From Agarivorans aestuarii (GTDB lineage Bacteria > Pseudomonadota > Gammaproteobacteria > Enterobacterales > Celerinatantimonadaceae), in NCBI RefSeq assembly GCF_019670125.1, contig NZ_AP023033.1, positions 1,434,501 through 1,498,500 of the forward strand: DNA of 64,000 nucleotides, given 5' to 3'. Made by a program: the position numbers and the translations under genes. Within the stretch, counting starts at the first letter, position 1; every line of letters starts with the position of its first letter. Below the pieces are notes generated by a model. It did not search any database, was not told where the DNA came from, and was given only the letters and a program-made list of their open reading frames with translations. Positions 1-64,000 of the stretch are shown piece after piece.

Positions 1-2251
1 CGTCTTGTTGTTGCTCTGGTGTTAGCGAGTTAAAGCGTACTGCATAACCCGATACACGGATGGTAAGCTGAGGGTATTTCTCAGGATTTTCCATCGCATC
101 AACCAACATTTCACGGTTCATTACGTTTACGTTTAAGTGTTGACCACCTTCTACGTCAGCGTTGTGGTAGAAGTAACCGTCCATTAAGCCAGCTAAGTTA
201 GACTTCTGGGTATCGTCATCTTTACCTAGTGCATTTGGCACGATAGAGAAGGTGTAAGATATACCGTCTTGTGCGTTAGCAAATGGTAGTTTAGCTACTG
301 ATGTTAATGATGCTACTGCACCTTTCTCATCACGACCGTGCATTGGGTTAGCACCAGGAGCGAATGGAGCACCTGCTTTACGACCATCTGGAGTAGTACC
401 CGTTTTCTTACCGTAAACAACGTTAGAAGTAATAGTAAGAACTGACTGAGTAGGAATCGCATCACGGTAAGTTTTAAGCTTACGGATCTTAGTCATGAAG
501 CGGTTTACTAGGTCAACAGCAATATCATCTACTTTGTCATCGTTGTTACCAAATTTAGGGTAATCACCTTCAATTTCAAAGTCGGTAGCAATACCGTCTT
601 CGTCACGAATAGGCTTAACTTTAGCAAATTTGATAGCTGACAATGAGTCAGCAGCAACTGATAGACCAGCAATACCACAAGCCATTGTACGGCGAACGTC
701 ACGATCGTGAAGTGCCATTAACGAAGCTTCGTAGCTGTATTTGTCGTGCATGTAGTGAATACAGTTTAATGCGGTCACATATTGCTCAGCTAACCAATCC
801 ATAAAGGTGTCTAAGCGACCCATTACGTCGTCAAAGCTTAGAACTTCGTCAGTGATCTTGTCAGATTTAGGACCTACTTGGATCTTAAGCTTCTCATCCA
901 TACCACCGTTAATAGCGTAAAGCAGCGTTTTAGCTAAGTTAGCGCGAGCACCGAAGAACTGCATGTGCTTACCAACAACCATTGGTGATACACAACAAGC
1001 AATTGCGTAGTCATCGTTGTCGAAGTCAGTACGCATTAGGTCATCGTTTTCGTACTGGATAGATGAAGTATCGATAGACACTTTGGCACAGTATTTCTTG
1101 AAGTTAATAGGTAGTTGCTCAGACCATAGAACAGTAATGTTCGGCTCTGGAGAAGGACCCATTGTGTATAGCGTGTTCAAGAAACGGAAAGCTGTACGGC
1201 TTACTAGCGTACGGCCGTCAGTACCCATACCACCGATAGACTCAGTTGCCCAGATTGGGTCACCAGAGAACAAATCATCGTATTCAGGCGTACGTAGGAA
1301 ACGAACCATACGTAGCTTCATTACTAAGTGGTCTACTAATTCTTGCGCTTCGCTTTCTGTTAGTGTGCCAGCAGCGATATCACGCTCAATGTACACGTCT
1401 AAGAAAGTAGTAGTACGACCAAACGACATTGCAGCGCCGTTTTGTGATTTAACAGCAGCTAGGTAGCCGAAGTAAGTCCACTGTACAGCTTCTTTTGCGT
1501 TTTCTGCTGGGCGAGAAATATCACAGCCGTATTTAGCTGCCATTTCTTTAATTTGAGCTAGTGCACGGTGCTGCTCGCTGATTTCTTCGCGAAGCTGCAT
1601 AGTAGAAGCTAGGTCAGAACCGTTTACAAAGTCACCTTCTAAAGAACGGTGCTGCTTAACTTTGTCAGCCATCAAGAAGTCGATACCGTAAAGTGCTACG
1701 CGACGGTAATCACCAATAATACGACCACGGCCGTAAGCATCTGGCAAACCAGTTAGTACACCTGACTTACGACACTTCATGATAGCGCCAGTGTAAACGT
1801 CAAATACACCTTGGTTGTGGGTTTTACGGTAGTCAGTGTAAATCTTGCTTACCATTGGATCTAATTCGCGATCGTAAGCTTTACAAGAACCTTCAATCAT
1901 ACGAATACCGCCGTTAGGGATAATCGCACGCTTTAATGGAGCTTCAGTTTGTAGACCAACAATTTGCTCTAAATCTTGGTTAATGTAGCCAGCATCGTGA
2001 GCGGTGATGGTTGAGATTACTGAAGTATCGAAGTCTACCGGCGAGTGAGTGCGGTTTTCTTCTTTAATGCCTTCCATAACTTTGTCCCAAAGCTGATCCG
2101 TAGCTTCGGTTGCTCCAGCTAGAAAGCTCTCATCGCCTTCATATGGAGTGTAGTTAGTTTGAATAAAGTCACGAACGTTAACTTCATTTTGCCATTCGCC
2201 GGTTTTAAAACCAGTCCAAGCACTAGCAAAAACATCGTTCTTCTCTGCCAT
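1..2251 (-). CDS. pflB: Pyruvate formate-lyase (formate C-acetyltransferase), 3' end cut by window
   Basis: Glycyl-radical enzyme that cleaves pyruvate with CoA to acetyl-CoA and formate during anaerobic growth, in the cytoplasm. The reading frame starts at the ATG at 2251, behind an AGGTGGG ribosome site, and is still open at base 1. The catalytic Cys pair lies in ACCVSP (Cys419-Cys420), and the radical glycine in RVSGYAVRF is Gly735. These are the same positions as in the E. coli enzyme, so only about ten C-terminal residues are missing. It is the second gene of an operon with the permease at 2377-3918, 125 bp upstream, and no other promoter is obvious between them. The PflA activating enzyme is not in the window. 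Confidence 0.98.
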
Positions 2252-2303
2252 TTTTTGTCCCACCTATAAGTTGGTATACAAATGAATATTCTATGGTTTA
2301 ACA

Positions 2304-2360
2304 GATAGCTAAAGAGCCGCTATCTAGCTCCCTTGGAACAAGTATAGCGCTTGTTCCAAG
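2304..2360 (-). promoter_or_regulatory. Two hairpins between the permease gene and pflB
   Basis: A perfect 11-bp inverted repeat (2332-2342 with 2350-2360, 7-nt loop, arm CTTGGAACAAG) and a 6-bp one (2304-2309 with 2319-2324, arm GATAGC) fill the gap between the two genes. Neither is followed by a T run on either strand, so they are not standard intrinsic terminators. I infer an mRNA processing or stability element that sets the ratio of pflB to permease transcript; an attenuator is also possible. Confidence 0.5.
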
Positions 2361-2376
2361 AGGTAAAAATTTAAAA

Positions 2377-3918
2377 CTATAACAATGCTGGAATACCGTA
2401 TTTACCTTCCAACATACCTACCGCCATCATAGCGATAAAACAAATCAACAATACGGTTGCAGGGATAACAATACGGTCTGCGAAAGATAGCTTCTTCGGA
2501 CGTTCTTTATCGCCGATTAGACCATTGTTATCAAGCAACATAGTCAGTGCCCAAGCCAATACCGGGTTAGTTACTGCTGCAGCAAAGATACAGATACCAG
2601 CAGATTGTGAATCTTTGGTGTCTTTAATCATTTGCATGCCAGCTTCTAATAGCGGTAAGAACACGCCTACTAATAAAGCAATCTTCATTACTGGAGGCCA
2701 TACTGCAACATCCATTGGGAAGCCCAGTATTGCAATGATGATACATAATGAACCAAGTAAAATTGCGCCGCCGGGAATAGGGCGTTTAGCAATAGCAGCA
2801 GGGATCATGTAAGTACCCCAGCTAGATGTGATGTTACCACCACCTACAGCAGTACCTACGATTTGACGAACTGAACAGGTTGTCATGGTGTCATCAACAT
2901 CCATTAATACTTTGTCAGTACCACGTGGGTAGTTTAGCTCTTGGAAAATACGGTGACCTAGGAAGTCTGGTGACCACATGGCTACCGCTAAGATGGCGAA
3001 CGGCAAAGAAGCAATAAAGTGTTCTGCGTTAGGCAAACCTAGTTGCCAACCTTGTTCAGTAGAACCCCACCAGTAAACTGGGTTTAAGTTAGGAAGGCCC
3101 ATCTCTGTTTTAAAGGTAAGGTCAAAACCAGCGCCGAAGGCCAAAGCAATTGCAAGGCCCATAACAGCACAGGCTGGAATCGCTAACCAGCGTTTACCAA
3201 TTTTTGCCAAGAATGCGTACAGTACGATGGTAGCAGCTAATACCACTAAGCCAACGTAACCCATCTCGCCTGCTGCAATACCTGCGTCAACTGATTCTAG
3301 CCCTTTAGACCAAGATTGGATGTCTCCAATCATTGACATAGTACCGCCAAAACCAAGGAACACCAGTAGGCCGCCAGCAACACCTTCACTGGTTAAGTTC
3401 ACCAGCTTAGAGCCGCCTTTAAAGAAGCTAAGTAGTAAACCAAATACACCTAACAAAATTGCTAGGGCAAGTGGGTGAGCACCCGCTAAAGCGATTGCTC
3501 CAATCAATGGAATCATTGGGCCGTGGTTACCCGCAAGGTTAGCTCGCGGGTTAAATATTCCCGATGCCAAAACACAGAACAGTAACGCAGGGATTAGCAT
3601 TTCTACACGCGCTACTTCAATGGCAAACTCAGTACCTAGGTTGATGTGATCCCAACGCTCGGTTAAGCCATCTGCCCAGGCCATCATTACCGCCGAGTAC
3701 ATCGCGATAATACCAATAGTACCGGCAATAGCTGGCACCAAATCTTCCCATTCGAAGCGGAAGTCACGACCTGGCAAATTTAAGCCCCAGCGACGAGGCT
3801 TCATGATTTTTAGTTCGTGGTCTAAGTAGTCGGAACGAGTTTCAAACTCAGAAGCCGGGCGGTGCGCTTCTGAATAACTCAGTTCTTCGTCTTGAGACTG
3901 GTGGTTGTTACTAGACAT
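2377..3918 (-). CDS. Multi-pass membrane permease, DUF3360-like
   Basis: Protein of 513 residues with an acidic, hydrophilic N-terminus of about 60 residues followed by roughly a dozen hydrophobic segments. It carries the conserved-looking stretch NPRANLAGNHGPMIPL near residue 130 and small-residue-rich helices like those of SulP/SLC26 and xanthine-type permeases. Length and style match the DUF3360 family as I recall it, whose substrate is unknown. The start is the ATG at 3918, because TTTGAGGAAAC precedes it at ideal spacing; the in-frame ATG at 3936 lacks such a site. It is co-directional with pflB and lies where focA lies in enterobacteria, behind an FNR-type promoter. Export or import of formate, pyruvate or another monocarboxylate is therefore plausible but is inference only. 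Confidence 0.8.
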   Translation of the reverse strand: MSSNNHQSQDEELSYSEAHRPASEFETRSDYLDHELKIMKPRRWGLNLPGRDFRFEWEDLVPAIAGTIGIIAMYSAVMMAWADGLTERWDHINLGTEFAIEVARVEMLIPALLFCVLASGIFNPRANLAGNHGPMIPLIGAIALAGAHPLALAILLGVFGLLLSFFKGGSKLVNLTSEGVAGGLLVFLGFGGTMSMIGDIQSWSKGLESVDAGIAAGEMGYVGLVVLAATIVLYAFLAKIGKRWLAIPACAVMGLAIALAFGAGFDLTFKTEMGLPNLNPVYWWGSTEQGWQLGLPNAEHFIASLPFAILAVAMWSPDFLGHRIFQELNYPRGTDKVLMDVDDTMTTCSVRQIVGTAVGGGNITSSWGTYMIPAAIAKRPIPGGAILLGSLCIIIAILGFPMDVAVWPPVMKIALLVGVFLPLLEAGMQMIKDTKDSQSAGICIFAAAVTNPVLAWALTMLLDNNGLIGDKERPKKLSFADRIVIPATVLLICFIAMMAVGMLEGKYGIPALL

Positions 3919-4224
3919 AGTTTCCTCAAAAAACAAATATAAAAACCGGTAAACCGCAGATGCTTAACTATGTGTTGTTAAGCCTGAGATCCTTCTCACT
4001 CGCGATAATCGTCTCAACGGGACGAACAACATATAAGGATAGTGAGTATAAAGCGTGAAATAACAGTATGCAGCTATAGTTAAAAAGTGTAGTGCTTAAC
4101 TGCATTAAATAAATATGAAAGAAAAACAAAATTCGGCGATTTGGTAAATCATTGTTAGTAATACTTAGGCCGCTTATTTTGTAGTTCTTAACCACAACAT
4201 CTACCTGCTACTTTAATTAGCAAA

Positions 4225-4267
4225 ATTGTATCAAAGTAAGCAAGATCTGGAATTTGATCTGGGTCAA
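4225..4267 (-). promoter_or_regulatory. FNR-like class II promoter of the permease-pflB operon
   Basis: An FNR-like box, TTGAT-CTGG-GTCAA, lies at 4254-4267 (one mismatch to TTGAT-N4-ATCAA). On the minus strand a -10 hexamer TACAAT lies at 4230-4225. The start implied near 4219 is 41.5 bp from the box centre, the spacing of class II FNR-activated promoters. This predicts an untranslated leader of about 300 nt before the ATG at 3918. The box and hexamer are seen; binding and start site are inferred. Confidence 0.65.
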
Positions 4268-4305
4268 AAAAGCCCATAATTTGTGTAATTTTACTACTTA
4301 TTTAT

Positions 4306-4326
4306 GGCTTAAAGCCGCAGGTAAGC
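4306..4326. promoter_or_regulatory. Upstream block shared with adhE (GCTTA-N10-TAAGC)
   Basis: GGCTTAAAGC-N3-AGGTAAGC lies 38 bp upstream of the FNR-like box. The same 21 bp, differing only in the three spacer bases, occurs at 35205-35225 upstream of the adhE FNR-like box, in the same orientation to its gene. Within it GCTTA and TAAGC form an inverted pair with a 10-bp spacer, as expected for a dimeric regulator. A TGTAATTTT stretch lies beside both copies. I do not recognise the cognate regulator. Confidence 0.5.
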
Positions 4327-4769
4327 GCAGTTGTGGACTTTATTCTGTAATTTACTTACTAAAATTGTTGACTTAGTAATGAGAGCCGGCTCACTTTATT
4401 ACCACTAACAATTACGCTGTATTTTACAATTGCGCAACAGTAAATACGGTTCTGGCCGCAAACTACACTAAAAGGCATATTATCGATAAAAACCGAGCTA
4501 AAATTCTAAAACTGAAATTAAATTCGTTGCGCAGGCGTTTAATAGCGTATCTATGCATACAGGTTGAATATAAAGATGCTAATAAAATCGCTTAATAGGG
4601 TGTTTTGTAATCATAAGAGCGCCAATTGCCCCATAAAATGTTGAGTTTTGTCTTTTGCGATGATACTTTTCGTTGGGTTGAACGTGTAACAAATTATTTA
4701 ACAATAACTACGCGCCTTAGGAAACAAGGCTGGTTGCTTAGGCAGTCATTAACAAGGTAAACATAAAAT

Positions 4770-5540
4770 ATGAGTGATGTGGCTGCACTAGAAGCATCAA
4801 ATATCCACAAGGTGTTTGGCGATAACGAAGTACTTAAGGGTATTGACCTTACCGCAAACAAAGGCGATGTGATTTCCATCATCGGTTCTTCTGGTTCTGG
4901 CAAAAGCACTTTTTTACGCTGCATGAATCTACTAGAGATCCCCACTCAAGGCGATATTGCGCTTCATAGCGAAAAGATTGGCTTCAAGCACTTACGCAAT
5001 GGTGAGCGTTTACCTTCCGATAATAAGCAAGTAGAACGAATTCGCTCTAAACTCTCGATGGTGTTTCAAGGTTTTAACCTCTGGTCACATATGACTGTAT
5101 TAGAAAACATCATTGAAGCACCGGTTCATGTATTAGGTATCCCAAAGAAAGAAGCTATTGAGCAAGCGGAGAGCCTGTTAGAGCGTGTTGGTTTGCACGA
5201 CCGTAAAGATTATTACCCAGCCCACATGTCGGGTGGACAACAGCAACGTGCAGCAATAGCTCGCGCCTTGGCCATGAACCCCGAAGTGATGTTATTTGAT
5301 GAGCCAACCTCGGCGCTTGACCCTGAATTGGTGGGTGAAGTGCTTAAAGTGATGCGTAGCTTGGCAGAAGAGGGGCGCACGATGTTGGTTGTGACCCACG
5401 AAATGGCCTTTGCACGCGACGTATCCAACCAGGTGTTATTCCTACATCAAGGCATAGTGGAAGAACGTGGTTCGCCACAAAAAGTATTCGAAAATCCAGA
5501 TTCTGAGCGCATGAAGCAATTTCTAGCCCCAAAATACTAA
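4770..5540 (+). CDS. Polar amino-acid ABC transporter, ATP-binding protein (HisP/ArtP-like)
   Basis: Cytoplasmic ATPase of 256 residues, the usual length for the HisP/GlnQ/ArtP group that powers uptake of histidine, arginine, lysine, ornithine or glutamine. Walker A is GSSGSGKST at 39-47, the signature MSGGQQQR is near 152-159, Walker B VMLFDEP is near 173-179 and the switch His lies in VTHEMAF. The insertion before the Q-loop ([13 protein letters not shown]) is typical of HisP-like proteins. It is the first gene of a four-gene operon with the binding protein and two permeases that follow. Substrate cannot be fixed from the ATPase; a basic amino acid is the best guess. Confidence 0.93.
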
Positions 5541-5599
5541 AATTATAACTATGGAAGACAAGCGTTAATTCGCTTAAAGCAAACAACACGGAGTAAAAA

Positions 5600-6364
5600 A
5601 TGAAAAAAACATTAATCGCGATGATAGGTGCAGTTGCACTAAGTACTACAGCTGTTGAAGCAAAAGACTGGGAAGTAGTTCGTCTAGCCGTAGACGTACC
5701 TTACGAACCATTTGAGTACAAAGCACCTGATGGCTCACTAACTGGTTTCGAAATTGACCTAGGTAACGCGGTTTGTGAAGAAATGAAGGTTAAATGTGAG
5801 TGGGTAATTCAAGCATGGGATGGCATCATTCCTGGCCTACTAGCACGTAAGTACGATGCAATTTTCTCTTCAATGTCTATTAACGAAGACCGTGCTAAAA
5901 AGGTATTGTTCTCAGAACCTTACTACAACACACCTACCGGTTTCTTTGGCCCTAAAGCCAGTGAGGTTGACCCAGCAAACCCAGATACATTAAAAGGTCT
6001 ACGTGTTGGTGTTCAGCGCGGTACTATTCAAGATACCTACGCAACCGAAAACTATTCAAAAGTGGCTGATATTAAACGTTACACAACCGGTGATGACTTA
6101 GTTGTTGACCTACACGGTGGCCGTTTAGACGTTGTAGTTATCGATTTCCCAGTAGGTGTTAGCACTATCTTAGAAGTTGATAAAGGTTCAGACTTTAAAG
6201 CTCTAGGTGATAATGTACAGCTTGGTGAAGGTGTTGGTGTTGCTGCTCGTAAGCGTGATGGTGAACTGATTGAAATGTTCAACAAAGCTCTAGCAACTGT
6301 TAAATCTAACGGTACTTACGACAAAATTAACGACAAATACTTCGATTACAGTATTAAAAAGTAA
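5600..6364 (+). CDS. Periplasmic amino-acid-binding protein of the ABC importer
   Basis: Protein of 254 residues with a classic signal peptide (MKKTLIAMIGAVALSTTAVEA, cleavage near residue 22) and the SBP_bac_3 fold. It has the family landmarks VPYEPFEYKAPDGSLTGFEI at the N-terminus of the mature protein, then FSSMSINEDRAKKVLFS, and a Leu-Arg-Val-Gly-Val-Gln-Arg-Gly-Thr stretch in lobe 2. Such proteins bind lysine, arginine, ornithine, histidine or related amino acids in the periplasm. It follows the ATPase gene by 59 bp and has a GGAG ribosome site. A strong hairpin follows it, as is common after highly expressed binding proteins. Confidence 0.93.
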   Translation: MKKTLIAMIGAVALSTTAVEAKDWEVVRLAVDVPYEPFEYKAPDGSLTGFEIDLGNAVCEEMKVKCEWVIQAWDGIIPGLLARKYDAIFSSMSINEDRAKKVLFSEPYYNTPTGFFGPKASEVDPANPDTLKGLRVGVQRGTIQDTYATENYSKVADIKRYTTGDDLVVDLHGGRLDVVVIDFPVGVSTILEVDKGSDFKALGDNVQLGEGVGVAARKRDGELIEMFNKALATVKSNGTYDKINDKYFDYSIKK

Positions 6365-6378
6365 GCCTTGCACTACCA

Positions 6379-6403
6379 TTAACCCGAGCATTGCTCGGGT
6401 TAA
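6379..6403 (+). promoter_or_regulatory. Stem-loop after the binding-protein gene
   Basis: A perfect 11-bp stem (TTAACCCGAGC with GCTCGGGTTAA) and a 3-nt loop lie between the binding-protein and permease genes. There is no T run behind it. It probably protects the upstream message from 3' decay and lowers permease expression, rather than ending transcription. Confidence 0.6.
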
Positions 6404-6421
6404 CTTTCTAAGAGACTCATT

Positions 6422-7120
6422 ATGTTAGATCTTCATGGTTACGGCCCTTCAATATTTATGGGGGCGATAGTCACTATCGAAGTTGCCTTCTTATCATTGG
6501 CTGTAGCGCTAATTTTAGGCATGTTGGCAGCGGTGGCGCGTTTATCAAAAAATCGTATTGCTAATGGCGTTGCTGTGGTTTACACCACGGTAATTCGCGG
6601 TGTGCCCGACTTGGTGTTAATGCTGCTTATTTTCTTTGGCGCTCAAATCATGATGAATGTGTTTTCTGATTGGTTATACGACAACTACGATATCGATTAC
6701 TACATCAATATTAATGAATTTGTTGCGGGTGTAACCACTATTGGATTTATTTTTGGTGCTTATATGGCGGAAACCTTCCGTGGTGCTTTTCTGGCAGTAG
6801 ACAATGGCCAGATAGAAGCGGGCAAAGCCTATGGCATGAGCAGCTTACAGGTGTTTCGCCGTATCACTGTACCGCAAATGATGCGTCACGCAATTCCTGG
6901 TATTGGTAACAATTGGTTGGTTTTGGTTAAAACCACTGCCTTGGTCTCAGTAATTGGTTTAGCCGACATGGTGCGCCTGGCGAAAGAAGCTGCGGGTGCG
7001 GTGCATGAGCCGTTTTTATTCTTCATTCCGGTTGCCTTTGTCTATCTAGCACTTACTAGTGTTTCCGAAATTTTTCTGAAACGATTAGAGATTCGTTTTA
7101 GTGCTGGCACGGTGAGGTAA
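6422..7120 (+). CDS. Amino-acid ABC transporter permease (HisQ-like)
   Basis: Inner-membrane permease of 232 residues with about five hydrophobic segments. The EAA-type loop appears as EAGKAYGMSSLQVFRRITVPQ near residues 137-157, where the ATPase docks. The N-terminal TIEVAFLSLAVALILGMLAA and the TVIRGVPDLVLMLLIFFGAQ stretch are typical of HisQ/ArtQ proteins. It follows the binding protein and lies 9 bp before the second permease, so the two very likely form a heterodimer served by the ATPase at 4770-5540. Confidence 0.93.
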   Translation: MLDLHGYGPSIFMGAIVTIEVAFLSLAVALILGMLAAVARLSKNRIANGVAVVYTTVIRGVPDLVLMLLIFFGAQIMMNVFSDWLYDNYDIDYYININEFVAGVTTIGFIFGAYMAETFRGAFLAVDNGQIEAGKAYGMSSLQVFRRITVPQMMRHAIPGIGNNWLVLVKTTALVSVIGLADMVRLAKEAAGAVHEPFLFFIPVAFVYLALTSVSEIFLKRLEIRFSAGTVR

Positions 7121-7129
7121 GCGCGTCTT

Positions 7130-7849
7130 ATGTATGAAACTATCGAGAACTTACTCGCCAATAACGACATATTCACACTAACCACGGTGTTAGGGTATTG
7201 GGACGGTTTAGTCATGACCGTTCAATTAGTGTTCTTATCGCTAATTCTGGGGTTAATACTAGCTATTCCCTTGGCTATTATGCGGGCCTCAGACAACGTA
7301 CTAATTAGTCGCAGTGTTTGGATATTTACCTATGTATTTCGTGGTACTCCCTTACTGATTCAGCTTTACATCATTTATTACGGTGTGACTTACATTGAGG
7401 GCATTCAAGATTCAATGTTCTGGCCGATAGTTCGCGAAGCATTCTATCCTTGTTTATTGGCCTTTGTATTGAACACTGCTGCATATACAACGGAGATTTT
7501 CCGTGGAGCCATCGTTGCTACACCGCGAGGTGAAATTGAAGCGGCTAAAGCTTACGGCATGTCTAACGGTAAAGCGATGCGCCGAATTATTTTGCCTAGC
7601 GCACTACGCCGCGCGTTACCTGCTTACAGCAACGAAGTGATCTTTATGTTGCATGCTAGCTCCATTGCTAGTGTGGTAACGATTATTGACCTTACCGGTG
7701 CAGCCCGTGACGTATATGCTAAATATTACGCTCCCTTTGAGGCCTTTACTTTCGCCGCACTTATATACTTATCGGTAACCTTTTTGCTGGTGTTTGGCTT
7801 CAAACATTGGGAAAAACGTTGGCATCGCCATTTACGGCCGCTAAGTTAA
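7130..7849 (+). CDS. Amino-acid ABC transporter permease (HisM-like)
   Basis: Second inner-membrane permease of the importer, 239 residues, with about five hydrophobic segments. YVFRGTPLLIQLYIIYYG (near 65-82) and the cytoplasmic loop EIEAAKAYGMSNGKAMRRI (near 134-152) are characteristic of HisM/ArtM proteins. It starts 9 bp after the first permease stop and is the last gene of the operon; an intrinsic terminator follows within 10 bp. Confidence 0.93.
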   Translation: MYETIENLLANNDIFTLTTVLGYWDGLVMTVQLVFLSLILGLILAIPLAIMRASDNVLISRSVWIFTYVFRGTPLLIQLYIIYYGVTYIEGIQDSMFWPIVREAFYPCLLAFVLNTAAYTTEIFRGAIVATPRGEIEAAKAYGMSNGKAMRRIILPSALRRALPAYSNEVIFMLHASSIASVVTIIDLTGAARDVYAKYYAPFEAFTFAALIYLSVTFLLVFGFKHWEKRWHRHLRPLS

Positions 7850-7856
7850 GTTTTAT

Positions 7857-7880
7857 AAAAGGGGCCTTGGCCCCTTTTTT
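7857..7880 (+). terminator. Intrinsic terminator of the ABC importer operon
   Basis: GGGGCC-TT-GGCCCC with flanking A and T runs (AAAA before, TTTTTT after) starts 8 bp past the HisM-like stop codon. It closes the importer operon and separates it from the dipeptidase gene that follows. Confidence 0.9.
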
Positions 7881-7902
7881 GTTTGGAGTTAAGAAGATAG
7901 CT

Positions 7903-9045
7903 ATGCTCACTTTACTTAAAAATGCACAGGTGTACGCACCAGAAGCCTTAGGTTTAATGGATGTTTTAGTGGCTAATGGTCGCATTTTGCAAGTTGCCCC
8001 GAATATTGAGCTTAAGGCCAGTCATGGCTTGGTAGATAGCGTTGATTTATCAGGCAACATCTTAGCCCCTGGTTTTGTGGATGCCTTAGTTCACTTTACC
8101 GGCGGCGGTGGTGAAGGGGGCTTTGGCTATCGTACAGCTGAGCTTAGTTTTGAAGATGCGGCACCCACAGGGGTTACCACCTTAGTAGGCGCATTGGGTA
8201 CCGACAGTGTTACTCGTACTCCAGCGCAAGTATTAGGTAAAGCACGAGAGTTAAGCGCCATGGGCTTAAGTTGCTATTGCTATACCGGATCCTATCATCT
8301 GCCGGTTAAAACCATCACCGGAAGCATCGAGCAAGACATTGTATTAATTCCTGAGATGATAGGTGTAGGTGAGCTAGCCATTGCTGATCATCGAGCCAGT
8401 CAGGCCTCAGTACAGGCTTTTATCGAAGTGGCCGCCGAGGCGCGCGTAGCGGGCTTGTTGGGGGGTAAAAAAGGTATTAGCTTTTTCCACGTTGGTGATG
8501 GAAAAGGAAAATTAAATCTACTGCGAGAGATTGTTAAGCAATCTGACTTATCAATCACTCAGCTCTATCCTACCCATTGTAATCGTAATCAGGCCTTGTT
8601 TAACGACGCTCTAGCGTTTTTGAGTGAGGGCGGTGCTATCGATTTCACCACTAGCACTATTCCGCAGTTTATCGAAGAAGGCGAGGTAAGCTGCCCTAAA
8701 GCGCTTAAAACCATTGTTGATAAGGGCTTAGATTGGCAACGAGTGAGCTTTAGCTCAGATGCTAACGCAAGTTTACCACTGTTTGATGATGCTGGTGAGT
8801 TAGTGGGTATGCAAGCGGGAAAACTAGAGAGTTTATATCTGGCTGCTAAAGAAGCTGTTCAGTCTTATCAAGTGCCCTTAGAGATCGCTTTATCGGTGAT
8901 CACTAGTAATCCGGCGAAGATTTTGGGCTTAAAAAACAAAGGTCAATTAGCGATGGGCTTCGACGCTGATTTAGTGGTACTTGACCAGCAGTCCTTAGAT
9001 ATCAAACAAGTATTTGCTATGGGTAAGAGCATTTGGACTAAGTAG
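7903..9045 (+). CDS. iadA: Isoaspartyl dipeptidase (beta-aspartyl peptidase) homologue
   Basis: Amidohydrolase-superfamily protein of 380 residues that aligns along its whole length with E. coli IadA, which hydrolyses beta-aspartyl dipeptides from damaged proteins. Seen landmarks are the GGGGEGG loop, GTDSVTRTP, SDHR-type IADHRAS, FFHVGDG (metal His), YPTHCNRN (metal His) and SSDANAS (catalytic Asp). The bridging ligand appears to be Glu157 in IGVGE, a variant known among homologues. The odd point is the first metal motif: where E. coli has His-Val-His, this protein has Leu62-Val-His64. The ATG at 7903 is chosen because it aligns with the family; an upstream extension would run through the terminator. 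Function as dipeptidase is likely but the missing His needs checking. Confidence 0.88.
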   Translation: MLTLLKNAQVYAPEALGLMDVLVANGRILQVAPNIELKASHGLVDSVDLSGNILAPGFVDALVHFTGGGGEGGFGYRTAELSFEDAAPTGVTTLVGALGTDSVTRTPAQVLGKARELSAMGLSCYCYTGSYHLPVKTITGSIEQDIVLIPEMIGVGELAIADHRASQASVQAFIEVAAEARVAGLLGGKKGISFFHVGDGKGKLNLLREIVKQSDLSITQLYPTHCNRNQALFNDALAFLSEGGAIDFTTSTIPQFIEEGEVSCPKALKTIVDKGLDWQRVSFSSDANASLPLFDDAGELVGMQAGKLESLYLAAKEAVQSYQVPLEIALSVITSNPAKILGLKNKGQLAMGFDADLVVLDQQSLDIKQVFAMGKSIWTK

Positions 9046-9138
9046 TGTTTTCCAAAGAGACTCTCACTAAGGGCTGCTCGTTTTTAAACCTTGGCTAAGG
9101 CATAATAGCGGCACTTAGTTTTTACTAGAAGTAGCCCT

Positions 9139-10374
9139 ATGAGCTTTAAAGGATTCACAACTCAGCTGGTTCACAGTGACCGTTTAGCTGGCGTAGAGGA
9201 TGGTGCTGTTCACGCACCAATTCATAACTCGGTACCTTATGGATACGCCGCCACCCAAGACTTGGTGGATGTATTTCAAGGCAAGCAAGTTGGCCATGCT
9301 TATGCTCGTCAATCAACGCCTACTCTTGATTACTTACAACGCAAAATTGCCATGCTTGATGAGAGTATTGCCAGCCTAGTATTTGGTACCGGTATGGCAG
9401 CCATTGGTACGGTGTTTTTAACCTTGCTAAAAGCCGGCGACCATATTGTTGCGAGTCGATTCTTGTTTGGTAACACCAGCAGCATATTTGGCACCTTAAA
9501 AGGATATGGCATTGAAGTGACCTTGGTGGATGCTACCAGTAGCGAGGCGGTGGAGCAGGCTTGCCAAGACAACACCAAAATGGTGTTTGTTGAGACCATT
9601 GCTAATCCTGCCACTCAGATTGTAGATTTAGCGGGAATTGGCGAACTATGTGAGCAACGAGGTTTGGTTTACGTCGTTGATAATACCTTAACTTCTTCTT
9701 ACCTCTTTCAGCCTAAATCAGTGGGTGCCAGCTTAATCATTACCTCTTTATCAAAGTATGTTGGCGGCCATGGCAATGCGCTGGGCGGTTCGGTAAGTGA
9801 TACAGGCTTATTTGATTGGAGCACCTTCCCCAATATCTTTGAAGGCTATCGCAGTGGCGATCCAAGTATGTGGGGAATCAACCAAATTAAGAAAAAAGGC
9901 CTAAGAGATTTTGGTGGTGCCTTGAGCTCACAAGCGGCGCATTTATTATCGGTTGGCGCAGAAACCATGGCACTTCGTATGGAGCGTCAATGCGCTAATG
10001 CTTTAGCCTTAGCCAAGATGTTAGATGAGCATCCTAAAGTCGCTAAGGTTTATTACCCGGGCTTGGTATCGCATCCTCAGCACCAACGAGCCAGTGAACT
10101 GTTTAAGCGCCATGGCGCTTTGGTGAGCTTTGATTTAGTGGATGGCATCAACTGCACAGAGTTCTTGGATAAAACCAATGTCGTGATTAACGCCACCCAT
10201 TTAGGGGACAATCGCACCTTAGCTTTACCTGTAGCCCAAACTATTTACTTTGAAATGGGCATAGAGGCCCGTCAAGCCTCGGGAATTAGTGAAACAATGA
10301 TCCGCTGCTCAATTGGTATTGAAGATACTGAAGACTTGCTCAGCGACTTTGAGCAAGCATTAGCTCGTTCCTAG
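9139..10374 (+). CDS. Cys/Met metabolism PLP-dependent enzyme (cystathionine gamma-synthase family)
   Basis: Fold-type I PLP enzyme of 411 residues from the trans-sulfuration family, which includes cystathionine gamma-synthase, methionine gamma-lyase and O-acetylhomoserine sulfhydrylase. The PLP lysine is Lys206 in SLSKYVGGHGNALGG, the phosphate-binding region is FGTGMAAIGT, and YARQSTPT and VDNTLTSSY are conserved family stretches. All members act on sulfur amino acids, but the exact reaction cannot be chosen from motifs alone. It is a single-gene unit: the dipeptidase ends 93 bp upstream and a strong terminator follows. Confidence 0.9.
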   Translation: MSFKGFTTQLVHSDRLAGVEDGAVHAPIHNSVPYGYAATQDLVDVFQGKQVGHAYARQSTPTLDYLQRKIAMLDESIASLVFGTGMAAIGTVFLTLLKAGDHIVASRFLFGNTSSIFGTLKGYGIEVTLVDATSSEAVEQACQDNTKMVFVETIANPATQIVDLAGIGELCEQRGLVYVVDNTLTSSYLFQPKSVGASLIITSLSKYVGGHGNALGGSVSDTGLFDWSTFPNIFEGYRSGDPSMWGINQIKKKGLRDFGGALSSQAAHLLSVGAETMALRMERQCANALALAKMLDEHPKVAKVYYPGLVSHPQHQRASELFKRHGALVSFDLVDGINCTEFLDKTNVVINATHLGDNRTLALPVAQTIYFEMGIEARQASGISETMIRCSIGIEDTEDLLSDFEQALARS

Positions 10375-10393
10375 TAAAGAAAATAGATATAAA

Positions 10394-10418
10394 AAAGCCT
10401 TGGTCATGCCAAGGCTTT
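10394..10418. terminator. Bidirectional intrinsic terminator
   Basis: A perfect 10-bp stem, AAAGCCTTGG with CCAAGGCTTT, and a 5-nt loop lie between the convergent PLP-enzyme and FKBP genes. A-rich and T-rich flanks let it work on both strands. Confidence 0.85.
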
Positions 10419-10446
10419 ATACACTTACCTAAAATATCCGATAGGC

Positions 10447-10926
10447 TTACTTACTATCTACCGACAGTAGTTCCACTTCAAAGATTAGGGCAGAGCCGGC
10501 AGGAATTGATGCCACACTCCGATCGCCGTAAGCTAATTGACTCGGGATAAAGAAACGGAATTTCTCGCCCACACTCATATATTGTAAGCCTTCGGTCCAG
10601 CCTGCGATAACTTGCCCTAGTGGGAATTGAGCTGGGCGTTGACGTTCTACCGAACTATCAAACACTAAGCCGCTTAACAAAGTTCCATGGTAATGAACGG
10701 TTACTGTGCTGTTTGCTGAAGGTTTCTCAGCGCCTTCTACAACATCTTCCAATATTAGGTACTGCAAACCAGATTCTGTGGTTATCACACCGTCTTTTTG
10801 AGCGTTTTCGGCGAGAAAGTCGTGGCCTAACTGACGGTTTTGCTTAACCGCTTTGGCGTTATTATTGGCGCGAAGAATAAATAAAATCACAAAAATAGCG
10901 AGTAGAGCGAGAACCACAAATTTCAA
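10447..10926 (-). CDS. FKBP-type peptidyl-prolyl cis-trans isomerase, membrane-anchored
   Basis: Protein of 159 residues with one N-terminal hydrophobic helix (residues 2-19) and a C-terminal FKBP domain (about 65-155). Typical FKBP stretches are VTVHYHGTLLSGLVFDSS, VIAGWTEGLQYMSVGEKFRF and IPSQLAYG. It probably catalyses proline isomerisation at the periplasmic face of the inner membrane. The start is a TTG at 10926, supported by AAGGA seven bases upstream. It stands alone and shares a terminator with the convergent PLP-enzyme gene. Confidence 0.9.
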   Translation of the reverse strand: MKFVVLALLAIFVILFILRANNNAKAVKQNRQLGHDFLAENAQKDGVITTESGLQYLILEDVVEGAEKPSANSTVTVHYHGTLLSGLVFDSSVERQRPAQFPLGQVIAGWTEGLQYMSVGEKFRFFIPSQLAYGDRSVASIPAGSALIFEVELLSVDSK

Positions 10927-11033
10927 AGTCGATTCCTTACTAGGATGTTGAGTAAAAGATAAATGTTAATCTAACTTTACGAAAGTGCTAGTTAAAAAGC
11001 ACTGCTTATCTAAGAAAACTAGCCTGAATAGCG

Positions 11034-12014
11034 CTAGCGGGTCATTTTCTTTACAAATACCACAACAAATAGCGCAATAATAAAACTACCGCTAAAGGCC
11101 TCAATGGCAGCAAACATGCGGGAAAGCCCAACAGGAGTGAAGTCGCCATAACCAAGCGTAGTAAATGTGACCACGCTGTAATATAGGCATTCAAAAAACG
11201 CCACCACATTCTGCCCAAGGCTTTGGTTAACACTAAGCGAAACAATATTGCCGTTGAAGTGAATACCGGTAAACGAGTAGATAATTGCGCAGCTTAAAAT
11301 GATTAGCATTGAGGTGTATACCACGCGAATGGGCAGTTCTCCGTAGCCGCATACCAAATCAACCAACTTGGATATTCCGCGTCGATAAGAGAATTTGGGC
11401 ATTTGATAACGTCGCATAGTGAGCTCTTTACGCAAAAACACGCCTGCTGTGGTAAACAAGCCTTCCGACTCCGCTGTTTTGCGTAAACAGCGATATACTT
11501 CTTCGGCTTGTTGGTAGTAATCGGCCATAGCTTCTTTATCTTGTTGCTGCTCGGCGGCACTACCTAATTGCTCTTGAAGCACTTTTTCGCCAACGCAAAG
11601 GCTATCACATTTACATTGGTCCATTTTGGCACCGAGCAGGTTGGTCTTTGTTAGGTCGGCGTGATTTAGGTTAGCCCCCCGTAAATCGGCTTTCATTAAG
11701 CTACCGTTTTGCAGGTTGATATTAAAAAGATGGGCCCCTCTTAGGTCACTTCGGTAGAGATCCGCACCAGAGAAATCGTAACCCTGTTTGCTGTTGTAAC
11801 GCACTAAATCAATACCTTCAAGTTTGGCTTTTTTTAGGCTGATTCCTCGAAGCATACCGCCGTTTTTAGCATGGTTTTCTAGCTTCTCTTTGATCTCTTC
11901 GCCACACTTGTCCTCGTCTGGGTCATGCCAAAAACACAAACCGCTTTCTAAAGCTGGTTCCTTGCAGCTGGCGCCAGAACTATCTTGATACAGACATTGA
12001 CCGCATTTCACCAT
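11034..12014 (-). CDS. Pentapeptide-repeat protein fused to a two-helix potassium-type ion channel
   Basis: Protein of 326 residues in three parts. Residues 1-37 are rich in Cys (Cys4, Cys7, Cys17, Cys27 with His30, Cys37) and look like a small metal-binding or redox module. Residues about 55-120 are pentapeptide repeats of the A(D/N)LxG type (SGADLYRSDLRGAHL). The C-terminal part has two membrane helices (about 220-237 and 302-321) around a pore loop with the potassium filter TLGYGD at 286-291, as in Ion_trans_2 channels. The second helix ends almost at the C-terminus. It is probably an inner-membrane potassium channel gated through the cytoplasmic N-terminal part. It appears monocistronic. 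Confidence 0.88.
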   Translation of the reverse strand: MVKCGQCLYQDSSGASCKEPALESGLCFWHDPDEDKCGEEIKEKLENHAKNGGMLRGISLKKAKLEGIDLVRYNSKQGYDFSGADLYRSDLRGAHLFNINLQNGSLMKADLRGANLNHADLTKTNLLGAKMDQCKCDSLCVGEKVLQEQLGSAAEQQQDKEAMADYYQQAEEVYRCLRKTAESEGLFTTAGVFLRKELTMRRYQMPKFSYRRGISKLVDLVCGYGELPIRVVYTSMLIILSCAIIYSFTGIHFNGNIVSLSVNQSLGQNVVAFFECLYYSVVTFTTLGYGDFTPVGLSRMFAAIEAFSGSFIIALFVVVFVKKMTR

Positions 12015-12149
12015 ATTTAACTAACACTCCAGCTATTAATCAAAAGTTTGATTATTAGCCAGTTTCATTCACTGGCTTTAAGCTAAGTGTATTTCAAATG
12101 GAAGATTTTGCGAGCGGCCTTAAAAGGTGGGCTTAACAGATCTTAGCCG

Positions 12150-13805
12150 CTACTTTTTTTTGCTGCTACCTAGTTGCTGAAACTCACTTTTTAAAGTGGA
12201 GTAACGTTCGGCGTGGTTGTCGTTTAATTTAAGACCATCGAGCAACTTAATGGTTATTTTACAGTCAGTTAAAAGTTGCCCGCTAAGCCCTTTTTCCGAC
12301 TGATTAAGTTGTTTTAGAATCGCTTGGATTTTGTTTAGAATTGCGCCGGTGTTACCGGGGGCAACTTGTAAGGCTTTGTCGAAATAGTTAGTGGCTTCGT
12401 GAAAACGGTTTTCTTCGTAGGCTTCAATACCCATTTTGTTGTATTCACGAAATTGGCCGAGCTTTAGTTCAAAATCTTCGGCTTTTAATACCTTGTGCGC
12501 CGAGGATAGCGACATAGGGTCAATGTTATCGCGCTTTTCTAATTCTTCGGCAAAGGGCATTGCATATTCAAACTCACCTACAGAGTTTAGGGTTAAGAAG
12601 GTGTCAGGCAATAGTTCACCACTTACTTTGCTTGGCGCATCTAATAGACCGTCGTGGCTATCAAACAACAATCGCTTGGCTTTGTTTAATTCGCCTTTGG
12701 TGGCGTGCACTCGAGCCTGGCTTATCCCTTCAAAGGCATCAAAATTAAAGTCTTCGTCTTTGCCTTCTTCACGTCTAGCATGAAACAACACCGAGTTAAC
12801 CTCTTGCAGTAGGCGATTTTTTCGATACAAATCATCTTCACTTTGTGCTTCGTCGATTAGGCTGCGCACATAATTGCATAGATGTTGGGGGCCGCGATGG
12901 ATAGAGCGCCTAGCAAGCTGCAAGATGGTTGAAAAGGTTTCTTTGGCTAGAGTTAAATCACCAGCCTCCATGGCCAACTCGGCAAGTAACTGTTGTCGCT
13001 CGATACTGTTTACTGCCAGCTTAGAGGCTTTTAAGACGGTTTCTAAGGCTTTATCTAGGTCGCCTTCGGCTCGGTAAGCGCGTGCTAACCAGTCGTAGCC
13101 AGTGAGCAGCAATGGGCTCTCGGCGATAGAACGAGTAAGGGTTTCAATGGCGCTTTTATTGTCTTTAAGCAAAAGATGAACACGACCTAAGGTGGCTTTC
13201 GCCCAAGTTTGTTTTCGTTCTTCTAATATGGCTTCTAATGCTTCTTTGGCGGCTTGGTATTCACCTAAGGCTATTTGCGCTTCAACACGTAGATTTCGAC
13301 AATAATTGCTGTAGCGGCTTTCAGCTTCAATTTGCTTATCACAGAGTTCAATAACTTGCTGATACTGTTTTTTGGCTAATGCTTGGTAAACGTCACGCAG
13401 GCTTTGTCGCTTAAGATTGGCACGGGCCAAGCGGTTGTGTAGTTGAAATTGGGAAAAGGGCTTGGTAATAAACTCATCGGGTTCCATTTCTAGAGCACTA
13501 AGCACCATGCTTTTGTTATTGTCACCACTAATGATAAAGAATAGGGCGTCTACTTCTAACAATTCGCTAACACGTAGCTCTTCTAATAGTTGGCCGCCAT
13601 TTTTGCCAGTGCCTAAATTATAATCCACTAGAAGGATATCAAATTTACGCTTTCGGCACGCTCTTACAGCTGCTTCACCAGTATTTGCAAAATAAACGTC
13701 GGTCGCACCAAAGTTTTGCAACATCGCCTTAAGCATAACCTGAAAGGCTCGTTGGTCATCAACGATGAGTATTTGCTTGTCGCTGTAATTATATTGCGTT
13801 GCCAT
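12150..13805 (-). CDS. Response regulator with TPR output domain
   Basis: Protein of 551 residues. The receiver domain (about 10-125) has the acidic pair Asp16-Asp17, phospho-acceptor Asp61 in LLVDYNLG, and the lysine in FITKPFS. The rest (about 150-540) is a chain of TPR-like helical pairs, such as LLLTGYDWLARAYRAEGDLD and NRFHEATNYFDKALQVAPGN. No DNA-binding or enzymatic output domain is visible, so it probably signals by protein contact. Its sensor kinase is not next to it. Similar REC-TPR proteins occur widely in Vibrio and Shewanella. Confidence 0.9.
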   Translation of the reverse strand: MATQYNYSDKQILIVDDQRAFQVMLKAMLQNFGATDVYFANTGEAAVRACRKRKFDILLVDYNLGTGKNGGQLLEELRVSELLEVDALFFIISGDNNKSMVLSALEMEPDEFITKPFSQFQLHNRLARANLKRQSLRDVYQALAKKQYQQVIELCDKQIEAESRYSNYCRNLRVEAQIALGEYQAAKEALEAILEERKQTWAKATLGRVHLLLKDNKSAIETLTRSIAESPLLLTGYDWLARAYRAEGDLDKALETVLKASKLAVNSIERQQLLAELAMEAGDLTLAKETFSTILQLARRSIHRGPQHLCNYVRSLIDEAQSEDDLYRKNRLLQEVNSVLFHARREEGKDEDFNFDAFEGISQARVHATKGELNKAKRLLFDSHDGLLDAPSKVSGELLPDTFLTLNSVGEFEYAMPFAEELEKRDNIDPMSLSSAHKVLKAEDFELKLGQFREYNKMGIEAYEENRFHEATNYFDKALQVAPGNTGAILNKIQAILKQLNQSEKGLSGQLLTDCKITIKLLDGLKLNDNHAERYSTLKSEFQQLGSSKKK

Positions 13806-14329
13806 TACTGAGTGTTCTAATCCTTTTGGCTTATCCTAGCATAAGTTACTAAGCGATAAAGTAGTGTAAGTATAGACAGTTAGCACCTTAGTAGTATCTG
13901 CTATTAAACCTTGCAAAAACAGCCAAGCTTGATTTAATATTGAGGTGTTGGTGAGTCTTTTGGTCTCATCAGCGCTGAGTCAAAGCCAAACTTGGAGTGA
14001 TCCAAGGTCGGAAAGTTACAGGTCTTTAGGGCAACCTTAAGATGGCTGGACCGCCTTAGTTGAGTGGTTAGATTTGCACAATGTATATCTTTCTACTTAG
14101 TAAGTTAGTCTATTTACCGTTTATTACTTTCCGTATTTGGTTGGAACGCCAAGCTAAAATTAGCTTGGCGTATTTGTTTCTGCCGCCTCGCCTTGTTATG
14201 CATTTGTTTCCAAACGCTGTCGCTTCTAAGATGTTTTGAGCTGTTCTGTTCTTTATTGCTTATCACTTAACTAAATACTTTGCTGTGCGTCGATTAATAG
14301 CATTAAGCCAAATTTTAGGTATAAAAAAA
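13806..14329. other. Intergenic region with an unassigned hairpin; possible small RNA
   Basis: No coding sequence is visible. The stretch from about 13950 to 14070 holds several short complementary segments (for example CTTGG and CCAAG at 13990-14006). At 14146-14171 there is a perfect 12-bp inverted repeat (ACGCCAAGCTAA with TTAGCTTGGCGT, separated by two A), followed by the T-rich TATTTGTTTC. That could end a plus-strand transcript for which no gene is seen. I do not recognise the RNA family. Confidence 0.35.
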
Positions 14330-14352
14330 GACATCCGAAGATGTCTTTTTTT
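14330..14352 (-). terminator. Intrinsic terminator behind tRNA-Tyr
   Basis: GACATC-CGAA-GATGTC with long A and T runs on its two flanks. It lies just past the tRNA 3' end on the minus strand; the symmetrical flanks would also allow use from the other side. Confidence 0.85.
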
Positions 14353-14359
14353 ATCAATA

Positions 14360-14443
14360 TGGTGGAGGGAGGTGGATTCGAACCACCGAAGCTTTCGCGA
14401 CAGATTTACAATCTGTTCCCTTTGGCCACTCGGGAACCCCTCC
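14360..14443 (-). tRNA. tRNA-Tyr (GTA anticodon)
   Basis: On the minus strand a class II tRNA of 84 nt runs from GGAGGGG at 14443 to an encoded CCA at 14360. The acceptor stem pairs GGAGGGG with TCCCTCC (one G-T), the anticodon stem is CAGAT-TGTAA-ATCTG with GTA at 14409-14407, a long variable arm follows, and the T arm contains GGTTCGAATCC. The long variable arm and GTA anticodon identify tyrosine. Confidence 0.97.
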
Positions 14444-14458
14444 TGCTTGTGGAGCGGC

Positions 14459-14486
14459 ATATTACCAGAACTTGGTGAGCTGTAAA
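14459..14486 (-). promoter_or_regulatory. Promoter of tRNA-Tyr
   Basis: On the minus strand a -35 hexamer TTTACA (14486-14481) and a -10 hexamer TAATAT (14464-14459) are 16 bp apart. The GC-rich stretch GCCGCTCC that follows resembles a stringent-control discriminator. The transcript would start a few bases before the tRNA. Confidence 0.75.
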
Positions 14487-14607
14487 GCAAAAAAAACGAC
14501 ATTTTGATTGGCTGATTACTGTTTGCTTATTATCTGTGCATTTAGCCGATATTTGTTAAAGTTTTAGCCAGCTTTTCCGATAGCTATAAAGGTAATGGAG
14601 GAGCGAT

Positions 14608-15138
14608 ATGTTAGTTGAGCAAATTAGACAAAGTAGCTTATGTGATGAACTGCAGTTGGGCGATACGCTTAACCAAAGTGCCTTGCATGGTGATCAAGCT
14701 CGCTTTCATCTTTTACTCAGTATGCTTAGTCAAAACGTGTGTGACCAAGCTCAGTTTTCAATGCAAAAGCAAAACTATGAGCAAGTTCAGCAAGATTTAC
14801 GTGATAAGTTTCAACTGGCTCAAGCTCGTGCTCTTAAAGCGCTAGATGATGAGTTTCCAGTGCAAGCCAATTGGAGCAAGCACCTGCAAGCTGGAGAGCC
14901 TTCGCGAATTCGCTTAGAGCAAGCGCTTGGCGGTTATGCAGCGTGTGCAGAAGACAGTGTTGACGGTTTACCTCACGAGGTAATGAACAACGTGGATTTG
15001 TTAAGCCGGATAAAGCACCAAGTGGCTAAGCCTGATCCGCAGCAAGAAATAGATAAAGAAGTGAAGGGGAGTGACATGTACAACTTACTAAGTGGCTTCG
15101 ATTACTCAAAGCCACTTAGCGTTAAGTACTTTAATTAA
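14608..15138 (+). CDS. Conserved hypothetical protein, VC2046/SO_2500-like
   Basis: Protein of 176 residues, polar, with no signal peptide or membrane segment. It is mainly helical, with many Gln, Leu and Ala residues. The N-terminal part LCDELQLGDTLNQSALHGDQ resembles the VC2046/SO_2500 family found in Vibrio and Shewanella; that match is from memory and the function is unknown. A GGAG ribosome site precedes the ATG. Its stop overlaps the stop of the convergent purU gene by four bases. Confidence 0.7.
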   Translation: MLVEQIRQSSLCDELQLGDTLNQSALHGDQARFHLLLSMLSQNVCDQAQFSMQKQNYEQVQQDLRDKFQLAQARALKALDDEFPVQANWSKHLQAGEPSRIRLEQALGGYAACAEDSVDGLPHEVMNNVDLLSRIKHQVAKPDPQQEIDKEVKGSDMYNLLSGFDYSKPLSVKYFN

Positions 15139-15971
15139 CGAAACACCACGGTACGGTTTCCGTATACAAACACCTTTTCATCCAGTACTTGTTGCAGTGC
15201 TTTACTCAACACCGCTTTTTCTACATCTCGGCCAGCTTTGGCCATTTCTTCGGCGCTGTAAGTATGATCAACATGAATAACGTGTTGTTCTACAATTGGC
15301 CCTTCGTCCAAATCATTGTTTACAAAGTGAGCTGTGGCACCAATGATTTTTACGCCTCGGTCGTAAGCTTGTTTATAAGGTTTAGCACCAATAAACGCAG
15401 GCAAAAATGAGTGGTGAATGTTTAAGATTTTGTTGTTGAAGGCTTCTACAAAAGCTGGCGTTAGAATACGCATGTACTTGGCGAGTACTACGTAGTCTGG
15501 TTGGTACTGTTGCACTACCTCAATAACTTGTTGCTCATGCTCTTCACGGCTTAAATCTACATGGCTAATATGATGGAAAGGAATATCAAACTTTTCCGTC
15601 AAGTTGCGCAGGCTATCGTAGTTACCCACTACAGCGGCAATTTCTACATCCATATCACCGTAAACGGCCTTCATTAGTAGATCGCCCAAACAGTGAGCTT
15701 CTTTAGTTACCATGATAACGATGCGTTTGCGCCCAGCACTTTCTAAACGGCGAGTACTGCCAGAGGGCAGAGCACCATCTAAATCGGCGAGTAAGGTTTG
15801 GTCGTTAAAGTAGCCTTCTAATACCGTACGCATAAAAAAGCGATTGGCATCGTTGTCCACAAACTCGTTGTTTTTGATAATGTTAAGCTGGTGCTTAGCA
15901 CATATGTTGGTAATGCTTGAGATTAAACCTTTTGCGTCTGGGCATTCGGTTAATAGAATTTTTCTTTCCAT
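15135..15971 (-). CDS. purU: Formyltetrahydrofolate deformylase
   Basis: Cytoplasmic enzyme of 278 residues that hydrolyses 10-formyl-THF to THF and formate, balancing one-carbon pools and feeding formate to purine synthesis. An N-terminal ACT domain (about 5-80) is followed by a formyltransferase-like domain with the catalytic stretch ILNIHHSFLPAFIGA and the Asp in DLDEGPIVEQ. Length matches E. coli PurU (280). The adjacent ychJ-type gene is also its neighbour in E. coli. Confidence 0.96.
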   Translation of the reverse strand: MERKILLTECPDAKGLISSITNICAKHQLNIIKNNEFVDNDANRFFMRTVLEGYFNDQTLLADLDGALPSGSTRRLESAGRKRIVIMVTKEAHCLGDLLMKAVYGDMDVEIAAVVGNYDSLRNLTEKFDIPFHHISHVDLSREEHEQQVIEVVQQYQPDYVVLAKYMRILTPAFVEAFNNKILNIHHSFLPAFIGAKPYKQAYDRGVKIIGATAHFVNNDLDEGPIVEQHVIHVDHTYSAEEMAKAGRDVEKAVLSKALQQVLDEKVFVYGNRTVVFR

Positions 15972-15999
15972 TGTGTTTTCGATTTATTCAGTTTTAAAG

Positions 16000-16461
16000 T
16001 TAAGATTTATTACAGCACTGTTTAAACTTTTTGCCGCTTCCGCAGGGGCAAGCTGAATTACGCGCCAAGGCTTTTGGGGCGAATTCTCCATCAGTATAAA
16101 ACCAACGCTCTTTAACCTTCTTAAAGTTAGAGCGCTCGTGCAAAATTTGTCGTTGACCCTGTTCGCGATAATGGGCTTTAAACTCCACTATGCCTGCCTG
16201 GCCATCTTTAAAGTCACAGCTAAAGGTAATTTGTAGCTTTTCCCATTGCCCTAAATCTTCTTTAGTTGAAGGTTGTGGGGCGTTGCCCTGTCGATAGTCT
16301 GGATGGTGCGTCTGCCATAAATAATTGGCATCTCCCAGCGTAAACGCGGTGTAGCGAGAACGCATTAACTGCTCACAACTTGTCGCTAAGCAATCACCGT
16401 TGATGATGGGCTGACAGCACTGAAGAAAATCGTTGCCGCTACCGCAGGGGCAAACTAACAC
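16000..16461 (-). CDS. ychJ: YchJ-family SEC-C motif protein
   Basis: Protein of 153 residues with two Cys-rich SEC-C zinc motifs: CPCGSGNDFLQCC at the N-terminus (5-17) and CPCGSGKKFKQCC at the C-terminus. Between them is an NTF2-like fold with the family stretch LMRSRYTAFTLGDANYLW. The molecular role of YchJ is unknown. The start is a GTG at 16461 with GAGG seven bases upstream. It lies 28 bp upstream of purU on the same strand and the two are probably cotranscribed. Confidence 0.9.
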   Translation of the reverse strand: MLVCPCGSGNDFLQCCQPIINGDCLATSCEQLMRSRYTAFTLGDANYLWQTHHPDYRQGNAPQPSTKEDLGQWEKLQITFSCDFKDGQAGIVEFKAHYREQGQRQILHERSNFKKVKERWFYTDGEFAPKALARNSACPCGSGKKFKQCCNKS

Positions 16462-16502
16462 AGGGAAACCTCAAATTTGACTAAGGGCGAAGTGTAACAA
16501 GA

Positions 16503-16521
16503 AGCTGCCGATAAGGCAGCT
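16503..16521 (-). terminator. Weak stem-loop after the DUF3369 regulator gene
   Basis: AGCTGCC-GATAA-GGCAGCT sits between the response-regulator stop and ychJ. On the minus strand it is followed by TCTTGTTAC, a poor T tract, so termination is probably partial. Confidence 0.45.
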
Positions 16522-16555
16522 GAAACTTGGTGATAGTTTGGCCAAATTGGCCTTA

Positions 16556-18037
16556 TTAATCAGGATTTAACATGTGTTTAACCATAAATGTGGTTAGTTG
16601 AGGATCAAACTGTGGGTTATTGGCTAAATCAAGCTTAGCCAAACTTCCTTGCTGGTCACTTTGTTCACTTAAATATACGGCTAAGGCCACAATACGCGCG
16701 TAGATATGAATGGCTTCACCACTTAGGCCTAAGGGGCGGCCACTGCCATCCCAGTTTTCCTGGCTTTGATTAGCTACGGTGAGTGCTGCGTCTATTTGCT
16801 GCTGCACTGCGGGATCTTTAAGTGCCTCTGGTAGCTCGCAATGTTCGGCAATGCGCTGCCAACTCCCTTGGCTTAACATATTGCAGCTAAGCAGTACGTC
16901 GGGTAAGCCGTGGTTAGCCAAGTCATAGAAGCTAGCGGCTTGGTTTAATACTTCACATTGCTGGTCGCTTAGCGAATAAGCCGCAGCAAGTTTAGAGCAA
17001 TAGCGCTCAACAGTGCTAAGCTGCTCGGTATTATATTGTTTGGTTTGAATGGCTTGATGAATTAACTCCACTAGGCGCAGTTGACCGTGAGCCAGTTGTT
17101 TTTGTAGGTGTTGGTTTTCTAGACGCACAGCCGTACTTTGGATCAAATAGCTAAGTGGCTCCAGCTGCAATTGCTGAGTATCGCTCCATCCTTCTAAGTA
17201 GAACATCAAGGGTTCGCTATCGGTATTCTGCAAATAAAATACCGCGTTGTTCTCGCCAAAACTATGCTGTTGGTTTTGCTGAGCTTGGTTGAGTAATGAC
17301 TGAACTCGGCTTGGTAACTCATGCAAGCTGCGAACTTCTTCCAAATAGGCCAGCTTTCCTTCGATGTGCAGAACTTTAAGCTTGGAGCGGTAAACACTCA
17401 AGGCCAAGCCACTAAGTGTAAGCTTGGCCTCTTGCTGGGTTAATAAGTCAAGCAGTTCATGAAACACTCCTGCGGCCAAGTTTTGTTCGTTTTTGCAGTT
17501 TTCAATATGGCTGGAGGAATTGATAACTGCACGCAGGTTATTACGTTGTGAATGCAGATCGGTAATTTCTTGGTAGGCACGAAGGGAGGCGCACATTAAG
17601 GTGTCTAGGTTTACATCGCTTAACTCGGTTTTGTTTTTATAGTCGCTTACATCATAGCGTCGAATCACTTCTCTAATGGGCGCTAAGCCTGGTTGGCCAG
17701 TGCGCAAAATTAGTCTTATTTTGTGGTTGTTAAGGCGTTGGCGGATATCATCGATAAGCAGTAAACCAGCGTCATCACTTTCCATAACAACATCTACTAA
17801 GGCAATCGCAACATCGCCGTGTTCACTGAGTAATTGATAAGCCTCGGCAGCGTTATAGGCGTCAATAAAGCTGAGTTTTCGATCTTGATAAGAAAAGTTG
17901 TTTAACACTAATTTTGTGACCGTATGCATTTCGCTGTCGTCATCAACAATTAGCACCTTCCAGGGAGCTGGCTCTAGGGTTTCGGTAGCGGTATCGTCTT
18001 CTTCATCAAACAGGAATAGTTCAGCACTATCATCCAT
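16556..18037 (-). CDS. Response regulator with DUF3369 and degenerate HD-GYP domain
   Basis: Protein of 493 residues. The receiver domain (about 27-145) has the acidic cluster at 32-34 and phospho-acceptor Asp82 in ALVDVVM. A DUF3369 sensory domain spans about 170-310. The C-terminus has the outline of an HD-GYP c-di-GMP phosphodiesterase, but its key residues are lost: the HD pair is Tyr371-Asp372 in ASFYDLANHG, and the GYP motif reads GRP (433-435) in WDGSGRP, without the preceding His-His-Glu. It is probably a non-catalytic regulator. The ATG at 18037 is chosen because TGAGGA lies at good spacing; the GTG five codons earlier overlaps that site. Confidence 0.88.
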   Translation of the reverse strand: MDDSAELFLFDEEDDTATETLEPAPWKVLIVDDDSEMHTVTKLVLNNFSYQDRKLSFIDAYNAAEAYQLLSEHGDVAIALVDVVMESDDAGLLLIDDIRQRLNNHKIRLILRTGQPGLAPIREVIRRYDVSDYKNKTELSDVNLDTLMCASLRAYQEITDLHSQRNNLRAVINSSSHIENCKNEQNLAAGVFHELLDLLTQQEAKLTLSGLALSVYRSKLKVLHIEGKLAYLEEVRSLHELPSRVQSLLNQAQQNQQHSFGENNAVFYLQNTDSEPLMFYLEGWSDTQQLQLEPLSYLIQSTAVRLENQHLQKQLAHGQLRLVELIHQAIQTKQYNTEQLSTVERYCSKLAAAYSLSDQQCEVLNQAASFYDLANHGLPDVLLSCNMLSQGSWQRIAEHCELPEALKDPAVQQQIDAALTVANQSQENWDGSGRPLGLSGEAIHIYARIVALAVYLSEQSDQQGSLAKLDLANNPQFDPQLTTFMVKHMLNPD

Positions 18038-18176
18038 TGCTACTGTCCTCACTCGTTATAAGGCCTTTATCATCAGTATAGGAAATTACTAGCGATTCTT
18101 AGGATATTTTTCTTAAAACTGGATATTAAACACGCTAAGCTTAAGCAATTGCACTTATGTTGCTAGGAAATTGATT

Positions 18177-19217
18177 TTGCATAATAAATTCGTCATTGAA
18201 GCGCTAGACCAAGGCTTAGCTGAAGCCTTAATCAATAAGATTGATTTAAAAACTAAGCCACAGGGTTCTCTTGGCCAACTGGAAAGTTTGGCCTGCCAAA
18301 TAGGGCAAATTCAACAGACCTTAGAACCTGAAATTCGCCAGCCTAAAATGATTGTATTTGCCGCGGACCATGGTATTGCGCTTGAGGGTGTGAGCGCCTT
18401 CCCACAAGAAGTGACTGCTCAAATGGTACAAAACTTTGTTAATGGTGGAGCCGCCGTTAATGTATTTTGCCGTCAACATGGTTTGGAATTCGAGATCGTT
18501 GATGTTGGCGTAGGCCAGCTTTTGTCTGAGCAAGGGGTACAATTGTGCAAGGTAGCAAACGGCACCAAGAGTTTTTTGAATGCCGATGCAATGAGCAAAG
18601 AGCAATGCCTTCAAGCAATCGACGTTGGCGCTGAGCGGGTTGCCCAAGCTGCACGTGAAGGTTCGAATTTGTTGGCTTTTGGCGAGATGGGTATTGCTAA
18701 CACCGCTAGTGCAGCTGCCATTATGGCGGGCTGCTTGAGTCTGGATGTTAGCGACTGTGTTGGCCGAGGAACAGGTCTAGACGACCAAGGCTTACAGCAT
18801 AAAACGGCAGTATTACAACAAGCCATGCAATATCATCAAGGCGAATACAGCGCACAGCAATGGCTAGCCAAAGTAGGCGGATTTGAAATTGCAGCCATGG
18901 TGGGAGCGATGCTGGAAGCAGCACATCGGCGCATCGCTATTTTGGTAGATGGCTTTATCTGCTCGGCAGCTGCCCTGGTAGCGAGTCAAATAAATCCGCT
19001 GGTAAAGCAATACATGATTTTTTGTCATCAAGGCGCAGAGCATGCTCACCAACGTTTACTCGAAGCGTTAGAGGCCAAGCCTTTGTTGGATTTAGCACTG
19101 CGCTTGGGTGAGGGAAGTGGTGCTGTCCTGGCATACCCGCTGGTGGAGTCTGCTATGGTGTTCTTAAAAGAAATGGCCTCGTTCGACTCAGCTGGGGTGA
19201 GTCGTGAGCGTGATTAA
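18177..19217 (+). CDS. cobT: Nicotinate-nucleotide--dimethylbenzimidazole phosphoribosyltransferase
   Basis: Enzyme of 346 residues that makes alpha-ribazole 5'-phosphate from nicotinate mononucleotide and dimethylbenzimidazole, for the lower ligand of cobalamin. KPQGSLGQLE, VFAADHGIA, GEMGIANTASAAAI and GRGTGLDD are the conserved CobT stretches; the catalytic Glu is expected near the C-terminus (GEGSGA). No ATG is available: TTG at 18177 has AGGA at 8-base spacing, while TTG at 18171 is too close to it. It overlaps cobS by 14 bases. cobU is absent here, and no cobalamin riboswitch is visible in the 140 bp upstream. Confidence 0.95.
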   Translation: MHNKFVIEALDQGLAEALINKIDLKTKPQGSLGQLESLACQIGQIQQTLEPEIRQPKMIVFAADHGIALEGVSAFPQEVTAQMVQNFVNGGAAVNVFCRQHGLEFEIVDVGVGQLLSEQGVQLCKVANGTKSFLNADAMSKEQCLQAIDVGAERVAQAAREGSNLLAFGEMGIANTASAAAIMAGCLSLDVSDCVGRGTGLDDQGLQHKTAVLQQAMQYHQGEYSAQQWLAKVGGFEIAAMVGAMLEAAHRRIAILVDGFICSAAALVASQINPLVKQYMIFCHQGAEHAHQRLLEALEAKPLLDLALRLGEGSGAVLAYPLVESAMVFLKEMASFDSAGVSRERD

Positions 19218-20007
19218 TCGCGCCAAACATGAGCTAAACCTAGTGTTTAATGCACTCAGTTTCTTTAGCCGGATCCCGGTTCCGAGAAACGTAAGTTACA
19301 GCGGCCAAAGCCTCAGCCAATGTGTGGCGTATTTCCCCTTGGTTGGCTGGATTGTTGGTTTAGTGAGTGCTGGGCTAATCTTGCTATTAATGCCTATATT
19401 GGGAGCGCCCTTAGCTATATTGCTCTCTATGGCAGCAAGCTGCTGGCTTACTGGCGCATTTCATGAAGACGGCTTTGCCGATTGTTGTGATGGCTTTGGC
19501 GGAGGTTATACGCCAGAGCAAATGCTCAGCATTATGAAAGACTCACGCTTGGGCACCTACGGTGTGCTTGGTTTGTGTAGCATATTGGCGATAAAATTTA
19601 GTGCCTTATTGAGTCTTAGTCAGGCGCTAAACCCTACTGATTTGTTGTTGCTGTTGTGGCTAACACATAGCTTAAGCCGCTTTAGCGCAGTAATTATTAT
19701 CTGGCAACTTGATTACGTTCGTGAGCCTTCTGAGCCGAGCAAAGCCAAAGCAGTTGCTCAATCTATTGGTTCCAAAGAGCTTGTTTTGGCTCTGTGCTGG
19801 GTTGCGGTGCCAGCAGCCTTATTAGAGCTAAGAATGCTAGTTTTTTCGTTGTTAAGTTGCTTGCTAGTCACGCTGTTGTGGGCCCGCTACCTAAAGCTCA
19901 AACTGGCTGGTTATACGGGGGATACATTAGGAGCTCAGCAGCAGTTAAGTGAAGTAGCTATTTACATCAGTTTGCTGGCAGCCATTAATACAGGCCTGAT
20001 TCTGTGA
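19204..20007 (+). CDS. cobS: Adenosylcobinamide-GDP ribazoletransferase (cobalamin synthase)
   Basis: Inner-membrane enzyme of 267 residues that joins adenosylcobinamide-GDP to alpha-ribazole (phosphate), the last assembly step of adenosylcobalamin. FFSRIPVP near the N-terminus, the acidic loop FHEDGFADCCDGFGGG (metal and substrate site) and MKDSRLGTYG are diagnostic. Several hydrophobic helices follow. The start is a GTG at 19204, inside the end of cobT, with GTG at 19210 as an alternative. It overlaps cobC by 4 bases, so the three genes are translationally coupled. Confidence 0.95.
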   Translation: MSVINRAKHELNLVFNALSFFSRIPVPRNVSYSGQSLSQCVAYFPLVGWIVGLVSAGLILLLMPILGAPLAILLSMAASCWLTGAFHEDGFADCCDGFGGGYTPEQMLSIMKDSRLGTYGVLGLCSILAIKFSALLSLSQALNPTDLLLLLWLTHSLSRFSAVIIIWQLDYVREPSEPSKAKAVAQSIGSKELVLALCWVAVPAALLELRMLVFSLLSCLLVTLLWARYLKLKLAGYTGDTLGAQQQLSEVAIYISLLAAINTGLIL

Positions 20008-20588
20008 ATAGAGTGTTATTGGTGCGCCATAGCCAGCCCGATATTGCCAACGATTGCTGTTATGGCCAGCTAGATATGCCAGCAAAACCAGAGCAATTGA
20101 AACAGGCCACAGCAAGAATGCAAAAATTATTGGCTGAATACTCTGTATCAGAAGTGTGTGCCAGCCCTTTGCTACGTTGTCGCCAATTGGCAGAAAGCCT
20201 TTACGAGCCAGATGATATTGAATATCACAATGCACTGAAAGAAATTAACTTTGGCCAATGGGAAGGTTGCAAGTGGAATGATATTCCTCGTAATCAACTG
20301 GATGCTTGGGCAGATAACCTAGAAGGCTATCGCCTTGGTCAATCTGGTGAAACCGTGGCAGAGTTTAGCCAACGTGTACTAGGCTTTTGGCAAAGGCGTT
20401 TATCTGCAATTGGCGAAACTAATTCTACCCATGTATGGTTCACTCATGCTGGTGTTATTCGTACCATTGTTGGTTATATTCGGGCCTTGCCAGTGGCAGA
20501 GTCGAGCCGAATCGCCCTAAGTTTTGGATCCTTAACTTGTATAACTTTCACCTCTAATGGAGCCGCCATTGAATACCTTAATCGCTAA
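20004..20588 (+). CDS. cobC: Alpha-ribazole phosphatase (histidine phosphatase family)
   Basis: Protein of 194 residues from the phosphoglycerate-mutase-like family. It has the catalytic phospho-His motif as LVRHSQPD (the usual RHG reads RHS, as in many CobC proteins), CASPLLRCRQLAE, and the second His in FTHAGVIRTIV. It is predicted to remove phosphate from alpha-ribazole 5'-phosphate or adenosylcobalamin 5'-phosphate. It starts with GTG in a 4-base overlap with cobS. The function rests on the cobT-cobS context, since the family is broad. Confidence 0.9.
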   Translation: MNRVLLVRHSQPDIANDCCYGQLDMPAKPEQLKQATARMQKLLAEYSVSEVCASPLLRCRQLAESLYEPDDIEYHNALKEINFGQWEGCKWNDIPRNQLDAWADNLEGYRLGQSGETVAEFSQRVLGFWQRRLSAIGETNSTHVWFTHAGVIRTIVGYIRALPVAESSRIALSFGSLTCITFTSNGAAIEYLNR

Positions 20589-21003
20589 GCTTTTCGTGTT
20601 ATTTGTGCCCTTGGCATTTGCTATGGGCCAAGCGCAAGCCAGTGAAGAAAGCACGTCGGCGAATAAACCTAAAGTAAACATTATTGGTAAATGCTGGCAA
20701 CGTGCTACCAAACCAGAAGTAAATACATGTTTGGAGAACAGCCTCGCTCAGCTTGACCATCAAGTAAGGCAACGCTTGGTAGTTCTGCATAAACAAGCAA
20801 TGGACCTAGAGTCCATCAGTGAGGGTGCAAAAGGCGCTGTTCAGGCATTAGAAAAAGCCAAAGTGGAGTTTAGTGAGTTTCGTCAGTCTTTGTGCAGTTG
20901 GGAAAGCTTAATGATGGCCAGTGGCAGCGGTTCGGGTAGTCAATATTTAAGTTGTGAGATAGAACTAACTCAACATTGGTTGAGCCGTTTGCGCCAGTGG
21001 TAA
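20569..21003 (+). CDS. Periplasmic LprI-like (DUF1311) protein
   Basis: Small secreted protein of 144 residues: signal peptide of about 25 residues ending in GQAQA, then a helical domain with Cys residues in KCWQRATKPEVNTCLEN and SLCSWESL, the pattern of the DUF1311 / lysozyme-inhibitor LprI family. The TTG at 20569 is preferred since GGAG lies six bases upstream and it gives a normal signal peptide; the ATG at 20557 has no ribosome site. It overlaps the end of cobC by 20 bases, so it is read from the cob operon, though a link to cobalamin is not evident. Confidence 0.75.
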   Translation: MNTLIAKLFVLFVPLAFAMGQAQASEESTSANKPKVNIIGKCWQRATKPEVNTCLENSLAQLDHQVRQRLVVLHKQAMDLESISEGAKGAVQALEKAKVEFSEFRQSLCSWESLMMASGSGSGSQYLSCEIELTQHWLSRLRQW

Positions 21004-21021
21004 CCTTGAGTTTTAGATAGC

Positions 21022-21048
21022 AAACAGCCCGCTTTAAGCGGGCTGTTT
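21022..21048. terminator. Bidirectional intrinsic terminator after the cob operon
   Basis: AAACAGCCCGCTT and AAGCGGGCTGTTT form a near-perfect hairpin between the convergent cob operon and the FabH-like gene. A-rich and T-rich edges suit both strands. Confidence 0.85.
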
Positions 21049-21081
21049 GTTAGAGAACATTGCTTAGTAAATACTATGCAT

Positions 21082-22176
21082 TTATTCTTCAGCGGCGCGT
21101 GCTTCTTGGCAGCCTTTAATGGCGGGGGCCAAAATTTCTAAAGCTGTTTGCTCACAAGGGCTTAAGCTAGCGTCTGATTCCGCTATTGGCGTGACTCGCT
21201 GTCCCCAACGAATCGCTGCTGCACCCCAAGTTAGGCCAGCACCAAAAGCGGCCAGCAATACGTTATCGCCAGGCTTTATTCGACCTTGTTCTAAGGCTTC
21301 GCAAAGAGCTACAGGAACGGTAGCAGCAGACGTATTGCCGTACTTTTCAATATTCACCATGATGTTGTCATAGGGAGCATCAATACGTTTGGCGAGGGCA
21401 TCGATAATTCGCAAGTTAGCTTGGTGCGGTACAATAAAGTCGACTTCATTGTTGGCGATGTTAGCCTGCTCTAATACGTTACTTGCTGCTTCACCCATGC
21501 CTTTTACCGCACGTTTAAAAATTTCAGGCCCTTCGAACTGAAAATTGTAAAGCGTATCTACGCCAGAGAAACGCTTGCGGTTGGTGCCAAAATCTGAAAT
21601 AAACAGTATTTCACGCTTCTCGCTGTCACAGCCTAGTTTTGCTGCTAAAAAACCTACTTTTTCTGCTTGGTCGTTTGCTTCCAAAATCACTGCGCCAGCA
21701 CCGTCACCAAATAACACTGCAGTGTCACGCTTAGTCCAATCGAGAAGCTGAGTTAAGCGCTCTGCACCGATTAACAGAATGCGTTTCATCGCTCCGGTTT
21801 GAATTAAGGCAGAGGCTGTTTGCATACCGTAAACAAAACCTGAGCAAGCGGCATTCATATCAAATACGGCTGCTTGTTCTGCTTTAAGTAGTTGTTGTAC
21901 ACGGCTGGCACTGCTAGGTACCGATGTGCCAGGGGTGCAGGTACACAAAATAATGGCATCGAGTTGTTCTGCTTTTAGCCCTGCAGCAGCTAAAGCTTGT
22001 AAGCCAGCGGTAGCGGCGAGTTCAGCAATATCTACATGAGAAACACAGCGCTCTTTTATGCCTGTTCGGCTACTAATCCACTCATCCGATGTGTCGAGAA
22101 AAGTACTTAAATCGTGGTTAGTGAGACGTGCTGGTGGCATACATTTGCCCCAACCGGTAATTTCAGCGTTGTGCAT
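21082..22176 (-). CDS. 3-oxoacyl-ACP synthase III-like protein (FabH paralogue)
   Basis: Thiolase-fold condensing enzyme of 364 residues with an intact catalytic triad: Cys111 in NAACSGF, His251 in VPHQANLR and Asn281 in EKYGNTSAA. LDTSDEWISSRTGIKER is the KAS III hallmark. It condenses acyl-CoA with malonyl-ACP or a related substrate. It stands alone, outside a fab cluster, and carries about 39 extra residues after the end of the core fold (AAIRWG). So it may not be the housekeeping FabH. The ATG at 22176 matches the family N-terminus; a TTG twelve codons upstream is possible. Confidence 0.88.
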   Translation of the reverse strand: MHNAEITGWGKCMPPARLTNHDLSTFLDTSDEWISSRTGIKERCVSHVDIAELAATAGLQALAAAGLKAEQLDAIILCTCTPGTSVPSSASRVQQLLKAEQAAVFDMNAACSGFVYGMQTASALIQTGAMKRILLIGAERLTQLLDWTKRDTAVLFGDGAGAVILEANDQAEKVGFLAAKLGCDSEKREILFISDFGTNRKRFSGVDTLYNFQFEGPEIFKRAVKGMGEAASNVLEQANIANNEVDFIVPHQANLRIIDALAKRIDAPYDNIMVNIEKYGNTSAATVPVALCEALEQGRIKPGDNVLLAAFGAGLTWGAAAIRWGQRVTPIAESDASLSPCEQTALEILAPAIKGCQEARAAEE

Positions 22177-22435
22177 AGCGTGCTTAATACCCTGGCTAAT
22201 TGAAGTTGCCAAGGATTATGCCTGATGCATGGCAAATTACCAAACGTGAACAAGAATTGGCCTTAAACAGTGAGTTTTTATGGTTAAAGGTCACAATTTA
22301 GTTTTAGCTGGTGTTTTATTGAGCTACTTATGCCATAATCAGCCCATATTGATGGACTAGACCTAATAATATGTAGGTCAATTTATGTAACAGGGACGCT
22401 CAATTACTCTCTGAATTACGTAAATGGGGTCTGTT

Positions 22436-22756
22436 ATGACTGCGCAACAACACAATTCTGTATTGTCTCCACCTGGTGATGATAATACTCAAATATCTAG
22501 TTTTACTGATAATACGCGTTTTTTTGAATTAACCGTTGATTTCTACGCGGATTCACTAAGCCTTTTAGCTTTTGGTGGTGATGTTATTGGTAACCTTCCA
22601 CCTAAAAAACTGGTAGCTGTAAATGGTCAAATAGATAATGAAGAAGCCTTTTTCAAATCTATGTTTATTTGGACATTTTCTGATATTAGTGAAGTAAAAG
22701 CACCTGCCAAACTTAACCCGCAAGATTGGTTATTGCTTGATGCTCAAGAGCAATAA
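22436..22756 (+). CDS. Hypothetical protein
   Basis: Protein of 106 residues that I do not recognise. It is acidic, has no signal peptide or membrane helix, and contains the segment FFELTVDFYADSLSLLAFGG followed by FFKSMFIWTFSD. The ATG at 22436 has GGGG at good spacing; ATG at 22424 is the alternative. It stands alone between the FabH-like gene (divergent) and an SDR gene (convergent). A short hairpin, GACCTA with TAGGTC at 22361-22380, lies in its leader. Confidence 0.6.
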   Translation: MTAQQHNSVLSPPGDDNTQISSFTDNTRFFELTVDFYADSLSLLAFGGDVIGNLPPKKLVAVNGQIDNEEAFFKSMFIWTFSDISEVKAPAKLNPQDWLLLDAQEQ

Positions 22757-22769
22757 TAGTCGACTATTT

Positions 22770-22803
22770 AAAGGCTAGGCCAACACACATTGAGCCAGCC
22801 TTT
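22770..22803. terminator. Hairpin between convergent genes
   Basis: AAAGGCT (22770-22776) pairs with AGCCTTT (22797-22803) across a 20-nt loop that can pair further. It probably ends transcription of the small hypothetical gene and of the SDR gene; strength is uncertain. Confidence 0.45.
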
Positions 22804-22816
22804 AACACGCTAAACC

Positions 22817-23572
22817 TTACACCAGCATTCCACCTGAAGCTTCTATTCGCTGGCCATTTACCCAAGATGCTTGATCGCTGAGTAACATGGAGAGGGCGTC
22901 ACCAATGTCTTCTGCAATACCCACTCGGCCTAATGCGGTTTGTTCTGCTAGTTGCTGATTAAGTGCAGCGTTATCACGTACAGCTCCGCCGCCAAAGTCG
23001 GTTTCTATCGCTCCTGGCGCGAGAGTATTTGCCCTAATTTGCTTGTAGCCTAGTTCTGCTGCCAAATAGCGAGTCATTATCTCTAACCCTCCCTTCATCA
23101 TGGCATAGGCGCAAAAGCCTGGCATGCTAAAGCGGGTTAATCCGCTAGATATGTTGACTATTCGGCCAGCAGTGTCAATCATCGGCAATAAGGCTTGAGT
23201 GAGAAAAAAAGTGCCTTTTAAGTGCACATTCATCAATAGGTCAAACTGCTGCTCGGTGGTATCGGCAAAGCTGCTATGAATGCCAATGCCTGCGTTGTTA
23301 ATGAGGTAGTTGATTGAATCCCGTTCAAACTGTTGCTGTAAGGTTGACCTAAGTGTACTAATAAAAGTTGGAAAGCTGCTGTTGTCTGCAAGATCTAGTT
23401 GAATGGCTGCAGCTTTTACCCCAAATTGGCGAATTTCGTTCAATAGCTGTTCAGCTTTTTCTTGTTGATTATGGTAAGTGAAAACAATATCCACTCCGCT
23501 TTTGGCTAAGGCTAAAGCTGCACTGCGCCCTAAGCCTCGGCTCCCGCCAGTCACCAATAGTAGGTTATTCAT
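22817..23572 (-). CDS. Short-chain dehydrogenase/reductase (SDR)
   Basis: Classical SDR of 251 residues: NAD(P)-binding TGGSRGLGRS at 7-16, NNAG in LINNAGIGIH, catalytic Ser in NISSGLTRF, and the Tyr-x3-Lys pair in CAYAMMKGG. The C-terminus IEASGGMLV is that of FabG-like enzymes. Substrate unknown. The ATG at 23572 has AGGAGAGAC ahead of it; the long in-frame extension upstream would run through the LysR promoter and is not real. It is divergent from the LysR gene at 23679, which probably controls it. Confidence 0.9.
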   Translation of the reverse strand: MNNLLLVTGGSRGLGRSAALALAKSGVDIVFTYHNQQEKAEQLLNEIRQFGVKAAAIQLDLADNSSFPTFISTLRSTLQQQFERDSINYLINNAGIGIHSSFADTTEQQFDLLMNVHLKGTFFLTQALLPMIDTAGRIVNISSGLTRFSMPGFCAYAMMKGGLEIMTRYLAAELGYKQIRANTLAPGAIETDFGGGAVRDNAALNQQLAEQTALGRVGIAEDIGDALSMLLSDQASWVNGQRIEASGGMLV

Positions 23573-23644
23573 AAAGTCTCTCCTGTCTGCGTCGAAATCC
23601 AAGATAGAGAAAATACTGTTAGTGAAAAACACGCTAAAATAGAT

Positions 23645-23673
23645 ATCATTGTTTCTTTTAGGCAAACAATGAT
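23645..23673. promoter_or_regulatory. Inverted repeat between SDR and LysR genes, candidate operator
   Basis: ATCATTGTTT (23645-23654) and AAACAATGAT (23664-23673) form a perfect 10-bp inverted repeat with a 9-bp spacer, ending 5 bp before the LysR start codon. It contains a T-N11-A core, as in LysR-type operators. The position suggests autoregulation and control of the divergent SDR gene. Confidence 0.55.
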
Positions 23674-23678
23674 CGGTT

Positions 23679-24587
23679 ATGGATAAATTTGAGGCGATGC
23701 AACGCTTTGTTGCGGTGGCACAAAGTGGCAGTTTTACTCGAGCAGCTGATTTACTGGATTTACCTAAGTCGAGCATATCCAATGCGGTGCAATCCTTAGA
23801 AAAGGCGCTGGTTACTCGCTTACTTCATCGTAGCACTCGCAGCGTTACGCTTACCCAAGACGGAGAGGTTTACCTTCAGCAGTGTAGGTCTATTTTACGG
23901 GAGCTGGATGCAGTTGAAAGTCAGTTTCGTCAAGCGGATGAAATACGCGGGGTGCTTCGGGTGGACATGCCCAGCCGATTTGCCAGCACCATCGTGCTGC
24001 CTCACTTAGCCGAATGGTTAGAGCGTTACCCACAGGTTAAAATCAAAATAAGCAGTGCCGACTATCAAATAGACCCTGTGAAAGAAGGGGTAGACTGTTT
24101 AGTGAGAGTTGGCGAACTAGGCGACAGCCAGTTAATTGCTCGCCCCTTAAGCCAATACAAAATCTACACCTGCGCCAGCCCAGGCTATTTACAGCGTTAT
24201 GGCGAACCAAAGCAGCTTAGCGAACTGGCCAAGCATTATTTAATCGATTATGCGCCTAAAATGGGCAATAGCGCTGCCGAGTTTGAATACCTTGATCAAG
24301 GACATCGCCAAGTATTAGAAATGCCCAGTAGGCTGGCAGTAAATGGCACCGATGCTTATATGGCAGCATGTGAGGCTGGCTTAGGCATTATTCAAGTGCC
24401 TGCCTTGGGAGCGGCTTTACAGCTTAAAAGTGGAGCCATACAACGTATTTTGCCTGCCATTGAAGTTCCGCCGATGCCAGTCTCGATACTCTATTCGTCA
24501 CGTCGACAGTTGCCGCAACGTTTAAGTTTGTTTATGGAATGGCTACAAGATTTGATGAAACGTTTAGAGGCGACCAGTTCGATATAA
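23679..24587 (+). CDS. LysR-family transcriptional regulator
   Basis: Protein of 302 residues with an N-terminal winged helix-turn-helix (MDKFEAMQRFVAVAQSGSFT at the start, then AADLLDLPKSSISNAVQSLE) and a C-terminal periplasmic-binding-type effector domain. The N-terminus is of the AaeR/DsdC-like type common next to SDR genes. It is divergent from the SDR at 22817-23572 with 106 bp between. Effector unknown. Confidence 0.92.
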   Translation: MDKFEAMQRFVAVAQSGSFTRAADLLDLPKSSISNAVQSLEKALVTRLLHRSTRSVTLTQDGEVYLQQCRSILRELDAVESQFRQADEIRGVLRVDMPSRFASTIVLPHLAEWLERYPQVKIKISSADYQIDPVKEGVDCLVRVGELGDSQLIARPLSQYKIYTCASPGYLQRYGEPKQLSELAKHYLIDYAPKMGNSAAEFEYLDQGHRQVLEMPSRLAVNGTDAYMAACEAGLGIIQVPALGAALQLKSGAIQRILPAIEVPPMPVSILYSSRRQLPQRLSLFMEWLQDLMKRLEATSSI

Positions 24588-24595
24588 AAAAGTGA

Positions 24596-24619
24596 ACTGC
24601 CTGAAGTTTGTCAGGCAGT
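24596..24619. terminator. Bidirectional intrinsic terminator
   Basis: ACTGCCTGA and TCAGGCAGT form a 9-bp stem with a 6-nt loop between the convergent LysR and carboxypeptidase genes. It is preceded by an A-rich run, which gives the minus strand its T tract. Confidence 0.7.
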
Positions 24620-24629
24620 CATATAGAGC

Positions 24630-26117
24630 TTATAGGTAACGATTTCGCAAGTGTTGCTCGAAGTAGCGGGTGTTTAACGTTTCCCCGGTAGCCCGGCTAA
24701 CCAGCTCATCGGTGTCGTAAATACTGGCTTGTGACCAAATATTTTGTTGTAGCCACGCAAATACTTCATCGTAGTTACCCTTTGCCACCGCTTGCGGTGT
24801 ATCGGGGTTGGCTTTAACTAATGCGGCGTGAAATTGTGCCGCGTACATTGCGCCTAGTGAGTAAGAAGGGAAGTATCCAATTAACCCTGCTGGCCAATGC
24901 ACATCTTGCATGCAGCCATCACGATAATTTCCTTTGGTAGACAAACCTAAATACTGTTGCATTTTTTTATCCCACAACTCAGGGATATCTGCCACTTTAA
25001 TATTTTGGTTGATTAGGTCGCGCTCTAGCTCGTAACGCAACATAACATGGGCAGGATAAGTCAGCTCATCGGCGTCTACTCGAATATAACCCGGCTTAAC
25101 ACTTAAATAGTGCTGCTTTAGTTCTTCAAGTTGCATTGGCTTCTGCTGGCATAAGTGCTGATTAACTAAGGGTAATAGTTGCTCAACAAAGGCTTGGCTG
25201 CGGCCTAATTGCATTTCAAAGAATAAACTTTGGCTCTCGTGTATACCCATAGAACGTGCTTGTCCCACCGGTAAATCAAGATAATCTAGCGGAAGGTTTT
25301 GTTCATACCTTGCGTGACCTGTTTCGTGCACAATGCCCATTAATGAACGGGTGAAATCTTCATCTTCGTAACGCGTGGTTATACGTACATCACTGGGCAC
25401 TCCGCCACAGAACGGGTGAGCGCTTACATCCAATCTACCGTGTTTAAAGTTAAACTGTAGTTTTTCCATCACCGCTAAACCTAGCTCTTTCTGCTGCTCG
25501 CTAGGGAAGGGGCCGTTAAGGCTTAGCGCTGGCCAGTTGGCTTGTTTTTCGACTACTTGAGTAATCAGCTCCGGTAGCCAAGATTGCAGCTCACCAAATA
25601 CTTTATCTAAGCGCTGCATTTGCATGCCAGGCTCGTATAAATCAAGCATCGCATCATAAGGGTTTAAGCCGGTTTTATCGGCGCGAATCTGCGCTTCCTC
25701 AATGGCCAGTTGCATTACCGCTTGTAAGTTAACTTGGAAGGCTTTCCAATCGTTGGCACCGCGCTGGTCACGCCAGGCATGCTCACAATGCGCAGTGGCC
25801 AGTGATTTAGCCTTAACTAAATCAGCAGGAAGGGCGGTTTGGTTGCGCCAGCTGCGGGTCATTTCACGTAGCGCCGCTTGCTGAATGGGGTTCAGGTTTT
25901 GCTGCGCGGCTTGTTGCAGCCATTCTTCCATTTCTGGGCGAGTGGATTTTTCATGAATGATAACTGCCAGCTCTGCTAAAGCTTCGGCCCGTGCTTGATT
26001 ACCGCCATCTGGCATCATAGTGGCTTGATCCCAGCCACAAATTGAATTTAGGTGAGAGAGCTTAGACAAATGTTTAAAGTGCTCACAGAGCTGTTGATAA
26101 GCAGTTTGCTTAGTCAT
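24630..26117 (-). CDS. M32-family metallocarboxypeptidase (carboxypeptidase Taq type)
   Basis: Cytoplasmic metallopeptidase of 495 residues that removes C-terminal residues from peptides. The zinc motif is HETGH (His264, Glu265, His268), with the third ligand Glu294 in GIHESQSLFFE. Conserved family stretches include DVRITTRYEDEDF and the C-terminal YPAHVMLRYELERDLI. Length matches the family (about 490-500). It starts 13 bp after the Smr-protein stop, so the two may be cotranscribed. Confidence 0.94.
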   Translation of the reverse strand: MTKQTAYQQLCEHFKHLSKLSHLNSICGWDQATMMPDGGNQARAEALAELAVIIHEKSTRPEMEEWLQQAAQQNLNPIQQAALREMTRSWRNQTALPADLVKAKSLATAHCEHAWRDQRGANDWKAFQVNLQAVMQLAIEEAQIRADKTGLNPYDAMLDLYEPGMQMQRLDKVFGELQSWLPELITQVVEKQANWPALSLNGPFPSEQQKELGLAVMEKLQFNFKHGRLDVSAHPFCGGVPSDVRITTRYEDEDFTRSLMGIVHETGHARYEQNLPLDYLDLPVGQARSMGIHESQSLFFEMQLGRSQAFVEQLLPLVNQHLCQQKPMQLEELKQHYLSVKPGYIRVDADELTYPAHVMLRYELERDLINQNIKVADIPELWDKKMQQYLGLSTKGNYRDGCMQDVHWPAGLIGYFPSYSLGAMYAAQFHAALVKANPDTPQAVAKGNYDEVFAWLQQNIWSQASIYDTDELVSRATGETLNTRYFEQHLRNRYL

Positions 26118-26130
26118 AGTGATTCCTAGC

Positions 26131-26706
26131 TTAGGCTAAACGGCGAGCGTGACGCTCACGGTTATCGAGTTTTTGTAACTCACTTTTTTTAAGTAGTACG
26201 TATATGGCGCCAGTGCCGCCGTGCATTGTTTGGGCGCTATGAATGGCCAGCACTGCATCTATTTGTGGTAACCATTGGCTCACGTAGCTTTTTAGTAAGG
26301 CGGGTGGATCACTGTTGTGGCCTTTGCCCGGAATGATTAAGGCGCTGCGGATATTGAGTTGTTGGCACTGTTTAATAAAACTAATGATCTCGCTACGGGC
26401 TTTTTCTAGGCGAAATTTATGCAAATCCAACTTGGCTTGAATTTCATATTTACCTAAACGTAGTTTTTTAAACACTCCCTGCTGTAAGCCGGACTTTTTG
26501 AAAGACACCACATCGTCGGGGTGCAGTAAGGTCACATTCTCTAAAGAAAGGTAATCTTGAGATGTTGCCATGTGTTCAGCAGCGGCCTGTTGCCTTGCTT
26601 GTTTTGCGGCTTCGTTAAGGCTATCGCCAGCCGATACCACGGCATCTTGCTTTAAGGGTTTTATTCCAGCCACTTCCTGCTGGAATAGATCAAATTCATC
26701 AGACAT
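26131..26706 (-). CDS. smrA: Smr-domain protein (SmrA-like DNA endonuclease)
   Basis: Protein of 191 residues with a C-terminal Smr domain (about 85-170): LDLHKFRLEKARSEIISFI, the core IIPGKGHNSDPP, and the end motif AQTMHGGTGAIYVLL. Smr proteins nick DNA or RNA; E. coli SmrA is a weak nickase. The N-terminal half is polar and probably disordered. The ATG at 26706 has AGGAG seven bases upstream, so the upstream in-frame Met is not used. Confidence 0.88.
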   Translation of the reverse strand: MSDEFDLFQQEVAGIKPLKQDAVVSAGDSLNEAAKQARQQAAAEHMATSQDYLSLENVTLLHPDDVVSFKKSGLQQGVFKKLRLGKYEIQAKLDLHKFRLEKARSEIISFIKQCQQLNIRSALIIPGKGHNSDPPALLKSYVSQWLPQIDAVLAIHSAQTMHGGTGAIYVLLKKSELQKLDNRERHARRLA

Positions 26707-26778
26707 AAAAGAACTCCTGAACAACGAAGTTCCTTCTTTATAGATGAGAGCAGGCAGCGGTGCAACCGCTGCGTAGGC

Positions 26779-26922
26779 TTATTTTTGCTGAGGGTCGCTT
26801 TGGCGGATTTTTTTCAAGAAATAAAACGTATAAAAGCCCATCAAAGCAATGGTGGTGGCTATCACCGTAATCGACATTAATCCAATGCTATTGCCAAAGA
26901 GTAAATCTAACCAAAGTTCCAT
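26779..26922 (-). CDS. DUF3149-like single-pass membrane microprotein
   Basis: A 47-residue protein starting MELWLDLLFGNSIGLMSI, with one membrane helix (about residues 12-36) and a short basic tail KKIRQSDPQQK. The strong ribosome site AAGGAGG precedes the ATG at 26922. The N-terminal pattern MELWLDLLFGN matches the DUF3149 family of gammaproteobacteria as I recall it; its function is unknown. It lies alone between the Smr and TraB/GumN genes, all on the minus strand. Confidence 0.85.
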   Translation of the reverse strand: MELWLDLLFGNSIGLMSITVIATTIALMGFYTFYFLKKIRQSDPQQK

Positions 26923-26990
26923 TGCTAAACCTCCTTTTAAGTAGGAGCATTTAGCATAATTTGCTCAAGTAAAAGTCAAATTGATGTTGG

Positions 26991-27866
26991 TCAATTTGTC
27001 GCCGGATCAACTTCACGGATTGAGTAACCGAGTTTTTTAAGCTCATCGAGCAAACCCTGTTCTCCATATAAGTGCATAGCTCCTACTACCACAAAACTGG
27101 TATTGCTTAGGCCGGTAAGTTGTTGCATCCATTTACGGTTGCGTTCAAATAGCAGCTTATCTAATACATATTCGGCGTCGTGTTGAAACATAGGGTCATC
27201 GTTAAGTAACGCCAATAGCTTTTGATTTTCGCCGTTATTCCAGTGGCTAACTAGTTGGTTGAACAAACTAGGGACTTGCTCAAAGTCATCTAAGGTTTGC
27301 TCTAATAACGGAACTTGAATGCTAGCTAAGCTACTTAAGGCTTCTATTTGATCGGCAAAGCTCTCTAATTGATGTATGGCTAGCTGACTTTGTTGCGCTC
27401 GTTGAATAAAGTGCAAATCAAGTCCCAACTCAGGCTCAAAGCCTAGCGCCTGCATTTGTAATTGGCTCAGTACCACCGCTACATACCAGGGCTGCATGGT
27501 GTTAAAAATAGAAGGTGAGATCCCAAGCTGTTGGCTACGCAGTTCAAGTTGCTCTAAATAGTCTGGGCTTATTTTATCTGCAAGGTTTTCACCATTAGGC
27601 AGCTGGCTAGCGTGCTGTAATAACAGTTGGTCGCTACTTGAAATAGACGATACGTCCATTTCTATCACTAAACGCTCACTGTGTTCATAGGCATCAATAA
27701 AGGGTTTAGGCAAGGGATAAAATGCTTCGCTGCCTAGATGAATAGAGCCAAACAAGTAGAGCTGCTGCTGGTCTTTACTGGCTAACCAAAGAGAGGGTTC
27801 TGCAGCTATTTGGCTGCTAGAAAACAGCAGCAATAAAGTGCTTAAGCGATTAAGCCAAGGTTTCAT
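26991..27866 (-). CDS. TraB/GumN family protein, secreted
   Basis: Protein of 291 residues with a signal peptide (about 1-22, ending in IAAEP) and a TraB/GumN domain: YLFGSIHLGSEAFYPLP near the N-terminus and the C-terminal FVVVGAMHLYGEQGLLDELKK-type GAxHL motif. The two conserved Gly-x-x-His motifs suggest a metal-dependent enzyme related to the Tiki proteases; activity of the bacterial proteins is not established. It is probably periplasmic. Palindromic elements lie in its upstream region. Confidence 0.88.
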   Translation of the reverse strand: MKPWLNRLSTLLLLFSSSQIAAEPSLWLASKDQQQLYLFGSIHLGSEAFYPLPKPFIDAYEHSERLVIEMDVSSISSSDQLLLQHASQLPNGENLADKISPDYLEQLELRSQQLGISPSIFNTMQPWYVAVVLSQLQMQALGFEPELGLDLHFIQRAQQSQLAIHQLESFADQIEALSSLASIQVPLLEQTLDDFEQVPSLFNQLVSHWNNGENQKLLALLNDDPMFQHDAEYVLDKLLFERNRKWMQQLTGLSNTSFVVVGAMHLYGEQGLLDELKKLGYSIREVDPATN

Positions 27867-28194
27867 AGTTTATCCATGCTTAGGAACAGAAAACTACTTT
27901 AGCATGAGTCGCTTAAGTGGTGACAAGAGACTGTTGACCTTTCGAGCTGACTTTTGCAGCAATTTGTGGCTTATTTATACAAGACAGAGGCTTCAAAGTG
28001 TAGCTAGCCTACATGAGAGGCTGATAACGTAGTAGAAATAAGCCACAAACCCTGCCCGAAGGGGGCGGCTAAAATTGTTTTATGCTTTGTTAAGGCGCAT
28101 TTACCTAGAATGCTAGGCTACACAAGCCTTACCGCGCCTAAAACGATTTTTCCTCGAACAAAATTTAACCGCGAAAGTTCAATAGCCCCTAGCT
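27867..28194. repeat. Intergenic region with two adjacent palindromic elements
   Basis: No gene is visible. Element one spans 27963-28049 (87 bp) and is bounded by a perfect 14-bp inverted repeat, TTTGTGGCTTATTT and AAATAAGCCACAAA. Element two spans 28070-28151 (82 bp): outer arms TAAAATTGTTTTA and TAAAACGATTTTT pair with G-T allowance, and inner arms AGGCGC/GCGCCT and CTAG/CTAG fold further. Both may be small mobile palindromes or structured RNA in the leader of the TraB/GumN gene. Confidence 0.45.
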
Positions 28195-29028
28195 TTAGCC
28201 TTTTTTAAGGACGTTATCGAGTAGCGATACTGGCAGTATTCGGCGTAGCCAAGCAAACAAGTGAGTCGGAAAGGTAACATAGTAGCGTGCTTTAGCTTGA
28301 GGCTTTTCGAGGGCATGAACTAGCGCCTTATATACAGCGCTGGCGGGCAGGGTAAATTTGCTGCTTGGTCCTTCTTGCTCTAGGCGCTGCAGAGTTTGTT
28401 GGTAAGCATGTTGGTGCCGAGTGTTGTTGGCATCAATGTGTTGTTCAAAAGCAGCTTTGGCATTTTTTCGAAACAAGCTGGTTATTGGGCCAGGCTCGAT
28501 CAATGAGACTTGAATGGGGGTGTCGGCTAATTCTAAACGCAGGGTATCGGTGTAGCCTTCTAGAGCGAACTTACTGGCGTTGTAGGCTCCGCGATATTTC
28601 ATGGCAACTAAGCCAAGTACCGAACTGTTTTGAATAATCCGCCCGTGTTGCTGCTGGAGCATATGAGCGACTGCTAAACGGCTTAAGTGATGCCAGCCAA
28701 ATAGATTGGTTTCAAACTGTTGGCGTAGTGCTTGAGTGGGCAGATCTTCCAGTGCGCCGGGTTGGCCATAGGCACCATTGTTAAACAAAGCATCTATTTT
28801 ACCATTAGCCAAGGTAAGCGCTTGTTGCCAGCCTTGTTCAATAGAACTTTGGTTATCTAAATCCAATACAACACATTGCAAGCCACTTTCTTGTAGTGTT
28901 TTCACATCCTCAGCTTTACGGCAAGAGGCGATAACAGTGTAGCCGCGCTGTTGTAACTCTTGAGCGCAATAAAGGCCAATGCCGCTACTACACCCAGTGA
29001 TTAAAATGCTATTGATTGGTTTGCTCAA
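28195..29028 (-). CDS. SDR-family oxidoreductase, YbbO-like
   Basis: SDR of 277 residues with cofactor motif TGCSSGIG (12-19), NNGAYG, catalytic Ser in NSSVLGLVA, and Tyr-x3-Lys in GAYNASKFALEG, followed by SLIEPGPI. It aligns well with E. coli YbbO, an NADP-linked aldehyde reductase. It starts with TTG in a 4-base TTGA overlap with the upstream PilZ gene, so it is translationally coupled to it. The coupling to a c-di-GMP receptor is unusual but may be only operon convenience. Confidence 0.88.
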   Translation of the reverse strand: MSKPINSILITGCSSGIGLYCAQELQQRGYTVIASCRKAEDVKTLQESGLQCVVLDLDNQSSIEQGWQQALTLANGKIDALFNNGAYGQPGALEDLPTQALRQQFETNLFGWHHLSRLAVAHMLQQQHGRIIQNSSVLGLVAMKYRGAYNASKFALEGYTDTLRLELADTPIQVSLIEPGPITSLFRKNAKAAFEQHIDANNTRHQHAYQQTLQRLEQEGPSSKFTLPASAVYKALVHALEKPQAKARYYVTFPTHLFAWLRRILPVSLLDNVLKKG

Positions 29029-29693
29029 GCAATGCTCTGTATTTTCTTTTCGTAGGCTTTATCAACAAGTTGATATTCAATTTGCTGATTAACAAGCTCG
29101 TAATCTTGAACAAATTGACAGCCCAGTGCAAATTCATTTCGCTCATTAGGGGTATTTTTTACTTGGCAGGTAAGAATCACTGGCTCATCGCGCTTAGGAA
29201 AGCGGGTTTGTAGTTGTAAGTTCTTGTCTTTTAATACACTAATGTTGAACTTGTTGGCGGCGCTTGGCACAAACTTGCAACCACGCTCCGAGATGTCTTT
29301 TAATACACCGCGCAATACATGCTTGGAATCAAGGTGTAAAGTTGCTGGCTGATAACACTCATAACGGTCATATTTACGCAGTGGCATAGACATAACGTTT
29401 TGTGGGTATTGTAAAATCATCCAGCGTGCCGGTTCATTAATTAGAGCCACAATTTCAGAGCGGAAGGCGATGAGCTTACCGTCCCAGTGAAAGCGAGCAT
29501 TTACTTCGCAGCCTTCACTAATAAGGTTGATGCCAGTACTTGAGTCGGCACTATTAAGGCGGCAAATAATGTAGCTCTTTTTGTCTACGCCTATCCAGTA
29601 GCCCTTATAGTCAGCGGCTTTTTTAAAGCGTGTGGTAATACTTAGACTAATTCCGCAGTTTGGCGGCACTTTGTGAAACTGTACTTGATCCAT
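29025..29693 (-). CDS. PilZ-domain c-di-GMP receptor (YcgR-like)
   Basis: Protein of 222 residues with an N-terminal YcgR-type domain (about 1-100) and a C-terminal PilZ domain (about 105-210). The c-di-GMP motif RxxxR appears as Arg-Lys-Tyr-Asp-Arg (RKYDRYEC) and the D/NxSxxG motif as DISERG; both are intact. It probably binds c-di-GMP and acts on flagellar motility or another surface target. It is first in a two-gene unit with the YbbO-like SDR. Confidence 0.88.
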   Translation of the reverse strand: MDQVQFHKVPPNCGISLSITTRFKKAADYKGYWIGVDKKSYIICRLNSADSSTGINLISEGCEVNARFHWDGKLIAFRSEIVALINEPARWMILQYPQNVMSMPLRKYDRYECYQPATLHLDSKHVLRGVLKDISERGCKFVPSAANKFNISVLKDKNLQLQTRFPKRDEPVILTCQVKNTPNERNEFALGCQFVQDYELVNQQIEYQLVDKAYEKKIQSIA

Positions 29694-30067
29694 AAAGGTA
29701 AAACTTCAAATCCGTTTGTGCGGTGACTCAGGTTTGACCACTTAAGAATGTGATCAGTTGCGCAGATTCTAGCGGATTAATTATCAAAAAACATCTTGAA
29801 AATTCATTGGAGCAAACAAGTTCTATTAGTTTAAAACTCAATAGTAGAAAGGGCTAAATAAAGCTATGTTACATCAACACCTTATATTAGTAGCGGCGCA
29901 AAAGGCCTGTTAGCTTACTTGATAAGCAAAGCAGCCTTCGTTGAAAAGAATACTTAGGGAGAAGCTAAAATAGGGGCTATTACTTGATTCAAGCCGCGCT
30001 AATGATTTTAAGCTGTGACTAGCGAAGCCTTTGGCAATAGACCCCTATTGCTCGATTTTAAGTACCT
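29694..30067. repeat. Intergenic region with one palindromic element
   Basis: No coding sequence is visible in these 374 bp. At 29969-30049 an 81-bp stretch is bounded by AATAGGGGCTATT and AATAGACCCCTATT, an inverted repeat with one unpaired base. Its size resembles the elements at 27963-28151, but I see no shared sequence core. It directly follows the DUF1127 gene and could also serve as its transcript end. Confidence 0.4.
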
Positions 30068-30286
30068 CTAAGACTGCCAAAATGACTTATCCGCCTCTCG
30101 TAGCGCGTCTGCTCGATTTACACCAATGTCTTTCAATAAGTAATCTGGAAGTTTGGCTAACTCGCGACGGGTTTTGCGGCGTAACAGTAGAGCATCTATT
30201 TTTCCAATGATAAGCCTTAGGTTTAGTTTAATTGAAGTTAAACCTTGGCGTTGCGGGTCTGCTTTTGTATGGCTGATAATGTTCAT
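30068..30286 (-). CDS. DUF1127 small basic protein
   Basis: Protein of 72 residues with the DUF1127 (YjiS-like) motif at its C-terminus: RRELAKLPDYLLKDIGVNRADALREADKSFW. Such Arg-rich proteins bind RNA or act in phosphate and carbon metabolism in alphaproteobacteria; the role here is unknown. It is divergent from the LysR gene at 30382 with 95 bp between them. This arrangement of DUF1127 beside a GcvA-like LysR gene suggests direct regulation. Confidence 0.88.
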   Translation of the reverse strand: MNIISHTKADPQRQGLTSIKLNLRLIIGKIDALLLRRKTRRELAKLPDYLLKDIGVNRADALREADKSFWQS

Positions 30287-30381
30287 CTCTAAACTCCTTT
30301 GCTGCTGACGGTTAAAAAGTACGCTATATTGGGATTCACTGACAAACGACTTAAATTGACTCTTAGTTAAGGAAAACTTAA

Positions 30382-31344
30382 GTGAGTGAGCGAATGCCGC
30401 CCTTGCAAGGGCTTTATTACTTCTACTTGGCTGCAGAAATGGGCAGCTTTAAAGCTGCTGCAGAAAAGCTATTTGTAAGTGCAGCAGCAATGAGCCAGCA
30501 AATTCGCCAGTTGGAAGAAAGGATTGATGTGCAGCTGTTTGAGCGCCAGCACCGTAGGGTGGTGCTAACGCCAGAGGGTGAAACTTTGCATCACTATGCT
30601 AAGCAAGCATTTAGAAGCCTGCAGGATGGGGTGCGCCAAGTAAGCTTAGACCCTGATCCCAGCAGCATGTCTTTATCGGTGCTGCCGTCTTTTGCTCAGC
30701 ATTGGTTAGTACCGCGCTTAGGGGAGTTTAGTCAGCTACACCCAAATTTATCGGTAATGCTTATGCCAAAAAACAGCTTGATAGATTTTCGCCAAGACCG
30801 GGTGGATTTATGTGTTCGTTATGGATTAGGTGATTACCCTGGTTTGCAGGCCGATAAACTGATGGACGACCACCTATATCCGGTTTGTCATCCTTTGTAC
30901 TTAAAGCAGCACCCAGAGGTATGTTTAAATGATTTAAGTAAGCACACTCTCATTGACGACGCGAGGCCCGATATGAACTGGCAATATTGGCTAGAGTTGG
31001 CTGGTTTTAATTCAAGTGTGCCTAAAGCTAACTTATTGTATCAAGGGGCTCATGTAGTGATTGAAGGGGCCTTAGCGGTGCAGGGGATAGCATTGGTGAG
31101 GCACAGCTTAGCCTGGAAGTACATTCAGCAAGGCTTGTTGGTTAAGTTAGGCAATGTAGAAGTGAAACCGCGTTATCGCTATTACTTAGTTGCGCCAAAG
31201 CCTTATTTTAAACGAGAGAAAATCACCCAGTTTAGTGATTGGATAAACCAACAAGCACAGCAGTTTTGGCAAGAGAGTGAGTCACAGCGCAGCGTTAGTA
31301 CAATCGTTGAAGCACCACTAACAAAGGCTGAACTTAAGTGCTGA
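30382..31344 (+). CDS. LysR-family regulator, GcvA-like
   Basis: Protein of 320 residues with an N-terminal helix-turn-helix of the GcvA/AmpR type (GSFKAAAEKLFVSAAAMSQQ) and a substrate-binding domain with the GcvA-like stretch DLCVRYGLGDYPGL. The start is GTG at 30382, with AAGGA eight bases upstream. It is divergent from the DUF1127 gene. Effector unknown; the C-terminal 20 residues are polar and extra to the family. Confidence 0.9.
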   Translation: MSERMPPLQGLYYFYLAAEMGSFKAAAEKLFVSAAAMSQQIRQLEERIDVQLFERQHRRVVLTPEGETLHHYAKQAFRSLQDGVRQVSLDPDPSSMSLSVLPSFAQHWLVPRLGEFSQLHPNLSVMLMPKNSLIDFRQDRVDLCVRYGLGDYPGLQADKLMDDHLYPVCHPLYLKQHPEVCLNDLSKHTLIDDARPDMNWQYWLELAGFNSSVPKANLLYQGAHVVIEGALAVQGIALVRHSLAWKYIQQGLLVKLGNVEVKPRYRYYLVAPKPYFKREKITQFSDWINQQAQQFWQESESQRSVSTIVEAPLTKAELKC

Positions 31345-31350
31345 AAGCAA

Positions 31351-31377
31351 AAAGCCCTGTGTGTAAACAAGGGCTTT
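31351..31377. terminator. Bidirectional intrinsic terminator
   Basis: AAAGCCCT (31351-31358) and AGGGCTTT (31370-31377) pair across an 11-nt loop, between the convergent LysR and DUF3108 genes. Confidence 0.7.
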
Positions 31378-31392
31378 AGTGGACTGAGTTGC

Positions 31393-32145
31393 TTAGTTGC
31401 TCAGTTTTATTTGGTTCTTAGCCGGTTGCTTAGCTAGCATTGGCTTATCTGGCTCAACAATGTCTATTCGGGTGGCTTCTAAGGTGGCCCAGCTTTTACC
31501 ATTGCGGATAATTTCTGCTTTTACTAAGTGATAATCTAATTCTGGCGCTAACCACAACCAAGTGCTGCGACCTTCGCGTTTTTTCTGCTCCACTTTTAGC
31601 GCTTCAAAGGTGCCGAGTATGGTTTCTACGGTTTCTTCGGCGACTACAGTGAAGCGATAGTTATCCACTTCATCAATCACATTGTAGTGATAGTCTAAAT
31701 CCGTTAGGCCTTTCTTTAAGTCGTTTTGTAACTGCACCGAGAACCCCGCCGCATCCATTAACTGGTGCACGTTGTCTGGCGCTTCAAAATGGTGTCTTTC
31801 ACCATCTACGTCAACGATTAGGCCGCCTTTACGATCAGGGTGTCCGGTCACGTTAGTGGTGGAGAAAAGGCTACTTTGTTTGAGCACAAAACCTAAGGTT
31901 TTTACGTCTTGCTGGTGATAGGTGAAGCGGGAAGTATCATCGTACTTTAAGCCGCCAGCCAAGGCAGTGCCGATGCTTTTTATCTGAAAGGTATCATTAC
32001 CCAAGTCAATCAGTTGGCGGTAGCCCTTGGCAATTGGGATGCCTTTGAAGTCTGCCCGATATTCAGCCTCAAAGGGTAGAACCTCTGCAAGGCCAGTGCT
32101 ACTAAATAGCAAAGCTGAAAATGCAATAGCTTTTGAATACGACAT
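31393..32145 (-). CDS. DUF3108 secreted protein
   Basis: Protein of 250 residues with a signal peptide (about 1-20, ending in TGLAEV) and a DUF3108 domain: LPFEAEYRADFKGIPIAKGYRQL, then a central GGLKYDDTSRF, and WLAPELDYHLVKAEI near the end. It is probably a beta-rich periplasmic protein; function unknown. The ATG at 32145 has GAGG at 8-base spacing and gives a proper signal peptide, unlike the ATG six codons upstream. It lies downstream of adhE but is separated by a terminator. Confidence 0.85.
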   Translation of the reverse strand: MSYSKAIAFSALLFSSTGLAEVLPFEAEYRADFKGIPIAKGYRQLIDLGNDTFQIKSIGTALAGGLKYDDTSRFTYHQQDVKTLGFVLKQSSLFSTTNVTGHPDRKGGLIVDVDGERHHFEAPDNVHQLMDAAGFSVQLQNDLKKGLTDLDYHYNVIDEVDNYRFTVVAEETVETILGTFEALKVEQKKREGRSTWLWLAPELDYHLVKAEIIRNGKSWATLEATRIDIVEPDKPMLAKQPAKNQIKLSN

Positions 32146-32224
32146 AACATTAACCTCAAACATCTTCGACTAATTATAGCTGCCATAGTATGACAAAGCT
32201 TAGCGCGAAAATGAAAATAAAAAA

Positions 32225-32246
32225 AAGGCCCCGTAAACGGAGCCTT
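32225..32246 (-). terminator. Intrinsic terminator of adhE
   Basis: AAGGCCCCG and CGGAGCCTT pair with one mismatch around a TAAA loop. The long A run on its left gives the minus strand a T tract, so it ends the adhE transcript 22 bp after the stop codon. Confidence 0.8.
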
Positions 32247-32268
32247 AGTATTCAGCGCTTTTTAACGA

Positions 32269-34932
32269 TTAAGCTTTAGCTTTAGTCGCTTTTTTTGCTG
32301 GTGCTTTTTTAGCAGCAGCAGCTTCGCGTTCTTCTGCTTCTACGTACGGGCGGCCGTAGTAAGAATCAAGTAGAACTTGCTTAAGCTCAGCGATTAATGG
32401 GTAACGTGGGTTAGCACCAGTACACTGGTCATCAAACGCGTCAACCGCTAGCTCGTCAACTTTAGCCAAGAAGTCTGCTTCGTTTACACCAGCAGCTTGA
32501 ATTGATAATGGAATATCAATTTCAACTTTAAGCTCGTCTAACCAAGTTAACAATGCGTTTAGCTTGTCTTCAGTGTTACCTTCACGGAAACCTAAGTGCT
32601 CAGCAACTTCAGCGTAACGAGCACGTGCTTTAGGACGGTCGTACTGAGAGAACGCAGTTTGTTTAGTTGGCGTGTTAGTTGCGTTGTAACGAATAACGTT
32701 AGTTAGCAATAATGCGTTAGCTAAACCGTGTGGTACGTGGAACTCAGCACCTAGTTTGTGAGCCATTGAGTGACAAACACCTAGGAAAGAGTTAGCAAAC
32801 GCGATACCAGCGATAGTAGCAGCATTGTGTACTTTCTCACGAGCTACAGGGTCAGCTTTACCGTTTTTGTAAGAGCTTGGTAAGTATTCTTTAAGCATCT
32901 TAAGCGCTTGTAGAGCTTGACCGTCTGAGTATTCGTTCGCTAGAACAGAAACGTAAGCTTCCATAGCGTGAGTAACCGCATCGTAACCACCGAAGGCACA
33001 TAGTGACTTAGGCATATCCATTACTAGGTTAGCATCAACAACAGCCATGTTAGGCGTTAGTTCGTAATCAGCTAATGGGTACTTCTGGCCAGTCTTATCG
33101 TCAGTTACAACAGCAAAAGGTGTTACTTCTGAACCCGTACCTGAAGTAGTAGTAATACATACTAGCTCAGCTTTTGAACCCATTTTAGGGAACTTGTAAA
33201 TACGTTTACGGATGTCCATAAAGCGCATTGATAGGTCTTCGAAATCAGTTTCTGGGTGCTCGTACATTACCCACATGATTTTCGCAGCGTCCATCGGAGA
33301 ACCACCACCAACAGCAAGAATTACGTCTGGCTGGTAGTTGTGACAAGCTTGTGCGCCTTTCTCAACAATAGACAGAGTAGGATCGGCTTCTACGTCGTGG
33401 AATACTTCCACTTCCATACCTTTGTCTTTAAGGATGGCACGTAGGTCGTCTATGTAACCGTTGTTGAATAGGAAGTTATCAGTAACAACCATTGCACGTT
33501 TCTTGCCGTCTAGGTCGTCCATTGCGATTGGTAATGAACCACGACGGAAGTAGATTGACTTAGGTAGTTTATGCCACAACATGTTCTCAGCTCGCTTCGC
33601 AACAATTTTCTTATTGATTAGGTGTTTTGGACCCACGTTTTCAGAAATCGCGTTACCACCCCATGAACCACAACCTAGAGTTAGAGAAGGTGCTAGTTCG
33701 AAGTTGTAAAGGTCACCAATACCACCGTGTGAAGAAGGGGTATTCACAAGAATACGAGCAGTCTTCATTTTGTCGCCAAAGTAAGCGATACGGTCAGCGT
33801 TAGCATCTTGGTCAGTGTAAAGTACAGACGTGTGACCAACACCACCGATGTCTAACACGATGCCAGCTTGGCGAACCGCGTCTTCAAAGTCTTTCGCTTT
33901 GAACACACCTAGAGTAGGAGATAGTTTCTCGTGAGCAAACTCGTCATCGTAAGACGCTTCTAAGCCTTCACCGATAAGGATTTTAGTTGCTTTTGGTACT
34001 GTTACACCAGCTAGCTCAGCAATTTTGTATGCTGGTTGGCCAACGATTTTCGCGTTAAGCGCACCGTTGATTAGCAATACTTTACGTACTTTATCTGCGT
34101 CAGACTTGCTTAGTACTGCTGCACCGTATTTCGCAAAACGTGCCATTACTTCGTCGTACTTAGATTCAACGATGATAGCCGCTTGCTCAGAAGCACAGAT
34201 AACGCCGTTATCAAAAGTCTTAGACATTAAGATAGAAGATACAGCACGTTTAACATCTGCAGTTTCATCAATAACTACCGGCGTGTTACCAGCACCAACG
34301 CCAATTGCAGGCTTACCAGAAGAGTAAGCTGCTTTAACCATGCCTGGACCACCAGTTGCAAGGATAAGAGAAATGTCGTCGTGCTTCATTAATGCGTTAG
34401 ACAATTCAACAGAAGGAGTATCAATCCAGCCAATGATGTCTTTAGGCGCACCAGCTTTAATTGCAGCGTCTAATACTAATTGAGCCGCAAAGTTGGTTGA
34501 GTTCTTGGCACGTGGGTGCGGAGAGAAGATACAACCGTTACGCGTTTTAAGGCTGATTAGCGCTTTAAAGATAGCGGTAGAAGTTGGGTTAGTGGTTGGA
34601 ACGATTGCACAAACAATGCCTACTGGCTCAGCGATAGTAATAGTACCGCCTTCGTCGTTACGTTCGATAACGCCACAAGTTAAAGTATCTTTGTATTTGT
34701 TATAAATGAACTCAGAAGCAAAGTGGTTTTTGATCACTTTATCTTCCATTATGCCCATGCCAGACTCTTCAGCCGCCATACGAGCTAGTTCAATACGTGC
34801 TGTAGAAGCAGCGAGTGACGCGGCGCGGAAAATTTTGTCCACTTGTTCTTGGTCGTAAGATGCAAATTCAGCTTGCGCTGCCTTTACTCGAGCAACCATT
34901 GCGTTTAACTCATCAATATTACCTACAGGCAT
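32269..34932 (-). CDS. adhE: Bifunctional acetaldehyde-CoA / alcohol dehydrogenase
   Basis: Protein of 887 residues that reduces acetyl-CoA to acetaldehyde and then to ethanol, regenerating NAD in fermentation; AdhE proteins form spirosome filaments. The N-terminal aldehyde dehydrogenase half has GVGAGNTPVVID and the catalytic Cys in NGVICASEQAA. The C-terminal iron-dependent half has GGGSPMDAAK and the metal-binding HSMAHKLGAEFHVPHG. A tail of about 15 Lys/Ala residues ends the protein. GAGGAGAACAGG precedes the ATG. Its product complements pflB at the left of the window, and both have FNR-like promoters. Confidence 0.97.
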   Translation of the reverse strand: MPVGNIDELNAMVARVKAAQAEFASYDQEQVDKIFRAASLAASTARIELARMAAEESGMGIMEDKVIKNHFASEFIYNKYKDTLTCGVIERNDEGGTITIAEPVGIVCAIVPTTNPTSTAIFKALISLKTRNGCIFSPHPRAKNSTNFAAQLVLDAAIKAGAPKDIIGWIDTPSVELSNALMKHDDISLILATGGPGMVKAAYSSGKPAIGVGAGNTPVVIDETADVKRAVSSILMSKTFDNGVICASEQAAIIVESKYDEVMARFAKYGAAVLSKSDADKVRKVLLINGALNAKIVGQPAYKIAELAGVTVPKATKILIGEGLEASYDDEFAHEKLSPTLGVFKAKDFEDAVRQAGIVLDIGGVGHTSVLYTDQDANADRIAYFGDKMKTARILVNTPSSHGGIGDLYNFELAPSLTLGCGSWGGNAISENVGPKHLINKKIVAKRAENMLWHKLPKSIYFRRGSLPIAMDDLDGKKRAMVVTDNFLFNNGYIDDLRAILKDKGMEVEVFHDVEADPTLSIVEKGAQACHNYQPDVILAVGGGSPMDAAKIMWVMYEHPETDFEDLSMRFMDIRKRIYKFPKMGSKAELVCITTTSGTGSEVTPFAVVTDDKTGQKYPLADYELTPNMAVVDANLVMDMPKSLCAFGGYDAVTHAMEAYVSVLANEYSDGQALQALKMLKEYLPSSYKNGKADPVAREKVHNAATIAGIAFANSFLGVCHSMAHKLGAEFHVPHGLANALLLTNVIRYNATNTPTKQTAFSQYDRPKARARYAEVAEHLGFREGNTEDKLNALLTWLDELKVEIDIPLSIQAAGVNEADFLAKVDELAVDAFDDQCTGANPRYPLIAELKQVLLDSYYGRPYVEAEEREAAAAKKAPAKKATKAKA

Positions 34933-35047
34933 CCTGTTCTCCTCATTTAAACTAAAACTAATTAGTAAACCGATACTGTTTTATTTATCCGTAAATCGAG
35001 GGCCGTTACAGCCGCTTTAGTGGTTTAGTAATTAACTTTCACCAGCG

Positions 35048-35088
35048 ATTATAATAGCCCTTTAGTGGTACCACTTGATCCAGATCAT
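35048..35088 (-). promoter_or_regulatory. FNR-like class II promoter of adhE
   Basis: An FNR-like box, TTGAT-CCAG-ATCAT (35075-35088, one mismatch), is followed on the minus strand by a consensus -10 hexamer TATAAT at 35053-35048. A start near 35041 puts the box centre at about -41, the class II position. The leader would be about 110 nt. Geometry matches the box and hexamer of the permease-pflB operon. Confidence 0.7.
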
Positions 35089-35204
35089 GTGTTGCTAAGT
35101 TACAAATGTAAAAAAATCACTAAATAATTACAGCTTTATTTAGTAATTGGTGTAATTTTTGAACAGTTGTTGTAATTTTTACCATATTCTTTTGTAATAC
35201 AAAA

Positions 35205-35225
35205 GGCTTAAAGCTAAAGGTAAGC
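35205..35225. promoter_or_regulatory. Upstream block shared with the pflB operon
   Basis: GGCTTAAAGC-N3-AGGTAAGC, identical to 4306-4326 except for the three spacer bases, lies 116 bp upstream of the adhE FNR-like box. Several TGTAATTTTT stretches (35151-35182) lie between it and the box. The rest of the 560-bp region between adhE and oppA is AT-rich and non-coding and must also hold the oppA promoter, which I cannot place with confidence. Confidence 0.5.
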
Positions 35226-35493
35226 TGACGATTACTGATCATTATTAACAATTTATTAGAGGTTAGCTTAACCTAGTGGTTTAACAATAAAAATCTATTT
35301 GTTTTCGAGAATAATCGCGCTGATCGAGCTGTGAAAGGTAACTTATTATTTGTTGTTTTTTAAATTCGGGTGTAGCATCTGGCGTTGATATGCGTTTTAT
35401 TAGAATATTGTACTGATTTAATATTCATGTAAAGTGAATGGAAATTTCACAAACGGCCTATTTATAGCCAAATGTGTCAATATGGAGATGAAA

Positions 35494-37122
35494 ATGAAAA
35501 CTGCTAAAACTTTAGCTGCCAGCCTAGTTAGTGCTGCTATCCTGAGTTCTTTCACCACTGCCTCTTTTGCTGCTGATGTTCCAGCTGGCGTTAAACTTGC
35601 CCCTGTACAGGAATTAGTACGTGGTAACGGCACCGAGCCTGCTTCTTTAGACCCTCACAAAACCGAAGGTGTGCCAGAATCCAACGTGATTCGTGAACTA
35701 CTTGAAGGTTTAGTAAACCAAGACGGCGATGGCAACTTAGTACCTGGCGTAGCAGAATCTTGGGAAACTGAAGATAACCTTACCTTCGTATTTCACCTTC
35801 GCAAAGATGCAAAATGGTCTAATGGCGATGCATTAACCGCCCACGATTTTGAATATAGTTTCAAACGCGCGGTTGATCCAAAAACCGCAGCGCCTTATTC
35901 GTGGTATCTAGAAATGACCACCATGGTAAATGCTGCAGACATTATCAATGGTAAGAAAGACGCCTCTGAATTAGCAGTTAAAGCTCTTGATGACTACACC
36001 TTAGAAATTAAACTAGAGCAAGCCCTGCCATACTTTGTTGCGATGACGTCGCACACAACGCTGAAGCCAGTGCACAAAGCTACTGTTGAAAAGTTTGGCG
36101 ATAAGTGGACTTTACCAGCGAATTTTGTGGGTAACGGTGCTTACAAAGTAGCTGAATGGGTAGTGAATGAAAAAATCGTTATGGAGCGTAACGAAAACTA
36201 CTGGGATAACGACAAAACCGTTATCAACAAAGTGACTTACCTACCAATTGAAAACCAAGTTACTGACATGAACCGCTTCCTAGCGGGCGAAATTGACATG
36301 ACTTACGAAATGGCTAACGAGCACTTTAAGCGCATGCAAAAAGAGCAGCCAGATTCGTTAAAAGTAACGCCTTACTTATGTTCTTACTACTACGGCTTTA
36401 ACAACAAAAAAGCACCATTTGATGATGTTCGCGTACGTAAAGCGTTGTCTTACGCCATTGACCGTGACGCAGTAGCTAAGTTTATCGTGGGTAAAGGTGA
36501 GCTACCTGCTTACAACTTTGCACACCAAAAAGTGGCTGGCCTACAAGTAGATACCCCAGATTACGCTACTTGGTCGCAAAAAGAGCGTAATGCAAAAGCT
36601 GCTGAGCTACTAGCCGAAGTAGGTTACGGTAAAGACAAACCGTTAGAGTTTACCTTGTTGTACAACACCAGTGAAAACCACAAGAAGATCGCTATTGCAG
36701 TAGCTTCTATGTGGAAGAAAACCCTTGGTGTCAAAGTAAACCTAGAAAACCAAGAATGGAAAACCTTCCTAGATAACCGCCGTAACGGTAACTACGATGT
36801 AACCCGTGCCGGCTGGTGTGGTGATTACAACGAAGCCTCAACCTTCCTATCGTTAATGCAGAGCAACAACGGTAATAACGATCAGTTCTACAACAGCCCA
36901 GCTTATGATGGCTTTATGAATGCAGCTATGACAGCGGTTGATGATGCTGTTCGTGGCGATAACTACCGCCAAGCAGAGGCACAACTTGCTCAAGACATGC
37001 CGCTTGCTCCAATCTACCACTACGTAAATGCGCGTTTGGTTAAGCCAACAGTTGGTGGCTACCCAATGAACAACGCCGAAGACAAAATTTACACTAAAGA
37101 TCTATACATTATTGCCAAATAG
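35494..37122 (+). CDS. oppA: Oligopeptide-binding protein of the Opp ABC transporter
   Basis: Periplasmic SBP_bac_5 protein of 542 residues. The signal peptide (about 1-26, MKTAKTLAASL... ending in SFAAD) is followed by GNGTEPASLDPHKTEGVPES and LLEGLVNQDGDGNLVPG, standard OppA landmarks, and the C-terminal APIYHYVNARLVKP. It captures peptides for import. The ATG at 35494 is chosen for its GGAG site; the in-frame Mets upstream would spoil the signal peptide. It is first in oppABCDF, with a hairpin behind it that may reduce downstream transcription. Confidence 0.95.
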   Translation: MKTAKTLAASLVSAAILSSFTTASFAADVPAGVKLAPVQELVRGNGTEPASLDPHKTEGVPESNVIRELLEGLVNQDGDGNLVPGVAESWETEDNLTFVFHLRKDAKWSNGDALTAHDFEYSFKRAVDPKTAAPYSWYLEMTTMVNAADIINGKKDASELAVKALDDYTLEIKLEQALPYFVAMTSHTTLKPVHKATVEKFGDKWTLPANFVGNGAYKVAEWVVNEKIVMERNENYWDNDKTVINKVTYLPIENQVTDMNRFLAGEIDMTYEMANEHFKRMQKEQPDSLKVTPYLCSYYYGFNNKKAPFDDVRVRKALSYAIDRDAVAKFIVGKGELPAYNFAHQKVAGLQVDTPDYATWSQKERNAKAAELLAEVGYGKDKPLEFTLLYNTSENHKKIAIAVASMWKKTLGVKVNLENQEWKTFLDNRRNGNYDVTRAGWCGDYNEASTFLSLMQSNNGNNDQFYNSPAYDGFMNAAMTAVDDAVRGDNYRQAEAQLAQDMPLAPIYHYVNARLVKPTVGGYPMNNAEDKIYTKDLYIIAK

Positions 37123-37137
37123 TTGATGGTCTTTTGT

Positions 37138-37168
37138 AAGGCACCTTATGCTTAAGGTGCCTTATTTT
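37138..37168 (+). terminator. Hairpin between oppA and oppB, partial terminator
   Basis: AAGGCACCTTA and TAAGGTGCCTT form a perfect 11-bp stem with a TGCT loop, followed by ATTTTGTTG. It probably ends most oppA transcripts while letting some read into oppBCDF. Confidence 0.75.
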
Positions 37169-37221
37169 GTTGTTAGCTACGCTAATTCAATTACAGCAAT
37201 AAACATAAGCTGGAAAATCGA

Positions 37222-38142
37222 ATGATTAAGTTCATCTTAAAACGAATGCTAGAAGCAATACCTACGCTATTGGTATTGATTACTATCACCTTCTTTATGA
37301 TGCGTTTTGCCCCGGGAAGTCCATTCTCTGGTGAGCGCTCACTTCCGCCTGAAGTCTTAGCCAATATCGAGGCTAAGTACGGTTTGGATAAACCAGTACT
37401 GGAGCAATACTTCTCCTACTTAGGCAACTTGGCACAAGGCGATCTTGGGCCATCATTTAAATACAAAGACTACACCGTGAATGAACTTGTGGCGCAAGCC
37501 CTGCCGGTGTCAGCAAAAATTGGCTCTATTGCCTTTATCTTTACAGTGTTGATGGGGGTGTCTGTAGGCACGCTAGCAGCACTAAAACAAAACACCTGGA
37601 TGGACTTTAGCATTATGTCCACGGCAATGGCCGGGGTGGTGATGCCCTCCTTTGTGTTAGCGCCCACCTTGGTTTATATCTTTGCAATTAAGTTGCAATG
37701 GTTACCCGCAGGTGGCTGGAATGGGGGGCAGTGGCAATACATCATTCTACCCATGTTAGGTATGTCGTTGCTTTACGTGGCCTCGTTTGCGCGGATTATG
37801 CGCGGTAGCATGATTGAAGTATTAAGCTCCAATTTTATCCGCACCGCCAAAGCCAAAGGTTTGCCATATCGCTACATTATTGTCCGCCATGCGCTGCGCC
37901 CAGCTTTACTGCCCGTAGTATCTTACATGGGCCCAGCCTTTGTGGGCATTATTACCGGCTCGGTGGTGATTGAGACCATTTTTGGCTTACCAGGTTTTGG
38001 TAAGTTGTTTGTGAATGGCGCACTTAACCGCGACTACTCTTTAGTATTGGGTTTAACCATTCTAATCGGTAGTTTTACTATTATTTTCAATGCGATTGTA
38101 GACATCTTGTATGCCTTCATCGACCCGAAAATTCGCTACTAA
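37222..38142 (+). CDS. oppB: Oligopeptide ABC transporter permease
   Basis: Inner-membrane permease of 306 residues with about six helices. The N-terminal RMLEAIPTLLVLITITFFMMRFAPG, the RTAKAKGLPYRYIIVRHALRPA coupling loop and the end AFIDPKIRY are characteristic of OppB. It pairs with OppC and lies 99 bp after oppA. Confidence 0.96.
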   Translation: MIKFILKRMLEAIPTLLVLITITFFMMRFAPGSPFSGERSLPPEVLANIEAKYGLDKPVLEQYFSYLGNLAQGDLGPSFKYKDYTVNELVAQALPVSAKIGSIAFIFTVLMGVSVGTLAALKQNTWMDFSIMSTAMAGVVMPSFVLAPTLVYIFAIKLQWLPAGGWNGGQWQYIILPMLGMSLLYVASFARIMRGSMIEVLSSNFIRTAKAKGLPYRYIIVRHALRPALLPVVSYMGPAFVGIITGSVVIETIFGLPGFGKLFVNGALNRDYSLVLGLTILIGSFTIIFNAIVDILYAFIDPKIRY

Positions 38143-38152
38143 GGAGGCTGCC

Positions 38153-39061
38153 ATGTTAGATAATAAACAGAACAGCGACGCTATTAGCGAATTCGCAGAT
38201 AAGTTAGAAATTGAAGGTCGCAGCTTGTGGCAAGATGCGCGAATGCGCTTCATGCGTAACCGCGCAGCGATGGTAAGTTTAGGCATATTGGTATTCATCA
38301 CTTTGCTAGTGATGTTTGGCTCTCATCTTAGTGAGTTTGCCTTTGACGACACTGACTGGGGTGCCATGCACCATGGACCATCTATTGAAAGTGGCCACTA
38401 TTTTGGCACCGACTCTTTAGGTCGAGATATGTTTGTTCGTACCTTGTTGGGCGGACAAATCTCGTTGCTGGTAGGTGTGATGGGCGCTTTTGTCGCGGTA
38501 CTTATTGGTACGCTGTATGGCGCTACTTCGGGCTTTTTAGGCGGCACAGTAGACAGAGTAATGATGCGTTTGCTAGAGATCCTCTACGGCATTCCATTCA
38601 TGTTTTTTGTAATTTTGCTGGTGACCTTTTTTGGCCGCAATATTTTCTTGGTGTTTGTTGCCATTGGCGCAGTGTCTTGGTTAGACATGGCGCGTATTGT
38701 TCGTGGTCAAACCTTAAGTCTTAAAAACAAAGAGTTTATTGAAGCGGCCGAAGTGTGTGGGGTATCCAAATGGAAAATTATTACTCGCCATATTGTGCCT
38801 AATGTATTAGGTATTGTTGCGGTATATGCCACGCTGCTAGTACCACAAATGATTCTTACAGAATCGTTTCTAAGCTTCTTAGGTTTAGGTGTACAAGAGC
38901 CAATGACCTCGTGGGGAGCCTTGTTGCAAGACGGCTCACAAACCATGGAAATTGCCATTTGGCAGCTATTATATCCAGCTGCATTTATGGTGGTCACACT
39001 GTTTAGTTTTAACTATGTAGGCGACGGTTTACGTGATGCCTTAGATCCAAAAGATCGCTAA
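38153..39061 (+). CDS. oppC: Oligopeptide ABC transporter permease
   Basis: Inner-membrane permease of 302 residues. A cytoplasmic N-terminus of about 45 residues (GRSLWQDARMRFMRNRAAMVSL) precedes six helices; HYFGTDSLGRDMFVRTLLGG and the coupling loop EAAEVCGVSKWKIITRHIVPN identify OppC. AAGGAGG precedes the ATG at 38153; the longer in-frame start within oppB is not needed. It lies 10 bp after oppB. Confidence 0.96.
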   Translation: MLDNKQNSDAISEFADKLEIEGRSLWQDARMRFMRNRAAMVSLGILVFITLLVMFGSHLSEFAFDDTDWGAMHHGPSIESGHYFGTDSLGRDMFVRTLLGGQISLLVGVMGAFVAVLIGTLYGATSGFLGGTVDRVMMRLLEILYGIPFMFFVILLVTFFGRNIFLVFVAIGAVSWLDMARIVRGQTLSLKNKEFIEAAEVCGVSKWKIITRHIVPNVLGIVAVYATLLVPQMILTESFLSFLGLGVQEPMTSWGALLQDGSQTMEIAIWQLLYPAAFMVVTLFSFNYVGDGLRDALDPKDR

Positions 39062-39076
39062 GGCTGGGGCAGAGTA

Positions 39077-40051
39077 ATGAGTTTATTAAATGTGAAAGAC
39101 CTTCGTGTAGAGTTTTCTACCCCCGAAGGCAGCGTAACCGCAGTGAACGATTTAACTTTTTCACTGGAAGCAGGGCAAACCTTGGGTATTGTTGGTGAAT
39201 CAGGTTCAGGTAAAAGCCAAACCGCTTTTGCCTTAATGGGCTTACTGGCAAAAAACGGTACTATTAGCGGCGAAGCTTTGTTTAACGGCCAGCAGGTACT
39301 TAACTTACCAGAGCAACAGCTAAACGCCATACGCGCCGAGAAAATCTCGATGATTTTCCAAGATCCAATGACTTCGCTAAACCCCTACATGAAAGTCGGT
39401 GAGCAGTTAAAAGAGGTATTGCGTTTACACAAGGGCATGAGCAATCGTGAAGCCCATGTTGAAGCCGTGCGTATGCTGGACGCAGTTAAAATGCCAGAAG
39501 CTGAAAAGCGCATGGCCATGTATCCGCACGAGTTTTCTGGTGGTATGCGCCAGCGAGTAATGATTGCCATGGCCTTGTTGTGTAAGCCGCAGCTATTAAT
39601 TGCCGACGAGCCAACCACTGCTTTAGATGTAACCGTGCAAGCGCAAATCATGACTTTGCTTAACGAGCTTAAAAGTGAGTTTAATACCGCTATTATTATG
39701 ATTACCCACGATCTGGGTGTAGTAGCAGGTATTTGTGACAAAGTATTGGTGATGTACGCAGGCCGCACCATGGAATACGGCACTGCTAAAGATGTATTTT
39801 ACCAACCAAGTCACCCTTATACCGAAGGCTTGCTCAAAGCTATTCCGCGTTTAGATACCGAAGGCGAAATATTACCTACTATTCCGGGTAATCCTCCTAA
39901 CTTGCTTAAGCTTCCACAGGGCTGTCCGTTCCAAGAACGTTGCCATAGAGTAAGCGATCACTGTCGCCAGCAAACACCTGAATTAAGCACTTTTGCTAAC
40001 GAGCGTCAGCGTGCTTGCCACAATGATTTCCACTTAAGCGGAGGCCAGTAA
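39077..40051 (+). CDS. oppD: Oligopeptide ABC transporter ATP-binding protein
   Basis: ATPase of 324 residues. Walker A GESGSGKS near 38-45, signature FSGGMRQRV near 156-164, Walker B LLIADEPTTALD, switch His in MITHDLGVV. The C-terminal oligopeptide/dipeptide extension holds the Cys cluster of the iron-sulfur type known in this group (GCPFQERCHRVSDHC and a later Cys in RACHND). It works as a heterodimer with OppF. Confidence 0.96.
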   Translation: MSLLNVKDLRVEFSTPEGSVTAVNDLTFSLEAGQTLGIVGESGSGKSQTAFALMGLLAKNGTISGEALFNGQQVLNLPEQQLNAIRAEKISMIFQDPMTSLNPYMKVGEQLKEVLRLHKGMSNREAHVEAVRMLDAVKMPEAEKRMAMYPHEFSGGMRQRVMIAMALLCKPQLLIADEPTTALDVTVQAQIMTLLNELKSEFNTAIIMITHDLGVVAGICDKVLVMYAGRTMEYGTAKDVFYQPSHPYTEGLLKAIPRLDTEGEILPTIPGNPPNLLKLPQGCPFQERCHRVSDHCRQQTPELSTFANERQRACHNDFHLSGGQ

Positions 40052-40052
40052 G

Positions 40053-41042
40053 ATGAGTGATAAAGCCTTATTGCTTGATGTGGTGGATTTAAAAGTCTAT
40101 TTCAAAATTAAGAACAACAAAGGTTTACCTTGGGCGCCTGCAGCTACTTTAAAAGCGGTAGACGGCGTATCACTAAAACTATATCAAGGTGAAACCTTGG
40201 GCGTTGTTGGTGAGTCTGGTTGTGGTAAATCTACTTTTGCTCGTGCGGTGATTGGCTTAGTGCCAGCCGAGGCCGGTAAAGTGGTGTGGTTAGGTCAAGA
40301 CTTAACTAGTTTGCCACACAAAAAACTGCGTGAAAAACGTAAAGAAATTCAGATGATCTTCCAAGATCCGCTGGCGTCTTTGAACCCGCGCATGACAGTA
40401 GGCGACATTATCGCCGAGCCCTTACAAACCTTTTACCCCAAACTGAGCAAAGCAGAAGTAAAGCAGCAAGTAAAAGAGATGATGACCAAAGTCGGATTAT
40501 TGCCTAACGTTATTAACCGTTATCCGCATGAGTTCTCTGGTGGTCAGTGTCAGCGTATTGGTATTGCGCGCGCCTTAATTCTAAAGCCTAAGATGATTAT
40601 CTGTGATGAGCCAGTATCTGCACTGGATGTATCGATCCAGGCGCAGGTGGTTAACCTACTTAAAGAGCTACAGGCGGAAATGGGCTTAAGCCTTATTTTC
40701 ATCGCTCACGACCTTTCGGTAGTTAAACACATCTCAGACAGAGTATTGGTAATGTACTTGGGTAACTCGGTTGAATTAGGCACGGCTAAGGCCTTGTTTG
40801 ATAAACCTACTCACCCATATACCAAAGCCTTAATGTCGGCGGTGCCTATTCCAGATCCAGATTTGGAGCGCAACAAAACCATCGAGTTGTTGGAAGGGGA
40901 TTTACCTTCTCCCATCAATCCGCCATCGGGCTGTGTATTCCGCACCCGTTGCCCCATTGCCACAGAGCAATGTGCTAACACTAAACCGGGTTTAGTGGGG
41001 AGTGATGAGCACTCGGTAAGCTGTTTACATACCTCTGTGTAG
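40053..41042 (+). CDS. oppF: Oligopeptide ABC transporter ATP-binding protein
   Basis: ATPase of 329 residues. Walker A GESGCGKST near 56-64, signature FSGGQCQRIG, Walker B MIICDEPVSALD, switch His in IAHDLSVVKH, and a C-terminal Cys-rich extension (GCVFRTRCPIATEQC). It starts one base after the oppD stop codon and closes the operon, which ends at a strong terminator. Confidence 0.96.
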   Translation: MSDKALLLDVVDLKVYFKIKNNKGLPWAPAATLKAVDGVSLKLYQGETLGVVGESGCGKSTFARAVIGLVPAEAGKVVWLGQDLTSLPHKKLREKRKEIQMIFQDPLASLNPRMTVGDIIAEPLQTFYPKLSKAEVKQQVKEMMTKVGLLPNVINRYPHEFSGGQCQRIGIARALILKPKMIICDEPVSALDVSIQAQVVNLLKELQAEMGLSLIFIAHDLSVVKHISDRVLVMYLGNSVELGTAKALFDKPTHPYTKALMSAVPIPDPDLERNKTIELLEGDLPSPINPPSGCVFRTRCPIATEQCANTKPGLVGSDEHSVSCLHTSV

Positions 41043-41061
41043 TTGCTTTAACTCGTTGATA

Positions 41062-41088
41062 AAAAGCCAGGCTAGCCCTGGCTTTTTT
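41062..41088 (+). terminator. Intrinsic terminator of the opp operon
   Basis: AAAAGCCAGG and CCTGGCTTTT form a 10-bp stem with a 5-nt loop, followed by more T. It lies 19 bp after the oppF stop and can also serve the convergent gene at 41137. Confidence 0.88.
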
Positions 41089-41136
41089 GTGAGTGGATTT
41101 TGTCCCTTAGTCTAGAGCAAGGCGAATCGCCAAAGC

Positions 41137-41619
41137 CTATTGAGCAGAACTGCTTGATTCGTATAGCCAAACCATCCGATCTAAAAACCACATTTTAGTT
41201 AAATAGATGTAGATGACGCCTTGCAATGTGAAGTTTAGGTTTAAGCTCCACAAGCCATAAATCAACACTAATCCACTTAAACACTGTAAGGTATTTAGGA
41301 TAATTACGGCCTTGGCGTGAGAGCGGGGAATAGGGTGCTGTTTGCGTTTCATTAATATCCGCTCGCCTAAAACCGCTTTGGCTGCCCAGTTGTCGTAATT
41401 CTTGGGTTTGGCAAATAAGGTTGGATTGAGCCATAGCCAAACCATAAGCATGGATATTGGAATTAGACAGTACCAGCCTATCCAAACTCGTGACCAAATG
41501 CTTAATATAATAAATGGCAGGGTTGCAAACCTGCTCCACACCGACCAAGGGTTGGCATGTTTCAGCCAGCTGTCATCGTTGGCTAAAAATAACTTCGATA
41601 TGGTTTTATCTAGTTCCAA
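41137..41619 (-). CDS. DUF6653-like membrane protein
   Basis: Protein of 160 residues with three to four hydrophobic segments and the aromatic-rich N-terminal pattern WLKHANPWSVWSRFATLP followed by WLNPTLFAKPKNYDNWAAK. It resembles the DUF6653 family as I recall it; function unknown. The start is a TTG at 41619 behind AGAGGGGG. It has no obvious operon partner. Confidence 0.72.
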   Translation of the reverse strand: MELDKTISKLFLANDDSWLKHANPWSVWSRFATLPFIILSIWSRVWIGWYCLIPISMLMVWLWLNPTLFAKPKNYDNWAAKAVLGERILMKRKQHPIPRSHAKAVIILNTLQCLSGLVLIYGLWSLNLNFTLQGVIYIYLTKMWFLDRMVWLYESSSSAQ

Positions 41620-41666
41620 GAAAACCCCCTCTAATATTCAGCTTGATTAAAACCAGACACCAAAAG

Positions 41667-42242
41667 CTAAGTCGGCTTTTCGTTACGAGCGAGTAAATCT
41701 AAGTATTTAGCAAAGCGCTTTTGTCTGGTTTCGGGCCTTTTAGCACTCAGCAAGCCGTGGGCAATAACATAGCGATTTGACTTAGTTAAGCTGGCAAAAA
41801 ACTGTTGCGCATTAGGCTCGAGCTCTAGCGCGGCGAGGAAGTCTTTGGGGACTTCCATTTCACTCACCGAATAGGCATTTTTCCACCTTCCATCAGCTTT
41901 AGCTGCATCAACATGTAACAAACCGAAGGGAGTCATTCGGCCTTCTTGAATTAAACGCTCGACATGCTGGCGGTTTCTTTTTGACCAGTTGCTACGAGGT
42001 TTTCTAGGTGTGATTCTTTGTAAATAACTCTGTTCATCAACAGACTTTTTAATCCCGTCAATCCAGCCCCAACACAAAGACTCAACCACTACATCATCCC
42101 AAGTAACACTTGGCGTGCCGGTGTGTTTTTTGAATATGTTTATCCATAGTTCACTTTCTGTGGCGTGATGTTCTTGAAGCCACTTACAGAGTTCCTGTGG
42201 CCTTGCAAAGCTGACTACTTTTTTCAAGTTTGGGTCTGGCAT
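41667..42242 (-). CDS. YdeI/OmpD-associated family protein
   Basis: Cytoplasmic protein of 191 residues with the family features VSFARPQELCKWLQEHHATE, WIDGIKKSVDEQSYLQRITPRKP and WSKRNRQHVERLIQEGRMTP, and the C-terminal RPETRQKRFAKYLDLLARNE. The family is called bacteriocin-protection or YdeI/OmpD-associated in databases; its biochemical role is unclear. It appears to be a single-gene unit. Confidence 0.88.
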   Translation of the reverse strand: MPDPNLKKVVSFARPQELCKWLQEHHATESELWINIFKKHTGTPSVTWDDVVVESLCWGWIDGIKKSVDEQSYLQRITPRKPRSNWSKRNRQHVERLIQEGRMTPFGLLHVDAAKADGRWKNAYSVSEMEVPKDFLAALELEPNAQQFFASLTKSNRYVIAHGLLSAKRPETRQKRFAKYLDLLARNEKPT

Positions 42243-42329
42243 CTTATTTGACTCTATGCTGTTAGTGCTGGCGTGTAGAAAGCGTATTTAATCTTAATGA
42301 TATTTAGCCTGCTGGGTTTCTTAGGGTAA

Positions 42330-43292
42330 CTAAACATCACTAAACCGTTGGTTTAACTCTAAGGCCAGTACTTGTTTCGCTAAGCTTGAATTACTGGCAA
42401 AGAGTACGCCTTTTAGGTTCATAAAGCAGCTGGTTGGCTTGTTAAGTTCTAAGGCGTGGCCGTAGCTATCACTTACCCAAACGTCGCAACCTTGGGCTAT
42501 GCTCGAGCTAGCGGCAAAGTCCCAAATACTACCGCCACCCTGGGCGCGTTTCGCCAGTTTTAAATACAGGGCGTTAGGCTCGTTGATTACAGAGCAAGCG
42601 TTTACTACCGCTCCTGCGTCACTTTTTACTTGCAGTTTAGAATAGCCAAGCTGCTTGGCAAGCTGTTCTAACTGCTGTTCAAGTTGCTCAAAATAAGGGA
42701 GTTTAAGGCTGCTTCTATCGCAATAAAAGTTTAGCGAGGTGGAGCTTAAGTCACTCATATTGCTGGGTGTTTTTTGCTCAAACGCTAGCTGTTGTTTAAA
42801 GCTGTAGTGTTGCTGGGAGTTAGGGTTAAAGTAGCTGTGGTAGAGTGTGTCTTTATAGGGGAGGTAGCATACGCCCAGAAGTGCTTGGCCAGCTTTATTC
42901 ACTAAGGCTATTGATACCGCACAACCATCGCCGCCTTCGATGAAGGGCAGGGTGCCATCTAAGGGGTCGATTGCCCAAAAAGCTTCACTGCTAAACCGCG
43001 GGTGCCGTGTTAAATCGAAGCCTTCGGTGTTTTCTTCGGCGAGAGTCGCTAGTTGATGCAACTGAGTGATTGGCTTAAGCGTGTTTAAAATTATCCTTTC
43101 ACAGTGTCGGTCTACCTCAGTAACCACCTGTGCACTTAAACTTAAATCTTGAGATTTGTGTTCTACTTTTAGCTGCCCTCTTGGGTAGCTGGCAATGTAT
43201 TTGCCAGCTTGTTTGGCCGCAGTTATGGCTAAGTCTACAAACTGCTGCATTTGAGTTGTGCTAAAAGGGCAGTTTATCTTGGGCTCAGTCAT
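42330..43292 (-). CDS. Inositol-monophosphatase family phosphatase
   Basis: Mg-dependent phosphatase of 320 residues. Seen metal-binding motifs are ATLAEENTEGFD, AIDPLDGTLPFIEGG and the C-terminal GGSIWDFAASSSIA, all intact. Members act on inositol phosphates, 3'-phosphoadenosine phosphate (CysQ/BPNT1) or sugar phosphates; FIEGGDGCAVSIALV leans to the CysQ/BPNT side but is not decisive. The ATG at 43292 has AGGA at 7-base spacing and overlaps the stop of the upstream kinase gene by 8 bases, so the two are coupled. Confidence 0.88.
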   Translation of the reverse strand: MTEPKINCPFSTTQMQQFVDLAITAAKQAGKYIASYPRGQLKVEHKSQDLSLSAQVVTEVDRHCERIILNTLKPITQLHQLATLAEENTEGFDLTRHPRFSSEAFWAIDPLDGTLPFIEGGDGCAVSIALVNKAGQALLGVCYLPYKDTLYHSYFNPNSQQHYSFKQQLAFEQKTPSNMSDLSSTSLNFYCDRSSLKLPYFEQLEQQLEQLAKQLGYSKLQVKSDAGAVVNACSVINEPNALYLKLAKRAQGGGSIWDFAASSSIAQGCDVWVSDSYGHALELNKPTSCFMNLKGVLFASNSSLAKQVLALELNQRFSDV

Positions 43293-44283
43293 TATCATTT
43301 CCTGCCAATATCTTGAGCGCTAATTGGGTTTGCTGGTGGCTGTAACTATTTAGTTTCCAGTGACCGGGGCTCCAGCCTTGGAGAAAACGTTCAAAGTCAG
43401 CCCAAGCAAACGGATATAAGTCACGCCATTGTTGCTCTAGCTTTGCGAAGTTAATATCAGGAATCGCATAGTGTTCAAGGGCTTGTTGTAGCATTTTGAA
43501 ATAGTCGTTAAGAATGTTTTGTTGCTGCTCAAAGCACTGCTGCTCACTAAGGCAACTACCTATGAATAAGGCCAAGTCTTGGATGCCACAACCCCTACCT
43601 ACGTATTGAAAATCCACTGCAGCTACCTGGCTTAGTGTTCGATTAAAGCAAAAGTTAGCCAGCTTGGCATCTCCATGAATAAGGCAAAAATAGTCACTTG
43701 ATTGTAAGTGTTGATCTATCGCCGACGCTGCTTGTTTAAGAGGTGACTCGGCCATAGCGGCGAGCTCGTCGGGGCGAGTGGCTAAATGCCAGTAGCTCCC
43801 TTGTGACCAAAGTGAAGAGGCTGAACGTTGCATAAAACGGGCATGAAAATAGGCTAACCATCGGATACAAACTAAAGCTTGCTTGAAGTCTACTTGTTGC
43901 CTTACTTCGCTGTAACCTAAGGTATGTAAGTCTTCCAATACAATGCTTTGCTGGTCATCATGCTGGCTTGAATCGATAAGTTGGGGCATATAACAGTGCT
44001 GGTCACAATCTCGGGCGAACTGTTGGTACCATGCCAACTCAACTTGGTACGAGTGAACTTTACGTTGGTGTGAGAGAGCGGTATTCCATCCTCGCGGATG
44101 TTTCGTTTGCTCTGGAAAAGTTATGTTTTTCACTACCAAGCTTGGGCGAATAGCTTGTTCGAATTTTACTCTAAGTAGTTCGCCATAGCCTCCCCAGAGG
44201 GATTGAATAGTCATTACCTCAGAAATGCTGCCAGCTTGATTTAGTTGCTTAAGTTTTGCTTGTTGTCGTTCAGATAAAGACAT
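43285..44283 (-). CDS. Ecdysteroid-kinase/aminoglycoside-phosphotransferase-like kinase
   Basis: Protein of 332 residues with the APH/EcKinase fold: VVKNITFPEQ strand with a catalytic-type Lys, YQVELAWYQQFA, VLEDLHTLGY, the catalytic loop CLIHGDAKLANFCFN and the metal Asp in AAVDFQYVGRGCGIQD. It phosphorylates a small molecule, unknown here. The overlapping downstream phosphatase suggests the pair acts on one phosphorylated metabolite, which is inference. Confidence 0.87.
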   Translation of the reverse strand: MSLSERQQAKLKQLNQAGSISEVMTIQSLWGGYGELLRVKFEQAIRPSLVVKNITFPEQTKHPRGWNTALSHQRKVHSYQVELAWYQQFARDCDQHCYMPQLIDSSQHDDQQSIVLEDLHTLGYSEVRQQVDFKQALVCIRWLAYFHARFMQRSASSLWSQGSYWHLATRPDELAAMAESPLKQAASAIDQHLQSSDYFCLIHGDAKLANFCFNRTLSQVAAVDFQYVGRGCGIQDLALFIGSCLSEQQCFEQQQNILNDYFKMLQQALEHYAIPDINFAKLEQQWRDLYPFAWADFERFLQGWSPGHWKLNSYSHQQTQLALKILAGNDND

Positions 44284-44555
44284 TAAAATAGTGCTGTTTG
44301 GTATGAATGCTCATGGTACGACAAGCGAGTTGACGTATCGAGTTTTTCACTAAGGTTTTTGAGCGAGATAATCTTGCCTAACTGCGTTTTGTTGGTATTT
44401 ATAGTATAAGAATATTGACCAACTTATCAGATTTTGCCTTATCCCTGTTTATTAACGATTTTTCAGCCATATTATGTGACCATCTTGGCATCGAAATCTA
44501 GGCAAATAAATTAGTATACGAGCGGTAAATTTAGCCTAGGAGGGCGATTTCAACC

Positions 44556-47500
44556 ATGCCCCAAATGGACAGTTTTGCTAAGCGTTTGTCGATTGATTGG
44601 CAGCGTACCTTAGGGGGAGCAACCAGCTTTAGTTTCTTTCAAAGCTCGGATCCCGACAATTTGGCCCGTTGCACCTCTGATTTTGCAGAACAACAGGGCG
44701 CTCCTCTATACATGATAAGCCTTAATAATTTGAGTGCTTACTCCCCCTATAGCTCGCTATTTGCCTTACTTATCCGCCGTTTTGAACAATCCCATTTAAG
44801 TGCAGAAGAGCTTGCGGCCAGCGTGACCGACTTTGTTCCGCTGCAGCAAAACTTATGCGCAATGCTTAAAGGCGAACGCTTTGAACGCAGTGAGCTGGTG
44901 TTGGTAGATGATCTTTATTTCGAGCAGCAGTCTATTGAAAAAGCGATTATTGCTTTAGTTGCTAAGTTATTTGTAGAGCCCGCTATTGTGGTGGTAAGTG
45001 GTTGGCACTTTGCCTCTGCTTCGGCGATTAAAATGTTGCAAGCCTTGGTTTCTAGTGAACTTAGTATTCCAGTTTTAGTGCTGACTTCTGTTGATACCCA
45101 ATATGCTCTGGCTAATCGCCAAGACGATGAAGCCTGGGAAGGCTTCTTAGATTGGCTCGATGACACTACATTGTTGCATAACTTGCCTATTAGCCAATCA
45201 CCATTAAAAGTACATTGGCATTATCGAGACTGTGTAAAAAGTGCAGAGTTACTAGTTGCAGAGAACATCGCGTTTATGGCGTGGCCGGAGGCCGAAGTTG
45301 CTGCCCGCTTAATGCTAGAAACTGCAGATTTAGAAAGTAGTTTAAAAGTAAGGCTACAGTTATTCTTGGCAGAAGCTTTGTTGTATCAAGGTGAATTAAA
45401 TGCAGCTGTGACCGAATTAGAACTTCTTCAAGTTTTCCAAGAGTCTTTAAACAATACTTACGACAAGGTGCGCTTGTTAAATTTGCTCAGCGTTACCTTG
45501 GTGCAACAGCAAAGTTTTGAAGAAGCAATGCAATGCTCAGAAGCGGCCTTAGAGCTCGCTGGACAAGCCACAAATGGTCATTTGGTGGCGCAATCCTTGT
45601 TCGTAAACTTTTATGCTCATGATAAATCATCTACGCCGCTAAAATTGGCTGAATTTGCCCATTTAGACAGTGAGCTGCAGCAATACAACATGGACTGCTC
45701 ACGGCTGTATGCCTTGCGCAACTATTACACCTATTTGCGTTTTTACGAAGATTTAGATTCAAGCATTGCTTTAGATTTTACTCAAAAGGCGGTAAAGCTA
45801 GCGCGCCGTATTGGCCACCGACAAGGTATCGCTGCCAGCTACCATAGCAAAGGCATTATTTATTCTTATATTAGCCGTTACCACGCCACCTTCCGCTGTT
45901 TTGGTATTAGCTCGCGTATTCGAGAAGAGCTTGGTGAAGCCAGTGAGCGGGTACGCATGTATAACGGCACCGGCTACTTTAATACTCTTTTAGAGAAATA
46001 TCCTGAAGCCCAAGAACAGTACTTGGCTGCTTACGATATTGCCCGGCACACCGGTGATTACTCTGAGCTGGTAGTGACCTTGTATAACTTTGCCTGGTTA
46101 TACTTTTGCACCCGCGATTACCAACAAGCCTGTGATGTATTGGAGCAATTGGTAAGAATTTGTCGAATTAGACAAATGACTCACTTCCCCTTTAGAAACC
46201 TCTACGACGTATTTAGCTTAAAGGGTTTTTGTCATTCTAAACTTGGCGAGCGTGCTCGCGCCCAGCAATGTTTAGAGCGTATGCAAGGTTTGCCTTTTAA
46301 GCCCTCTGGCACCGGTGCATTTTTAAAAGCCTTGTTGCAAGGTGCGCTTGAAGTGGTAGATGGTCGCTTAAATAAAGCCGAAGAAATATTCGAAGAAGCG
46401 CCTGCCTTACTTGGTGAAGTGGTCGACATGGACAGCCGTTTGTTGCCGCAGTGCAGCACCGAGTTGTTAGAAGTGTATAGCCGCCGCGGTAAATGGGAAG
46501 CCTGTGATAACTTGCTGAACAATAGTCTAGCCATGTGCGAAGTGCTTATTTTGCCGCGATTCACCGAAATCTTTAACAGTATTAGAAACATCATTGATAA
46601 GCGCCAAGTATTTTACGCCAAAGACATTGGCAGCTATAAGCTAGCGTCAATTCATCTCAATCTTGATGATTTAGTACGCAGTGCTAAACAAGATACTCAG
46701 CTTCGCCAAGTGCAGCAGCGCTTAAGAGAAATGCAGCTCATTAGCCGCATGCAATCGTTGCCTGAACGCTTTGAAAGCACCGTAGATTTAGCGGTTGAAA
46801 GCTTAAAGCTGGTTTGTGGTAATTTCACTGTGCAAGTGGGAATGGTGCACCACCTAGCGGGTGACGCTTGGGAAGAATGGGCGCATGTAGGTAAATTGCT
46901 AAGCAAAGAACAAGTAGAGCAATATTTAGCACATGTGAAAGACAACCAGAGTACTTGGATAAACAATAGCTTTAGCTCAAAAGGTGAAGATGGTAAACGT
47001 GCTACTTATAACTCGGTTGCTTGCTTACCAATATTTGTAGATGAACATTTATATGGCGCGTTAACCCTTTGTAACTTCAACAGTAATCGTTATTTTGACC
47101 GCCAAGATCAAGATACACTTAATTTAATTAGCCGCCAGTTAGGCAGCCAATTACAGCAGCTTAAGCACCGAGAAAACCTGCTTAAGATGTCTACAACCGA
47201 CTCGCTTACAGGGCTGCTAAACCGACAAGCATTGTTAGCACGCTTAGAGCAAGAACTGGTGATGTTTGAGCAGCAGGCTGGCACCTATCACTGTTCTTTG
47301 GCTTACATCGATTTAGATAACTTTAAAATTGTAAACGATTTGCTAGGCCACGATGTTGGCGATAAAGTGCTTTCGGCTTTCTCTGATTTGTTAGTCGACA
47401 CCATGCGCGCTGGCGATATTGTTGCCCGTTGGGGCGGTGATGAATTTGTGGTGGTTTTCCCCAGTGCCAAACACGACCAAGCAAAGCTCACTGCTGAACG

Positions 47501-47756
47501 CTTGTTGGCCAACCTGCACAAGAAAAATTATTTTAAAGAGCAGTTACGTGCTTGGGCAGAAAAACCAGAGTTGGTGGACAACTTACCCGATCTTAGTTGC
47601 TCAATCGGTATTACCGATTGTGGTGGCGTAGAGCACAATGATTTAAACGAAGATTGGTTACTTAAACAAGCTGACCGTGCCCTATATCGCGCGAAAGCCG
47701 AAGGCAAAGGGCGGGTGAGTGTTATGAGTTTAAGCAAAGAGTTTGAGCTGGACTAA
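44556..47756 (+). CDS. Large TPR-GAF-GGDEF diguanylate cyclase with a MalT-like N-terminus
   Basis: Protein of 1066 residues. The N-terminal 230 residues resemble the ATPase module of MalT/LuxR-type proteins, with a Walker-B-like LVLVDDLYF (Asp118-Asp119) but no P-loop. A long TPR region (about 255-650) follows, then a GAF-like domain (about 725-870) and a C-terminal GGDEF domain. GGDEF is intact at 960-964, with the inhibitory I-site RAGD at 951-954, five residues ahead. It probably makes c-di-GMP in response to a ligand or partner read by the TPR and GAF parts. No membrane segment is seen. A single-gene unit ending in a strong terminator. Confidence 0.9.
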   Translation: MPQMDSFAKRLSIDWQRTLGGATSFSFFQSSDPDNLARCTSDFAEQQGAPLYMISLNNLSAYSPYSSLFALLIRRFEQSHLSAEELAASVTDFVPLQQNLCAMLKGERFERSELVLVDDLYFEQQSIEKAIIALVAKLFVEPAIVVVSGWHFASASAIKMLQALVSSELSIPVLVLTSVDTQYALANRQDDEAWEGFLDWLDDTTLLHNLPISQSPLKVHWHYRDCVKSAELLVAENIAFMAWPEAEVAARLMLETADLESSLKVRLQLFLAEALLYQGELNAAVTELELLQVFQESLNNTYDKVRLLNLLSVTLVQQQSFEEAMQCSEAALELAGQATNGHLVAQSLFVNFYAHDKSSTPLKLAEFAHLDSELQQYNMDCSRLYALRNYYTYLRFYEDLDSSIALDFTQKAVKLARRIGHRQGIAASYHSKGIIYSYISRYHATFRCFGISSRIREELGEASERVRMYNGTGYFNTLLEKYPEAQEQYLAAYDIARHTGDYSELVVTLYNFAWLYFCTRDYQQACDVLEQLVRICRIRQMTHFPFRNLYDVFSLKGFCHSKLGERARAQQCLERMQGLPFKPSGTGAFLKALLQGALEVVDGRLNKAEEIFEEAPALLGEVVDMDSRLLPQCSTELLEVYSRRGKWEACDNLLNNSLAMCEVLILPRFTEIFNSIRNIIDKRQVFYAKDIGSYKLASIHLNLDDLVRSAKQDTQLRQVQQRLREMQLISRMQSLPERFESTVDLAVESLKLVCGNFTVQVGMVHHLAGDAWEEWAHVGKLLSKEQVEQYLAHVKDNQSTWINNSFSSKGEDGKRATYNSVACLPIFVDEHLYGALTLCNFNSNRYFDRQDQDTLNLISRQLGSQLQQLKHRENLLKMSTTDSLTGLLNRQALLARLEQELVMFEQQAGTYHCSLAYIDLDNFKIVNDLLGHDVGDKVLSAFSDLLVDTMRAGDIVARWGGDEFVVVFPSAKHDQAKLTAERLLANLHKKNYFKEQLRAWAEKPELVDNLPDLSCSIGITDCGGVEHNDLNEDWLLKQADRALYRAKAEGKGRVSVMSLSKEFELD

Positions 47757-47774
47757 ATAAAACAGTATTGCGAG

Positions 47775-47803
47775 AAAGCGCTGGTAAACCCCAGCGCTTT
47801 TTT
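47775..47803 (+). terminator. Intrinsic terminator of the GGDEF gene
   Basis: AAAGCGCTGG and CCAGCGCTTT form a 10-bp stem with a 6-nt loop, followed by TTT, 18 bp past the stop codon. Confidence 0.88.
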
Positions 47804-47810
47804 ATTGCCT

Positions 47811-47973
47811 AATATCAATCACACCAAGTTAGTGATCAGAAATAACGCAGGAAAATACTCGAGAATAAGGCAGGATTTTTCGATAAGTAGTTAATCTACA
47901 ATCAAAAATTTTAACGCAGTTATCGAGTATTTTAACCAGGTAGAATGAACAGTTACTTGGTACGATTGGTATA
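47811..47973. repeat. Long imperfect palindrome, ERIC/MITE-like intergenic repeat
   Basis: About 163 bp whose two halves are near reverse complements. The left end reads CAATCACACCAAGTTAGTG and the right end, reversed, CAATCGTACCAAGTAACTG. Inner arms AAAATACTCGA (47852-47862) and TCGAGTATTTT (47923-47933) pair perfectly. It has no coding capacity. Its terminal CCAATC type ends resemble a palindromic repeat I recall as common between genes in Vibrio and Shewanella. It sits between the terminator and the next promoter, as such elements do. I see only one copy in this window. Confidence 0.7.
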
Positions 47974-48043
47974 ACGACTTGCCAAAGCTTATGACTAGAC
48001 ACTAGAGTGAGCTTTCTTGGAAAAGATTTAAGGGATGTAAAGC

Positions 48044-49054
48044 GTGAAGTTATTGGTAAAGCTGTTGATTTTGGCTGCGGTTGGCTTAGTCATCGCCTGT
48101 AGTTCGTCGGATAAAGAGTACCAAAATAACCATCTTGAGCCGATCGCTAAAAACCCCTTTAAGTTCTTCTATGTTCGTTATTTTGGTGATACTCGTTGGT
48201 CTGATCAAGCTGCCGAAGCTTACCGCGTACCACGCCAAGATGTTGATCTAGAGCTACTTAAAGATGAGCACGCAGGTACAAAGGTGACTTGGTTAGGTCA
48301 TTCTAGTTTCTTAGTACAACTGCCAGAGTTGACCTTTCTTACTGACCCGGTTTTTAGTGAACGGGTATCGCCTGTGAGCTTCGCTGGGCCAAAGCGTTTG
48401 GTGCCACTCACCTTTAATCCAGAAGACTTACCCAAGGTTGATTTTGTAGTGATTTCTCACAATCACTATGATCACTTGGATAAAAAAGCCATTAAACACT
48501 TTGGTAATTCTACTCATTATTTTGTGCCAGAAGGCTTAGGTATTTGGTTTGAAAAAATGGATATTAAACCAAGTAATATTACTGAATTGCCTTGGTGGGG
48601 CTCGCAGCAAAAAGGCGAGGCCTTAATCACTGCTACGCCTAGCCAACATTGGTCGGCACGCGGCTTGTTTGATCGCAATAAAAGCCACTGGGCGAGTTGG
48701 TTGATTGAGTTTAAAGGTAAGCGTTATTGGTTTGCAGGAGATACAGGCTATAACCCCTATGACTTTAAAGAAATAGGTGAGCGAGCGGAAGAAATCGATT
48801 TGGCCTTTATTCCTATTGGTGCTTACTCACCGCGTGGTTTTATGAAAGATCAACACGTTAACGTGCCTGAGGCGATTAAAGTTCACCAAGATGTAAAAGC
48901 TAAACTGTCGATTGGCATGCACTGGGGAACTTATCCTCTTACGGCAGAACCGGTAATGGAGCCCGCCGAGTTGTTAGAAGACCTAAGTAGCAAACAAGCC
49001 GCGTCGGCACCGTTTATTACAATGAAAATGGGCGAGACCTTATTATTGGATTAG
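48044..49054 (+). CDS. Metallo-beta-lactamase-fold lipoprotein (NAPE-PLD/UlaG-like)
   Basis: Protein of 336 residues with a lipoprotein signal (lipobox VIAC, Cys19). The MBL hydrolase motif HxHxDH is HNHYDH at 139-144, with further ligands in SQHWSAR, FAGDTGY and GMHWGTY. The pattern GHSSFLVQ and GPKRLVPLTF is typical of the NAPE-phospholipase-D-like group, which hydrolyses phosphodiesters. It is probably anchored in the outer or inner membrane facing the periplasm. The start is GTG at 48044 with AAGGGA upstream. Confidence 0.88.
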   Translation: MKLLVKLLILAAVGLVIACSSSDKEYQNNHLEPIAKNPFKFFYVRYFGDTRWSDQAAEAYRVPRQDVDLELLKDEHAGTKVTWLGHSSFLVQLPELTFLTDPVFSERVSPVSFAGPKRLVPLTFNPEDLPKVDFVVISHNHYDHLDKKAIKHFGNSTHYFVPEGLGIWFEKMDIKPSNITELPWWGSQQKGEALITATPSQHWSARGLFDRNKSHWASWLIEFKGKRYWFAGDTGYNPYDFKEIGERAEEIDLAFIPIGAYSPRGFMKDQHVNVPEAIKVHQDVKAKLSIGMHWGTYPLTAEPVMEPAELLEDLSSKQAASAPFITMKMGETLLLD

Positions 49055-49078
49055 GGTTATACCGCTAAATTAACCCTA
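49052..49078. terminator. Stem-loop between convergent genes
   Basis: TAGGGTTA (overlapping the MBL stop codon) and TAACCCTA pair across an 11-nt loop, between the convergent MBL and GH8 genes. There is no clear T run, so strength is uncertain. Confidence 0.5.
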
Positions 49079-49088
49079 GAACTTAAGC

Positions 49089-50468
49089 CTAATTTAGTGC
49101 CGGTTTATAGGTATTCCCTGTGAGAGTAAGTGCATATAAAGCCGAAAGCGCCATGCCGTAGTAATCGTTATTGGCGTTTTCATAACCGTTAGCCCCAATG
49201 TTCCAAGGCAGGCTGCCATTTAAGGTTTCATCAACCCAATGCTCGGTGTAATTGTTAGCATTGTCTGGATACCAGTTATAGAGCATTGCCGCTACTGCAA
49301 ATCCTCCAGAGAAAGAACGGCCGTTATAACCAGCGGAGTTACCGGTTGCTTGGGAAATATCTGCTTTAATATCGGCAATGCCGCCATTATTGGAGTTGTT
49401 TACTAAGTCGTTGATTAAACGACGAGTCCAGTTTTGCGACTCACTGGTTCCATACCAGGCATAGTCCATGGTTACCCGCCAAGGAATGCGTGAGGCATCT
49501 GAGCCATAGTTAGTACTTCTGCCAGTTACCGCGCTTCCATCTAACTTCATCCAATCGGGAACAAAGGTTTTATCCCCATTTGAGCCAGCTTTTTGTTTGT
49601 CGAGTAATTTGCTGTAAAGATCACGCGCGGCCGAATTCCAGCGGTCATTGGCATTTTTCACCGAGCTGTCTACCGAAGCCACTTCAGCAAAGTAGCGGAA
49701 AAATGCGGGTATAGAATAAGAAGCATCGATTTCATCTTTACAAGGGTCGAAGTTAGATTTTTGATAAGGTTTCACCACCCATGTACCGCCGTCATCTGCG
49801 CACCAATGTAACCAGTTATCGTGCAGCTCATTAACTATGTGAATCGCCTCTGCGCGATAATCAATATCTGGGTTGTCCCATTTATCAGCGGCAACAAACA
49901 GTGCCATGGCGATATCAATATCACCATCAGTAGCTGGGCCACCGCCACCTGCACCAAAACAGGTTTGGTTTTGGCCAACAATGCCATAACAAATTTGGTT
50001 GGTTACTGGTGAGGCATTATTCCAGACTAACCAAGGCATTAAGTCTGCATTGTTATCATCTAAGGCTTTTCTATAAAACCGAAAGAGTTTATCGAAGCGA
50101 GTTTTGTCGTCGCCATAAGCGGTAACTAGCATTCCGTAACCCATTCCTTCAGAGGCTGTTGCGTAAGCATCTTTACTTACATTGCCGCTACCATCGCGCA
50201 GAGCTCCGCCAGAGCCCCATTTTACTCGCGCCATGTTAGTACCAGCGTCGACGATGTAGTTGTCGACAAAACGGTTATATATGGTGTTCAGTTCTGATGC
50301 GTTAATCGCAGTGTCGTTGGGTAGCAATATACCGCCCCAATAACCAGAATTGGCTAAATTCTGTTTACTTAATGCCGCACTGGCCGAAAAACTGGCGCAA
50401 TTTAACATCAATGCAGAGCCGATTATTGCGCAACTTAGCAATGGGCGCGTAGTTGAAAAAACTGTCAT
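49089..50468 (-). CDS. Secreted GH8 glycoside hydrolase (endoglucanase type)
   Basis: Protein of 459 residues with a signal peptide (about 1-32, ending in SASAAL) and one GH8 domain. The catalytic acid Glu107 lies in ATASEGMGYGM and the acidic pair at 181-183 lies in ATDGDIDIAMAL; RIPWRVTMDYAWYG and DYYGMALSALYAL are further family stretches. Family members hydrolyse cellulose, lichenan, xylan or chitosan; it is not in a bcs cluster, so a nutrient role is more likely than cellulose synthesis. No carbohydrate-binding module is present. A perfect LacI-type operator overlaps its promoter. Confidence 0.92.
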   Translation of the reverse strand: MTVFSTTRPLLSCAIIGSALMLNCASFSASAALSKQNLANSGYWGGILLPNDTAINASELNTIYNRFVDNYIVDAGTNMARVKWGSGGALRDGSGNVSKDAYATASEGMGYGMLVTAYGDDKTRFDKLFRFYRKALDDNNADLMPWLVWNNASPVTNQICYGIVGQNQTCFGAGGGGPATDGDIDIAMALFVAADKWDNPDIDYRAEAIHIVNELHDNWLHWCADDGGTWVVKPYQKSNFDPCKDEIDASYSIPAFFRYFAEVASVDSSVKNANDRWNSAARDLYSKLLDKQKAGSNGDKTFVPDWMKLDGSAVTGRSTNYGSDASRIPWRVTMDYAWYGTSESQNWTRRLINDLVNNSNNGGIADIKADISQATGNSAGYNGRSFSGGFAVAAMLYNWYPDNANNYTEHWVDETLNGSLPWNIGANGYENANNDYYGMALSALYALTLTGNTYKPALN

Positions 50469-50500
50469 TGTTCATCCTTACAATTGATCATTATTATTTT

Positions 50501-50514
50501 TGTTAGCGCTAACA
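50501..50514. promoter_or_regulatory. LacI-family operator of the GH8 gene
   Basis: TGTTAGCGCTAACA is a perfect 14-bp palindrome with the central CG of LacI/GalR-type operators. It lies directly after the putative -10 hexamer and 33 bp before the GH8 start codon, a repressing position. No LacI-type regulator is in the window. Confidence 0.8.
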
Positions 50515-50542
50515 GTGATAGTTTATATTTTGTGCTGATCAA
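50515..50542 (-). promoter_or_regulatory. Putative promoter of the GH8 gene
   Basis: On the minus strand a -35 hexamer TTGATC (50542-50537) and a -10 hexamer TATCAC (50520-50515) are 16 bp apart, directly ahead of the operator palindrome. The rest of the 394-bp gap up to the WYL gene is AT-rich and I see no other feature in it. Confidence 0.5.
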
Positions 50543-50862
50543 AAAGTGTTCAGGATGCGCTTTGGTCTTAGTGAATGTGATCTAGATGTGTGACATTGGT
50601 TGATAGTAATTTGTTAAGTTGTTGATAAAAAAGGATTGATTTATTTCATGGCCTTTGCTGGTTTTGAGAGGCTGGAAGCTATTTGCTAAAAAATAGTTAC
50701 TTAGCTTGCAAAAAAAAATAATTGTTCGCTTCGTCTTATAAGGGATTTTTTACTTTAAAATCGGTTTATATCACAGCTATTTTTATACCTAATCAAAATG
50801 ATTGCCTATGCCTAAAGTGCTTGTTAATATTTGGTTTTCAAGATGAACAGAGCGAAGTGAAA

Positions 50863-51738
50863 ATGGAGTTGAACGAACTAAACCATGGACAAAGAAGCCG
50901 ACTAGCTTTTATTGATTTTAGCCTAGAGTACTTTGGCGAAGTTAGTCGTGCCGACTTAATTAGTCGATTTAAAACAGGCCTTGCAGCTGCAACTCGTGAT
51001 TTAGCCAGCTATAAGCAACTTGCACCTAATAATGCTTTTTTAGACCATAAGGCGCGCAGGTATTTACGCAGAGATAAATTCTCTCCTTTGTTTTCTCATA
51101 ATCCCGAAGCGATCTTAACGGGGCTGTCTCATGGCTTTGGTGATGGCTTGTCGTTTCCTCTAGAGCCCAGCGATACCTGCTTTGATGCGGTGAGGTTGGT
51201 GCACCCAAAGGCCGATTATATTGCCTCGATTATGCGTGCTATTCATCACCGCGTGCCGTTAAAATGCAGCTACCTGTCTATATCGTCTGGCGAAAGCAGC
51301 CGAGAAATAGTGCCTCACAGTTTAGTGAACAATGGTCACCGTTGGCATGTTAGAGCTTTTGACAGAGTAAGTGGGAGCTTTAGAGATTTTGTATGTACTC
51401 GCTTTACCCAACTCGAAGTACTCGATCAGTCAATTGCTACGCTAGAAGCTCGTGATTATGACAAACAGTGGAATCACATTGTGGAGTTGGAGCTGGTGGC
51501 TCATCCAAGTTTGCAATACCCACAGGCTATTGAACTTGATTATGCGATGCATGAAGGGGCGCTTAAACTTGAAGTACGCGCTGCGTTGGCGGGGTATTTG
51601 TTACGCCAATGGAATGTTGATTGTTCAAAACAACACAGTTTGAGTGGTGGTGAATATCAATTAGCCTTAAAAGACAGCAAGGTATTGGCAAATGTATCTG
51701 GCTTAAGTATTGCGCCAGGTTGGCAGTCAGAGGATTAA
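50863..51738 (+). CDS. WYL-domain transcriptional regulator (BrxR/CapW-like)
   Basis: Protein of 291 residues. An N-terminal winged helix (HGQRSRLAFIDFSLEYFGEV, then SRADLISRFKTGLAAATRDL) is followed by a WYL domain (about 120-200, CSYLSISSGESSREIVPHSL and RWHVRAFDR) and a C-terminal extension. This layout matches the BrxR/CapW repressors that control BREX and CBASS phage-defence loci. Here no defence genes follow; the next gene is a small protein 9 bp downstream. The ATG at 50863 starts at the conserved N-terminus; the in-frame extension upstream is not typical. Confidence 0.87.
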   Translation: MELNELNHGQRSRLAFIDFSLEYFGEVSRADLISRFKTGLAAATRDLASYKQLAPNNAFLDHKARRYLRRDKFSPLFSHNPEAILTGLSHGFGDGLSFPLEPSDTCFDAVRLVHPKADYIASIMRAIHHRVPLKCSYLSISSGESSREIVPHSLVNNGHRWHVRAFDRVSGSFRDFVCTRFTQLEVLDQSIATLEARDYDKQWNHIVELELVAHPSLQYPQAIELDYAMHEGALKLEVRAALAGYLLRQWNVDCSKQHSLSGGEYQLALKDSKVLANVSGLSIAPGWQSED

Positions 51739-51746
51739 CAAGAACG

Positions 51747-51965
51747 ATGAGAGCAAGCTTACGCAGCCATGTTATTAAGGTTTGCCAAAGCAAAATTGAC
51801 GCTAAGGGCAGTAATGTAGGTTTGTCTTTCTATGCGTTTTTTGCCAATAAAAATGATAATCCCGAGCTGCTAATGGAAGCTGCCAGGTGGTGGATTGAAA
51901 CTCATCAGCTCGATCATTTCGAAAAAGCGCATAAAATTAAAGCATTAGTTGAGTCTGAGAATTAA
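51747..51965 (+). CDS. Small conserved protein, DUF6500-like
   Basis: Protein of 72 residues, mixed charge, with no signal or membrane helix: VIKVCQSKIDAKGSNVGLSF, YAFFANKNDNPELLMEAARW, then THQLDHFEKAHKIKALV. It resembles the DUF6500 family from memory; function unknown. It starts 9 bp after the WYL gene on the same strand and very likely forms an operon with it. Confidence 0.7.
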   Translation: MRASLRSHVIKVCQSKIDAKGSNVGLSFYAFFANKNDNPELLMEAARWWIETHQLDHFEKAHKIKALVESEN

Positions 51966-52114
51966 CGCTCACTTGTAGGCTTGTATTTCGGCTCTCTACT
52001 GCTGTTTTTCTAGTGGAGAGTTCGGCTTGAATGTGGATTATTTAACCACTACAATAGCGAACTTTTATTGTTTGATAGAAGGTTGTGGTGCCAAAAGGCG
52101 TCATAAGTAGTTAA

Positions 52115-52777
52115 ATGTTTCGCTCCGCTGTAACAGAAAAAACGCTGTTAAGTTTTTCTAGTTTTTCCTCCTTTTTGTTCGCTTTACTCGGTATCAGCCT
52201 TGGTTTATGGGCCGGTTCTTTAGTGATTGTATTTGATGGTGCCTATTCTTTGGTGAGCCTAGCCTTAACGTTAGTTTCGCTGGGCTCCCTAGCGCTTAGA
52301 AAACACCCTATATTTGAAGAGCAGCCCAATAAAGCATTAATGATAGAGCCTGCGGTTGTAGCCTTCAAAGGCTTGGCTATTAGTGCTATGTGTTTGTTTT
52401 CATTTGGATCTGCGGTTTTGGCTATAGTAAATGGGGGCCGCGATGTAGATACCGGTTTAGCTTTGGTGTTCGGGCTGCTTAATGTTGTTGGTTGTGTCGC
52501 GACTTACCTAATACTAACAAAAGCCAGTAAACAGTCTTTGCTACTGGATGCAGAAGCGAAACAATGGTTAATGGACAGTGTGATAAGTGGGGCGGTACTG
52601 CTCGGTTTTGTGGTGGCTATGCTACTAAGCAAAAGCGCCTATGCTGCATTTGCTGTTTATGCTGATCCGGCAATGGTGATTATTGCCTCAGCATATTTCG
52701 TTTGGGTTCCGCTTAAAATGACCTTACGAGCGCTAAATCAGCTAAATAGTATTAGAAAGCTTGAATTTAGTTATTAG
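52115..52777 (+). CDS. Cation-diffusion-facilitator-like membrane protein with a degenerate metal site
   Basis: Protein of 220 residues with five to six membrane helices in CDF order: SLVIVFDGAYSLVSLAL in helix 2 and KQWLMDSVISGAVLLG in helix 5, then YADPAMVIIASAYFVW. In true CDF zinc or iron exporters helix 2 has Asp-x3-Asp and helix 5 His/Asp-x3-Asp. Here they read Asp-x3-Ser and Gln-x3-Asp, and the C-terminal cytoplasmic domain is missing. It may be a non-metal or accessory member. It appears monocistronic. Confidence 0.72.
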   Translation: MFRSAVTEKTLLSFSSFSSFLFALLGISLGLWAGSLVIVFDGAYSLVSLALTLVSLGSLALRKHPIFEEQPNKALMIEPAVVAFKGLAISAMCLFSFGSAVLAIVNGGRDVDTGLALVFGLLNVVGCVATYLILTKASKQSLLLDAEAKQWLMDSVISGAVLLGFVVAMLLSKSAYAAFAVYADPAMVIIASAYFVWVPLKMTLRALNQLNSIRKLEFSY

Positions 52778-52814
52778 CTGGAAGCGAGCTGTTAATATTT
52801 GGCGAACCGAGAGT

Positions 52815-52850
52815 AAAAAGGCGTAAAGTAATAACTTACGCCTTTTTTGT
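52815..52850. terminator. Bidirectional intrinsic terminator
   Basis: AAAAAGGCGTAA (52815-52826) and TTACGCCTTTTT (52836-52847) form a 12-bp stem with a 9-nt loop, with T after it. It lies between the convergent CDF-like and hypothetical genes. Confidence 0.85.
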
Positions 52851-52855
52851 TTGGC

Positions 52856-53233
52856 TTAGTTGCTGTAGCAGCTATCCCAATCGCCGTAGTTTGCGTCACC
52901 GGCAAGAACTTGCAACTCAACGTCACCTAGTACTTTAACAATGGCGGCATTGGCCAGCTCAATCACGGCATCTAACTCTGCTTGCTCGGTGAAAAAGTTA
53001 ATGGCTACATGGTACTGTTCGTTAAAGTAGGCGATAAACAGCTCCCAGCCTTGCTGTTGTTGGGTATTGGCTAGCTCAGCATCTACTTCATCAAATTTTT
53101 CAATGTCTGCTATAAAACGGATTTCGGCACAGGTCTGTGCAAAAGGTCCAATCGCCATCTTTTTTAGGTGGCGGGCTTTATGGTGGCTTTTAACTTGTGG
53201 TTTGGCTAAATCAGGAACAGAGATAACAGTCAT
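52856..53233 (-). CDS. Hypothetical protein
   Basis: Protein of 125 residues that I do not recognise. It is acidic toward the C-terminus, with a basic His/Lys-rich stretch near the N-terminus (VKSHHKARHLKKM) and no signal peptide or membrane helix. The middle reads as alternating strands and helices (GWELFIAYFNEQYHVAINFF). An AGGT ribosome site precedes the ATG, and codon use resembles that of its neighbours, so I take it to be real. Confidence 0.7.
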   Translation of the reverse strand: MTVISVPDLAKPQVKSHHKARHLKKMAIGPFAQTCAEIRFIADIEKFDEVDAELANTQQQQGWELFIAYFNEQYHVAINFFTEQAELDAVIELANAAIVKVLGDVELQVLAGDANYGDWDSCYSN

Positions 53234-53439
53234 TTTAAGTACCTAGTGGAAAATAGTAATTGGATTCAGCCAGGCAACATTTTTATGCCAAGCTGTTTGA
53301 GCGCGAGCTTAGTCTAGCTGCTGCATTGGCGCAAGCTAAAGCTGAGAGTCTAGCTATTTTTGTACTAGCATAAATCACTGTACATCAAAGCTTACAGTCA
53401 AGTTTTGCCAATTGAGCTTGCTTTGCCTGAGATGGGTTA

Positions 53440-53654
53440 ATATTAGACGGTGCTAGCGAAAAAGTTGTCAGTTTGAGCCGCTGCGCTAGGCAAGACAGAT
53501 GCAAGCATACTGGTAGCTACCATACATACTTTTTGGTGTTGTTGCGGGTATGAGTTGTCGCGCTCTTTTTCGTTTTTTTGAACTTCTATTGTTTTTAAGT
53601 ATTCACGTTCTCGCGTGACTCCCACCTAAGGCCACTGGCCTTAGGTTTTTTTTG
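53440..53654 (+). ncRNA. Candidate small RNA or microprotein transcript with orphan terminator
   Basis: A strong plus-strand-specific terminator lies at 53624-53654: ACCTAAGGCC-ACT-GGCCTTAGGT followed by eight T. No plus-strand gene precedes it, since the CDF-like gene has its own terminator 800 bp upstream. A possible -10 hexamer, TAATAT, lies at 53438-53443. A 22-residue open frame (53550-53618, MSCRALFRFFELLLFLSIHVLA) ends just before the terminator but has only a weak ribosome site. The start is a guess; the rest of the gap from 53234 holds nothing I can name. Confidence 0.4.
53624..53654 (+). terminator. Orphan plus-strand intrinsic terminator
   Basis: A perfect 10-bp stem (ACCTAAGGCC with GGCCTTAGGT) with a 3-nt loop and eight T. 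On the other strand the hairpin is followed by GGGAGTC, so it does not serve the minus-strand dehydrogenase gene at 53695-54582. Confidence 0.85.
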
Positions 53655-53694
53655 TCTGCAGTTTGCTGCTTAATAATAAGCAGCGAAAGGGCAG

Positions 53695-54582
53695 CTAGCG
53701 CTGCTCATCATCGAACTGTTTGATCAGTACTGACGTGTCGGCGCGAGAATAGCCACGCTGTTGTAACTTGGCATATTCATTATCAACTTGTTTGGCTAAA
53801 GGTAAGGCAACGCCCAGTTTGTCGGCTTCATCAAAGCATATTGCTAAGTCTTTTCTCATCCAATCAATGGCAAAGCCAAAGTCAAACTCATTGGCGGTCA
53901 TGCTGCTAGCTCGATTGCTCAGTTGCCAGCTTCCTGCTGCGCCATGCTGCAGCACTTCGACAACTTTGTTTATATCTAGATTAGCGGCTTCTGCCAGTTT
54001 TAAGGCCTCGGATAAACCTTGCAAGATTCCAGTGATACAAAGTTGATTAACCATTTTGCAGCGCTGGCCATAGCCTACCGGCCCGATTAAATTAACGGCC
54101 TTGGCATAGCAATCAAAAACAGCTGCTACTTTGCTTAAAGTGGACTGCTCTCCGCCTACCATTACTGTTAGGCAGCCGTTTACGGCGCCGGCCTCACCAC
54201 CAGATACCGGCGCATCGAGAAATTCAAGTTGGTGGGCTTTGGCCGCGCTATCTAGCTCACTGGCAATTTCTGCCGAGGCAGTGGTATGGTCAACTAAAAT
54301 GCTGCCTGGTTTTGCAGCGCCAATAATGCCCTGTTCACCAAGATAAACCTGCTGCAGATCTTGATCGTTGCCTACACAGCTTAAAATAACATCTGCTTGG
54401 CTAGCGGCTTCCGCTGGGGTAAATGCTTGTTTACCTTGGTACTTGGCTAGCCATTTTTTAGCGGTGGCATCGGTGCGGTTATAAACCACCACTTGGTAGC
54501 CTTGCTGGCTTAAGTGACCAGCCATAGGAAAGCCCATTGTTCCTAAGCCTATAAACGCAACGGTAATTGAAGATGATGTCAT
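53695..54582 (-). CDS. 3-hydroxyisobutyrate/tartronate-semialdehyde reductase family dehydrogenase
   Basis: Beta-hydroxyacid dehydrogenase of 295 residues. The N-terminal Rossmann motif GLGTMGFPMAGHL and the substrate-loop DAPVSGGEAGA are diagnostic; the catalytic Lys is expected in GYGQRCKMVNQL. Members reduce tartronate semialdehyde (GarR), succinic semialdehyde or oxidise 3-hydroxyisobutyrate; the choice is open. The ATG at 54582 has AGGA at 8-base spacing. It is a single-gene unit. Confidence 0.9.
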   Translation of the reverse strand: MTSSSITVAFIGLGTMGFPMAGHLSQQGYQVVVYNRTDATAKKWLAKYQGKQAFTPAEAASQADVILSCVGNDQDLQQVYLGEQGIIGAAKPGSILVDHTTASAEIASELDSAAKAHQLEFLDAPVSGGEAGAVNGCLTVMVGGEQSTLSKVAAVFDCYAKAVNLIGPVGYGQRCKMVNQLCITGILQGLSEALKLAEAANLDINKVVEVLQHGAAGSWQLSNRASSMTANEFDFGFAIDWMRKDLAICFDEADKLGVALPLAKQVDNEYAKLQQRGYSRADTSVLIKQFDDEQR

Positions 54583-54781
54583 AACGGTTGTCCTTAACAA
54601 GTCAAACTAAGTGCAGCAACCCGTGCTGAATTATTAACGATAGTTGCATTGAACTAGTTCATTGGCAATTGTTTGGGCGTTAATTGAAGCTTTAACTAAA
54701 AATTGACTTATTTTGCTGGTTCAATCTGGGTTCTTAGGCGCTTATAAGCTAAAGACCGTAAGTCTTTTTCGTTGTTAGCCA

Positions 54782-55471
54782 TTAAGAGCTGAACTTTAAC
54801 AGATGCATACTAAGTTCAAGCAATAGATTGCGATTAGTGATCATTGAGTCCCAGGATATAAACACTAAAGTTAAGCCACTACCTAGAACTATCCAGCGCC
54901 ATCGATAAATACAGGTATCTTGGCCAGTAAAACGCTTGTGCAAAAAGAACATACCAGCAAAGAGTAATACGAGAAAACACCAGTAATAAGCAACATCGTA
55001 TGCTTCTGACGCTGACATTGCTAAGGTTTGATGGCAAAACGCCAGCAAAAAAATGAGAGAGTTAAACAGAGCTGGAACTTGAAATAGGGTTCTTTGAAAG
55101 GCTTCGCTAATAAAGTATTGCGATTGCTTGGCGACAATATTCTGTTCTAAGTAAACTAAGTCTGAGTCTAGCTCTAGAGTTGTCTGCAATATACTTATTT
55201 GGGGAATTAGCTGGTCAACAATGTATTGCCAACGTACAAATATTTGTCTTAGTTTGCTCAGATGAATGCTATCAACAATGTATAAAGCAAAGGGAAGGAA
55301 AATGACCGCAAACATTCCTGCTGGCTCTGATACTTGGGTAAGCAGTAATCCAAAAAGTGCAACCTTAATATAGGTGATTCGAGTGAGCGCAAGTTTGTCA
55401 CTGACAATATCAACACGGGCTTGAAGCAAATAGTTTGTAAGAAACTCTAGCTGTATCTTTTCTTTGCACAT
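54782..55471 (-). CDS. Hypothetical membrane protein
   Basis: Protein of 229 residues that I do not recognise. It has about five hydrophobic segments (two near 30-70, two near 130-175 and one near 190-210), with a polar middle (QISILQTTLELDSDLVYLEQN). AAAAGGAGG precedes the ATG at 55471, which settles the start; the in-frame extension upstream is not needed. It is divergent from the MocR-type gene at 55626. Confidence 0.7.
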   Translation of the reverse strand: MCKEKIQLEFLTNYLLQARVDIVSDKLALTRITYIKVALFGLLLTQVSEPAGMFAVIFLPFALYIVDSIHLSKLRQIFVRWQYIVDQLIPQISILQTTLELDSDLVYLEQNIVAKQSQYFISEAFQRTLFQVPALFNSLIFLLAFCHQTLAMSASEAYDVAYYWCFLVLLFAGMFFLHKRFTGQDTCIYRWRWIVLGSGLTLVFISWDSMITNRNLLLELSMHLLKFSS

Positions 55472-55625
55472 AGAGCCTCCTTTTGAGGTAATAGAGCTAA
55501 TTGTAGTTACTAATCGTCTGCTGGGTAGCAATAAATAGTGCGGCTCTATGGCAGAATCTTTTGAACAGTAGTTATTCACGAAATATCATGCAGATAGCTT
55601 TATCCTGCTAATTGTAAATAAGGGA

Positions 55626-57005
55626 GTGAGCGTAGGTTTGCTAGATACATTACTGCTAGGTTTTAATCCAAAAGCTCGACCTCTATATCTTGAAATTGCT
55701 CGGTGCATCGAGAATGCCATCTTAAAGGGGCAGCTAGACTATCAAGATAAATTACCAGCGCATCGAACTCTCGCCAGTGAAATTGGCAGTAGTGCGGTAA
55801 CGGTGCGACAGGCTTACCAAGAATTAGAAAGCAAAGCGCTGCTAAGCTCTGGGGTTGGCAAGGGTACTTTCGTTTCTTTTAACGTAAATCTTAGCGCTGG
55901 CATTAAAGGGCGTACTCAGAATGAGTTCAACCTTTCCTTGGTTACACCGTTAAATGGCCCCTTACTTAAGCCTTTAAGCATTCAGCTAAGCGCGCTTGCC
56001 AATGCTGACTTAAGTGCCTATTGCGATTATGAGGCAGATGCCGGTAACGCAGAGCAGTTGGCCATTTTGCATCAATGGCTGCAAACTCAAGGCATTGATT
56101 GTGAAAAGAGCCAAGTGATTGTCTGCCATGGTGCCCAGCATGCTTTATTGGTTGCAGTATTGGCCTGTACTCAAGTAGGGGATAGGGTTGCAGTAGAAAG
56201 CTTGTGTTATCCGGGGATCCTCTCGGTGCTCCGCCAAACTGGCAGAATACCTGTGCCAGTGGCGCTTGATGAGCAGGGTCTAGTGCCTAACTCTTTAGAA
56301 CGGCTGCATGAGCAACAAACTATACGGGCGTTAATGCTGGTGGCTTCGTGTCAAAACCCAACTGGAACGGTAATGCCGAATCAGCGGCGTGAGCAACTAG
56401 CGAAGGTGGTTAAGCGTTGCGCTATTCAAGTGATAGATGACGATATTTATGGCTTTTTGGCTGCAGAAGAGATCAAACCCTTTTATCATTTTGCCCCGCA
56501 GCAAAGCATCTATCTAACGAGTTTGTCTAAGTGTGTATCGCCGAGTTTGCGGTTAGGGCTGTTGGTGGTACCTAAAAGTAGTCGTGACGATTATATAAAT
56601 TTGGTGAGAACAACGGTTTGGTTGCCTTCGCCCTTACTTATGCAGCTAGCTTGTCAGTTAATTAACAGTGGAGCTGTAGCCAAAATAACTCAATGGCAGA
56701 AGCGTCAAGCATTGGCGCGACAGAATTTGGCAAAAACAATGCTCAATGAACTAGAGTTTGTTAATCAGCATTTGGCTGACCATTGTGCCTACCACCTGTG
56801 GTTATATCTGCCACAGGGCTGGACCAGCCAGGCCTTTGTAGAGGTAATGATCGGCCATCATATCCATGTAAGTGGTGAGCAGCATTTTAGCTTCGAGGGT
56901 AAACAGCGACCGGCAGTGCGTATTAGCCTCATGGCCACGCAAAGTCTATCCGATCTAAAACATGCGTTAGGTTTAATTCGTGATGTTTTGCTGCGGCGAA
57001 TTTAA
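55626..57005 (+). CDS. MocR-type GntR regulator with aminotransferase domain
   Basis: Protein of 459 residues with an N-terminal GntR winged helix (LPAHRTLASEIGSSAVTVRQ, then AYQELESKALL) and a C-terminal fold-type I aminotransferase domain that binds PLP; its Lys lies in TSLSKCVSPSLRLG. MocR proteins such as PdxR sense PLP or amino-acid derivatives. No pdx or gab genes lie next to it, so its target is unknown. The GTG at 55626 is the likely start, though spacing to AAGGGA is short. Its stop is one base from the stop of the convergent HxlR gene. Confidence 0.88.
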   Translation: MSVGLLDTLLLGFNPKARPLYLEIARCIENAILKGQLDYQDKLPAHRTLASEIGSSAVTVRQAYQELESKALLSSGVGKGTFVSFNVNLSAGIKGRTQNEFNLSLVTPLNGPLLKPLSIQLSALANADLSAYCDYEADAGNAEQLAILHQWLQTQGIDCEKSQVIVCHGAQHALLVAVLACTQVGDRVAVESLCYPGILSVLRQTGRIPVPVALDEQGLVPNSLERLHEQQTIRALMLVASCQNPTGTVMPNQRREQLAKVVKRCAIQVIDDDIYGFLAAEEIKPFYHFAPQQSIYLTSLSKCVSPSLRLGLLVVPKSSRDDYINLVRTTVWLPSPLLMQLACQLINSGAVAKITQWQKRQALARQNLAKTMLNELEFVNQHLADHCAYHLWLYLPQGWTSQAFVEVMIGHHIHVSGEQHFSFEGKQRPAVRISLMATQSLSDLKHALGLIRDVLLRRI

Positions 57006-57006
57006 G

Positions 57007-57375
57007 CTACTCGTGGGCCTTTTGATAGGCTTTTCCCCAGTCACAAAGCAAATCTAAGGCCGGATTTAATTGTTCGGCTAAAGCGGTTGGGGTGTACTCA
57101 ACCCTTGGTGGCACTTCGGCAAATACTTTGCGTTCTATCAGCTTATCTTTTTCTAAATCACGCAGTTGTTGGGTTAAGGTTTTTTGAGTGATTTTTGGGA
57201 TCTCTCGTTTTAGTTCACCAAAACGTAGCGTTTTACCACGTAGTTGATACAAGATAATCACCTTCCATTTACCACCAATTACTTCAATGGCGGTCGAAAC
57301 AGGGCATTCATGCTTTTGCTCTGTCAAAGAAACTTCACAATTTTTTTCTGGGCTAGAAGCCGCTGAATCCAACAT
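57007..57375 (-). CDS. HxlR-family transcriptional regulator
   Basis: Winged-helix protein of 122 residues with the family signature CPVSTAIEVIGGKWKVIILY, followed by LRFGELKREIPKITQKTLTQ and the wing around PPRVEYTPT. HxlR proteins such as YodB or QorR sense electrophiles or redox state through Cys; here Cys residues lie near the N-terminus and in ECPVS. The ATG at 57375 has GAGG at six bases. It is divergent from the GST and OYE genes, which it probably controls. Confidence 0.9.
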   Translation of the reverse strand: MLDSAASSPEKNCEVSLTEQKHECPVSTAIEVIGGKWKVIILYQLRGKTLRFGELKREIPKITQKTLTQQLRDLEKDKLIERKVFAEVPPRVEYTPTALAEQLNPALDLLCDWGKAYQKAHE

Positions 57376-57442
57376 TAGGCACCTCGAGGAAACTAAATAT
57401 CTAATTAGTGCGTACTTGTAGTTCGCTAAAAGCGTTCTTATA

Positions 57443-57484
57443 GTTACCAAAAGATACTATGTTTCGTTTGGATACAAAAGTTAT
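57443..57484. promoter_or_regulatory. Two related sites between HxlR and GST genes, candidate HxlR operators
   Basis: GTTACCAAAAGATAC (57443-57457) and GATACAAAAGTTAT (57471-57484) share the core AAAAG flanked by GTTAC/GATAC-type ends, about 28 bp apart centre to centre. They lie 50-90 bp before the GST start codon in the divergent intergenic region. Binding by the HxlR protein is inferred. Confidence 0.45.
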
Positions 57485-57532
57485 ATCGATTGGCCAAGCG
57501 CATATTTGTTAATTTATACAAGGAATCACTCG

Positions 57533-58204
57533 ATGTCAGCCATTTATAAGCCGAACCAAACTATTGAACTGATAAGTTTCAAGCTTTGCCCCTTTGTGCA
57601 ACGCTCGGTGATTACTTTATTACACAAAGGTATCGATTTTGAGATTAAGTACATTGATTTGGCCAACAAACCAGACTGGTTTTTAGCACTATCTCCTTTA
57701 GGCAAAGTGCCGGTGCTTAAGTACGGCGACGATGTCTTGTTTGAGTCTGCGGTGATAAACGAGTTCTTGGATGAAATTACCGAAGGCTCTTTAATGCCGA
57801 GTGACCCTCTACAAAAAGCCAAAGATCGCGCATGGATAGAGTTTTCAAGCCAAGTATTAATGGCGCAGTATCAAACCTCATTAGCCAAAAATCAGGATGA
57901 CTTTGTTCAAGCAGAAGCTGGGCTAAACGACAAGCTCTCGCGTCTAGAAGCTTTAACCAGTGATAAGGGCTTTTTTAATGGCGAAGACTTAGCCTTAATC
58001 GACACCGCATTAGCGCCATTGTTTACCCGTTTTGCGGCGATAGAAAGCTTGTTTGAGCGCGATTTACTTGCAAACTTTCCCAAGCTAAAGGCGCTAGGGC
58101 AACACTTGTTAGCCTTGCCAGAAGTATCGGGCTCGGTAGTTGAGAACTTTAACTCACTGTTTGCCGATTACTTAGGTAATGCCGAGAGTTGGCTTACTAA
58201 GTAG
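57533..58204 (+). CDS. Glutathione S-transferase family protein
   Basis: Protein of 223 residues. The thioredoxin-fold N-terminal domain has CPFVQR with Cys19 in the active-site position, as in omega- and beta-type GSTs, and the cis-Pro and Ser of GKVPVLKYGD and FESAVINEFL. The all-helical C-terminal domain follows. It probably conjugates or reduces electrophiles. AAGGA precedes the ATG at 57533 at 8 bases. It is cotranscribed with the OYE gene 50 bp downstream. Confidence 0.9.
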   Translation: MSAIYKPNQTIELISFKLCPFVQRSVITLLHKGIDFEIKYIDLANKPDWFLALSPLGKVPVLKYGDDVLFESAVINEFLDEITEGSLMPSDPLQKAKDRAWIEFSSQVLMAQYQTSLAKNQDDFVQAEAGLNDKLSRLEALTSDKGFFNGEDLALIDTALAPLFTRFAAIESLFERDLLANFPKLKALGQHLLALPEVSGSVVENFNSLFADYLGNAESWLTK

Positions 58205-58254
58205 CTCGCTAAAACGTTTGTTTATTACTTTTAATGATCTTAAAGGATAAAGAT

Positions 58255-59343
58255 ATGTCTCTAAGCCAACTGTTTACACCAATCAAACTGGGCGATATAG
58301 AACTGAAACATCGTGTTGTTATGGCGCCGCTTACCCGTTCTCGTTCTGCCCAACCCGGCGACTACCCCTACGAGCTTAACGTGGAATACTATTCACAGCG
58401 AGCGAGTGCTGCTCTTATTATCAGCGAAGCTACGCAAGTGTCCGCTCAGGCCAAGGGCTATGCTTTTACGCCAGGTATTCATAGCGAGCAACAAATTGCC
58501 GGTTGGAAAACAATTACTGATGCTGTGCACGCCAAGGGCGGAAAAATCGTGCTGCAACTTTGGCATGTTGGCCGTATTTCTCATTCGGTTATTCAAGAAA
58601 ATGGTGAATTGCCGGTTGCGCCGTCGGCGATAGCCGCAGAAGGACAAGCCTTTACTGAACAGGGATTTTTAGATTTTGAAACGCCACGAGCGCTTGAAAC
58701 AGAAGAGCTAGCTTCAATTGTTGAGCAGTTTAAACAAGGCGCTATTAATGCTAAAAAAGCCGGATTCGACGGTGTAGAAATTCATGCTGCCAATGGCTAT
58801 TTACTGGATCAGTTTCTCAAAGACGGAACCAACCAGCGTGACGACATCTATGGTGGTTCAATAGAAAATCGAGCGCGCTTAAGCTTGGAAGTTACCCAAG
58901 CAGTGACCGAGGTATGGGGAGCGGGTAGAGTAGGGATTAGAATCTCGCCAACCGGCACCTTTAACTCGATGTCTGATAGTAATCCTCAAGCTTTGTTCAA
59001 CTACTTGGTTGAGCAGCTTAGCCCCATGAAGCTTGCTTATCTCCACGTAGTAGAGAATTTTGCTGGAGCAAGCAGCGAAGGTTTCGACTTCACTCAGTTG
59101 CGCAGCCGCTTCGCGGGCGCATACATGGCAAATGGTGGTTATAGCGCGAACAGTGCAGAACAAGCCATTGCAGAAGACAGTGCCGACCTCGTGTCGTTTG
59201 GCTCCCCGTTCATTGCCAACCCTGATTTACCCGAGCGCTTTAAACAAGGTGCGGAGTTGAATGAGTTAGACCAAGACACTTTATATGGTGGTGGAGCGAA
59301 AGGTTATACCGATTACCCCTTTCTAATGAGTGTAAGCTCTTAA
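58255..59343 (+). CDS. Old-yellow-enzyme family alkene reductase (NemA-like)
   Basis: FMN-dependent NADPH oxidoreductase of 362 residues, a TIM barrel. LFTPIKLGDIELKHRVVMAP and PLTRSRS at the N-terminus, LQLWHVGRISH, and DQFLKDGTNQRDDIYGGS are the hallmarks of the NemA/OYE class; it reduces electrophilic alkenes and nitro compounds. AAGGA precedes the ATG at 58255 at seven bases. With the GST and the divergent HxlR regulator it forms an electrophile-stress unit, ending at the terminator at 59414. Confidence 0.93.
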   Translation: MSLSQLFTPIKLGDIELKHRVVMAPLTRSRSAQPGDYPYELNVEYYSQRASAALIISEATQVSAQAKGYAFTPGIHSEQQIAGWKTITDAVHAKGGKIVLQLWHVGRISHSVIQENGELPVAPSAIAAEGQAFTEQGFLDFETPRALETEELASIVEQFKQGAINAKKAGFDGVEIHAANGYLLDQFLKDGTNQRDDIYGGSIENRARLSLEVTQAVTEVWGAGRVGIRISPTGTFNSMSDSNPQALFNYLVEQLSPMKLAYLHVVENFAGASSEGFDFTQLRSRFAGAYMANGGYSANSAEQAIAEDSADLVSFGSPFIANPDLPERFKQGAELNELDQDTLYGGGAKGYTDYPFLMSVSS

Positions 59344-59413
59344 GTTTTCATTTCTTTGCGAAAAAGCTGAAGCAAGAAATGTTTGTGCAAGTCCACAATT
59401 CCCTGTGGTGTTT

Positions 59414-59438
59414 GGCCTCGCGTGCGAGGCCTTTTTTT
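59414..59438 (+). terminator. Intrinsic terminator of the GST-OYE operon
   Basis: GGCCTCGC-GT-GCGAGGCC followed by seven T, about 70 bp past the OYE stop codon. Confidence 0.9.
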
Positions 59439-59441
59439 GTG

Positions 59442-59900
59442 TTATTGAATCGAGCGATAGGCTTGTTGAAAACCATTAAGAATCACTGGAAATGCAGTTT
59501 GTTGTTGGCTGCTTTTAACAATGTAAGCCACCGACATGACTTGGCTACTTTGCAAATCTTCGATTAGCTGTTTATCTGCCACTACATTTACTTCACAGAG
59601 TTTTTCATCGCAATTAGTAATAGGCAGGTGTAAAGGCTTTTGTTGGTCTATTTTTAAACCAATTCCCTTTTTGGGGTCTGCTTTGGCACTAATTCTAATT
59701 TTTAGAATAGGTTGTTCACTGTGATCGAAATAGCTTATGCCTGCGATTACATCCGCTGCATCTCCTTGCTGCTTCATCACCATTTGGGTAATAACACAAG
59801 GTTTTCCTACAGGGCATTTTACTGTCCAAGCTTCAAAGTCTTTAGCATAGCTAGAAAAAGATATTAAAGCAGAACACAGAATTAAGATTAGATATTTCAT
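59442..59900 (-). CDS. IalB-family secreted protein
   Basis: Protein of 152 residues with a signal peptide (about 1-19, ending in SSYAKD) and an invasion-associated locus B (IalB) domain: DFEAWTVKCPVGKPCVITQM, paired Cys residues, and LPITNCDEKLCEVNVVADKQ. In Bartonella and Rhodobacterales the family is periplasmic; its molecular role is unknown. It lies downstream of the PEP-CTERM gene, with a terminator between them, so it is probably expressed on its own. Confidence 0.85.
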   Translation of the reverse strand: MKYLILILCSALISFSSYAKDFEAWTVKCPVGKPCVITQMVMKQQGDAADVIAGISYFDHSEQPILKIRISAKADPKKGIGLKIDQQKPLHLPITNCDEKLCEVNVVADKQLIEDLQSSQVMSVAYIVKSSQQQTAFPVILNGFQQAYRSIQ

Positions 59901-59914
59901 CAGTTTTCCATAAC

Positions 59915-59939
59915 AAAAAAGGGAGCTATTTGCTCCCTT
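59915..59939 (-). terminator. Intrinsic terminator of the PEP-CTERM gene
   Basis: AAGGGAGC-TATTT-GCTCCCTT; the A run on its left gives the minus strand a T tract, 17 bp after the stop codon. Confidence 0.85.
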
Positions 59940-59955
59940 GTTTAGAACATCAATC

Positions 59956-61194
59956 TTATGCTGGCAATAGAGTTGATGGTGCAGATTTGCTGCGCTTGCG
60001 AGAGCTTAACAATAATACTACTGCGATTAATACTAACAACCAAGTGCTCGGCTCTGGTACCGATGCACCAGGCCCTGGTACAAATTCAACAATAGGTAGT
60101 TGGCGCATTGCTACATTACCACTTTCAGTGAAAGTTAATTCTGTAACAAAAGCGGTTGTATCTGTTGGGTCGACTTCATTGCTAATATCAATACCAGTGA
60201 TGCGGAAGCGGTCAACACCGTCAATACCGAAGTCGTAAGCGGTGCCTGCAGCCAGGTTAGCTACTTGCTCCCACTCAACTCCATTCCACAACCAAACAAA
60301 GAACATGTCATCATCAAAACCAATTGGTAAAGTAACAGTGCGGATGTTTGGACCTTGATCAACGATGTAGTCGTAACCTACTGCAACGTCTGGGTCAATA
60401 AAGATAGGCTCATTGGCATTCACATTAAAATCGAATGACCAGCCACCATCAACCACTACCGGCATTATTGGATTTTCTGGTGTTGCACCTGGCAAGGCGC
60501 CGTCACGCACCGCAAAGCGCCAAACACCGTCTTCGCCAGTGTTAGAGCTAGATACTAGATCTAAAATGTTCTCACTGAATGAACCAGGTAAAGCAAAAAA
60601 GTTTTCGCCATCACCAGCATCATAACCCGCTTGGGCTGGAGTGCCGCCTAGGCCATTCTCACCATTTGAAGCATCGCCAGTTGTCCATTGCAATTGGTCG
60701 TAACGAAACTCAACATCAAAGTTGCCGGCACCAGTGTCTGAACGGTCAATCAGAACAGCTTGAAAGCTATTGGTTTTAGAATCATTTGAGCTGTAATAAC
60801 CAACGTTATCCCAAGTAACCGCGACTACCCCATCACTAGGGCTTCCAACGTATACTTCACCACAGCCATTACAACGAGTATCAACATCCGCCCAAAATGG
60901 CGCAATTATTGGTTGTTCAGCGATAGGGAAGGCAACTGGAGTAAAGCCAGACAATGAACTTTCAAAGGTAATGTTACCGTTATTGTTTATGAAAAACTGA
61001 TCGTAGCTATTACCGAAATAATTGATTTCGAACGGCAGGTCTAATTGATTAGAAGAACCATCATCATTTCTGCCCATCGCTAGCTCGCCGTAACCAGCAT
61101 CGCCACCAAAACCACTTAACATAGTGGCTTGAGCTGCAAAGGAGCCTAGTAGTAGGCTGGCTGTTGTAAATAACGCCAAAGATGTCTTTTGCAC
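59956..61194 (-). CDS. Nidogen-domain PEP-CTERM exported protein
   Basis: Protein of 412 residues with a signal peptide (about 1-23, ending in AAQAT), a nidogen-like (NIDO) domain about 40-210 (LPFEINYFGNSYDQFFINNNG, IIAPFWADVDTRC, then VTWDNVGYY), a linker rich in Asp and Gly, and a C-terminal sorting tail. The tail has VPEPSTW, a hydrophobic helix and the basic end RKRSKS, the PEP-CTERM signal for exosortase. It is probably exported and tied to exopolysaccharide or the surface. The start is a GTG with AAGGA at 8 bases. No exosortase gene is in the window. Confidence 0.9.
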   Translation of the reverse strand: MQKTSLALFTTASLLLGSFAAQATMLSGFGGDAGYGELAMGRNDDGSSNQLDLPFEINYFGNSYDQFFINNNGNITFESSLSGFTPVAFPIAEQPIIAPFWADVDTRCNGCGEVYVGSPSDGVVAVTWDNVGYYSSNDSKTNSFQAVLIDRSDTGAGNFDVEFRYDQLQWTTGDASNGENGLGGTPAQAGYDAGDGENFFALPGSFSENILDLVSSSNTGEDGVWRFAVRDGALPGATPENPIMPVVVDGGWSFDFNVNANEPIFIDPDVAVGYDYIVDQGPNIRTVTLPIGFDDDMFFVWLWNGVEWEQVANLAAGTAYDFGIDGVDRFRITGIDISNEVDPTDTTAFVTELTFTESGNVAMRQLPIVEFVPGPGASVPEPSTWLLVLIAVVLLLSSRKRSKSAPSTLLPA

Positions 61195-61474
61195 AAGTAT
61201 ATTCCTTTAAATTTGTTCCAAAGATGTTTAGTTAAGCTAATGTTTTATAATAATATTTTCGGAACTCTCGGGTGCAATAATCAAGCCTATGTAGACTAAT
61301 CCTTAAATTTCATAAGCTTAGCCTTAAATGGTTGGACCTGTTAGTCTTCAGCTGTAAAGTTTATCGACATAAAAGTTTATAAATACAATGCTTGATAAAC
61401 CTCGGTAAGGTATCAGTTGCTTGTAACCTGCTTTGTTGCTAAATTCGCCAGCCAATTTTCTACCGTTTGGTGCT

Positions 61475-62017
61475 ATGCGTTTATTAAAGTCTACTGTTCA
61501 CCCTGATCTCAGTTCCCTTGATGGGAAGGCTTTGGAGCGAGTTGCAGCAAGAGCAATTGTGCTGAAGGGGGAAGAGATTTTGTTAATGTATACCGAGCGT
61601 TATCATGATTACACCTTGCCTGGCGGCGGTGTTGACCAAGGCGAAAACCTGATTGAAGGCTTAAAGCGGGAGCTGAGTGAAGAAACTGGTGCACAAAATG
61701 TGCGCGATATTCAGTCCTTTGGCTGCTATGAAGAATATCGCCCCTGGTATAAAGATGATGCTGATTACATGCATATGCTGTCCTACTGCTATTTGTGCAA
61801 AATTGATGATGAACTTGCCGAAAATGCCTTAGAAGACTACGAAATCAGCAATGGAATGAAGCCAGTCTGGTTGAACATTCATAGCGCCATCGCCCATAAC
61901 CTAGAGACTATCGCCAGTAATCCTAAAGCGGGTATGTCGGTTGAGCGCGAGACCTTTTTACTGCAAAAAGTGGTGGCAGAATGTTTGATCAACTCGTCAC
62001 TTAAACAGGCAGTTTAA
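61475..62017 (+). CDS. Nudix hydrolase
   Basis: Protein of 180 residues with an intact Nudix box at about 50-73 (GGGVDQGENLIEGLKRELSE followed by ETGA), which binds Mg and hydrolyses a nucleoside-diphosphate-linked substrate, unknown here. DYTLPGG precedes the box as is usual. The ATG at 61475 is preferred; an upstream TTG start at 61433 is possible. Its stop overlaps by four bases the stop of the convergent methyltransferase gene. Confidence 0.85.
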   Translation: MRLLKSTVHPDLSSLDGKALERVAARAIVLKGEEILLMYTERYHDYTLPGGGVDQGENLIEGLKRELSEETGAQNVRDIQSFGCYEEYRPWYKDDADYMHMLSYCYLCKIDDELAENALEDYEISNGMKPVWLNIHSAIAHNLETIASNPKAGMSVERETFLLQKVVAECLINSSLKQAV

Positions 62018-62628
62018 GTTCGCGCCACCAAAAACACTGATAGAGCTTTCTCTGGTCGCCACTTGGTGTCGATGCTAAAGCCTTGCTGTTGAAAGCTATT
62101 CAGCAGTTCTTGCTCGGTAAACACTCTTACTAAAGGCATCAGGCCTAGTGCTTTACCAATTGGGCCAATTAGCTTAAAAAATTTCATTCTGTCGCCTAAA
62201 CAAGGGGTGCTACTAATTAGTACCCCACCTGGTTTTAGCCAACTTTTTATGGTCGCTATAGCGGTTTCTTTGTCTTCCAATAGGTGAATCAGGTTAAGTG
62301 CAAAGACGATGTCTACCGGTTCATTTACCACTAGCTCTTCGACTGTAGCTTGCTGAAAACTTAGATTGTCTATTTGCTGTTCTTGGCGTTTTCGCTCTGC
62401 AATATCTAACATTGCGGCTGAGATATCGGTGGCGAGAATGTGTTTTAGATAAGGGGCATGTAGTAATGCGGTTGAGCCGGTACCACATCCCACTTCAATG
62501 GCCGTAGCATCTTTAGAAAAGTACTCGCGGCTAAGTGCTAGTTTTTTCTCATAGCTAGGAATATCTGAAATAGCGCGCTTAGCGTAAGAGCTAGCATGTT
62601 TGTCCCAAAACTTATTGCGAGTATCCAT
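62014..62628 (-). CDS. Class I SAM-dependent methyltransferase
   Basis: Protein of 204 residues with motif I EVGCGTGSTALLHAPYLKH (SAM binding), an acidic post-I residue in ATDISAAML, and motif III KSWLKPGGVLISSTP. It is of the UbiE/Methyltransf_11 type; substrate unknown. FWDKHASSYAKR at the N-terminus is typical of the family. The ATG at 62628 with AGGG at nine bases is preferred to in-frame Mets upstream. It is divergent from the LysR gene at 62735. Confidence 0.87.
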   Translation of the reverse strand: MDTRNKFWDKHASSYAKRAISDIPSYEKKLALSREYFSKDATAIEVGCGTGSTALLHAPYLKHILATDISAAMLDIAERKRQEQQIDNLSFQQATVEELVVNEPVDIVFALNLIHLLEDKETAIATIKSWLKPGGVLISSTPCLGDRMKFFKLIGPIGKALGLMPLVRVFTEQELLNSFQQQGFSIDTKWRPEKALSVFLVART

Positions 62629-62734
62629 CAACATTTTCCCTAATGAGTTGCGTTTAGCGCTGATTGAGTGAATAGTAATCATGCTTAAAACAGGTAGCAA
62701 TAATCAATAATGCATCTTGGGTATACGTATTTGT

Positions 62735-63619
62735 ATGGATAGGCGTTCTATAAATTTTGATTGGAATAGGGCTCGGGCTTTTTTGGTCACCTCTGAAGAA
62801 GGCTCTTTATCCGCTGCTGCGCGGGCATTAGCGATGACTCAGCCTACTTTAAGTCGCCAAGTGGCGGCCTTAGAGCAAGAGCTAGGGGTTTCCTTGTTCG
62901 AGCGAGTGGGGGGCAGGCTAAGCCTTACTGCCAGTGGCGTAGAGTTATTGGCACATGTTCAAGCCATGGGCCAAGCGGCTAATAACTTGTCTTTATCCGC
63001 TTCAGGTAGGGCAGAAGCCATTGAAGGTGATGTATGCATTTCGGCTTCGGAGGCCGTGGCAGCTTTTGTTCTGCCGAGTATTGTTGAGAAACTACGGCTA
63101 CACGCCCCGGGTGTGCGGGTAGAGATTATTGCCAGCAATGATTCTAGCGACCTACTACGCCGAGAAGCAGATATTGCCATTCGGGCATATCAACCTACCG
63201 AATTGGAGTTAATCGCCCGCCGCGTTGCGGATATCGATGTGCATTTATATGCGGCTAAAAGTTACTTAGCTAAGTGGCCACAGCCTCGCACTATTCAAAG
63301 TCTTGCTGATGCAAAATTCCTCGCTTTCGATAAAAACGATGAGTTGATTAATGAGCTGGCTAAGCTAGGTTTCTCGCTCAAGCAAAGTAACTTTCCGGCG
63401 GTGGTGAGCAACCATTTAGTCCAGTGGGAGCTGGTGAAACAGGGCGTTGGCATTGGCTTTATGTTAGAGCAAGTAGGCGACAGCGAGCCCTTGGTCGAGC
63501 GCGCCTTTCCTTCTCTAGCTGCAATCCCTACACAATCTTGGCTGGTGGTTCATCGAGAGCTAAATACCAGCCGACGACTGCGTATGGTGTATGACTTTTT
63601 GGCCGAGCAGCTAAGCTAG
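62735..63619 (+). CDS. LysR-family transcriptional regulator
   Basis: Protein of 294 residues: an N-terminal helix-turn-helix (EGSLSAAARALAMTQPTLSR, then QVAALEQELGVSLFERVGG) and an effector domain with DVCISASEAVAAFVLPSIV. It is convergent with the ureidoglycolate lyase gene (9-base overlap) and divergent from a methyltransferase gene. Control of either is unproven. The ATG at 62735 is chosen over an upstream TTG because it fits the family N-terminus. Confidence 0.9.
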   Translation: MDRRSINFDWNRARAFLVTSEEGSLSAAARALAMTQPTLSRQVAALEQELGVSLFERVGGRLSLTASGVELLAHVQAMGQAANNLSLSASGRAEAIEGDVCISASEAVAAFVLPSIVEKLRLHAPGVRVEIIASNDSSDLLRREADIAIRAYQPTELELIARRVADIDVHLYAAKSYLAKWPQPRTIQSLADAKFLAFDKNDELINELAKLGFSLKQSNFPAVVSNHLVQWELVKQGVGIGFMLEQVGDSEPLVERAFPSLAAIPTQSWLVVHRELNTSRRLRMVYDFLAEQLS

Positions 63620-64000
63620 CTGTAGCTGTATACTTTCACTTAGTTGCTGTTCTACACAATTGGCTTCTTCGCCGCTTCGGTCAATCACCAAAAAGTCGCT
63701 AGTGTGCTGCAAGCTAATCAAAGGGTGATGCCATACCCCGCTGTGATAGTTAACGCCTTGGTCAGGCTGTGCCCAAAAGGCGCAAATGCTATCTTCATCT
63801 AACTCACCAGGCTTTGCCACTACCACAACATAAGGGCGTTGGGACAAGGGCATAAATAGCTGGCTGCCATAGGGATGGTGTTCCAGCATATCTATGGCTA
63901 GTGGCAGCTGAAAGGCTTGACCTCGAAATATCGAGACAATCAGCTTGGCTTGGTTGCCACTGGCCTGTAATTCGGCCAAGTCGTGGAAGCGACTGGTGGT
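63611..64000 (-). CDS. allA: Ureidoglycolate lyase, 5' end cut by window
   Basis: Enzyme that splits ureidoglycolate to glyoxylate and urea in allantoin and purine breakdown, cytoplasmic. The 130 visible residues align with the C-terminal four-fifths of E. coli AllA: RFHDLAEL, SIFRGQAFQLPLAIDMLEHH, PYGSQLFMPLSQRPYVVVVA, GVNYHSGVWHHPL and FLVIDRSGEEANC. The frame is open to base 64000, so the true start lies outside the window; the TTG at 63979 is only an internal codon. Other allantoin genes may lie to the right. Confidence 0.93.
   Translation of the reverse strand, partial: TTSRFHDLAELQASGNQAKLIVSIFRGQAFQLPLAIDMLEHHPYGSQLFMPLSQRPYVVVVAKPGELDEDSICAFWAQPDQGVNYHSGVWHHPLISLQHTSDFLVIDRSGEEANCVEQQLSESIQLQLA

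Follow-up and report, generated by a model that had tools for sequence, protein, structure and literature searches.

The repeated block and its gene neighborhoods

The window, that is, the whole 64,000-nucleotide stretch of the Agarivorans aestuarii genome (G000) that was analyzed, encodes pyruvate formate-lyase and the bifunctional dehydrogenase AdhE at two separate loci, each with one copy of a 21-bp block upstream. The genes and the two copies are the following:

2..2263, minus strand: pflB, for pyruvate formate-lyase, truncated at the window start; named from the translation alone
2377..3936, minus strand: gene for a DUF3360 membrane protein, heading the pflB operon (Pfam PF11840, 959.3 bits)
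4306..4326, no strand: block copy 1, GGCTTAAAGC-CGC-AGGTAAGC, judged a chance resemblance; located within the variable spacer that separates two conserved dyads
32269..34932, minus strand: adhE, bifunctional acetaldehyde-CoA/alcohol dehydrogenase (NF010378, 1428.8 bits, cut-off 951)
35205..35225, no strand: block copy 2, GGCTTAAAGC-TAA-AGGTAAGC, judged a chance resemblance

The initial annotation, in which the block was proposed to bind a dimeric regulator of fermentation, described its form correctly: the two copies of GGCTTAAAGC-N3-AGGTAAGC are identical at 18 of 21 positions, and all three spacer bases differ. They are the only exact GCTTA-N10-TAAGC sites in the window, and nowhere else in the 4.69 Mb genome are all 18 fixed bases matched. 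Three further genomic places match with two mismatches, all of them inside open reading frames (ORFs), and 13 places match with three. The location upstream of the pflB and adhE operons holds for both operons, with the correction that the first gene after 4306 encodes the DUF3360 protein and pflB comes second. The copies also lie 5' of divergently transcribed genes, those for a HisP-like ABC ATPase (4770) and an OppA-like protein (35488), both of these calls being under the NCBIfam curated cut-offs. Copy 1 is therefore flanked by the DUF3360-pflB operon on one side and the HisP-like ABC operon on the other, and copy 2 by adhE and the oppA-like gene. Both copies are located beyond an FNR-like box, as had been claimed, but at unequal distances from the FNR start, 52 bp at pfl vs 130 bp at adhE.

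Comparison of the block with chance expectation

Direct pairs of segments with at least 18 of 21 identical positions numbered 28 in the window, compared with 27, 21, and 17 in three Markov windows. When the two intergenic regions were fixed in advance, 12 of 300 Markov pairs reached 18/21 in either orientation. Exact pairs of the 10+N3+8 form, which was defined as precisely these 18 positions only once the match had been seen, occurred twice in direct orientation and 11 times in inverted orientation in the window, vs totals of 1 and 4, respectively, over ten simulated windows. The window is, in general, richer in such exact pairs than Markov windows, mostly in inverted ones.

At the genome scale, the three matches with two mismatches compare with none in five simulated genomes, and the 13 matches with three mismatches exceed the 7.2 found on average in the simulations (range 2-12); codon usage probably accounts for this excess. 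Searching with the pattern written backwards returned far fewer matches than the block itself, but the reversed block has three CG steps and is a poor control, so Markov genomes were used instead. The bare GCTTA-N10-TAAGC dyad is found at 39 genomic sites, roughly twofold above the approximately 18 in a Markov genome. Over all spacers from 0 to 20, GCTTA-Nk-TAAGC occurs at 514 places (about 24.5 per spacer) vs about 366 for the summed simulated means, an approximately 1.4-fold excess. A privileged spacing of 10 was rejected, given that N10 is over-represented somewhat, not strikingly (39 vs the mean of about 24.5 per spacer). Among the first 15 of the 39 N10 dyads, eight lie inside ORFs of at least 100 aa and seven outside, including both copies in the window. 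The clustering of genomic copies 5' of fermentation genes that the initial annotation had suggested looking for was not observed: there are two copies only, and the next-best three are all in ORFs.

Conservation of the block in related genomes

We aligned the adhE upstream regions of 12 genomes of the family and the DUF3360 upstream regions of the 10 that have this gene. Compared with six congeners, the block has a mean identity of 0.44 (adhE) and 0.48 (pfl), against a regional average of 0.79. Among the 21-mers of its own intergenic region, the block ranks in the lowest 0.4% by conservation at adhE and in the lowest 1.5% at pfl. The GCTTA/TAAGC dyad is intact in none of the six congeners. Even in G006, the closest relative by intergenic identity (0.94 and 0.93), the pfl copy carries one change among the 18 bases, which breaks the TAAGC arm (TAATC), and the adhE copy carries three mismatches with both arms broken. 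A scan of 39 upstream regions (27 of DUF3360 genes and 12 of adhE, the G006 pfl region being outside the scan) with up to four mismatches returned nothing beyond the two copies in the window, the adhE copy of G006, and one match with four mismatches that overlaps copy 1 in reverse orientation.

Close relatives thus do not conserve the block 5' of pflB or adhE, the very observation that the initial annotation had named as speaking against its proposal. The proposed role as the site of a dimeric regulator is unsupported: the repeat is at chance level, and we judge it to be a chance resemblance because it is not conserved where its neighbors are. The shared block looks like a coincidence in fast-changing DNA; it is a true observation, but on present evidence not a functional feature. 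A palindrome next to copy 2, TTTTGTAATACAAAA, was likewise set aside as unconserved (0.53). Farther along the same intergenic region, at 35261-35273, there is a near-palindrome, GGTTAGCTTAACC, of which the TAGCTTAAC part is kept in all seven members of the genus, 5' of the oppA-like gene; it is perhaps a piece of the oppA-like promoter or another operator.

FNR boxes and HexR-type dyads at the pfl and adhE promoters

In the same upstream regions, the following elements were delineated (mean identities are those in six congeners):

4225..4230, minus strand: TACAAT, a -10-like hexamer in the DUF3360-pflB promoter; centre-to-centre distance to the FNR box, 33 bp
4254..4267, no strand: FNR-like box TTGATCTGGGTCAA at pfl, mean identity 0.86
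4284..4298, no strand: HexR-type dyad A, TGTAATTTTACTACT, 10/12 fixed positions, mean identity 0.98
4346..4360, no strand: HexR-type dyad B, TGTAATTTACTTACT, 10/12, 62 bp from A, mean identity 1.00
35048..35053, minus strand: TATAAT, a -10-like hexamer in the adhE promoter; centre-to-centre distance to the FNR box, 31 bp; present in G000
35075..35088, no strand: FNR-like box TTGATCCAGATCAT at adhE, identical in six congeners (1.00)
35107..35121, no strand: weak HexR-type dyad A', TGTAAAAAAATCACT, 9/12, 32 bp from the FNR start, mean identity 0.97
35171..35183, no strand: degenerate HexR-type dyad B', TGTAATTTTTACC, mean identity 0.77

At class II promoters, FNR is centred near -41.5. Both promoters have a conserved FNR box suitably spaced from a -10 hexamer, and this spacing appears to fit class II FNR-activated promoters in each case. 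At pfl, the hexamer is identical in six congeners, and the FNR box is conserved letter for letter only moderately (0.86). With known class II FNR promoters, these regions share the TTGAT-N4-RTCA box and a -10-like hexamer located 31-33 bp away, centre to centre; they differ in that the start sites here are predicted from these elements, near 4219 and 35040 on the minus strand, and in the presence of extra dyads upstream of the FNR box.

At pfl, dyads A and B flank block copy 1; in G000, their first positions are 30 bp (A) and 92 bp (B) from the FNR start. Their agreement with the published HexR site TGTAATTAAATTACA is 10/12 in G000, rising to 11/12 for dyad A in G005 and G007, and the two G000 sites at 10/12 compare with 0.11 expected from 200 shuffles. 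The spacing between A and B is 62-63 bp in all 10 family members that have the DUF3360 gene, including G007, from another genus, in which the dyads are TGTAATTAAATTACC and TGTAATTTATATACA, 63 bp apart. Both pfl dyads score 9/12 in G008 and G009, where dyad B is TGTAAGTTACTTACC and, unlike the other copies, has symmetric innermost arm bases. We also searched for the paired A-B pattern with 30 spacings allowed, and its only matches in the 12 family genomes were at the pfl promoter, in nine of them; this pattern was built from the sites already found and missed G007, and its backwards control gave no match in 10 of the 12 genomes and matches in G007 and G011.

At adhE, agreement with the published site is weaker (at most 9/12 in G000): the region contains no sites at 10/12 (0.15 expected) and three at 9/12 (0.98 expected). 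Dyad A', 32 bp from the FNR start, scores 9/12 in all seven members of the genus. A second dyad, 95-96 bp from the FNR start, scores 9/12 in G001, G002, G003, and G005 and 10/12 in G008 and G009, the last two having an A' score of only 8/12. In the former four genomes, a 15-bp dyad occupies the B' position, 63-64 bp from A', whereas B' is degenerate in G000, G006, and G004. The pair is not seen at adhE in G007, G010, and G011; in G007, two good dyads are instead located at offsets of 22 and 39 bp, and G010 and G011 have no dyad above 7/12 at the expected places. Tentatively, adhE could carry a weaker version of the pfl arrangement.

Geometry of FNR boxes and dyads across the order

A search of the order for DUF3360 gave a match in 57 of 197 genomes. 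The 27 DUF3360 upstream regions comprise the 22 further loci that this search returned from the order and 5 of the 10 family loci; one locus (L100, family f6) had no FNR match and was left out, so that 26 loci were scored. A dyad was called at 9/12 or better against TGTAATNNNATTACA, a threshold chosen after earlier scores had been seen. In 19 of the 26 loci, and in four of the five families (8/8 loci in f11, 5/5 in f1, 5/8 in f21, 1/1 in f2, and 0/4 in f20), a dyad starts 28-30 bp from the FNR start, compared with a background of 0.20 loci per offset on average over 1000 offsets, peak included; the scored loci are related to each other, and these counts are not independent. The second dyad starts at 80-82 bp in f21 and f2 (8 loci) and at 91-93 bp in f1 (all five loci used); in five loci of f21 and f2, both dyads are present, 52-53 bp apart. 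Approximately five or six helical turns thus separate the two dyads. The f11 loci show no recurrent dyad of at least 9/12 at the second positions.

HexR and its predicted sites in the genome

In PMC11906056, the HexR site is given as TGTAATTAAATTACA, AGTAATTAAATTACA and TGAAAAAAAATTACA are named as putative sites at two promoters that HexR regulates, and HexR bound upstream of a promoter is regarded as activating. In Shewanellaceae and Vibrionales, HexR regulons extend to fermentation genes (PMC5343134).

A search of the genome for HTH_6 proteins gave two. One is HexR, encoded beside glk (NF008451, 520.6 bits, cut-off 296). The glk-hexR intergenic DNA contains a site matching at 11/12, which by itself is weak evidence given that the seven one-mismatch sites in the genome are close in number to the six that the backwards control gave over the whole search. 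The other is a second RpiR-family regulator encoded at genome position 1500366 (L083), about 1.9 kb past the window end, adjoining ABC-transporter-like genes (named from translations) and having no NCBIfam match at 1e-40. Perfect TGTAATWWWATTACA sites with a WWW centre number five in the genome, vs one for the backwards control:

genome 118068 (L077): upstream of nirB
genome 877525 (L078): upstream of a stand-alone glycine-radical GrcA-like gene (Pfam only)
genome 921905 (L079): upstream of serA, just after rpiA
genome 3012709 (L080): upstream of a D-lactate dehydrogenase-like gene, with lrgAB diverging
genome 4077997 (L081): upstream of ppc

Location of the motif near central carbon genes, as expected of a HexR regulon, was thus observed for all five perfect sites.

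The gene zwf is the usual core target of HexR. No zwf match (TIGR00871) was detected in the G000 genome, and the controls match in 9 of 14 genomes. The usual core target of HexR seems to be absent here, which is odd for a HexR-bearing genome, and HexR may have changed its signal or role in this organism.

Candidate two-input control of pflB and adhE

The interpretation that we favor, and consider fairly probable, is that the block is a chance resemblance and that the two promoters share an FNR-like box with HexR-type dyads upstream of it, for which HexR is the candidate binder. The initial annotation's suggestion of a second regulator that acts with FNR does not hold for the block, but is likely to be right in substance by way of the neighboring TGTAATTTT (TGTAAT) dyads, which resemble the HexR site. 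Judging from the sequence, a second regulator, HexR or one with the same site, is likely to operate beside FNR at both promoters.

Under this model, the block would fall within a variable spacer between two conserved operators at pfl and within variable DNA beyond the operators at adhE. The dyads are located upstream of the FNR box; the first one starts 28-30 bp from the FNR start at pfl and 32 bp from it at adhE, and the second one is about six helical turns (62-64 bp) past the first. On the class II reading, the pfl dyads would be located near -72 and -134, roughly on one helix face. Dimeric HexR is predicted to occupy these dyads and to share approximately one helix face with FNR; it would probably be a co-activator, an upstream partner of FNR, because its sites precede the promoter. 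Binding at the two dyads may be cooperative, conceivably with looping. Such an arrangement would tie the pyruvate fermentation genes to sugar-phosphate status in addition to the lack of oxygen.

Two other readings retain a function for the block itself. It might be an operator that a dimeric regulator gained recently and uses in no species other than this one and its closest relative, as could be suggested by the two exact copies 5' of two related operons, the near-perfect pfl copy kept in G006 (one change of 18), and the rarity of exact 10+N3+8 pairs in simulations. We regard this scenario as very unlikely: the changes in G006 break the TAAGC arm at pfl and both arms at adhE, the genome has no other copy with up to two mismatches outside ORFs, and the distances to the FNR box are unequal (52 vs 130 bp). 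Even less credible is a terminator-type hairpin or a dispersed repeat. The GCTTA-Nk-TAAGC pair is indeed commoner than the Markov prediction (514 vs about 366), and some of the N10 sites are located between converging genes beside T or A runs (L003, L012), but the genes flanking each copy in the window diverge, neither copy is followed by a T run, and no additional exact copy exists in the genome, so that this possibility was rejected on position and copy number.

The remaining alternative concerns the binder, with dyads A and B being real operators of a different regulator, such as another RpiR-family protein with an RccR-like site. RccR has two sites 68 bp apart upstream of Pseudomonas fluorescens aceE (PMC5489143), one of which, TGTAGTTTTACTACT, is a single base from dyad A (TGTAATTTTACTACT); moreover, the second HTH_6 protein is encoded about 1.9 kb past the window end. 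The resemblance between the two systems consists in a pair of closely similar 15-bp dyads upstream of a pyruvate gene. The RccR half sites TGTAGT/ACTACA are not what is found here, where the left arm is TGTAAT at both G000 pfl dyads and the right arm of A is ACTACT; the 68 bp spacing also differs, the passages of PMC5489143 consulted mention no FNR box, and no RccR was identified in the present analysis. The sites in G005 and G007 are nearer the HexR consensus, and just two HTH_6 proteins were found, HexR and the one without an NCBIfam match among ABC-transporter-like genes. A binder other than HexR is accordingly improbable in our estimation, though clearly less so than any function of the block.

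With HexR as the preferred binder, the arrangement resembles the HexR regulon of Vibrionales and Shewanellaceae (PMC5343134) in the HexR protein, the location of sites by central carbon and fermentation genes, and what looks like the same type of site. It differs in that the pflB and adhE sites are weaker than the consensus, the sites form a spaced pair tied to an FNR box, and zwf was not found. Among the titles and abstract openings listed in literature searches, none points to an FNR and HexR arrangement at pflB or adhE, and we make no claim that it is unpublished. The combination of FNR with paired HexR-type dyads likely adds to the known HexR regulon, and its pfl-side sites are conserved in related bacteria. 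What replaces the false operator is a candidate two-input control with fixed geometry, in which oxygen would be sensed via FNR and carbon status via a HexR-type protein; ten family members retain the 62-63 bp spacing, even though the intervening DNA varies.

A broader possibility, which we put forward only tentatively, is that this design, in which HexR-type dyads stand a fixed number of helical turns upstream of a class II FNR box, is kept in at least four families of the order and that two HexR dimers act with FNR, perhaps through a loop or a tetramer. If so, mixed-acid fermentation would be switched on only in the absence of oxygen combined with a fitting sugar-phosphate signal, and the joint control of pflB and adhE, in a genome with HexR but without detectable zwf, would follow from their having this design in common.

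The DUF3360 gene, which served as the anchor for the pfl region, is missing from G010 and G011 among the 12 family genomes, and the copy of one relative (G009:C1:173649-175175) contains an in-frame TAG. A literature search for this family yielded no paper. A PflB-type peptide motif was detected 3' of DUF3360, within the 1500 downstream bases scanned, in five of eight f21 loci and one of eight f11 loci. Our guess is that the DUF3360 protein is a transporter of formate or another fermentation acid.
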